A stretch of 34,167 nucleotides of DNA from Sulfurimonas crateris (GTDB taxonomy: Bacteria > Campylobacterota > Campylobacteria > Campylobacterales > Sulfurimonadaceae): the NCBI GenBank assembly GCA_945883795.1, contig CAMCYC010000022.1, positions 1 through 34,167 of the forward strand, in the 5' to 3' direction. The notes beneath the pieces are model-generated. The model saw only the letters and a program-made list of their open reading frames with translations. It did no database searches and was not told where the DNA came from. Positions within the stretch are counted from its first letter, which is position 1, and each line of letters starts with the position of its first letter. Positions 1 to 34,167 of this stretch are shown piece after piece. The position numbers and the translations under genes are program-made.

Positions 1-605
1 TTTTGTTTAAGTTGTCCAATACTTATTTCAACTTCTTGTGTTGCTTTTTGTGTTCTTTCTGCAAGTTTTCTTACCTCATCGGCAACAACAGCAAAACCTC
101 TTCCATGCTCACCAGCACGAGCAGCTTCAATAGCAGCATTTAATGCCAAAAGATTTGTTTGGTCAGAGATATCTTTAATCAAGTTAATTACAGCACTGAT
201 GGAAGTAACACTATTATTTAAAGAGTTTGCTCCATTATCCATATTGGCAGCTTCTTGTGAGATAACATCAATTTTTTCACTTATAAGTTTGCTTTCACTT
301 TGAACATTTTCAATTTTTGTACCTGTTGCATTATTGAGATGTATAGCTTCTGTTAAAAATTCTAAATTTGCTTCCAAGATATGTTCTACAAAAGGCACAC
401 CGCTCTTATATGATTTCATCAAAATATGAACAATTTCATCTTTAGCTGAATTTTCTTCATCTTTTTGAGATAAAGAACTAAGCTCTCTTTGCGCTTTTTC
501 AAGTGCTAAGTGAAGTTCATCTACTTTAGAATGCAATGCTTTATTCTCTTTTTCAAGAACCTCTATTTTTCTTTCATATTGAGAACAATTACTAAATAAT
601 CCCAT
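1..605 (-). CDS. Soluble methyl-accepting chemotaxis protein, N-terminal 201 residues (gene runs off the left edge)
   Basis: The reading frame is open from the ATG at 605 to the window edge, so the C-terminus is missing. The start is preceded by AAGGTGG. Residues about 8-50 are charged and heptad-like, suggesting a coiled coil. From about residue 100 on, the protein becomes a chemoreceptor signalling domain, including the hallmark segment [19 protein letters not shown] followed by [18 protein letters not shown]. This hairpin tip binds CheA and CheW in all known chemoreceptors. There is no signal peptide, membrane helix or periplasmic domain before it, so this is a cytoplasmic receptor. The sensed signal cannot be read from the part present; such soluble receptors often carry a C-terminal zinc-binding CZB domain, which would lie outside the window. 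The gene has its own -10 box and sits 75 bases after the kdsA-to-M16 operon. Confidence 0.93.
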
Positions 606-632
606 AATACCACCTTTATATTTTATTCAAAT

Positions 633-638
633 ATTGTA
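633..638 (-). promoter_or_regulatory. Putative -10 box of the chemoreceptor gene
   Basis: On the minus strand the sequence reads TACAAT, 28 bases before the ATG at 605. The flanks are AT-rich and there is no clear -35 hexamer, as is usual for sigma-70 promoters in Campylobacterota. Assignment is by motif and position only. Confidence 0.45.
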
Positions 639-680
639 TCAAAATCTTATTCTTTGATATATATTTTTAGCGTTTAATTT

Positions 681-1964
681 TTATTTTGTCACTATTGCAT
701 AACTTAGATTATTTATTTCTGTATGACTTTTAATAAATTGATTTAAATCTTTGAGTTTGAGTGTTTTAATTAAGGCTAACTCTTTTGTTGAATGACCAAG
801 CTCTTGACCTTTATAAAACTCCATAAAAGTACGGTTAAGTCTTTGGCTCATAGTCTCAACTCTAAGAGGTTCACTTCCTAACATAAACTTTTTTGTATCT
901 TCGAGTTCATCTTTTGTGACACCATTTTTTACAAATTTTGCTATTACTTCATTGACGGTTTTTTTTGCCTCATCAAGTGATTCGAGTTTTGTTTGTAAAT
1001 AACCATTAAAATAACTACTCGATTTTGTAATATTTATAGTAGCGTATGCTGAATATGCCAACCCTCTTTTTACTCGTATCTCTTCCATGAGTCTTGAGCC
1101 AAAACCACCAGTGCCAAGAATATATGTTGCAACTCTCGCTTTATAATAATCTAGCGAATCATCAGATAAGTGATAAGGAGAACCAAAATAGAGATACGCT
1201 TGTTCAGTCTCTTTTTTCAAGATACTCTCTTTTGGCGTTTTTGTAACCTCATAATTTTGTACTTTTGTTGCATCCCCTTTTGGCATGGCATCTACGATTT
1301 TTTGTATCTTTTCTTTTGTATTTTCTAATTCTATATCTCCACCGATAAGCACAATAAGTTTAGAGCTTACAAGATTCGTTGTGATAAAGTTTTGCACATC
1401 TGAGAGTTCAATACTTTTGACACTCTCTATTGTTCCCGCTGAGGGTAAACCTAAAACAGTACCATCAAATAACAAAACTTTAAGCTCATTAGAAGCAACA
1501 TAATCAAAATCATTTTCTTTAGCACTTAAAGAACCAATGGTTGTTGTTTTTGCTTTGCTTAGTGCTTCTTCACTCACATTTGGGTCTTGTAAAATAGCTT
1601 CAAAATATTTTAAAGCTTCATCTAATTGTTCTTTTAAACAACTCATCTCAATCACAAAAGTTTCCGTTCCACTTGAAGCTGAAAGATGGATAGCTTTGGC
1701 TTCCAACTCCTCTGCAAATGCAGTGCTTCCAAGAGTTTTAGTTCCTTCTCCCATGATTTTTGCACTTAATTTTGCTAAACCTGCTTTACTGACATCTGTG
1801 ATAGTGCCACTATTTGTAAAAGTAAACTGCATTGTTGCGATAGGCAATCTGCTATCACGCTCAAAAATTAGAGGGACTTTCGTTTCGTTTGATTCAATAT
1901 ATTGTATTGTTGCTGCCATAAGTATTTTTCCTAAAATGAGTAATGTAATCGCTATCTTCTTCAT
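681..1964 (-). CDS. M16-family peptidase-like protein without the zinc-binding motif, exported
   Basis: 427 residues with an N-terminal signal peptide (MKKIAITLLILGKILMAA), so it probably acts in the periplasm. The fold follows the M16 family (insulinase, processing peptidase, PqqL): an N-terminal half to about residue 215 and a second half after it. Active members carry HxxEH in a GLAHLLEHM-type context. Here that place reads GLAKLSAKI (residues 62-70), so both histidines and the glutamate are gone. The C-terminal half keeps the GxxSRLxxxxRxxxGLAYSxYA motif (about residues 286-308), the Arg/Tyr pair of non-catalytic subunits in heterodimeric M16B proteases. I infer a non-catalytic partner of an active M16 protein encoded elsewhere. 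It overlaps the stop of mqnC by ATGA and is the last gene of the kdsA operon. Confidence 0.85.
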   Translation of the reverse strand: MKKIAITLLILGKILMAATIQYIESNETKVPLIFERDSRLPIATMQFTFTNSGTITDVSKAGLAKLSAKIMGEGTKTLGSTAFAEELEAKAIHLSASSGTETFVIEMSCLKEQLDEALKYFEAILQDPNVSEEALSKAKTTTIGSLSAKENDFDYVASNELKVLLFDGTVLGLPSAGTIESVKSIELSDVQNFITTNLVSSKLIVLIGGDIELENTKEKIQKIVDAMPKGDATKVQNYEVTKTPKESILKKETEQAYLYFGSPYHLSDDSLDYYKARVATYILGTGGFGSRLMEEIRVKRGLAYSAYATINITKSSSYFNGYLQTKLESLDEAKKTVNEVIAKFVKNGVTKDELEDTKKFMLGSEPLRVETMSQRLNRTFMEFYKGQELGHSTKELALIKTLKLKDLNQFIKSHTEINNLSYAIVTK

Positions 1965-3010
1965 GCGAATCTTTCTAAAATTTCGTAAGCAGTATTTCTA
2001 ACCGCTGGTATTTCACCTACATCTCGTATAAGATGCACCATCTCCTCTTTTGCCATAGAATAAGCAGCTCCCGCACTGCTTACCACATTTTCTTCCATCA
2101 TCGTTGAACCCAAATCATTCGCTCCAAAATGTAATGCCATTTGTCCAATATAAGGTCCTTGAGTCACCCATGAACTTTGGATATTTGGCACATTATCCAG
2201 ATATAATCTTGCAACTGCCAAAAGTCTTAAATAACGGTTTGATGAGGGTTTTTCCATGTCAGGAATTTGTGCTAAAAGCTCTGTATTTTTACCCTGAAAA
2301 CTCCACATGATAAAAGCTCTAAAGCCACCTGTTTCATCTTGCAATGTTCGTATCATGTCAAAATGTTCTACAATATCTTCATCTTTTTCAACTGTTCCAT
2401 ACATCATGGTTGCGGTTGATTTGATATCAAGTTTATGTGCTTTTCTATGAATATCCACCCAAACTGCTGAATCAATCTTTTTAGGGGCGATTATATCTCG
2501 CACTGCATCAGAGAGAATTTCAGCTCCCGCTCCAGGAATTGAAGCCAAACCTTTTGCTTTGAGGCGAATTAAAACTTCTTCGACACTAATTCGAGAAACT
2601 TTTGCGATAAAATCAATCTCGATAGAGGAAAATCCATGAATAGTAATTTGTGGATATTGAGTATGAATATGCCCAACTAAATCCTCATACCACTCAATTT
2701 TAAGTTTTGGATGCACGCCACCTTGAAATAAGATTTGTGTGCCACCAATTTCTAAAAGTTTATCAATTTTTTTGTCAATCTCTTCAAAGGTTAAAACATA
2801 AGCATCAGCATCTTTTTCATGACGATAAAACGCACAAAACTTACAATCCACCCAACAAATATTGGTGTAATTGATATTGCGGTCAACCACAAAAGTGGTC
2901 ACACTATCGGGATGTAACTCTTTTTTTCTTGCACTCGCTAGGCGACCTAACTCTTTGAGGTCACCATATTTGATAAGAGAAAGTGCTTCCTCTTTTGTTA
3001 ATCGTTTCAT
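1961..3010 (-). CDS. mqnC: Dehypoxanthine futalosine cyclase (radical SAM), menaquinone synthesis
   Basis: 349 residues, full length for MqnC. This radical SAM enzyme cyclises dehypoxanthine futalosine in the futalosine route to menaquinone, which Campylobacterota use instead of the classical Men route. The cluster-binding motif Cx3Cx2C is visible at C52, C56 and C59 (ICWVDCKFC), preceded by the typical VVDRNINYTN. The GGVHP segment and the later radical SAM core also fit. MqnE, the related enzyme, is less likely because the N-terminal context matches MqnC; this is judged by eye. It starts 2 bases after the nusB stop and overlaps the M16-like gene by ATGA, so translation is probably coupled. 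Confidence 0.92.
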   Translation of the reverse strand: MKRLTKEEALSLIKYGDLKELGRLASARKKELHPDSVTTFVVDRNINYTNICWVDCKFCAFYRHEKDADAYVLTFEEIDKKIDKLLEIGGTQILFQGGVHPKLKIEWYEDLVGHIHTQYPQITIHGFSSIEIDFIAKVSRISVEEVLIRLKAKGLASIPGAGAEILSDAVRDIIAPKKIDSAVWVDIHRKAHKLDIKSTATMMYGTVEKDEDIVEHFDMIRTLQDETGGFRAFIMWSFQGKNTELLAQIPDMEKPSSNRYLRLLAVARLYLDNVPNIQSSWVTQGPYIGQMALHFGANDLGSTMMEENVVSSAGAAYSMAKEEMVHLIRDVGEIPAVRNTAYEILERFA

Positions 3011-3012
3011 GA

Positions 3013-3411
3013 TTATTTATCTTTAGAAATTGCGTCAAGCACACCGTTTATAAATTTTGGAGATTGCTCCGTTCCAAACGCTTTTGTAATCTCTACTGCT
3101 TCATTTATTACAACAGCAGAATCAAGCTCACCAAATAAAATTTCATAACATGCAAGTCGTAAAGTAGCTCTCTCAATGCTTCCTAGTCGCTCAAAATCCC
3201 ACTCTTTTAAGTGTTTAATAATTGCAGCATCAACAGGTTCAAGATTTTTCATAACCCCTTCATAGAGTGCCAATGCAAAATCCCGTTGTTTATTACGGAT
3301 TTTTTTCTCTTCCAAAATCTCATCTGTATGTTTTGCAATATTTCCATTGCCTAAATCAAAGGCATATAAAAGGCTAACTACCGCCATTCTGGCTTGTTGT
3401 CTAGTTGCCAT
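3013..3411 (-). CDS. nusB: Transcription antitermination factor NusB
   Basis: 132 residues, normal for NusB. It begins [19 protein letters not shown], the usual arginine-rich first helix, and ends with the conserved KFINGVLDAI segment. NusB pairs with NusE (ribosomal protein S10) to bind boxA RNA in the leaders of rRNA operons and keep polymerase processive. An rRNA-type leader is present at the right end of this window. The ATG shares one base with the ribH stop (TAATG), so the two genes are translationally coupled; ribH-nusB is a widespread pair. Confidence 0.95.
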   Translation of the reverse strand: MATRQQARMAVVSLLYAFDLGNGNIAKHTDEILEEKKIRNKQRDFALALYEGVMKNLEPVDAAIIKHLKEWDFERLGSIERATLRLACYEILFGELDSAVVINEAVEITKAFGTEQSPKFINGVLDAISKDK

Positions 3412-3878
3412 TATATAAGTTCCTCATACAAATCAAGCATCTCAATAATAACGGTCATCGCTTCAAACCCTTTATTTCCTGCTTTTGTTCCAGCTCTCTC
3501 AATTGATTGCTCAATATTATCAGTTGTCAAAAGTCCAAAAGAAACAGGTTTTTGATACTTTAAACTCATCATGGCTATCCCTTTTGTTGCCTCTGCGGAG
3601 ACATAATCAAAATGTGGAGTTGCCCCACGAATTACTGCACCTAAAGCACAAATAGCATCATATTTGCCACTTGAGAGCAGTTTGTCAATAATCATAGGAA
3701 GCTCAAATGCCCCTGGCACTAAAACATGAGTTAAATCTTCATCCGCTCCGCCATGACGAGCAAAAGCATCTTTTGCACCCTCTACCAATCTATCCACAAT
3801 AAAGTGGTTCCATCTTGTGCTTACAATAGCAATTTTTTTGCCATTTATTACTTTTAATTTACCTTCGATAAGTTTCAT
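3411..3878 (-). CDS. ribH: 6,7-dimethyl-8-ribityllumazine synthase
   Basis: 155 residues, the usual size. The enzyme joins 5-amino-6-ribitylaminouracil with dihydroxybutanone phosphate, the penultimate step of riboflavin synthesis, in a cytoplasmic cage-like assembly. Recognisable parts are [14 protein letters not shown] near the N-terminus, VPGAFELP, and the active-site stretch [14 protein letters not shown] with the catalytic histidine at H89. The late [10 protein letters not shown] segment binds phosphate. It starts 9 bases after the kdsA stop and runs into nusB. Confidence 0.96.
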
Positions 3879-3887
3879 GTTTTTTCC

Positions 3888-4682
3888 TTACTTAATTTCT
3901 CTAATTTTTTTAATTCTACTCACAACATTTTGGAGTTGCTCTAAATTTAACATATTTGGTCCATCACTAAGTGCGCAACTAGGGTCAAAATGGGTTTCAA
4001 AAAAGAAGCCATCTACTCCAACGGCAGCAGCAGCAGATGCCAAATAAGGAACCATAGAACTATCGCCTCCAGTTTTGCCACCCAAAGCCCCTGGCATTTG
4101 TACAGAATGTGTGGCATCAAAAATCACGGGTGCGAACTCTTTCATGATAACAAGTGAACGCATGTCAACTACAATATTTCCATATCCAAATGAAGAGCCT
4201 CTCTCTGTTAAAAAAACTCCATGTTTCTTAGAATTTTCATAACTCACCTCATCACATCCACGAGTTTTTAAAACTTTCATAACAGAGTATTTCATGTCAG
4301 GTGGATTTATAAATTGCCCTTTTTTAATGTTTACCTCTTTGTCTGTTAAAGCACATGCAACAAGTAAATCTGTTTGACGGCACAAAAAAGCGGGGATTTG
4401 AAGCATATCTACAACTTCAGCGACAGCTTTTACTTGCACACTTTCATGCACATCTGTGACCACTTTATACCCAAAATCTTCTTTGACTTTTTGCAAAATT
4501 CGCAAACCTTCATCTATTCCAAGCCCACGAAAACTCTCTAAAGAAGTTCTGTTTGCCTTGTCAAAACTCGATTTAAAATAAAAATCTATCGTGTCATCAT
4601 TTTGATAAATTTCTAAAGCTTTTGCAATTTTAAAAATATTTTGTTCACTCTCAATTACACAAGGTCCAGCTAAAAGTTTCAT
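3888..4682 (-). CDS. kdsA: 3-deoxy-8-phosphooctulonate synthase (KDO-8-P synthase), metal-dependent type
   Basis: 264 residues, full length. It condenses phosphoenolpyruvate with arabinose 5-phosphate to KDO 8-phosphate, the precursor of the inner-core sugar of lipopolysaccharide. The N-terminal GPCVIESE places a cysteine at residue 7. In this family cysteine here marks the metal-dependent class (Aquifex, Helicobacter), while the E. coli class has asparagine. [12 protein letters not shown], [10 protein letters not shown], [13 protein letters not shown] and [10 protein letters not shown] all fit. AAGGCA lies 8 bases before the ATG and an extended -10 is upstream, making this the first gene of the operon that continues with ribH, nusB, mqnC and the M16-like gene. 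Confidence 0.96.
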
Positions 4683-4710
4683 AATTATTTGCCTTAAAAA
4701 AAAGTTAGCG

Positions 4711-4719
4711 ATTATATCA
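4711..4719 (-). promoter_or_regulatory. Extended -10 promoter of the kdsA operon
   Basis: On the minus strand the sequence reads TGATATAAT, a perfect extended -10 (TGnTATAAT). The hexamer is at 4716-4711, 28 bases before the kdsA ATG. It should drive kdsA, ribH, nusB, mqnC and the M16-like gene. Confidence 0.65.
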
Positions 4720-4773
4720 TATTGGATTTAACATCTACAAAGTAGTAAAAAGTTAATATTAATATTAAAATCC

Positions 4774-4779
4774 TATAAT
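4774..4779 (+). promoter_or_regulatory. Putative -10 box for the 71-residue gene at 4813
   Basis: TATAAT on the plus strand, 33 bases before the ATG at 4813, downstream of an AT-rich tract with repeated TAATATT. It diverges from the kdsA promoter within the same 130-base intergenic space. Confidence 0.55.
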
Positions 4780-4812
4780 TCTTAACTAAAAATTGCGTTG
4801 ATTAGGGTACTT

Positions 4813-5028
4813 ATGAAATCTATATTTACATTTATATTAAAATATTTTGTTATGTTCATTGTAGGGGTTTGGAATTTTCTTTCATTTTTCTTTGGTTTTC
4901 CCTATGAGCAACAAGCAAATAAACTCGACCTTAAAAAAGTAGACCCGTTATTTAGGGGTCCACAAAATGATAAAACGCCACATAAAATTTATCGACCAAA
5001 TAGGGGTAATCCTAAAGTTTACGATTAA
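4813..5028 (+). CDS. Small single-pass membrane protein, unknown function (71 residues)
   Basis: I do not recognise this gene. The start chosen is the ATG at 4813, with AGGG just upstream; a TTG at 4798 is in frame but has no ribosome binding site. The first 30 residues form one strongly hydrophobic, phenylalanine-rich helix. The remaining 40 are hydrophilic, rich in Pro, Lys and Arg, with the ending RPNRGNPKVYD. Topology is uncertain, though a lysine-poor N-terminus suggests an uncleaved anchor. It has its own promoter and is convergent with the next gene, with a gap of 6 bases. A good binding site, a -10 box and an intact frame support it being real. Confidence 0.7.
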   Translation: MKSIFTFILKYFVMFIVGVWNFLSFFFGFPYEQQANKLDLKKVDPLFRGPQNDKTPHKIYRPNRGNPKVYD

Positions 5029-5034
5029 AATAGG

Positions 5035-5292
5035 TTAGCCATTTATCACTTTTGATTTTTCAATTGCTTCTTCTATTTCTTCTTTGAGGATACTTCCACT
5101 TAAAATAATATTGACATCTCCATCTTCTCCAGAGATGTCAATATTTTTTATCTTTTGTTTTGTTTCGTCGCTCATGCACCCACACTTTCCAGTTTGACAG
5201 TTTTGAACCATTTTTACAATATTCTCTTTTCGAACTTCACCTGTAAATGAAATATTTACACCATCTTTTAAACTAAATACTCTTTTTTGCAT
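5035..5292 (-). CDS. Small cysteine-containing protein, unknown function (85 residues)
   Basis: Not recognised. The ATG at 5292 has AAAGG 7 bases upstream; an in-frame GTG immediately before it is the alternative. The central part carries C-Q-T-G-K-C-G-C (about residues 32-39), three cysteines within eight residues that could bind a metal or cluster. The flanks show two similar-looking halves: each has a strand ending in ISFTGEV or IILSGSI followed by a helix with repeated acidic and lysine residues. This suggests an internal duplication of a small strand-helix unit, by eye. No signal peptide, so cytoplasmic. Confidence 0.65.
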   Translation of the reverse strand: MQKRVFSLKDGVNISFTGEVRKENIVKMVQNCQTGKCGCMSDETKQKIKNIDISGEDGDVNIILSGSILKEEIEEAIEKSKVING

Positions 5293-5299
5293 CACTAAA

Positions 5300-5512
5300 C
5301 CTTTACTTTTTTTTGGTTAACACATTTGTAACACTTTCATTATATACTTTCCGTGCGGTTTTCCAGCATAGTCTTAAGATTATGTTCCCATTGTGTAACA
5401 TTGTAATTTTCTTATGTTCGTTCAATATCCTTTTTTTAACCAAAAGGATATATCTCCCTTTGAATATTTTGATAATTTTTTTATTCCACCCCAACTCCTT
5501 GGGTGGAATTAT
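5300..5512. other. 213-base intergenic region with inverted repeats, no convincing gene
   Basis: This gap between the cysteine-containing gene and the EamA gene has short frames on both strands, but none has a ribosome binding site in the right place or recognisable protein sequence. It contains a 10-base inverted repeat, TTTTGGTTAA at 5311-5320 and TTAACCAAAA at 5437-5446, and a perfect 9-base-pair hairpin at 5483-5509. Confidence 0.6.
5483..5509 (-). terminator. Hairpin just after the EamA gene (possible terminator without a U-run)
   Basis: ATTCCACCC at 5483-5491 pairs perfectly with GGGTGGAAT at 5501-5509 around a 9-base loop. It begins 3 bases after the EamA stop codon. On the minus strand it is followed by A residues, not T, so it is not a textbook intrinsic terminator; it may protect the 3' end. 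The loop on the minus strand contains AAGGAG. Confidence 0.4.
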
Positions 5513-6403
5513 TCATTTTGATTGGGCTGCCATAACTCCAGCAAAAACAATTAATACAATTCCAAAAGATGTCATGAGACTTGGTAAAGAATCCCCTAAC
5601 ATAACACCAACAAAAATAGCAAAAAGTATGTTTGTATAACTTACAGCACCTATAATTCCAGCTTTTGTTTCAGCATACGCTTTTGTCATAAGTACTTGAG
5701 AAATCGTGGCAAAAAACCCCATGGCAAGAACATACAACCAAACAATTCCCTTTGGCATAACAAATTCACCTAACATAAAATCAAACTCTGGCATGTGAAT
5801 ATAAGGTGAAAGAAAAAAAAGTACAATCGGTCCAGCCGTCCCAACTCCCATAAAGGAAAGAACTATAGCCCGAGTATCATAAAAATTTTTGAGTTCTCTA
5901 ATGGATGTATATGCCAAAGCTGCACCAATACCGCTAAATATTCCTAAAATATCATATTTACTCAGTCCAATTCCTGTTGGTTGCGTGATAAAAAGTATCC
6001 CGATAAAACCTACAAAAATTGCACTCCACCCTTTAATGGGAAGTTTTTCTTGCAAAAAAAGCCATGCAAAAATGGCAGTAAAAATAGGAGCAGTTTTAGA
6101 ATAAGTCATAGCATCACCTAAAGAGATATGTGCGATATTATAAAAAAATGCCAAAAGTGCAATAAACCCCATAAGACCACGAAATAAAAGAAGCCAAGGT
6201 TTGCCACCAACTTGCACCATCGGTTTTTTAAGCACCGCAATTCCCACTAAAATAACACCTGCAATATTTCTAAAAAATACAACTTCTAGTGAACTCATGT
6301 GTTGGCTTGAGAGTTTTGCAAATGCACCCATAAATGCAAACATAAGTGAAGCAGCAAGCATGTACTGCACACCTTTATTTAATTTTTTTATATTTTTTAT
6401 CAA
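5513..6403 (-). CDS. EamA-family (drug/metabolite superfamily) inner-membrane transporter
   Basis: Up to 296 residues with about ten hydrophobic helices in two repeated halves, the EamA architecture. LASLMFAFMGAFAKLSSQHMSSLEVVFFRN near the start and GDAMTYSKTAPIFTAIFAWLF in the first repeat are typical. The substrate cannot be told; family members export amino acids, nucleotides or drugs. The TTG at 6403 gives the full family-like N-terminus but has no binding site. The ATG at 6361 has AAAGGTG well placed and would give 282 residues, still keeping all helices. It lies 6 bases after the stop of the 456-residue gene, so the two are probably co-transcribed. Confidence 0.85.
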   Translation of the reverse strand: MIKNIKKLNKGVQYMLAASLMFAFMGAFAKLSSQHMSSLEVVFFRNIAGVILVGIAVLKKPMVQVGGKPWLLLFRGLMGFIALLAFFYNIAHISLGDAMTYSKTAPIFTAIFAWLFLQEKLPIKGWSAIFVGFIGILFITQPTGIGLSKYDILGIFSGIGAALAYTSIRELKNFYDTRAIVLSFMGVGTAGPIVLFFLSPYIHMPEFDFMLGEFVMPKGIVWLYVLAMGFFATISQVLMTKAYAETKAGIIGAVSYTNILFAIFVGVMLGDSLPSLMTSFGIVLIVFAGVMAAQSK

Positions 6404-6409
6404 ATTGAA

Positions 6410-7780
6410 TTAAAATCCTGCCTTTTTAAGTTCATCTTTAAGTGCTGGTAATCTTTGAGTGTGTAAAGTAGTATTAATATATTCTTTGAAGTTTGATTGA
6501 ATACTTTGAACATTTTTAAGAATCTTTAAATATTCCACCATTCTTTGATAAGTCATTCTATTTCTTCCTTGCTCAGTTAATCCTCCATTACAATGAGTTA
6601 TTACCATTTCTAAAACTTCTTGAGGATAAATCTCTTTTATTGGATTAAGATACTTTTTTAAATCATTATTTAATCCTTTTTCAAGCGTTCTTTTTGCCAG
6701 TGCCAATAGGACATCATACATTTTTTCTTCCTCTAAAATAGCGATATAAAAATTTGTAGAAAATGAACTTTCAATATTCTTTCTAAAATCAATAACTTCA
6801 CTCTCACTCAAATATGTTTTGAGTTCTTTGTAATCTGTAACACTTGAAGTTTGTCTACACCTTATTTTAAGTGCCTCTACATATAATTTTGGTGTTTGCT
6901 CGTATGTTATCACTTCTAAAATTTTTGCGGACAATTGAGTTGGATATTTTTCAAATATTTTTGTAGCAATTTTTTCATAAGATTGATAATCATTCAATTG
7001 ATGCAGTTTATTGAGTAAAAGCACTGCAATGTTACTATTTTCTAAATAAAATTGTTCTGCTACTTTAATATATTCATTATCTTTCTTCAATAACTCTAAT
7101 ATATCTAACTGAATAATAGCTGGGAATTTATTTAAAAATTGTTGCGTAAATTTTGCAATTTCTACTGTCGTAATAATTTTTTGGAAGAAAGAAATAAAAA
7201 AATTTAATGATTCATCTTCATCTTCATTGATATTTTTTATTAGAAAAGTGATACATCTTTGAATCTCTTCTTGAGACACAATAGGATTATTGAGTTCATT
7301 AGAAACATTAGACATAATGGAACGAAGCGATGCTAAAGCATTATCTGAAAAAGAATCCCCAAATAAATAATAGTGTTCATCTTTAATTGATGGCTCTTGC
7401 ACAAGTGCTTTATATATTGCTACACAAAGAAAAAGTGCTTCATAAAGTTTTAAATGGCTTATATAATCATCAACTTGCATCTCATATTTTTCAAAAACTT
7501 CTTCTAAAAGCTCTTCGTAAACATTTTCATCATCGTAATAATCATATTGACAACCTCGACTACGCATCCATTTATCGACATTAATAGTCTCAAAATCGGC
7601 AAAAATTTTAGTTGTTAATTCTTTTAAACTATTTATTTGAGATAATTTTCTTACATCATTTTGAAGTTTAAAAAAATTCTCAAATTGCAAATATATTTCA
7701 TCGTTTCTATTGAGTAACTCTTCAAAATAAGCTAATTTTTGTTCATCGCTTATTGATTTTATGAATGATTGGTTAGACAA
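6410..7780 (-). CDS. All-helical protein of unknown function (456 residues)
   Basis: Start is TTG at 7780 with AAGGAT 5-6 bases upstream. The sequence looks helical throughout, with amphipathic repeats like a TPR or HEAT solenoid from about residue 150 to the end, and no signal peptide or membrane helix. An early acidic patch reads YDYYDDENVYEELLEEVFEKYE. The C-terminal RxRMTYQRMVEYLKILK followed by LPALKDELKKAGF resembles the tail of helical regions in SWIM zinc-finger-associated proteins. No CxCxnCxH SWIM motif is present here, so this would be the helical part alone. The resemblance is from memory and weak. It precedes the EamA transporter on the same strand. Confidence 0.75.
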   Translation of the reverse strand: MSNQSFIKSISDEQKLAYFEELLNRNDEIYLQFENFFKLQNDVRKLSQINSLKELTTKIFADFETINVDKWMRSRGCQYDYYDDENVYEELLEEVFEKYEMQVDDYISHLKLYEALFLCVAIYKALVQEPSIKDEHYYLFGDSFSDNALASLRSIMSNVSNELNNPIVSQEEIQRCITFLIKNINEDEDESLNFFISFFQKIITTVEIAKFTQQFLNKFPAIIQLDILELLKKDNEYIKVAEQFYLENSNIAVLLLNKLHQLNDYQSYEKIATKIFEKYPTQLSAKILEVITYEQTPKLYVEALKIRCRQTSSVTDYKELKTYLSESEVIDFRKNIESSFSTNFYIAILEEEKMYDVLLALAKRTLEKGLNNDLKKYLNPIKEIYPQEVLEMVITHCNGGLTEQGRNRMTYQRMVEYLKILKNVQSIQSNFKEYINTTLHTQRLPALKDELKKAGF

Positions 7781-7874
7781 GGTTTATCCTTATAGTATTT
7801 TAAAATGGTGTCAAATGCGATTTTATCATATTTTTCTATTAACTTAAGAATTTAAGATATTAACTTGATTTGTC

Positions 7875-7880
7875 TATAAT
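7875..7880 (+). promoter_or_regulatory. Putative -10 box of the TerB-DnaJ gene
   Basis: TATAAT on the plus strand, 25 bases before the ATG at 7906, with AAGGA at 7896-7900 as binding site. The upstream sequence shows T-rich stretches rather than a -35 box. Confidence 0.6.
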
Positions 7881-7905
7881 TTTACAAATAAACACAAGGA
7901 AATTT

Positions 7906-8658
7906 ATGAGTAACATTATTATTTTGATGATTTTAGGTGCAGTTTTTTACTACATTTTTAAAAGTTATGCTAAATACACAGTGTATTCCAAAGAAGCGTT
8001 AAAAAACTTTTCAGTTTCAAAGCACTCTCTTAGAAATAGTGAGCTTGGTCTTTTTGTTGCACTTGTTGCAAAAGTTGCAAAAGCCGATGGAAGAGTTGAT
8101 GCACTTGAGGCACAACTTATTGGTATCATGTTTGATGATATTTCGGCAGTTTTTCCAGAGCCAGAAAAAACAAAAAATATCTTAAAAGAGATATTTAATG
8201 AAGAGAAAGAAAAAGCGTATGACACACAAGAGATAGCCCAAACTTTGGGTCAAGCTATTAGACGAGATAAATCTAAACAACTTCAATTTATGGGCTTTTT
8301 AATTCAGTTGGCTTTTGTAGATGGCGAAGTTTCTCCAAGTGAAGAGGATGTTTTACAAACAATTGCTGCCGCTTTTGAATTTGACCCAAATGCGTATCAT
8401 GCCATTTTTGACCAGTTTGAAAAAATAATGAAAAATGTTCAACCAAAAGTTAATATTGCAGATGCCTATAAACTTTTAGGTGTTAAAGAGTCTGATGATA
8501 TGGACACAATTAAAAAAGCATATAGAAAATTAGTAAGAGAGTTTCACCCCGACATCATCAAATCTCAAGGCAAGGATGAATCTTACATGAAAGAAGCAAC
8601 TGCTAAAACACAAGAGATAAATCAAGCGTATGAGATGATAAAAAACGCTAGAGATTAA
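7906..8658 (+). CDS. Membrane-anchored TerB-DnaJ co-chaperone (DjlA-like)
   Basis: 250 residues from the ATG at 7906; AAGGA sits 5 bases upstream, while an in-frame TTG at 7870 lies inside the promoter. An N-terminal membrane helix (residues 1-18) is followed by a TerB-like helical domain with two acidic motifs, AKADGRVDALEAQLI and AFVDGEVSPSEEDVL. A C-terminal J domain (about 184-250) follows, with DAYKLLGV and the essential HPD in REFHPD. J domains stimulate the ATPase of DnaK. The order anchor-TerB-J is that of DjlA, an inner-membrane co-chaperone facing the cytoplasm. Its last 11 bases overlap the convergent phosphoribosyltransferase gene. Confidence 0.88.
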   Translation: MSNIIILMILGAVFYYIFKSYAKYTVYSKEALKNFSVSKHSLRNSELGLFVALVAKVAKADGRVDALEAQLIGIMFDDISAVFPEPEKTKNILKEIFNEEKEKAYDTQEIAQTLGQAIRRDKSKQLQFMGFLIQLAFVDGEVSPSEEDVLQTIAAAFEFDPNAYHAIFDQFEKIMKNVQPKVNIADAYKLLGVKESDDMDTIKKAYRKLVREFHPDIIKSQGKDESYMKEATAKTQEINQAYEMIKNARD

Positions 8659-9091
8659 AATCCCTTTCCCAAAAAAAATCTATCCAATCATCTGCCTCAT
8701 TTATCCAATAATGAGGCTCATAAACTGAAGTTCTTTTATAAAAAAGTGTGCATGAACGAAATTCTATCTTGCTATTTTTTTCTAAAAGTTCACTCATGAC
8801 AGCTTTGAGTGTGTCACCACTATCTGCTATATCATCAACGACTAAAACTCTTTTTATATGTTCAAATACGCAATTATTATGAATAGTGATTGCATCCCTT
8901 TTTTCAGATTCATCGTAGAGTTCTGTTCTGAGTGTTTGCACATCTCTTATATTTAAACCCTCTGCCAAAGCATGAGAAAGGCTAAGTCCACCTCTGGCAA
9001 TCCCAACTATCATTTCTGGTTGAAATGCTTTTATTTGTTCAAGAAGTTTTCTTGTATCTTCTCTAAAATTTTCGTATGCGTAATATTTCAT
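8648..9091 (-). CDS. Purine-type phosphoribosyltransferase
   Basis: 147 residues, typical for small type I phosphoribosyltransferases. The PRPP-binding loop VDDIADSGDT is at residues 85-94, and the IARGGL segment (31-36) forms the other phosphate loop. Proteins of this shape salvage hypoxanthine, guanine or xanthine to nucleotides; the C-terminal aromatic pair (WIDFFWERD) resembles xanthine-guanine enzymes, where it stacks on the base. Substrate is inferred, not shown. AAGGGTGG precedes the ATG. It is divergent from pepN and convergent with the TerB-DnaJ gene, overlapping it by 11 bases. Confidence 0.85.
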   Translation of the reverse strand: MKYYAYENFREDTRKLLEQIKAFQPEMIVGIARGGLSLSHALAEGLNIRDVQTLRTELYDESEKRDAITIHNNCVFEHIKRVLVVDDIADSGDTLKAVMSELLEKNSKIEFRSCTLFYKRTSVYEPHYWINEADDWIDFFWERDFNL

Positions 9092-9192
9092 GATACCACC
9101 CTTTGTAATTCATATTATAGAATTTTTTTCTAAAAATAATATTTCAATTCTCTTATGCTATGATTCTCAAAAAATACAAAAGAAGTGCAATT

Positions 9193-11760
9193 ATGAATGA
9201 ACTAAAAACAATATATTTACAAGATTACAAACCATTTCCATTTAAAATGCTAAGTTGCGATTTGGAATTTGATTTATTTGAGGAATACGCTCTCGTTAAG
9301 AATGTAATGAAATTGCAAAAACTTGATGAAAGTGTTTCTGATATAGTTTTAGATAGCTTCAATTTGAATCTCATAGAGTTGTGGCTCAATGATTTAAAAC
9401 TCAAAGATACTCGATACATTTTAAAAGATGAGAGTTTGACTGTTTTAAATGTACCTAAAAAGTTTAGTTTAAAAGTGGTGAATAAAATTTTTCCACATAC
9501 AAATACAGAGTTAGAGGGTTTGTATAAATCAAGCTCTATTTTTTGTACCCAAAATGAGCCAGAAGGTTTTAGAAAAATTACACCTTATCTCGACCGTCCA
9601 GATATTATGAGTGTTTTTACAACTACAGTTATAGCAGATAAAGAAAAGTATCCAATTTTACTGAGTAATGGAAATAAAAAATTAGAGCAAGATTTAGACA
9701 ATGGCAGACACAGTGTCACATGGCATGACCCATTTCCTAAACCATCTTATCTTTTTGCATTAGTTGCTGGAAATTTAGGTTTTATAAGTGATACCTACAC
9801 AACTGCTTTCAAAGAGCATGTGGAGCTGAATATTTATTGTGATTTGGGGAATGAAGAAAAATGCTACCATGCTATGAAATCTCTCAAAGAAGCGATGGTT
9901 TGGGATGAAGAGAAATATGGAAGAGAGTATGATTTAGAGATTTATAACATTGTAGCAGTTGATAGTTTTAACATGGGAGCTATGGAAAACAAGGGGTTAA
10001 ATATTTTTAATTCTCACTATGTTTTAGCAAATAAGGAATTGGCAACTGATAGCGATTTTATGGGTATTCAAAGCGTGATTGCACATGAATACTTTCATAA
10101 TTGGACGGGAAATCGTATCACTTGCCGTGATTGGTTTCAACTTACTCTCAAAGAGGGGCTTACTGTATTTCGTGACCAATGTTTTTCAGCTGATTTAAAC
10201 TCCAAAAATGTACAACGGATTCAAGCGGTAAAATCTCTAAGAGAGCGACAATTTGTGGAAGATGCTTCTTCTACAGCCCATCCAATTCAGCCAAAGTCTT
10301 ACATGTCTATGAATAATTTTTACACAGCAACGGTTTATGAAAAAGGTGCTGAGGTGATTGGGATGATTCATACGCTTATAGGAGCAGAGGCTTATAGAAA
10401 AGCGACTGATTTATATTTTGAACGATTTGATGGACAAGCAGTTACTACAGATGACTTTTTAAATGTGATGAGTGAAGCAAGTGGGCATGATTTAAGTCAG
10501 TTTAAAAGATGGTATGACCAATCAGGGACACCAAAACTTGAAGTGCAAGACTCTTTTTATCATGGTATTTACACAATAAAGATAAAACAAATAATTCCAA
10601 AAGCAGTCAATGGCACGGAGCAAAAACCTTATTATTTTCCTTTAACCATAGGATTAATTGGTCTTGATGCAAAAGAAATATTAGAAAAGGTTTTAATAAT
10701 TTCCAAAGAGAATGAAGAATTTATTTTTGAAGGGCTTAATAGTAAACCATATTTATCTCTGAATCGTGATTTCTCAGCACCTATTATTATAGAGCAAACG
10801 GGTACAGAATATCCATTTTTGATGAAACATGACCATAATAGCTTTGCAAGATATGAATCTGCACACTCTTTTGCAATTGATACACTCGAAGAGATTATTT
10901 TAGATGGTTATATCAATAGTGTATTTATAGAAGCGTATGGGTATATTTTGGATTTAGATATTGATTTATCATATAAAGCATTACTCTTGGAACTGCCATC
11001 TATCTCTACGCTGATGCAAAGACAAAAGAAGATTGATTTTGAACCTCTTTATTTTGCAAAAGAGAGATTAGAGAAAGAGTTAGCACACAAATATAAAGCC
11101 AAACTTTTAGAACTTTATCATGTAAATCACATTCCCAGAAGCGAAGATATTGATGCAGTGAGTATGGCACAACGGTCTCTTAAAAATAGAGTTTTAAGAC
11201 TTCTTGGTACACTTGAGAGTGAAGATATTATAGCTCTTGTAAAAAAACAGTATGAAAATTCATTTACTATGACAGATAAAATTGTAGCTTTAGATATTTT
11301 GGAAAATATTGATGAGACATCTTCCAAAATTGCAATGGCAGATTTTTATGCAAAATATAAAAAAGATACTTTGGTCATGAATAAATATTTTGCAATTTTG
11401 GCTGGTTCAAACCGTAAAGGGACACTTGAGAGAGTAATAGAACTTCAAAATGATGAGGTTTATGATGAAAAAGTACCAAATCTTGCCCGTGCTTTAATTG
11501 GTGTATTTTCAAAAAATTATAAATATTTTCATGCAAAAGATGCAACGGGATATATTTTTTTAGCAGACAAAATTATTGAAATAGATTCGATAAATGCACA
11601 AACTGCTTCCTCTTTAGCTGGAGCATTTAAAATGTACAAAAGATTAAACTCAATAAATAAAGAGTTAATGCAAAAGCAGTTAGAGCGAATTATTTCTACT
11701 CAGACACTTTCAAAAAATGTTTATGAAATAGTCAGTAAAATTTTAAAAATACAACAATAA
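9193..11760 (+). CDS. pepN: Aminopeptidase N (M1 zinc metallopeptidase)
   Basis: 855 residues from the ATG at 9193, which has AGAAG 7 bases upstream; an ATG at 9160 is in frame but falls in the likely -10 region (TATGCT/TATGAT at 9154-9164). The enzyme removes N-terminal amino acids from peptides in the cytoplasm. The exopeptidase motif GAMEN is at 262-266, the zinc motif HEYFH at 298-302 within HEYFHNWTGNR, and the third ligand glutamate at 321 in LKEGLTVF. The long C-terminal helical domain is complete, so the gene is the PepN type found in proteobacteria. No signal peptide. It is transcribed alone or with sqr downstream, 140 bases away. Confidence 0.96.
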   Translation: MNELKTIYLQDYKPFPFKMLSCDLEFDLFEEYALVKNVMKLQKLDESVSDIVLDSFNLNLIELWLNDLKLKDTRYILKDESLTVLNVPKKFSLKVVNKIFPHTNTELEGLYKSSSIFCTQNEPEGFRKITPYLDRPDIMSVFTTTVIADKEKYPILLSNGNKKLEQDLDNGRHSVTWHDPFPKPSYLFALVAGNLGFISDTYTTAFKEHVELNIYCDLGNEEKCYHAMKSLKEAMVWDEEKYGREYDLEIYNIVAVDSFNMGAMENKGLNIFNSHYVLANKELATDSDFMGIQSVIAHEYFHNWTGNRITCRDWFQLTLKEGLTVFRDQCFSADLNSKNVQRIQAVKSLRERQFVEDASSTAHPIQPKSYMSMNNFYTATVYEKGAEVIGMIHTLIGAEAYRKATDLYFERFDGQAVTTDDFLNVMSEASGHDLSQFKRWYDQSGTPKLEVQDSFYHGIYTIKIKQIIPKAVNGTEQKPYYFPLTIGLIGLDAKEILEKVLIISKENEEFIFEGLNSKPYLSLNRDFSAPIIIEQTGTEYPFLMKHDHNSFARYESAHSFAIDTLEEIILDGYINSVFIEAYGYILDLDIDLSYKALLLELPSISTLMQRQKKIDFEPLYFAKERLEKELAHKYKAKLLELYHVNHIPRSEDIDAVSMAQRSLKNRVLRLLGTLESEDIIALVKKQYENSFTMTDKIVALDILENIDETSSKIAMADFYAKYKKDTLVMNKYFAILAGSNRKGTLERVIELQNDEVYDEKVPNLARALIGVFSKNYKYFHAKDATGYIFLADKIIEIDSINAQTASSLAGAFKMYKRLNSINKELMQKQLERIISTQTLSKNVYEIVSKILKIQQ

Positions 11761-11761
11761 C

Positions 11762-11770
11762 TGATATAAT
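11762..11770 (+). promoter_or_regulatory. Distal extended -10 promoter upstream of sqr
   Basis: TGATATAAT matches the extended -10 consensus TGnTATAAT. It starts 2 bases after the pepN stop and would give sqr an untranslated leader of roughly 124 bases. Confidence 0.45.
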
Positions 11771-11862
11771 CTTGTAATCTCTTTGGTTAGAGCTTTCAAA
11801 AGTTTTATATTTAAAATTTATAATTAATAATTTGTTAAAAAAATAATTTTTTAGTAAAATTT

Positions 11863-11871
11863 TGATAAAAT
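11863..11871 (+). promoter_or_regulatory. Proximal extended -10 promoter of sqr
   Basis: TGATAAAAT, an extended -10 with one mismatch, 29 bases before the sqr ATG at 11901. Together with the distal element it suggests two tandem promoters. Confidence 0.45.
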
Positions 11872-11900
11872 CTTTTGGAATAAAATATAAGGAAATTTAT

Positions 11901-13370
11901 ATGGCAAGATTAGTTGTTTTAGGTGGTGGTGTCTCAGGTCACACTGCTGCGACTTTCGCGGCAAAATGGTTGGGTTCATCTCACGAGGTTGTAGTTGTTA
12001 CTCCAAATTCAAAATGGAACTGGATTCCTTCAAATATTTGGGTTGGTGTTGGTCAAATGACTAAAGAAGAGGTAACTTTTCCTTTAGCACCAGTATATGC
12101 AAAAGCTGGAATTAATTACAAACAAGCAAAAGCGGTATCTATTAATCCTGAAGGTGATGCATCAACTGATAAACCTTTTGTAACAATAGAATATACAGAA
12201 GCAGGTAGAGAAGGTCAAATTGCAACTGTAGAATATGATTATCTTATTAATGCAACTGGACCAAAACTTAACTTTGCGGCAACGCCAGGTTTAGGTGATG
12301 CGAATGGTCTTGGTAAATTTACAGTATCTGTTTGTACAGCCGACCATGCAGAACATGCATTCGAAGAGTTGACAAAAGTTATTGCAAAAATGAAAGCTGG
12401 TGAGCGTCAAAAAATATTGATAGGTACGGGTCATGGTATGTGTACTTGTCAAGGTGCTGCATTTGAGTATATCTTCAATGTTGAGCATGAAATCAAAAAA
12501 GCTGGTGTTCGTAACATGGCAGATATCAAGTGGATTTCAAATGAATCTTTCTTGGGTGATTTTGGTATGGGCGGACTTCACATGAAAGTTGGTGGTTATG
12601 CAGTAAGTTCAAAACTTTTTGCAGAATCTTTATTTGCTGAGAGAAATGTTGATTGGTTAATTGGTGCGCATGTTCATAAAGTAGAAGCTGGAAAAGCTCA
12701 TTATGAACTTCTTGATGGAAGTATGGGTGTAGAAGAGTTTGATTTCTCAATGTTAATTCCACCATTTGCTGGTGTTGGTTTAAAAGCATATAATAAAGCA
12801 GGTGAAGATATTACAGCGACACTTTTTGCTCCAAATGGATTTATGAAAGTAGATGCAAATTATGCAGCAGGTGCTTATGAAAATTGGAAAGCAAGTGATT
12901 GGCCAAAAACTTATCAAACACCAAGCTATAAAAATATTTTCGCAGCAGGTATTGCGTTTGCACCACCACACCTTATTTCCAAACCTATGAGTTCACCAAA
13001 TGGAACTCCAATTAATCCAACTCCTCCAAGAACTGGTATGCCAGCTGGTATTATTGGAAAAGCAGTAGCTCATTCTGTATGTGATTTAATTACAAAAGGT
13101 GTAAATGCACATTTACATGAAGCTTCTATGGCTGCAATGGGTGCTGCATGTGTTGCTTCTGCAGGAAAAGGTTTATTTGATGGAACAGCAGCTGCTATGA
13201 CTGTTTATCCTGTTGTGCCTGATTTTGAAAAATATCCTGGAACAGGTCGTGATACAGATTATACTTTTGGTGAAATTGGTCTTGCTGGTCACTGGATTAA
13301 ACATATTTTACATCACTTGTTTATCTACAAAGCAAAACTTAACCCAGGCTGGACATTAATTCCAGAATAA
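11901..13370 (+). CDS. sqr: Sulfide:quinone oxidoreductase
   Basis: 489 residues from the ATG at 11901 with AAGGAAA upstream; an earlier in-frame TTG lacks a binding site. This FAD enzyme oxidises sulfide to polysulfide or sulfur and passes electrons to the membrane quinone pool. The FAD-binding GGGVSG is at residues 8-13. Three cysteines fit the redox cysteines of the family: C145 (SVCTADHAE), C181 or C183 (GMCTCQGAA) and C417 (GAACVASAG). The protein is longer than the common 400-430 residues; the C-terminal GHWIKHILHHLFIYKAKLNPGW is amphipathic and probably docks it to the membrane. The exact SQR type (I-VI) cannot be fixed by eye; a flavocytochrome-c-like or other FAD oxidoreductase is less likely because of the cysteine pattern. 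Confidence 0.85.
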   Translation: MARLVVLGGGVSGHTAATFAAKWLGSSHEVVVVTPNSKWNWIPSNIWVGVGQMTKEEVTFPLAPVYAKAGINYKQAKAVSINPEGDASTDKPFVTIEYTEAGREGQIATVEYDYLINATGPKLNFAATPGLGDANGLGKFTVSVCTADHAEHAFEELTKVIAKMKAGERQKILIGTGHGMCTCQGAAFEYIFNVEHEIKKAGVRNMADIKWISNESFLGDFGMGGLHMKVGGYAVSSKLFAESLFAERNVDWLIGAHVHKVEAGKAHYELLDGSMGVEEFDFSMLIPPFAGVGLKAYNKAGEDITATLFAPNGFMKVDANYAAGAYENWKASDWPKTYQTPSYKNIFAAGIAFAPPHLISKPMSSPNGTPINPTPPRTGMPAGIIGKAVAHSVCDLITKGVNAHLHEASMAAMGAACVASAGKGLFDGTAAAMTVYPVVPDFEKYPGTGRDTDYTFGEIGLAGHWIKHILHHLFIYKAKLNPGWTLIPE

Positions 13371-13386
13371 AAATTGTATTGGCGTG

Positions 13387-13417
13387 GATAAATGGAATTT
13401 ATTCCATTTATCTTTTT
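13387..13417 (+). terminator. Intrinsic terminator after sqr
   Basis: GATAAATGGAAT at 13387-13398 pairs perfectly over 12 bases with ATTCCATTTATC at 13401-13412, followed by TTTTT. It lies 17 bases after the sqr stop, between sqr and the 53-residue gene, so it may lower rather than abolish expression of the latter. Confidence 0.75.
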
Positions 13418-13421
13418 AATC

Positions 13422-13436
13422 AGTTCTATAAGAACT
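13422..13436 (+). promoter_or_regulatory. Second small hairpin between sqr and the 53-residue gene
   Basis: AGTTCT and AGAACT pair over 6 bases around the loop ATA, followed by TTTT. It comes 5 bases after the first terminator and 24 bases before the next ATG. It could add to termination or block entry to the next gene. Confidence 0.35.
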
Positions 13437-13460
13437 TTTATAAATAATAAGGAATAATCT

Positions 13461-13622
13461 ATGAAAGAAGAAGAAGTAAACTTTGCGAAAAACGAGCGTT
13501 TTCAATTAACTATGATTCCTGGGACAGTTGCAAAATCTATGAGAACTTGTGTAGTTTGGCAATTTATTAGATTCTTGGTAATCAATATTAAAATGTTAGT
13601 TGTGGTAAGTAAAAGTCACTAA
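13461..13622 (+). CDS. 53-residue basic, hydrophobic protein following sqr
   Basis: ATG at 13461 with AAGGAAT 6-8 bases upstream, intact frame, stop TAA. It begins MKEEEVNFAKNERF, then QLTMIPGTVAKSMRTC and a hydrophobic but Arg/Lys-spotted helix VVWQFIRFLVINIKMLVVVS, ending KSH. The one cysteine is at about residue 30. The helix looks like a membrane-surface or single-pass segment. I do not recognise the family. Its position 90 bases after sqr on the same strand, with a hairpin on each side, suggests a link to sulfide oxidation, which is inference. Confidence 0.7.
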   Translation: MKEEEVNFAKNERFQLTMIPGTVAKSMRTCVVWQFIRFLVINIKMLVVVSKSH

Positions 13623-13630
13623 TTTTTATC

Positions 13631-13659
13631 ATAAGACTTTAGAGTTTCTAAAGTCTTAT
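13631..13659 (+). terminator. Strong hairpin after the 53-residue gene
   Basis: A perfect 13-base stem, ATAAGACTTTAGA (13631-13643) with TCTAAAGTCTTAT (13647-13659), loop GTT. It is not followed by a T-run, so it may be a 3'-end stabiliser or a weak terminator. It ends 13 bases before the likely ATG of the histidine kinase. Confidence 0.5.
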
Positions 13660-13672
13660 TGGAATGCTTGTT

Positions 13673-16351
13673 ATGAATAATAACCTTTTCCCTCTTAGTA
13701 ATCTGCAACATTTTTTTATCTCATCACAAGATATTATTTTAAAAACTTGGATATATAGTACTACAACAAAAAAAATTCTTTCTCTTCATGCGATTGTAGC
13801 AAATGATTTTTTAGAAGATTATTCTCAAGGTTTATTTGAATATTTTATAAATATGCTTTCCATGACAGTAGAGATAGAAAATAACCCTTTTATGAAAAGT
13901 TTTTTGTCTTATTTCCAATATAGAGAGATGAGTGTTGATTCTCTTTTTGAACTTTGCACGAACTTTCGTGGTGTCATTGTAAATTGTATTTATGAGAATA
14001 ATTTAGACTCACGAGAGGTGCTTAAGGAAGTTTTTTCTATTTTTGATAAAAATTTTAAACTGATTTTGAAATATTATACAGATATGATTTTTCAAAAAGA
14101 GTTAGATATTAATAGAAATCTTAAACTTCTAAGTGAATATAAAAAAGCGTTAGATGAGAGTGCTTTAATCTTTAAGACAGATTTATCAGGAAAAATTACC
14201 TATATAAATGATAAATTATTAGAATTCTCAGGTTATGAAAGTGTTGAAGTGATTGGACAAAAACTCAATAATATGATTTATAATGATATTTCTAATGGTA
14301 AAATAGAACATATTTACAAAGAGTTAAAACACAAACATATGTATAAAGGGATTATTAAAGCATACAAAAAAAATAGAGATTATTTTTATGTAGATGTAAC
14401 AATTGTCAAAATTAATGACATCCGTCATAGTTTAACTGAGTACATGGTAATTGCAAATGATGTAACAAAATTGATAGATGCACGGATAGATGCACTCAAA
14501 GCAGCTAAAGCAAAAGAGTATTTTTTGTCCAATATGTCGCATGAGATTAGAACCCCTTTAAATGCAATTTTAGGTTTTGTAAATTTACTTATCGATGAAA
14601 ATTTATCTAAAAAGCATAGAAATTATTTGGAGATTATTTTAAACAGTGGTGAAAATCTTTTGAGTATTATTAATGATATTCTAGATTTTTCCAAACTTCG
14701 TAGTGGTGAATTTGCTATCGAACCAACTATTTTTTCAATCCATGATGAACTTAGCCATGCGATGGAGCTTTTTGTAGCGAGTGCTACTGCTAAAAATATA
14801 ACAATTACCTCCTTTATAGACCCAGAAATCCCAAGAGAATTATTTGCAGATGCACTGAGAATTAAACAAATAGTTTCAAATTTATTAAGTAATGCTATTA
14901 AATTTACTCCAAAAAATGGGATTATTCATGTTGAATCATTATGTGATGAGAAGAGATTATTCATTAGTGTCAAAGATAATGGGATAGGAATTCCACAAAA
15001 AGATATTCAAAATATTTTTTCCGCTTTTACCCAATCGAGGCAAAATAGAGCTATTAAAAATGATGGAACAGGTCTTGGTTTATCTATTTGTAGTCAACTT
15101 GTCCACCACATGAATGGAACTATCCATGTAGATTCAAAAGTTGGAGTAGGAAGTATTTTTAGTGTTGAGATACCTATTGAATTTAATACGGAGCAATGCA
15201 AGTTATTTGATGATATCAAAGAGTTTCAAGAGCTTAAAATGGTTTTGTATGCAAAAGATAAAAAAATACTTTTTCAGCATGAATCGTTTATGAAATATGC
15301 AGATGCTTTTAAAATGAATCTTACAATTGTAGAAAATTTTGATTGTGAATTTGATATTGCTTTATTTGTTCATGAAGATATAAGTGAAGAGTTTAAGCAA
15401 AATGTTTTAAATACAAATAAAAAATATATAGCACTCATGAGTAAATTGTATGATGATTATGAACGGTATCCAAATATTACAGCACTTTGTTTTCCTATTT
15501 ATTGTTCTAAATTACACTCTATTTTTAGTGAAGTTGTACATACAATAGGGTATACACTTGATAACTCTAAAGAGATACAACAGTTTGAAGGGCATATTCT
15601 TGTTGCAGAAGATAATCAAGCAAATCAAGAACTCATAAAAGCGATACTTACAAAATATGGACTCAGTTTTACTATTGCTTCTCATGGATTAGAAGCTTTT
15701 GAATTGTACAAAATAAATAGCTATGATTTAATTCTGATGGATGAACAAATGGCAATCATGGATGGAAAAGAGGCAGCTAAAAAAATCTTGAAGTATGAGA
15801 AGGAAAATAATTTACCTCATACTCCAATTTCAGCTCTTACTGCAAATGTGCTATCTATAAAAGAGATGAATAATGTAACCATTGGCATATATGATACTTT
15901 TTTAACAAAACCAATAATTTTAAAAGAACTTGAAAATATTTTTGTGAGGTTTTTAAAAGTTGCAAGCAAAAGTATGAGTCACTTTGTAGATGCAGATACT
16001 CTTAGAACAAAAAATGTTAAAGGGTTAGATATGCAAAAATTGCGTAAAGAGCTTCTTTTAAGTGACGATGAAATTCTTTTTTTGATTGAACTTTTTATAA
16101 AAAAAATGAAAGTAACATTACCTAATTTAAAAAGTGTAATAGAGCAAAATGAATATGAAAAAATTGCTTTTATTGCACATAGTATCAAAGGTTCATGTGC
16201 TAATTTTAGAGTTGAAGTTTTACAAAAATACACGAGTGAGATGGAAAGCATGGCACTTAAGAAGAGTGCCGAATACAATTATTTAGAATCTTATAATCAG
16301 ATAGAAGTTCAGATACAAGAGATTCAAATAGTTTATCCCTCTTCTATATAA
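13673..16351 (+). CDS. Hybrid histidine kinase: helical N-domain, PAS, HisKA, HATPase, receiver, Hpt
   Basis: 892 residues from the ATG at 13673, which has GGAA at a normal distance; the ATG at 13664 overlaps that site. No membrane helix, so cytoplasmic. Residues 1-150 are helical and unrecognised (perhaps like the RsbR N-domain). A PAS domain covers about 155-260. HisKA follows with the phospho-accepting H290 in SHEIRTPLNAILGF. The ATPase has NLLSNAIKF (about 403-411), DNGIGIP (about 434) and GTGLGLSI (about 465). Residues 510-620 look like a degenerate receiver without the aspartate. A full receiver begins at about 640, with D690 in LILMDEQM. A C-terminal Hpt domain has H836 in AHSIKGSC. 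The layout implies a full phosphorelay. Its 3' end overlaps the response regulator gene. Confidence 0.92.
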   Translation: MNNNLFPLSNLQHFFISSQDIILKTWIYSTTTKKILSLHAIVANDFLEDYSQGLFEYFINMLSMTVEIENNPFMKSFLSYFQYREMSVDSLFELCTNFRGVIVNCIYENNLDSREVLKEVFSIFDKNFKLILKYYTDMIFQKELDINRNLKLLSEYKKALDESALIFKTDLSGKITYINDKLLEFSGYESVEVIGQKLNNMIYNDISNGKIEHIYKELKHKHMYKGIIKAYKKNRDYFYVDVTIVKINDIRHSLTEYMVIANDVTKLIDARIDALKAAKAKEYFLSNMSHEIRTPLNAILGFVNLLIDENLSKKHRNYLEIILNSGENLLSIINDILDFSKLRSGEFAIEPTIFSIHDELSHAMELFVASATAKNITITSFIDPEIPRELFADALRIKQIVSNLLSNAIKFTPKNGIIHVESLCDEKRLFISVKDNGIGIPQKDIQNIFSAFTQSRQNRAIKNDGTGLGLSICSQLVHHMNGTIHVDSKVGVGSIFSVEIPIEFNTEQCKLFDDIKEFQELKMVLYAKDKKILFQHESFMKYADAFKMNLTIVENFDCEFDIALFVHEDISEEFKQNVLNTNKKYIALMSKLYDDYERYPNITALCFPIYCSKLHSIFSEVVHTIGYTLDNSKEIQQFEGHILVAEDNQANQELIKAILTKYGLSFTIASHGLEAFELYKINSYDLILMDEQMAIMDGKEAAKKILKYEKENNLPHTPISALTANVLSIKEMNNVTIGIYDTFLTKPIILKELENIFVRFLKVASKSMSHFVDADTLRTKNVKGLDMQKLRKELLLSDDEILFLIELFIKKMKVTLPNLKSVIEQNEYEKIAFIAHSIKGSCANFRVEVLQKYTSEMESMALKKSAEYNYLESYNQIEVQIQEIQIVYPSSI

Positions 16352-17058
16352 TAACCAATCCCTGAAGCATTTTTAATCACATCTGTTTGTAATTTATTTC
16401 TGAGTCTCCAAACGAGTGTGCGAACACTATTTTCTGTTGCTCCTTGTCCATTCCAAACATAATTTATAGCTTGTTGAAAACTTACGACAGAACCAAGTTG
16501 CGCTACAAGTAATCTCAAAAATGCATTCTCTTTTTTTGTAAGCTTTATTTTTTGATTATTGTAATAGCTCTCACCAATATCAGTATCAATATGATAGTTC
16601 TCTCCAAAATGGATAATTGGCTTATCCATGAGATTGAGTTTATCCGCTTGTAAAAAAGTGTTATTCTCTTTTCTTTGTATCTCCGCTTCATATCTAAAAA
16701 GTGCCATCTGTATTGTTGCATGAAGGGATGATGGGTCAAATGGTTTTACAATGTATCCATAAGGTTCTGTCAATTTTGCTTGAGCAATAATTTCATCATT
16801 ACTGTAAGAGGTTAAATAAATAAAAGGAATGGTATGCTCTTTTTTAATGAACTCTGCAAGTAAAATACCATCATTTTTTTCTTCTAAAGAGATATCAATA
16901 ATGATAAGATTTGCCTTGTAATCTTGTATGTATTTTTTTGCTTGTATCACACTATGAAAGATTGCACTTACCTGATAACCATGTTTTTTGAGTGACATTT
17001 TAAGATTTAAAGCCGTAATTTCGTCATCTTCTACAATGATAATATTCACTTCTTGCAT
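16333..17058 (-). CDS. Two-component response regulator, receiver plus OmpR-type winged helix
   Basis: 241 residues. The receiver domain (1-120) has the acidic pair at D11-D12, the phospho-acceptor D55 in LIIIDISLEE, threonine in YLTSYS and lysine in YIVKPFDP. A linker to about 160 precedes an OmpR/PhoB-like winged-helix DNA-binding domain with LTKKENAFLRLLV and the recognition-helix region ENSVRTLVWRLRNKL, ending GIGYYIEE. The linker is longer than in PhoB. It converges on the hybrid kinase, the 3' ends overlapping by 19 bases, so the pair is not co-transcribed; being cognate is plausible, since the Hpt of the kinase needs an output regulator, but is not proven. Confidence 0.93.
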   Translation of the reverse strand: MQEVNIIIVEDDEITALNLKMSLKKHGYQVSAIFHSVIQAKKYIQDYKANLIIIDISLEEKNDGILLAEFIKKEHTIPFIYLTSYSNDEIIAQAKLTEPYGYIVKPFDPSSLHATIQMALFRYEAEIQRKENNTFLQADKLNLMDKPIIHFGENYHIDTDIGESYYNNQKIKLTKKENAFLRLLVAQLGSVVSFQQAINYVWNGQGATENSVRTLVWRLRNKLQTDVIKNASGIGYYIEEG

Positions 17059-17089
17059 ATTGAAAAAAACCTTTTATAAAATAAGTTCT

Positions 17090-17095
17090 ATTATA
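17090..17095 (-). promoter_or_regulatory. Putative -10 box of the response regulator gene
   Basis: TATAAT on the minus strand, 31 bases before the ATG at 17058, with AAAGG as binding site. It diverges from the msrAB promoter region, where CATAAT at 17130-17135 is a possible -10 on the plus strand. Confidence 0.5.
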
Positions 17096-17171
17096 ATGCA
17101 ATTATGTTTTACCCTTTATGAAATTGTGGCATAATGGTTTTTAAGTTGAAATTAAAATAATAGGATGTGTT

Positions 17172-18095
17172 GTGAAATTTTTTATGTATATGATAAGTGC
17201 TTTATTTATGCTTTTACATGGAGCTGAATATGAAAATTTAAAAGTTTTAGAATTTAATCGTTTGAGTGACAAAGAAGCGGATGTAATTGTAAGAAAAGCA
17301 ACAGAAAAACCCTTTAGCGGAAAGTATTATAAGTTTAATGAAAATGGTACTTATCTTTGTAAAAGGTGTAATACCCCATTATATAACTCAAATACAAAAT
17401 TTGAGAGTGGGTGTGGTTGGCCTAGTTTTGATGATGCAATCAAAGGAGCAATGAAAAGAATCCTTGATGCTGATGGAAGAAGAGTAGAGATAGTGTGTGC
17501 AAATTGTGGAGCACATTTGGGGCATGTATTTGAAGGGGAGCATTTAACTGCAAAAAACATTCGATATTGTGTCAATTCAATCTCTTTGAAATTTGAACCA
17601 AAGAGCATGGATGAAAATAAAAAAGCTTATTTTGCAGGTGGTTGTTTTTGGGGAGTGGAATATAATCTTGAAAAACTCGATGGTGTTATCTCTGTAGAAT
17701 CAGGTTATATGGGCGGTGCTATGAAAAATCCCTCTTATAGAGATGTATCTCATGGAGATAGTGGGCATTTAGAAACGGTTGAGGTAACTTATAACCCAAA
17801 AAAAGTAAGCTATGAAACTTTGGCAAAATTGTTCTTTGAGATTCACGACCCAACTCAAAATGATGGACAAGGTCCAGATATTGGAGAACAATACCATTCA
17901 GCTATATTTACTTCTGATGAGAAGGAGAAAAAAACGATTTTGAAACTTATCACTATTTTAGAATCCAAGCGGTTACATGTAGCGACAAAGATTTTGGATG
18001 CAACTGAGTTTTATAAGGCGGAAGAGTACCATCAAGATTATTATCAAAGGCATCATAAAGAGCCTTATTGTCATTCGTATGTAAAGAGGTTTTAG
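17172..18095 (+). CDS. msrAB: Exported MsrB-MsrA fusion, peptide methionine sulfoxide reductase
   Basis: 307 residues, starting at GTG 17172 with TAGGA 6 bases upstream. A hydrophobic N-terminus (MKFFMYMISALFMLLHGA) is a signal peptide or anchor, so the enzyme acts in the periplasm. The first domain is MsrB (about 24-145), with zinc cysteines C63, C66, C109 and C112 and the catalytic C133 in RYCVNS. The second is MsrA (about 150-305), with the catalytic C158 in GGCFWG and the EQYHSAIF segment. Together they reduce the R and S forms of methionine sulfoxide in oxidised proteins. The order B then A is the less common one; in Neisseria PilB it is A then B. It overlaps the convergent metalloprotease gene by 3-4 bases. 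Confidence 0.94.
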   Translation: MKFFMYMISALFMLLHGAEYENLKVLEFNRLSDKEADVIVRKATEKPFSGKYYKFNENGTYLCKRCNTPLYNSNTKFESGCGWPSFDDAIKGAMKRILDADGRRVEIVCANCGAHLGHVFEGEHLTAKNIRYCVNSISLKFEPKSMDENKKAYFAGGCFWGVEYNLEKLDGVISVESGYMGGAMKNPSYRDVSHGDSGHLETVEVTYNPKKVSYETLAKLFFEIHDPTQNDGQGPDIGEQYHSAIFTSDEKEKKTILKLITILESKRLHVATKILDATEFYKAEEYHQDYYQRHHKEPYCHSYVKRF

Positions 18096-18706
18096 GCTGA
18101 AATATCAAAAGGTTCTTTGGGTATGTTGTTATTTTGTTGTAAAGAGATAGATTGTGTAGAGTAATTCTCCTTACCTAGCATCTCATCTTGTTGTTTTTTA
18201 ACTAGTTGTTGTTGTGCTTTCATCTCCATAATTCTCGCACTCGAAGCTACTGCAAAATCTTGTGGTGATGGATTTCCAGCTGCCATAGCAGCTGCTGCAA
18301 TTTGTTTTGCATTTTTAATAGCCTCTTGGGGATTTGAAGTTGCTGGAAATGTGATGGAGACTTCTCCTCCAATGGCATACATTTTCCCATCTGGACCTTG
18401 TTGATAGGTATACGATGCTCCACCTGTGAGCCCAGCACCAGCTGCTTGGTGTGCAGCTTCATGCGCTTTTACTTCAGAATCACGAGCGGAGAGCTCATTG
18501 ACTAATTGTTTCTCATCTTCACTAAGTTCATTACTCTTTTGAGAAGCCTTAGCTTTTTGCTCTTTTTGTATTTTTTTAAGCGCAACTTCTGTATCTTCAT
18601 CCTTTTTTTCTGAGGGAATATGCTCTACAATCAGCTTTTGCTTTTCATTGAGTTTTATCTCATAAGTTGTCCCGAAGTTGTATTGGTTATTTGAATTTAT
18701 TTGCAT
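18092..18706 (-). CDS. SprA-related putative zinc metalloprotease
   Basis: 204 residues. The zinc motif HEAAH lies at 82-86 in SEVKAHEAAHQAAGAGL, followed by GGASYTYQQGPDGKMYAIGGEVSI. This is the signature of the SprA-related family (named in Campylobacter as the CJM1_0395 type). The N-terminal 70 residues are low-complexity and Lys/Glu-rich; the stretch 115-170 is alanine- and glutamine-rich. No signal peptide is visible and the substrate is unknown. There is no Shine-Dalgarno before the ATG; a TATAAT ends 7 bases upstream, so the mRNA may be leaderless. It starts 27 bases after the ATP-grasp gene stop. Confidence 0.85.
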   Translation of the reverse strand: MQINSNNQYNFGTTYEIKLNEKQKLIVEHIPSEKKDEDTEVALKKIQKEQKAKASQKSNELSEDEKQLVNELSARDSEVKAHEAAHQAAGAGLTGGASYTYQQGPDGKMYAIGGEVSITFPATSNPQEAIKNAKQIAAAAMAAGNPSPQDFAVASSARIMEMKAQQQLVKKQQDEMLGKENYSTQSISLQQNNNIPKEPFDISA

Positions 18707-18713
18707 AATTTTA

Positions 18714-18719
18714 ATTATA
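18714..18719 (-). promoter_or_regulatory. -10 box placing transcription start at the ATG of the metalloprotease gene
   Basis: TATAAT on the minus strand with only 7 bases between it and the ATG at 18706. A normal start point 6-7 bases downstream would fall on or next to the A of the ATG, so the transcript would have no leader. Confidence 0.45.
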
Positions 18720-18733
18720 GCACCAAAGCGTTT

Positions 18734-19912
18734 TTAATATAAAACATGCCCCACAAATTTACTCATGTTATCCATAATTTCCCCGCCTTTTCTAAAACTC
18801 ATGCCACACGCTTCATAAGAGAAAAATACTCCTGTTTGGTATTTAACACCTTTTGCATCTTTAGGAAATTCAACATATTCTTGATAGATTTTTTTGTAGT
18901 TTTCATAAGGTCCATCAATATGTTCTAAAATACTTCCATCTTTATCAATAATTTTAGTGTTTGCACCTTCTCTTCCAAAAACACTCTTTTCTACATGTTT
19001 TATTCCTTTGAGTGGCTCATAAGAAGTTTTTAAAAGATAGGGAGAATCAGGGAAAAGGTCACATAAAATTTTCATCATCCCTTTTGATTGAAACAAAAGA
19101 GTATATGCTGGATTGAGAATGATAGCTTTTTGATTTTGCATAATATTCGTAAGAGTAGTTGCAAGTTCAGGCTCATCTGTGGCTATATCTTCCCATGGGA
19201 AAAGTTTAAACCAGTATTCATATTCATAACCCTCTGCATCTGCAATCCCATTTTCATCAAATTGCACATTTTGTAAATACTCAAATCCTGTTTCAAATCC
19301 TGCATCAGCTGCCATTTGTTGTAGAAGCCTTGTTGTTGCTTCTTCTTCCTCATTTCCAGCCATGGAAGAAAAAAGAATTTTCCATCCATCATAGCGTTCA
19401 TCAAAGAGTTCTGTATCATCAAAAAGGGTGATAAGTCTTTTAAAATTATCACTAATTGCTTCGTAAATATTATTAAATTGTCGCTCTTCATCCATGTTGT
19501 TTTCTTTGAGTAAAGCCCATTGAAGTAGGGTAGTTTCAAAAAGTGAGGTTGGAGTGTCTGCATTAAATTCTATCAGTTTAATTGGTTTACCATCAATTCC
19601 ACCAGCTAAATCAAAACGGCTGTAAATATGCCAATGCACATCACTTTCCCAACTTTTTTTGATTGTTTCAATAAGATTAAAAGGGATTCCTAAATCAAAA
19701 AAAAGGTTATTATCTATTACATGTTGAGCTGCTTCAACAAACATCTCATATATCTCATTAACAGCTTCATAATAAGCTTCCGCTTCTTGGTCAGAGACTT
19801 CAACTAACTCATCACTTACATATTTAGTTCCATCACTATCTGTATGCCATGTAAAACCCAATTCATTTAATATATCATCATTCAGTGGATTTACTTTTTT
19901 TAACTTAACCAT
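18734..19912 (-). CDS. Glutathionylspermidine synthase-like ATP-grasp ligase (YgiC/YjfC type)
   Basis: 392 residues, matching the single-domain YgiC/YjfC proteins, without the amidase domain of E. coli Gss. The family forms an amide bond between a carboxylate and an amine using ATP. Recognisable stretches include VHWHIYSRFDLAGG, KLIEFNADTPTSLFET (ATP/magnesium site) and KPLKG-like PYLLKTSYEPLKGI, VEKSVFGREGANTKII and the C-terminal SYEACGMSFRKGG. The true substrate of these stand-alone enzymes is not established. The start ATG is 7 bases from GGAGGT, which is made by the last two Gly codons of the lipoprotein gene upstream. The same pairing of a lipoprotein with this ligase is seen in E. coli (ygiB-ygiC) and in Campylobacter. 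Confidence 0.9.
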   Translation of the reverse strand: MVKLKKVNPLNDDILNELGFTWHTDSDGTKYVSDELVEVSDQEAEAYYEAVNEIYEMFVEAAQHVIDNNLFFDLGIPFNLIETIKKSWESDVHWHIYSRFDLAGGIDGKPIKLIEFNADTPTSLFETTLLQWALLKENNMDEERQFNNIYEAISDNFKRLITLFDDTELFDERYDGWKILFSSMAGNEEEEATTRLLQQMAADAGFETGFEYLQNVQFDENGIADAEGYEYEYWFKLFPWEDIATDEPELATTLTNIMQNQKAIILNPAYTLLFQSKGMMKILCDLFPDSPYLLKTSYEPLKGIKHVEKSVFGREGANTKIIDKDGSILEHIDGPYENYKKIYQEYVEFPKDAKGVKYQTGVFFSYEACGMSFRKGGEIMDNMSKFVGHVLY

Positions 19913-19914
19913 TA

Positions 19915-20487
19915 TTAACCTCCATAACTTGTTGTATTTGTTGTTGTACTTGTTTTTGTGGGACTATTAAAAAAACTTTTTTTTGTTGAACTTTCTGAAG
20001 TTGTTGGTTTTGTACCAGATGAACGGTTATATACACTTTGATTTGTTGTAGCAGAGTTTCTTGAAAAGCTTTTATTATTCATAAGTGCATTGCCTATCAT
20101 GTTCCCAAGGAGTGAGCCAGCAGCTACTGCTAAAATAGTTCCAGCGAGTCCCATTCCAGCATCTGCACCACCATTTTGAACTGTTTCAGAGGTACCATTT
20201 TGAACTTTTTGATACTCTTGGTCTGCAAGAGTTTTCATCTCCTCTTCGCTCATAACTCGTTCAGTTACATTCCCATTTGCATCTTTTTCACGGATAATAG
20301 CTCGGTTAGGACCTTCAGTTGGTGTTTTTTCAACAACTGTATATTTTCCATTTGTGAGTTGTTCTATGACTAAAAAATAATTTTGTTGTTTCTCTTGTGG
20401 TGCTTCACAACCACTGAGTATGTTCATCATGATAATTCCAGCACTTCCAAGTGCAACGCCACTAGCCAAAGACGATATATGTTTCAT
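19915..20487 (-). CDS. UPF0323-family lipoprotein
   Basis: 190 residues. The signal peptide ends in a lipobox, NILSGC, with the lipidated cysteine at C27. Residues 35-95 are charged and mixed, then a glycine/alanine-rich hydrophobic segment (about 108-133, GLAGTILAVAAGSLLGNMIG) follows, like a small glycine-zipper helix. The last 50 residues are Ser/Thr/Asn-rich and flexible, ending SYGG. This matches the UPF0323 lipoproteins of Campylobacter and Helicobacter, whose function is unknown. Start ATG has AAGGA upstream and overlaps the previous stop by ATGA; the ligase gene follows after 2 bases. Confidence 0.88.
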   Translation of the reverse strand: MKHISSLASGVALGSAGIIMMNILSGCEAPQEKQQNYFLVIEQLTNGKYTVVEKTPTEGPNRAIIREKDANGNVTERVMSEEEMKTLADQEYQKVQNGTSETVQNGGADAGMGLAGTILAVAAGSLLGNMIGNALMNNKSFSRNSATTNQSVYNRSSGTKPTTSESSTKKSFFNSPTKTSTTTNTTSYGG

Positions 20488-20927
20488 GGTCTTAAATCCT
20501 TTTTGTTGAGTGAAATAACTTTGCGAAGTTTATAATCATAGAAGATTATTTTTTCCCTTCCATTATAATATATGTCACCAGTAAATTTATGTTTATTTTC
20601 TTTGAGAGTTATATTTTTAGTCATAAATATCATCTCACCAAGAGCATAACCAATAGGTTGTATAAGTGTTGATAATGATGCTAAAAAGAATATAACAATT
20701 ATAGTTATGCTTATTTTATTATTGTGAGTATAAATTGTTAAATACCCTATAATAAAACTTAGAAGTAGATAAATAAATATATTTTGGTTGTCAGCAAATA
20801 GAATATTATAATAAATATCTATCTCATAAAAATCTATATAATGAAGCTTTAGTCCCAAAAAGACAAAAAAATCTAAAAAAAAAGTGAAGAAGATACCACT
20901 TAAAAAAGCTTGTACAATCTTACTCAT
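20484..20927 (-). CDS. Small inner-membrane protein, unknown function (147 residues)
   Basis: Not recognised. Three hydrophobic helices are visible: about 5-27, 50-66 and 72-98. The C-terminal 45 residues are hydrophilic and lysine-rich with several tyrosines (GDIYYNGREKIIFYDYKLRK) and would form a small soluble tail with strand character. AAGGAG lies 8 bases before the ATG. The gene overlaps both neighbours by ATGA (the Sua5-like gene before, the lipoprotein gene after), so it belongs to the carB operon. Its composition is richer in A and T than its neighbours, as expected for membrane helices. Confidence 0.75.
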   Translation of the reverse strand: MSKIVQAFLSGIFFTFFLDFFVFLGLKLHYIDFYEIDIYYNILFADNQNIFIYLLLSFIIGYLTIYTHNNKISITIIVIFFLASLSTLIQPIGYALGEMIFMTKNITLKENKHKFTGDIYYNGREKIIFYDYKLRKVISLNKKDLRP

Positions 20928-21355
20928 CGTATTTTTCTCCTTTTTATATTATTTATTTTATAAAGATGAGATGAACTTTTTTCATGAAGTCCATTTTTAT
21001 CTTCTATTATTATATCCGCTTTATCCTCACAGAAATCTCTCTGGAAATGTTTATTTGATTCATTTGCCGATGTTGAATAATACCATGTTTGCTCTGTAAA
21101 AATAGAGGCGTTCAAAGTTGTAGGAGTAATTCTAAATGCTTTATTTTTTACGATAAATGTTGTCTTTTTACTATGACGGATTGTGGATTTAAAAGTAGGT
21201 GGGACTCTATTGCCAGAGGCTAAAAAAGTTTTAAAACTACTGTAAACCTTTAAAAAAGGTTTTGTAGTTTGGCGAGATTTTATCTCGTAAAGTTTGTTTG
21301 CATCTTGCGATAAAAAACCGACTGTTGTGTCGGTCTGCATCAAAATAATAGGCAC
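20924..21355 (-). CDS. Short Sua5/YciO/YrdC-domain protein
   Basis: 143 residues from the GTG at 21355, 2 bases after the carB stop; the frame stays open upstream into carB, but those residues are not family-like. Recognisable are QTDTTVGFLSQD (residues 6-17) near the start, the KSRQTTKP nucleotide-binding stretch and TSANESN (about 99-105), the counterpart of the TSANxSG motif. Full TsaC/Sua5 proteins make threonylcarbamoyl-AMP for tRNA t6A and are about 190 residues or more. This one is shorter, with the middle PGPxT region unclear, so it may be a divergent paralogue. Campylobacter jejuni has a similar gene directly after carB. No strong Shine-Dalgarno is seen. Confidence 0.8.
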   Translation of the reverse strand: MPIILMQTDTTVGFLSQDANKLYEIKSRQTTKPFLKVYSSFKTFLASGNRVPPTFKSTIRHSKKTTFIVKNKAFRITPTTLNASIFTEQTWYYSTSANESNKHFQRDFCEDKADIIIEDKNGLHEKSSSHLYKINNIKRRKIR

Positions 21356-21357
21356 TT

Positions 21358-24300
21358 TTACGCTAGAAAATCTTGGAGTGCATGTACATCTGACCATGAA
21401 TCATTTTTCATCTCTTGAAGTGCTAAAATAAGAGCTCTTGCAGCACTAAGTGTTGTGAAATATGGGATATTTTTCTTTAAGACTTCATGACGAATAACGA
21501 TTGCATCTTTTTTCGATGTGTTGTTATCGGAAGTGTTTATCGCCATTTGAATCTCATTATTTTTCATGCTATCTTCAATATTTGGGCGACCTTCCGAAAT
21601 TTTTAGCACAGCTTCACATGGAATTCCTGCTTCTTCTATAGCTTTTTGTGTTCCTTTGGTTGCAACAAGTTTAAATCCATGTGCATGAAGTCCTTTTGCA
21701 ATTTCTGGTGCATGGATTTTATCTGTATCTACAAAAGATAAAAAACAAGTACCACTTTGTGGGATTTTATTGCCAGCTGCAAGTTGTGCTTTTGCAAAAG
21801 AGATACCAAAGTTTGAGCTTATTCCCATAACTTCACCTGTCGATTTCATCTCAGGTCCTAGTACTAAGTCTGCACCATAGAGTTTATGGAATGGAAAAAC
21901 AGCTTCTTTTACAGATACATGGTCACGAAGAAGTGGTTTTAAAAGACCATTTTCTTCTGTCACAATATTATAATTATCATAATATTTCAAAGAATCTCTA
22001 AGAGTTTCTCCAATCATAACACGAGTGGCAACTTTTGCTAAAGGCATGCCAGTTGCTTTACTTACAAAAGGAACAGTTCTACTTGCACGAGGATTGACTT
22101 CTATAAGATAAATCTCTTGTTGATAAATTGCATATTGAACATTCATAAGTCCTATAACGCCTAAACCAAGGGCTATCGTTTTTGTTTGTTGCTCAACTTT
22201 GGCAATAATTTCTTTTGAAAGATTCACAGGAGGCAGTGAACATGCACTATCTCCTGAATGGATTCCAGCTTCTTCAATATGTTGCATAACAGAGCCGATA
22301 TAAACATCTACTCCATCACAAATTGCATCAACATCAAGCTCAATTGCTTGGTCTAAAAATTTGTCTATAAGAACTGGAGCGTTATGTGAAACAGATACAG
22401 CGACATCCATATATTGTTTGAGCTCATCTTCGCTATAAACAATCCTCATTCCACGACCGCCAAGAACAAAAGATGGGCGTACAAGTACTGGATAGCCTAA
22501 CTCTTCAGCAATTTTATAAGATTCCTCTTTTTTTCTTGCAAGTCCATTTCGTGGTTGTTTAAGTCCATTTCTTATAACAAAATTCGAAAATTGTTCTCTA
22601 TCTTCTGCAAGGTCGATAACTGCGGAAGATGTTCCGATAATTTTTGCGCCTATTTTTGTAAGTGAATCTGCAAGTTTAAGCGGAGTTTGCCCACCAAAGT
22701 GAACAATAATTCCATCTGGTTGCTCATTTTCTATCACTGCTCTTACATGTTCAAAATCGATAGGTTCGAAATAAAGAACATCAGAAGTATCATAATCAGT
22801 TGAAACAGTTTCAGGATTACAGTTATACATGATTGTCTCAATATCCATCTCTTTGAGTGCAAATGCTGCATGGACACAACAATAATCAAACTCAATCCCT
22901 TGCCCAATTCTGTTTGGTCCACCACCGAGAATAAGAACTTTTTTCTTTTCACTTATACGGTTTTTGACATTTGGAAGTTTCGTGATGTTTGTTGTAGAAT
23001 ATAAATAGGGTGTGAGTGCTTCAAACTCTGCAGCACATGTATCAACTTCGTTATACTCTACAGTGACATTTAACTCTTTTCTTTTTTTGTAAACTTCATC
23101 TTCAGTTACATTTTCGTTTGAATTTTTGGCAATAAGTTGAGAGATTCTTTTGTCTGAAAAACCATCAACTTTTATACTTCTCATAAATTCTGCATTCAAT
23201 AAAATTTTATCAGTGATTGTACTTTCAGCTCTGATTAATTCCTCTATTTGATATAAAAACCAAGGGTCAATTTTACATGTATCAAACATCTCTTCAACGC
23301 TCATGCCACGGCGGAAACCCTCTGCCACATAAAGCATTCTATCTGCATTTGGACGGCGAATTTCATGTTTTACAAATTCTGTATCAGCTATTATTTCATC
23401 AAAACCACAAAGTCCAGTTTCGAGTGAACAAAGTGCTTTTTGCATAGATTCCTTAAAAGTGCGTCCAATTGCCATAACTTCACCAACAGATTTCATACTT
23501 GTGCTTAACGTATTTTCAGCTTCTGGGAATTTTTCAAAGGTAAAACGGGGTATTTTTGTAACAATATAATCAATTACTGGCTCAAAAGAGGCGGGTGTTC
23601 CTGTGATGTCGTTTGTAATTTCATCAAGTGTAAATCCAACTGCTAAAAGTGTTGCAACTTTAGCGATTGGATAACCAGTTGCTTTACTTGCAAGTGCAGA
23701 TGAACGGCTTACACGAGGATTCATCTCAATAACAATCATTCTTCCTGTTTTTGGGTCAATTGAAAACTGTACATTACTGCCACCAGTATCTACGCCAACT
23801 TCTCTTAAAATATCAAAAGAGGCATTACGCATTCTTTGGTATTCTTTGTCTGTGAGAGTAAGTGCTGGTGCTATTGTGATGCTATCTCCAGTATGCACAC
23901 CCATAGGGTCAAAATTTTCAATAGAACAAACAATAATACAGTTATCTGCTTTGTCACGGATAACTTCCATCTCGTACTCTTTCCAACCAAGGAGAGATTC
24001 TTCGATAAGTATTTCATTTACAGGAGATTCATCTAATCCACGCTCTGCGAGTTTTTTAAATTCATCCATGTTATATGCTACACCACTTCCACCACCTGCA
24101 AGTGTAAAAGAGGCTCTAATAATGATAGGAAATCCGATTGTATTTGCAGCGTTGAGAGCATCATCCATATTGTATGCATATTGAGAGTAGGGTAAATCCA
24201 TGCCTATTTTTATCATGGCATCTTTAAATGCGGAACGGTCTTCCCCTTTGTGGATAGCTTGTGGGGATGCACCTAAAAATTCGATACCCTCAAGCATCCC

Positions 24301-24615
24301 TTTTTCATACATTTTTGTTGCAACATTCAGTGCAGTTTGCCCACCCATAGTTGGTAAAATTGCATCCACTTTTTCAGTTTTAATGATTTTGGCAATAATA
24401 TCTTCTTTAATAGGTTCTATGTAAGTTCTATCTGCAAATTCTGGGTCTGTCATGATTGTTGCAGGATTTGAGTTAATTAGTACTACGCGGTAGCCCAGTT
24501 CTTTGAGTGTTTTAACAGCTTGAGTCCCTGAGTAGTCAAACTCGCATGCTTGACCAATGATAATAGGTCCTGAGCCAATAAGTAAAATAGTCTTGATGTC
24601 TGTGCGTTTTGGCAT
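21358..24615 (-). CDS. carB: Carbamoyl-phosphate synthase large subunit
   Basis: 1085 residues, full length. It makes carbamoyl phosphate from bicarbonate, ammonia (from the CarA glutaminase subunit) and two ATP, feeding arginine and pyrimidine synthesis. Two homologous ATP-grasp halves are visible, each opening with a nucleotide loop ([20 protein letters not shown] and [18 protein letters not shown]). Both carry the paired VEMNPR or VEVNPR magnesium-binding glutamates ([16 protein letters not shown] and [15 protein letters not shown]). The last 140 residues are the MGS-like allosteric domain. AGAGG precedes the ATG. The carA gene is not in the window. It heads the chain carB, Sua5-like, membrane protein, lipoprotein, ligase. 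Confidence 0.97.
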
Positions 24616-24652
24616 AATTACCTCTTTGAAATATGTGCTTAAAAATTTGGTG

Positions 24653-24658
24653 ATTGTA
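24653..24658 (-). promoter_or_regulatory. Putative -10 box of carB
   Basis: TACAAT on the minus strand, 37 bases before the carB ATG, directly downstream of the hairpin that ends the mipA transcript. Confidence 0.45.
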
Positions 24659-24667
24659 CAAAATAGG

Positions 24668-24701
24668 CACTTAAAACTTGATGAGTTTTAAGTGTTTTTT
24701 T
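24668..24701. terminator. Hairpin between mipA and carB
   Basis: CACTTAAAACT (24668-24678) pairs perfectly over 11 bases with AGTTTTAAGTG (24684-24694), loop TGATG, flanked by TTTTTTT on the plus-strand side. It lies directly after the mipA stop. On the minus strand it is followed by CCTATTTTG, a weak U-tract, so it probably ends the mre operon transcript even though the better T-run faces the other way. Confidence 0.55.
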
Positions 24702-25437
24702 AATACTCAAATGAATAGATAAGTGATGCTAATCCTGAGTAGATGTAATCATCACTGACTATTGGGCTATTTATTGTTTCTCGTGATAATCTATCTACTC
24801 TTAAATTTATAAATGCTGATAGATTGTCTGTAAGTGGATAATTTATATAGGTTTGAATACCAAGTTCTAAACCATTAGAGGGTTTATACGCATTTCTACT
24901 ATTTGTAACTTCATTATGTTTAACTCCATAATAGTAGTCTAAAAATCCGCTAGATTGGTATGTTGCCATGACACTTGGATATACTGATAATTTACCAACT
25001 TGAAAATCTTGACCAATTTCACATTTGCTTATCCATGTTTCATATCTATCCAAAATATCTGTTAGTAGCGTTATTTCTAAATGTGTGTCATGTATTTTGT
25101 AACCAAAAGCCAAACCACCTTCAAAACTATTTTTGCGATCATCCATCCCAATTAAATCTTTTGAATCTTCAGATTTATAACCATAAGGTCTAGGTTGTGC
25201 TGTAAGTGAAAATCCCCAAGAGGAATCATTTTGTTTATCCCCTAAAAAGTAGACACCAATTCGTGTCCATCGTGCGTATACGACAGAATTATCAAAAAAG
25301 ATAACTGGTGAAGGTAAAAGAATTCCATCTAAACCTTTGTATGGCTGAGTTTGCATGTATGCTCCAGCACCTATTGTGATTTTTTCTTGTGCATTTAAAT
25401 ATGACAAGACAACTAAGATAGCTAAAATAAATTTCAT
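24700..25437 (-). CDS. MipA/OmpV-family outer-membrane protein
   Basis: 245 residues with a signal peptide (MKFILAILVVLSYLNAQ). The rest alternates short hydrophobic strands and turns, ends in a C-terminal aromatic (SFEY), and carries family-like stretches: GAGAYMQTQPYKGLDGILLPSPVIFF near the N-terminus, WGFSLTAQPRPYGYK, and NSFEGGLAFGYK. MipA of E. coli scaffolds murein synthase and hydrolase (MltA, PBP1b). A role in wall synthesis here is inference, helped by its position: it overlaps the mreC stop by ATGA and is the last gene of the mre operon. Confidence 0.85.
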   Translation of the reverse strand: MKFILAILVVLSYLNAQEKITIGAGAYMQTQPYKGLDGILLPSPVIFFDNSVVYARWTRIGVYFLGDKQNDSSWGFSLTAQPRPYGYKSEDSKDLIGMDDRKNSFEGGLAFGYKIHDTHLEITLLTDILDRYETWISKCEIGQDFQVGKLSVYPSVMATYQSSGFLDYYYGVKHNEVTNSRNAYKPSNGLELGIQTYINYPLTDNLSAFINLRVDRLSRETINSPIVSDDYIYSGLASLIYSFEY

Positions 25438-26195
25438 TTGACCCTCTTTATGATGTGGAAGTAGTTTGGATTATTTGCTTTATAATAAGGTTCTACAATA
25501 GCACTTTGATACCCTTGTGCTTTTGAGCATGAGAGTACACGACCAACTTTTAAACCTTTGAAAAATAGCTTATCTAATCCAGAAGTTTTTACTTCATCTC
25601 CAACTTGGATATTCATCCATGAAGGGATAAATTTTACAATAAGATTTTCTTTATTAGTTCCTTGTGCTATTCCTGGAGCAGATGCTGAACCAATGATAAC
25701 TGCGTAAGTGCTCATGATGTCACGATTTAAAATTCCCAAAGGCTTTTCATTATCTGCAATAACAATTCCAGCAACTAACTCTTTATAGGCAAGACCATAA
25801 ATTTTTGATGCGTTATAATCATTAATTTCTAGCCATATTCGATTTAGATTTCCAAATTTTTGGTATGAAATTGTTCTCACAAGTGTAACAGATGGGTTTG
25901 TTTTTAAAATAGAGTTATTTTCATAAAAAAGATCATTTAATTCTGAAGCTAATTGCTGCATAACTAAATGATTGTTTTCGTACTGTTCGAGCTTCTCTTC
26001 AAGTTCTTGGATATGTTTTGATTGAAAAAAATGAGTATAAACCGTTTCATCAATGGACTCTGAAATATTGTGATAAGTCGATTTAATAGAATTTAGTACT
26101 GAAATTAAAGGGGATTGTATTGTATCAGAGTAATAAATTGCACTCAAGAAGAGTACAATTAAAACAGCTATAAAATTAGTTAGCCCTTTATTCAT
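25434..26195 (-). CDS. mreC: Rod shape-determining protein MreC
   Basis: 253 residues from the ATG at 26195; a TTG at 26201 is also in frame. One membrane helix (about 5-24) is followed by a coiled coil (about 55-100, HIQELEEKLEQYENNH) and two beta-barrel-like domains, the normal MreC layout. MreC lies in the periplasm and links the MreB filament to the elongation synthases. The start overlaps the mreB stop by 8 bases and the end overlaps mipA by ATGA. No mreD is found next to it in this window. Confidence 0.93.
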   Translation of the reverse strand: MNKGLTNFIAVLIVLFLSAIYYSDTIQSPLISVLNSIKSTYHNISESIDETVYTHFFQSKHIQELEEKLEQYENNHLVMQQLASELNDLFYENNSILKTNPSVTLVRTISYQKFGNLNRIWLEINDYNASKIYGLAYKELVAGIVIADNEKPLGILNRDIMSTYAVIIGSASAPGIAQGTNKENLIVKFIPSWMNIQVGDEVKTSGLDKLFFKGLKVGRVLSCSKAQGYQSAIVEPYYKANNPNYFHIIKRVK

Positions 26196-27225
26196 TTTCA
26201 AAAAGTTCTTGGAGTAAATCTATCTCTTCAAGTGCTCTGCCTGTTCCTCGTGCAACTGCCAAAAGTGGCTCATCAGCAACATATACAGGAATTCTTACAA
26301 GGTCTGAGAGATATTTATCTAATTGACGAATTAAAGCTCCTCCACCTGTTAAAATAATACCATTATTGACGATATCTCCTGCTAAATCTGGAGGCATCTG
26401 CTCTAGTACATCACGAAGTGCTTCAGCAATCTCTTTTAATGGTTCTTGCATCGCTTCTCTTGCATCTTCACTTGTAAGTTCCACTGAGCTAAGGAGTCCT
26501 TCAACTTGGTCTCTTCCATTGATTACCATAGTTAATGTTTCATCAAGAGTTGCAGCGGTTCCGATATTAATTTTAATCTCTTCAGCTACTCGTTCACCAA
26601 TGAGTAAATTATATTTTTTACGAACATAGTTTACAATCCCTTGGTCAATTTTATCCCCTGCTGTACGGATAGATTTGGAAACAACAAGTCCACCAAGCGA
26701 GACTACACCAACTTCAGTAGTACCTCCACCAATATCCACAACCAAATGACCTTTTGGTTCTCGAATATTTACACCAGCACCAATTGCAGCAGCCATAGGC
26801 TCTTCTATAAGAAATACCTCTCTAGCACCTGCACTTAAAGCAGATTCTCTAACCGCTTTTCTCTCAACTTGAGTAAGTCCATAAGGAACACAAATAATAA
26901 TTCTAGGGCTTATAAGGGAGCTTCTACCATGTGCTTTTTCAATGAACTTTCGAATCATTTTTTCTGTCATATCAAAGTCTGCTATAACCCCATCTCTCAT
27001 AGGTCTAATTGCTTTAATATTTCCTGGGGTTTTTCCAACCATCTCTTTTGCTTCAAATCCTACTGCTAGAACTCTTTGGTGCCCATTTCTGTCAGTTTTA
27101 ACTGCGACAACAGAAGGTTCATTAATAATAATACCTCTACCTTTGGCAATAACAATTGTATTTGCTGTGCCTAAGTCGATGGATAAATCATTTGAAAAAA
27201 GTCCTATTAATTTACTAAATATCAT
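26188..27225 (-). CDS. mreB: Rod shape-determining protein MreB (bacterial actin)
   Basis: 345 residues from the ATG at 27225, the usual length; GAGG lies about 10 bases upstream. A GTG at 27240 overlaps the clpX stop and would add five residues. The actin-type ATP-binding parts are visible: SIDLGTANT (phosphate 1), VDIGGGTTEVGVVSLGG (phosphate 2) and GGGALIRQLDKYL (adenosine). MreB polymerises under the inner membrane and steers lateral wall synthesis, keeping the cell rod- or spiral-shaped. It lies between clpX and mreC in the order known from Helicobacter. Confidence 0.97.
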   Translation of the reverse strand: MIFSKLIGLFSNDLSIDLGTANTIVIAKGRGIIINEPSVVAVKTDRNGHQRVLAVGFEAKEMVGKTPGNIKAIRPMRDGVIADFDMTEKMIRKFIEKAHGRSSLISPRIIICVPYGLTQVERKAVRESALSAGAREVFLIEEPMAAAIGAGVNIREPKGHLVVDIGGGTTEVGVVSLGGLVVSKSIRTAGDKIDQGIVNYVRKKYNLLIGERVAEEIKINIGTAATLDETLTMVINGRDQVEGLLSSVELTSEDAREAMQEPLKEIAEALRDVLEQMPPDLAGDIVNNGIILTGGGALIRQLDKYLSDLVRIPVYVADEPLLAVARGTGRALEEIDLLQELFENE

Positions 27226-27236
27226 ATTGTTTTGCC

Positions 27237-28481
27237 TCACGCTATCTTTTTTGTAGATTTTTTTATATATATTGGAGTTTCACCATTATCAATTACTTCT
27301 TTTGTAATTAAAACTTCATAACCAGCATATTCAGGTAATTCATACATGATATCAATCATATTTTCCTCTAAAATTGCACGAAGTCCACGAGCACCAGTTT
27401 TTCTCTTAATTGCTTTTTTTGCAATACAAAGGAGTGCTTCATCTTCAAAATTAAGTTCAACTTGATCAATAGAAAAAAGCTTTTTATATTGTTTTATAAG
27501 TGAATTTTTAGGTTCAGTTAAAATACGAACCATGTCTGCTTCTGTAATCTCATTGAGTGAGGCAATAATTGGTAAACGACCAACAAGTTCTGGAATAAGT
27601 CCATAACTCACTAAATCATCAGGTTCAACCATATCATAAGTTATTTTTCGTTCCTCTTTTGTTTTTTTATCATGACCAAAGCCTAAAATATTTTCTCCTT
27701 GTTTTCTTTTGATAATTTCATCAAGTCCATCAAATGCACCACCACAAATAAATAAAATACCTGTTGTATCAATAGAAGTAAATTCTTGGTTTGGATGCTT
27801 TCTTCCACCTTTAGGTGGAATATTGACAGCTGCACCTTCAATTATTTTTAAAAGTGCTTGTTGTACACCTTCTCCTGAAACATCACGAGTGATAGAACGA
27901 TTTTCACTCATTCGAGAAATTTTGTCTACTTCATCTATAAAAACTATTCCTTGTTGCGCTCTTTGGATATTACCATCTGCAGCTTGGAGAAGTTTTGTTA
28001 AAATATTTTCTACATCTTCTCCAACATATCCCGCTTCAGTAAGGCTTGTTGCATCCGCAATTGCAATAGGCACATTTAAAACTCTTGCAATTGTTTGTGC
28101 CATGAGTGTTTTACCACTACCAGTTGGACCAATGAGTAAAACATTTGATTTTGCTATCTCTGTGTCATCATCTGTAATTGTTGTTGTTCGGAATATTCTT
28201 TTATAGTGGTTGTAAACAGCAACGCTTAAAAGCTTTCTGGCTCTTTCTTGACCTATAATATATTCGCCCAAAAAGTTGTCTAACTCCTTTGGTGTCATAA
28301 GATTATTCACTGCTTCAAGAAGTTCAGCATTGTTTGCTTCATGTACCTCTTTTTCATCACCGAACATAATCTTATATGCAGAGATTACACAGTTCTTACA
28401 AATGTAAACTCCATTTCCTGCAATGAGTGGATTAACTTCACTCTCACTTGCATCACAAAAACTACAATGTCTATGGATCAT
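27237..28481 (-). CDS. clpX: ATP-dependent Clp protease, ATPase subunit ClpX
   Basis: 414 residues. The N-terminal zinc-binding domain has CSFC and CKNC (about residues 5-35). The AAA+ core has Walker A GPTGSGKT, Walker [11 protein letters not shown], the pore loop GYVGEDVE and the RKH-like stretch. ClpX unfolds tagged proteins and feeds them to ClpP, which is not encoded in this window. The start codon overlaps the lpxA stop by ATGA, with GAGAGG upstream, so it is coupled to lipid A synthesis genes. The [15 protein letters not shown] sensor-1 region is also typical. Confidence 0.97.
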
Positions 28482-29263
28482 ATATTTTTCCTCTCGTACG
28501 GAATTCCGCGTTTAGTTTCTAAAATAAAATTACAAAGTTTATGGATATGACTATTTTTACTATTTTCTATCATTTCACTTGCTGCATCTTTAAGTGGTTT
28601 TCCAGATTCAAAAAGAATTTTGTAGGCGATTTTTAGCTCATCTATTTCATCTCTTTGAAAATGTCTTCTCAGACCTGTTAAATTTAATCCTCTTAAATTT
28701 GCCCGATTTCCCTCAGCCATACAAAATGGGGGAATATCTTGCGATAATGCAGAAGCTCCAGCTATCATAGCATAATCTCCAATATGAACAAATTGATGAA
28801 TTGGTGTCATCCCACCAACAACAACATAATCACCCATCTCAACATGTCCTGCCAAAGTAGCAGCATTTGCTAAGATACAATGGTTGCCAATGATAACATC
28901 ATGACCTATATGGACATATCCCATAAAAAGGTTGTTAGAACCGATGAGCGTTTTACCGCCACCACCTTTTGTTCCAGGATTAAAGAGCGTGAATTCCCTT
29001 ATCTTATTATTATCACCAATAATCAGTTCTACATCTTCACCATCAAATTTCAAATCTTGTGGAATTGAACCAACAACTGCATGTGAGAATATATGGTTAT
29101 TTTTACCAATAGTAGTTTTTCCATAAATAAGTGCACCTTGGTCAATTATAGTTCCATCACCAATAGTTGCATGTGCAGATATAAAACAAAATGGTGCAAT
29201 TTCTACATTTTTACCTATAACTGCCCCATCTTCTATGACAGCTAGTGGAGAAATCTTGTTCAA
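28478..29263 (-). CDS. lpxA: UDP-N-acetylglucosamine acyltransferase
   Basis: 261 residues starting at TTG 29263, one base after the fabZ stop. It has no clear Shine-Dalgarno, so it probably depends on coupling to fabZ. LpxA attaches a 3-hydroxyacyl chain to UDP-GlcNAc, the first step of lipid A. The left-handed hexapeptide-repeat helix is plain: repeated [IV]GxxxxI units through about residue 185, with the catalytic-histidine segment [15 protein letters not shown] and the helical C-terminal part [15 protein letters not shown] trimer in the cytoplasm. It shares the hydroxyacyl-ACP pool with FabZ, encoded just upstream. Confidence 0.96.
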
Positions 29264-29264
29264 G

Positions 29265-29714
29265 TTATTTATCTACTATCATAGCTTTGAGTTCAGCTTG
29301 AGAAACAAGTACATTATCCACATACGCTTTTCCATCAAGCATCCAGATAGTGCCTTTTCTTTTAATAACGCTAATTCTATATTCTAATCTATCTCCAGGT
29401 CTCACAGGAGCACGAAATTTTGCATTATCGATACTCATGAAATAAACAACTTTATTTGCTACTTCTTCCTCTGTTAAATCATCCATACTGTGAAATGCTA
29501 AAATTCCACCAGCTTGTGCCATCCCTTCGAGTATCATAACTCCGGGATAAATTGGGTGACCAGGAAAATGTCCTTGAAAAACTTGTTCACTAATAGATAC
29601 ATTTTTGAAACCGACTAAAGTTTCATTTTTAACAATATCCGTAACCCTATCAATAAGTAAAAATGGGTAACGATGAGGTAATATTTTTTGAATTTCCATA
29701 ACATCCATAGTCAT
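29265..29714 (-). CDS. fabZ: 3-hydroxyacyl-ACP dehydratase FabZ
   Basis: 149 residues, normal size. It dehydrates 3-hydroxyacyl-ACP in fatty acid synthesis. The [11 protein letters not shown] opening, [20 protein letters not shown] (catalytic His and Glu) and the later [12 protein letters not shown] are hot-dog-fold hallmarks. The ATG at 29714 has AAAAGGCG upstream. It opens the fabZ-lpxA-clpX-mreB-mreC-mipA operon; possible -10 boxes on the minus strand are TATAAT at 29766-29761, overlapping the queH stop, and TAAAAT at 29749-29744. Confidence 0.96.
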
Positions 29715-29761
29715 CAGTAAACGCCTTTTAAAATTTTTTCGCTATTTTAGCTGAATTAATA

Positions 29762-30844
29762 TTATAAAACTATTAGCTTTTCCTTTGTGTCTTCGTAAGT
29801 TTTTGCATCAAGAGTTATTGTTAATTTCTCAAGTGAAATTTTTTCAATGATAATAATTAGCGTTAAATCATAATGAGTGCATGTTAAACTATTTCTAAAT
29901 TTTAACTCTTCTTCAAAACTGAGCGGATTAAAAATAAGCTGTTTTATATTTTTATAACTTGTGTCACATCTTTTATTGAACTCTTTGAGTGTAATAAATT
30001 TTACCTCATCTTTATTAAAATAGTGGATACTATTACTTTCAAATTCTATTCTTCCTTGTACTTTTTTTCTTGGAAGCGTTGAATAAGAGAGTGCATAGGC
30101 TGGAATATTTGTATTTTCCCCTTCTATAACTGTAAAATTGAATTGTCGATAATTTAAGAATTTTTGTTTAATTATTTTATAAGGAATATTTTTTTCTTCA
30201 AGCTCAATGCGATATTTATACATGGCAAGTCGCTCCTCTATAGAAGCTGGTAAAATTTCGTTTGAAATAGGAGAAAACATCTCATCCATAAGTCTTTGTT
30301 GTTGTTCTCGTTGCATGGTAAGCCCATAAATACAACCGCAATAATCCTGACGGTAGAGTTGTTCTTCTTTTGTAACTCTACTTTGGTCTTGTGTTCCACC
30401 ACCAGAGCGATAATCAACGGCGATAAATTCCACTCCATGATTTTTATAAAAAGCATCACCAACCCGTTTGAGTTGTTCTTGGGATTTGAGTGGACTTACA
30501 AGTAAAGTTGTAGTCATCTTTTTTTCTCCAAGTTCAAGTGCCTTATGCGCACTCACATCAAAGCGTTTATCAAAACAAACTTCACATCGAGCCCCTTTTT
30601 CAGGCTCATTTTCCAAACCCTTGACTGCTTGTATCCAAGCTTCAAAATCATAGTCGCCTTCAAGTAAATCAATACCTAGTTTTTTACAAGAGCGTTGTAC
30701 ATCAAGATAACGGAGTTGATACTCTGAATAAGGATGGATATTTGGGTCATAAAAAAATCCAGTGAGTTTTTCATCAGGATAGTCATGTTGGAGTTTTTCT
30801 AAAAAAAAGTGCGAATCAACGCTACAACAAATATGTACTAAAAT
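29762..30844 (-). CDS. queH: Epoxyqueuosine reductase QueH, apparently with an ATT start codon
   Basis: 360 residues if read from ATT at 30844. QueH reduces epoxyqueuosine to queuosine in the wobble base of certain tRNAs; it replaces QueG in many bacteria. The family motif LVHICCSVDSHFF with the vicinal cysteines C6-C7 is at the very start. Further conserved cysteines are C87 and C90 (GARCEVCFDKRF) and C169 and C171 (YRQDYCGCIYG). Residues from about 190 form an extension of unclear role. The frame is uninterrupted, but no ATG, GTG, TTG or CTG occurs between the stop at 30868-30866 and the TTG at 30616, which would remove 76 residues including the CC motif. AAGGA sits 7 bases before the ATT at 30844 (ATT at 30847 is also possible). 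Confidence 0.85.
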   Translation of the reverse strand: MLVHICCSVDSHFFLEKLQHDYPDEKLTGFFYDPNIHPYSEYQLRYLDVQRSCKKLGIDLLEGDYDFEAWIQAVKGLENEPEKGARCEVCFDKRFDVSAHKALELGEKKMTTTLLVSPLKSQEQLKRVGDAFYKNHGVEFIAVDYRSGGGTQDQSRVTKEEQLYRQDYCGCIYGLTMQREQQQRLMDEMFSPISNEILPASIEERLAMYKYRIELEEKNIPYKIIKQKFLNYRQFNFTVIEGENTNIPAYALSYSTLPRKKVQGRIEFESNSIHYFNKDEVKFITLKEFNKRCDTSYKNIKQLIFNPLSFEEELKFRNSLTCTHYDLTLIIIIEKISLEKLTITLDAKTYEDTKEKLIVL

Positions 30845-30882
30845 AATTTTTTCCTTTACTTTTCTCTATAAGCGTATGACAT

Positions 30883-30948
30883 AAAAAAAGAATGAAAAGT
30901 ACCTATTTAATGAATAACTAGTATATCATTAATTATGGTTAGGCACTT
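30883..30948 (-). terminator. Terminator after the FapA-family gene
   Basis: Directly after the stop, AAGTGCCTA (minus strand, 30948-30940) pairs with TAGGTACTT (30905-30897) with one G-T pair. An inner stem of TTAATGA with TCATTAA stacks inside across a small internal loop. TTCATTCTTTTTTT follows, a good U-tract. It separates the fapA and queH transcripts. Confidence 0.65.
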
Positions 30949-32755
30949 ATTGAATATTAATAACTTTATATTCCCCGTCTTTTTTTAAAAAGATTTCTTG
31001 ATGAATACCTTGTGGGGAAAGAGAATAGCTTTGTGATGTTTTAACATCTATAAAACTTACTTGAGTTGTACCATCATAGTTTCCTGTATATTTTATTTTA
31101 CCATGAAACTCAGCCTCATACATATTTTCAAGTTTTTGTTCAATTTGTGAAAGTTTTTTTTCTTCATTTTCTATATTTTCGGCTGCAAGTTTCATCGCCT
31201 CGCCATCTTTTTTATACTGTTTAATTCTTATTATGTCAATTTTATTAGGAGCTGTTGAAGCTTTTGTAGCCTCTAGGATTCGTTTTTGAAAGACTTTCAT
31301 CCTATTTAATTGTTCTTTGTGTTCTAAGAATTTTTGAAGATGTGCTTTTTTTAATGATAAAAATATAGTCTTTTCTGCTTTAAGTTCTTGTTTGAGTGAT
31401 TCAATAGCTTCATAAAAAGTTTCTATTTTTTTTGGATTTATTGTAAGCTGATTATGTTCACCAGAGATGGCATGAATTTCAATCAATTCAGAGGCTATGA
31501 CAGTTGCATTTGAAGTCAACTCCTCAACAATCACTCTTTTAGCAATAATCTCACCACCTAGCATTTTTTTTACATACACATCATCTGCTTGAATTGTTCC
31601 ATTTTCTAAAATGTCTATTGTGGCAGTTTTTGCTTTAAGATTGCCACGGTGTAAATGTATCTGTGCATGTTCAACAGCTTCTAGATGAGAACTTCTATGG
31701 GTTTGTTGCCCAATACTGAGGTCATTTGCTCTTACTTTTGTATAGGAACCTACAGTTCCTTTAATATTTAAGTGTTCAACATCTATGTTTACGCCACTTC
31801 CAACAGCATCATCTTTTGTGTCAGTGCTCTCAATATTTACAGAAATATTTTTTTTATTTCCAGAATCTATTGAGCCTGTATAACGAAATGAAGCAGTTTC
31901 TATTGAGACCTCTTGAGATACAGAAATAATAGCATCTATATTTTTTACATATCCATCTATTTTTGCATAATATTGAATGGAATTTTCAGTATCGACGACT
32001 CTAACAGTTGTTTCATTAGCTTTGTAATGTGCAAATTTTCTTTGTGGTTGTGAAACCATGACATATTCTCCATTACAACTTCTTCCATCGATACCCTTTT
32101 TTGGTTTTATATATTCAAATATTAATTCGTCTGGTTCTACCGCTTCTATAAGACTCTTCTTTTGTTTTTCAGTTTTGAGATAATGTAAAATAATTGCGTC
32201 ATCTATAGCAAATATTGGCTCAGGAGACTCAGCTATTGATATTCTTATATCTTTTGTAAGAGGTGTGTTACATTTAATCACTTTAGATAATTTAATGAGT
32301 GTAGCATTAAGATTTCCTTCAAAACTTAAGATGAGAAACCCTAATTTAAGTTTTTGACGATTAATCTCTTTTTTTAGTAGTTTTGCTAAATCTTTCGTGC
32401 AAGGAAAAATACTACCTTGTTTAAATATAGCAATAACTTTGCTTTTTGTTTTATTGGATATTATCTCTATTTTTACATCTTTGAGTTGTTCATTTATTTC
32501 GTAAGGCTTTATTTTTATTTTGTATTCTTGTCGAATTTGTAAATCTTCAGAGCGTAAAACTTGTTCATCAAATATTTTTTCAACTGGTTCCTTGAAAATA
32601 GTCCATTCTGAATATTCAGATGAGCGAATAAGCGTCACTACAGAAATTAAATCAAAATCAACATCTTCTTTTGCTATTTTTCTATCTTTAGCTGCTTCAT
32701 TGAGTGTCTGTGTTATATTGACAGAAATTTTTATAAAAGGTGTAAAAGTTACCAA
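30947..32755 (-). CDS. FapA-family (DUF342) protein
   Basis: 602 residues starting at TTG 32755, with AAGG 7 bases upstream. The core (about 205-430) matches the FapA/DUF342 family: IKPKKGIDGRSCNGE, then a beta-helix-like run with VEHLNIKGTVGSYTKVRANDLSIG and repeated IDILENGTIQADDVYVKKMLGGEIIA motifs. A long coiled coil follows (about 450-550), with a small beta domain at the end. The N-terminal 190 residues are a divergent extension. In Vibrio, FapA affects polar flagellum placement; no flagellar gene is in this window, so that role is not shown here. No signal peptide; cytoplasmic. Confidence 0.82.
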   Translation of the reverse strand: MVTFTPFIKISVNITQTLNEAAKDRKIAKEDVDFDLISVVTLIRSSEYSEWTIFKEPVEKIFDEQVLRSEDLQIRQEYKIKIKPYEINEQLKDVKIEIISNKTKSKVIAIFKQGSIFPCTKDLAKLLKKEINRQKLKLGFLILSFEGNLNATLIKLSKVIKCNTPLTKDIRISIAESPEPIFAIDDAIILHYLKTEKQKKSLIEAVEPDELIFEYIKPKKGIDGRSCNGEYVMVSQPQRKFAHYKANETTVRVVDTENSIQYYAKIDGYVKNIDAIISVSQEVSIETASFRYTGSIDSGNKKNISVNIESTDTKDDAVGSGVNIDVEHLNIKGTVGSYTKVRANDLSIGQQTHRSSHLEAVEHAQIHLHRGNLKAKTATIDILENGTIQADDVYVKKMLGGEIIAKRVIVEELTSNATVIASELIEIHAISGEHNQLTINPKKIETFYEAIESLKQELKAEKTIFLSLKKAHLQKFLEHKEQLNRMKVFQKRILEATKASTAPNKIDIIRIKQYKKDGEAMKLAAENIENEEKKLSQIEQKLENMYEAEFHGKIKYTGNYDGTTQVSFIDVKTSQSYSLSPQGIHQEIFLKKDGEYKVINIQ

Positions 32756-32896
32756 AATAGAACCTTAATTAAGAATGTTTTGAATTCTAGTTTGTAAGTT
32801 CTTAAAATATGCTTTTCATAATAATAGATTTAAGATTTATTTACATATAGAAGCAAAAAAGTATAAAAAAATGCTGTTATAGTATGATTTTTATCT

Positions 32897-32902
32897 TATA
32901 AT
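32897..32902 (+). promoter_or_regulatory. Putative -10 box of the 112-residue gene
   Basis: TATAAT on the plus strand, 27 bases before the ATG at 32930. AAAGGA precedes the ATG. Confidence 0.55.
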
Positions 32903-32929
32903 ATGGAAAATAATTTATAAAGGATGTTC

Positions 32930-33268
32930 ATGTCAGATGATAGAAGTTTTGGGGATATGTTTAAAGACAACCTTAAAAAAGAGATAAAACAGCGAGTGAA
33001 GGATGTATTTATACATAGTTCTTATGCAAACGATGATTCTCATGTACTTGATAGAATGGCGGATGTGATGTACGGCTTGACAACTAAAATGCCAGTCATT
33101 GGTAAATATACAAAAGTACCACTTGATAAAATGGATACGCTCAATAAGACAAAGCAATTTACAAGTAAAGCGTTTAAGCCTATTTTTCCATTTTTTAAAG
33201 TTGATAAAAAGTACACAGAAAAATTTGTAAATGAAGCTCCAAAAAATGAGTTAGAAAAGAATAAATAA
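32930..33268 (+). CDS. Small protein of unknown function (112 residues)
   Basis: Not recognised. The ATG at 32930 has AAAGGA 5 bases upstream; an ATG at 32924 overlaps that site. It begins SDDRSFGDMFKDNLKKEIKQRVKDVF, an amphipathic charged helix, followed by VLDRMADVMYGLTTKMPVIGKYTKVPLDKMD and a lysine-rich tail. It is strongly basic with alternating hydrophobic positions, and has no signal peptide or membrane helix. It has its own promoter and a shared hairpin downstream, so it looks like a genuine single-gene unit. Confidence 0.75.
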   Translation: MSDDRSFGDMFKDNLKKEIKQRVKDVFIHSSYANDDSHVLDRMADVMYGLTTKMPVIGKYTKVPLDKMDTLNKTKQFTSKAFKPIFPFFKVDKKYTEKFVNEAPKNELEKNK

Positions 33269-33269
33269 A

Positions 33270-33291
33270 TCCCAAGTTATTTGACTTGGGA
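33270..33291. terminator. Bidirectional terminator hairpin between two convergent genes
   Basis: TCCCAAGT (33270-33277) pairs perfectly with ACTTGGGA (33284-33291), loop TATTTG. On the minus strand it is followed by TTTATTTATTCTTTT, so it serves the cyclophilin best and probably ends the 112-residue gene too. Confidence 0.6.
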
Positions 33292-33318
33292 AGTGTGCAA
33301 AGTAACTCTTAATAATTT

Positions 33319-33828
33319 TTAAGATTCTTTACTTTCTAGTATTTCAATACTATTTATTTTATCTTGTCCTTTGATACTATCTAAAACAGTAAAACTCTCA
33401 GCATCATCTTTTTCAATTCCACCAAATACAGTATGAACACCATTTAAATGTGGCGTAGATGTGAAACAGATAAAAAATTGGCTACCACCAGTATTTGGTC
33501 CAGCATGTGCCATAGATAAAGTTCCACGAATATGTTTAGATGTATTTAATTTTGTCTCACATGGAATAGCCCAATTTGGTCCACCTGTACCAGTTCCATG
33601 AGGGCAGCCACCTTGTGCCATAAAACCAGGAATGACACGGTGAAAACTAAGGTCATTATAAAAACCTGTATTAGCTAAATGTGCAAAATTTGCAACTGTA
33701 TTTGGAGTTTCATCACCAAAAAGTTTAAGCCAGATAACACCTCTTGGAGTTGTAATTTTAGCCCACAAAAATTTAGCTATCTCTTCTTTACTTAAATCGT
33801 AATTTTTTAATTCTTTTTTACCAAACAT
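33319..33828 (-). CDS. Cyclophilin-type peptidyl-prolyl cis-trans isomerase
   Basis: 169 residues. The cyclophilin active-site segments are visible: SFHRVIPGFMAQGG (catalytic Arg and Phe), SMAHAGPNTGGSQFFICF and LNGVHTVFGG. It speeds up proline isomerisation in folding proteins. No signal peptide is visible (MFGKKELKNYDLSKEE), so this is a cytoplasmic PpiB-type enzyme rather than the periplasmic PpiA. AAAGGA precedes the ATG and TATAAT on the minus strand lies at 33860-33855. Confidence 0.93.
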   Translation of the reverse strand: MFGKKELKNYDLSKEEIAKFLWAKITTPRGVIWLKLFGDETPNTVANFAHLANTGFYNDLSFHRVIPGFMAQGGCPHGTGTGGPNWAIPCETKLNTSKHIRGTLSMAHAGPNTGGSQFFICFTSTPHLNGVHTVFGGIEKDDAESFTVLDSIKGQDKINSIEILESKES

Positions 33829-33854
33829 GGATTTCCTTTTGTAATTATTTGGAA

Positions 33855-33860
33855 ATTATA
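33855..33860 (-). promoter_or_regulatory. Putative -10 box of the cyclophilin gene
   Basis: TATAAT on the minus strand, 26 bases before the ATG at 33828. Confidence 0.55.
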
Positions 33861-34029
33861 GTCTATAAAAATAAATTTATCCATATATTGCAAATAAATT
33901 CTTGACATATAAAAGAAAATAGAGAATCAATTCCTTTTCATTAATAATAGCATTTGGATTTTCATTGCAAAAGAATAAAAACTTTCGCAATATTTTTTAC
34001 ATTTAAGCTAACTTTAACAATGTCTTGTC
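33861..34029. other. AT-rich intergenic region upstream of the rRNA-type promoter
   Basis: No gene is seen. The stretch has A- and T-tracts (for example around 33975-34003) that could act as an UP element for the promoter at 34030. A TTGACA at 33902-33907 has no -10 partner at the right distance. Confidence 0.5.
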
Positions 34030-34035
34030 TATAAT
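34030..34035 (+). promoter_or_regulatory. -10 box of a probable rRNA operon promoter
   Basis: TATAAT on the plus strand, followed by a GC-containing discriminator (TCCCGTCC), unusual in this AT-rich DNA and typical of stringently controlled rRNA promoters. Confidence 0.6.
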
Positions 34036-34041
34036 TCCCGT

Positions 34042-34167
34042 CCACAAACAGAAGGACATCGAAAGAGTCCAAGAAAGACTTCAAGTAGAAGCTTTTAGAA
34101 ATGTTTGAGATCATTGAAAACTAAGCAAGTAATAGACTTAATGACAACATTAAGTTAGAGTTACTTA
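34042..34167 (+). ncRNA. Leader of a probable rRNA operon (16S gene would start past the right edge)
   Basis: No coding frame fits. The tract CATTGAAAACTAAGCAAG at about 34112-34129 is like the conserved element found just before 16S genes in many bacteria. GGAC/GTCC near 34063-34079 and ACTTAATG-acaa-CATTAAGT (34136-34155) form hairpins, the second probably part of the processing stem. The mature 16S 5' end is not reached, so the identity is inference. Confidence 0.6.

Follow-up and report, generated by a model that had tools for sequence, protein, structure and literature searches.

The window analyzed here is a stretch of 34,167 nucleotides from Sulfurimonas crateris, in which a lipoprotein gene is followed on the minus strand by the gene of an ATP-grasp ligase, both where the first-pass annotation had placed them. 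The features that matter for the argument are the following, with positions given on the window.

19915..20487, minus strand: lipoprotein gene, 190 aa, PRK04081/UPF0323-like, the proposed substrate (ORF and translation)
18734..19912, minus strand: ligase gene, 392 aa, standalone GSP_synth ATP-grasp ligase (PF03738)
20407..20409, minus strand: codon of the lipobox Cys27 (LSGC), invariant in 48 orthologues (sequence reading)
20200..20382, minus strand: small folded acidic domain, residues 36-96 (AlphaFold2 model)
20104..20160, minus strand: Gly-rich hydrophobic segment AGMGLAGTILAVAAGSLLG, residues 110-128 (hydropathy, conservation)
19918..20103, minus strand: disordered basic Ser/Thr/Asn-rich tail, residues 129-190 (low pLDDT, composition)
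19966..19983, minus strand: KKSFFN, internal tail motif and candidate ligase recognition site (F172 and F173 nearly invariant)
19918..19923, minus strand: C-terminal Gly189-Gly190 (GGA GGT), proposed amidation site (G189 at least 90% conserved)
19919..19923, minus strand: GGAGG, Shine-Dalgarno of the ligase gene, overlapping the Gly codons (sequence reading)

The last lipoprotein codons read TAT GGA GGT TAA, and 2 nt (TA) separate this stop from the ligase ATG (19912). Just upstream lie a 157-aa ORF (20924-21397), which overlaps the end of carB and matches Sua5/YciO/YrdC weakly (23.0 bits, below the cut-off of 25.1), and then a putative membrane protein of 147 aa (20484-20927), which shares 4 nt with the beginning of the lipoprotein gene. 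An SprA-related gene (PF12118; 18092-18706) follows the ligase on the same strand, and an MsrA/MsrB-like fusion gene (17172-18095) is in convergent orientation.

PF03738 (GSP_synth) matches residues 13-390 of the 392 residues of the ligase with 400.6 bits (cut-off 29.3), and the protein is without an amidase domain. Its nearest solved relatives by sequence are E. coli YgiC (7uk8) and YjfC (7uk6), to which it shows full-length homology with identical catalytic residues, and its model (pLDDT 92) reaches a TM of 0.86 to YjfC 7uk6; the initial identification as a YgiC/YjfC-type ATP-grasp ligase is thus upheld by domain, sequence and fold. Nine positions (R316, D318, E330, N332, E391, K498, K533, R538 and R598 in the numbering of E. 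coli GspSA) are invariant from GspSA through YgiC, YjfC and the window ligase to the phage homologues. We take these nine to be catalytic or substrate-binding, and E391 to be at the polyamine site. The ATP-grasp fold and the invariant catalytic residues are likewise shared with trypanothione synthetase, which, as GspSA, joins the C-terminal glycine carboxylate of glutathione to a polyamine. The window protein is nevertheless no GspSA, since it lacks the fused N-terminal CHAP-type amidase and scores 99.8 bits against PRK10507 (cut-off 882) with its 392 aa. It is the sole PF03738 gene in the S. crateris genome. Elsewhere, one genome (G015) has two PF03738 matches (contigs C81 and C79), one of them distant from any lipoprotein, and another carries a decayed ligase fragment with a stop (G016:C11:119757-119996). 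NCBI RefSeq names YgiC and YjfC peptide--spermidine ligase, and this activity is reported for these two enzymes only, by Pederick 2023 as cited in PMC12568646; for the window ligase it is predicted by analogy. According to Sui 2012, as cited in PMC12506659, the E. coli homologues do not make glutathionylspermidine. No natural substrate of YgiC or YjfC was found in the literature searched. That these ATP-grasp genes act in amide ligation was reportedly predicted by Iyer and colleagues (2009), and priority for the idea of the lipoprotein as substrate is uncertain.

The partner protein has a signal peptide and the lipobox cysteine C27 (LSGC) noticed at first pass, invariant across the 48 orthologues, so that it corresponds to a bacterial lipoprotein whose lipidation is predicted. 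The name UPF0323 given to it holds approximately only, as the best NCBIfam model, PRK04081 ('hypothetical protein'), reaches 149.8 bits, below the cut-off of 194; a Pfam search of the lipoprotein returned nothing above cut-off, and PF06693 (DUF1190) had no match in it. Its tail is nonetheless in the style of DUF1190 proteins, with an internal aromatic-Gly motif and small C-terminal residues (KKSFFN, then SYGG). The modeled block of residues 36-96 has four strands and a helix at a pLDDT of about 67-84, and a fold search with this low-confidence lipoprotein model gave no match. The segment AGMGLAGTILAVAAGSLLG has a hydropathy of 1.65 over 19 residues, with G111, G124, G128 and G132 conserved in and after it, and the net charge is -6 before and +6 after it. 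The tail itself (residues 129-190, net charge +6) contains a single acidic residue and ends in TTNTTSYGG. Among 163 partner lipoproteins, 85 from Campylobacterota and 78 of DUF1190 type from other Proteobacteria, the median charges are -7 before the hydrophobic segment and +7 after it, and tails are positive in 85/85 and 77/78, respectively. This acidic-then-basic design suggests that tail charge is important, perhaps for touching anionic lipids or polymers of the envelope. The median hydropathy of the segment is marginal in Campylobacterota (1.43) and low in DUF1190 proteins (0.67); a membrane-spanning segment that would leave the tail cytoplasmic is therefore possible for UPF0323 and weakly supported for DUF1190.

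The same pairing had been proposed for E. coli ygiB-ygiC, and this is confirmed by matching gene order and spacing. Indeed, both YgiB-YgiC and YjfM-YjfC resemble the window pair in order, spacing, lipobox, acidic front, basic Ser/Gly-rich tail with an internal motif, and terminal GG. The first-pass annotation was correct in stating that YgiB ends in Gly-Gly (SRSMGG), and YjfM does so too (GHWGG). The motif of the E. coli tails is RGGFG, whereas the window tail carries KSFF/KSGFF, and the yjf operon contains genes for PspA, DUF350 and DUF2491, which the window operon lacks. Moreover, profile comparison of the UPF0323-like bodies with the DUF1190 bodies, YgiB and YjfM included, detected no homology beyond the signal peptide, and common descent of the lipoprotein bodies was rejected for want of any signal outside it.

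The C-terminal ending is what these proteins have in common. GG is the ending of 125 of the 163 partners, and 162 of them terminate in Gly, Ser or Ala; since the sequences share descent, these counts are not independent trials and the argument rests on the spread over families, phyla and phages. In the sole exception (L066) the ORF has suffered a frameshift, and its +1 frame runs to SGFFGG. None of 809 other neighboring ORFs of the same loci ends in GG, this background being 812 ORFs minus three raw GG matches, namely YgiB, YjfM and a Bradyrhizobium partner (SRGGFG, GGG); the ending is thus not due to chance. Within Campylobacterota, 52 of the 85 partners end in GG and 74 in G[GSA]. The Gly-Gly ending on which the first-pass annotation had built is thus the majority state but not a strict rule: a genus resembling Campylobacter has GS, some alphaproteobacteria have SSS, and in a Helicobacter-like clade (genus g17; L016, L018, L023, L024, L029, L094-L098) the penultimate Gly is replaced and the proteins end in xIS, FNS or FNA with the ligase still adjacent. 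G[GSA] describes the rule, with a clade-specific loss. Given that GS is common and that Gly-Gly was lost in one clade, either Ser, and perhaps further terminal residues, must be acceptable to the enzyme, or the enzyme changed in that clade. In genus g17 four ligase positions (window 61, 78, 282 and 286) are fixed differently; as these changes are confined to one clade, they are not independent evidence.

A caution raised from the start was that the two Gly codons also form the Shine-Dalgarno of the ligase gene, so that GGA GGT might be kept for translation of the ligase while the protein ending is without function. The overlap is real: GGAGG at 19919-19923 is well spaced from the ligase ATG, and the same letters are found in 22 of 38 GG cases among short-gap Campylobacterota. 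As a general cause of Gly-Gly, selection on the RNA is refuted by the other arrangements. GG is about equally common far from the ligase (17/24) and near it (108/139, all loci), and only 36 of the 108 near GG cases contain GGAGG. In short-gap Pseudomonadota this drops to 14 of 70, GGC and GGT dominating with Gly-Gly retained. The first-pass annotation had named loss of Gly-Gly in orthologues with the ligase gene elsewhere as refuting its own reading; in the nine unlinked Campylobacterota genomes the lipoproteins end in GG (4), GS (4) or GA (1). The Sulfitobacter partner follows the ligase and ends in RGFGG, a Labrenzia and one more proteobacterial genome encode theirs on the other strand with SRGG or RGYGG, and in phages whole genes intervene between the two. 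Because the ending is kept when unlinked, reversed, placed on the opposite strand or written with other codons, the Shine-Dalgarno overlap does not explain it, and we give a purely translational role of these codons hardly any weight. It may still bias codon choice locally.

The two genes also come and go together. Among 150 Campylobacterota genomes, the ligase is present in 134 and the lipoprotein in 134, both being missing from the same 16, and the lipoprotein lies apart from the ligase in at least nine. That the pairing is kept despite gene separation indicates that the functional pairing is stronger than the positional one. The gene nspC of the spermidine/norspermidine pathway, present in S. 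crateris, is found in 150/150 of these genomes, including the 16 without the pair; polyamine supply was thus rejected as the cause of the absences, since the losses are not explained by absent polyamine synthesis. Two variants of the layout were observed: in genome G113, two tandem lipoproteins, both ending in FGG, precede one ligase (L093:1715-2332 and 2414-3037), and in three genomes of family f8 (L068, L069, L070) a short possible ORF lies inside a lipoprotein-ligase gap of about 100 nt.

GspSA acts on glutathione and its product is a soluble conjugate, which makes GspSA genes a natural negative control. Of 120 Pseudomonadota genomes sampled evenly, 22 had PF03738. For all 19 standalone ligases of this sample, a partner with the tail was encoded no more than about 5 kb away (15 GG, 3 GS, 1 SS), in contrast to the fused amidase-synthetase genes, whose 1.5-kb flanks held a tailed partner in 0/5 cases. 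A small lipoprotein near the ligase was likewise found in 10/10 phage loci (GG 8, AG 1, GS 1), most of them with one or two genes in between. In Achromobacter phage Motura (L200:4575-4955, 4962-6089), homospermidine synthase and the ligase directly flank a lipoprotein gene whose product ends in RGGFGSTGSSFSAGG (FSAGG), a gene for a DUF350-like protein comes next after the ligase, and the locus might be read from its gene content as a compact phage polyamination cassette. For this phage, the adjacency of homospermidine synthase and the ligase homologue has led to the suggestion of glutathionylhomospermidine (PMC9992855). Together with the soluble product of GspSA, that proposal would fit a scheme without a covalent link, in which the ligase makes a soluble peptide-polyamine that the lipoprotein binds or senses. 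We regard this as quite improbable: that proteins with unrelated bodies all keep a small terminal residue would be expected if this end is a substrate, not if they are binding partners, and the GspSA-type enzymes are without such partners.

Besides the ending, the tails have a motif further inside in common. In Campylobacterota, 84/85 tails contain K[KS]S(G)FF, where shuffling gives 4.6, and 78/78 of the other, DUF1190-type tails contain RGGFG, where shuffling gives 0.1, at a median distance to the end of 16 residues in the former and 23 in the latter. From its conservation, the KSGFF/RGGFG motif is likely to be the site that the ligase recognizes. The tail is moreover kept on proteins without significant Pfam match, in Deinococcus (...LSSGG), Pseudarthrobacter (...GSGS), Virgibacillus (...GASS), Bacillus phage FADO (...SGFGG), a faecal contig (...SRSFGA) and Bradyrhizobium (...FGFGGG). 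The pair as first described therefore stands, while the system turns out wider than UPF0323 and YgiB. Short partners of 128-141 aa with similar tails were seen in Bradyrhizobium (L177:3214-3624) and in two other Pseudomonadota (L211:996-1382, L235:1707-2132). As the Bradyrhizobium partner has an N-terminal membrane anchor without clear lipobox, the system may be able to work without lipidation.

Taken together, our results favor the reading, to which we assign a probability of roughly 0.74, that the pair consists of a substrate and its modifying enzyme, the C-terminus of the tail being amidated by a polyamine, most likely spermidine. Attachment of an amine to the lipoprotein C-terminus, as suggested by the first-pass annotation, is supported in our comparative tests by co-occurrence, by the endings and by their independence of gene arrangement. 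Its suggestion of a polyamine finds support in the published activity of YgiC and YjfC and in the homospermidine synthase of phage Motura. Other acceptors are conceivable, namely an amino acid, an amine of the envelope or a lysine side chain on a second protein, with the lipoprotein as tag or tether. PF03738 and glutathione-synthetase-like ATP-grasp enzymes do take varied amines, and nspC, present in all genomes, does not discriminate. Such a non-polyamine acceptor is nevertheless unlikely, given that the closest characterized relatives use spermidine, that polyamine genes adjoin homologues in the phage and in the operons of PMC11237479, where PspA, DUF350, an ion channel and DUF1190 accompany this ligase type, and that the position of GspSA E391 is invariant.

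Under polyamine amidation, the cytoplasmic ligase would recognize the basic tail, probably via KSGFF/RGGFG and the small terminal residues, and would use ATP to phosphorylate the C-terminal carboxylate, which would then be coupled to a primary amine of the polyamine, most likely spermidine, with a predicted adduct of +127.147 Da. The tail would thereby lose its terminal negative charge and gain a polycation, whose purpose might be a role of the cationic tail in the envelope. How a cytoplasmic ligase could meet an exported lipoprotein is most simply explained if the modification precedes Sec export. We thus infer the lipoprotein to be the substrate in the cell, a polyamine the amine, the modification to occur before or during export and its purpose to lie in the envelope.

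Polyamine chemistry on the Gly-Gly end of a protein has a precedent, since eukaryotic SUMO and ubiquitin, with their LGG ends, are joined C-terminally to spermidine (PMC12270671). The likeness lies in the Gly-Gly protein end and in the linkage of the C-terminal carboxylate to spermidine; the eukaryotic route differs in that it goes through E1/E2 via adenylate and thioester, without ATP-grasp ligase, on a ubiquitin-fold modifier and not on a lipoprotein.

To conclude, we consider it fairly probable that a widespread system of bacteria and phages polyaminates the C-termini of exported proteins, in which a modular tail (RGGFG/KSGFF plus terminal G[GSA]) would act as an address tag on unrelated lipoproteins or membrane-anchored bodies, and in which standalone GSP_synth proteins would be dedicated protein polyamine ligases rather than relatives of glutathione enzymes with lost function. 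By the tail motif, candidate substrates can be named for hundreds of species, among them YgiB and YjfM of E. coli K-12. If true, bacteria and phages would possess a dedicated envelope pathway of protein C-terminal polyamination, as a bacterial counterpart of the SUMO-spermidine conjugates that were discovered recently.
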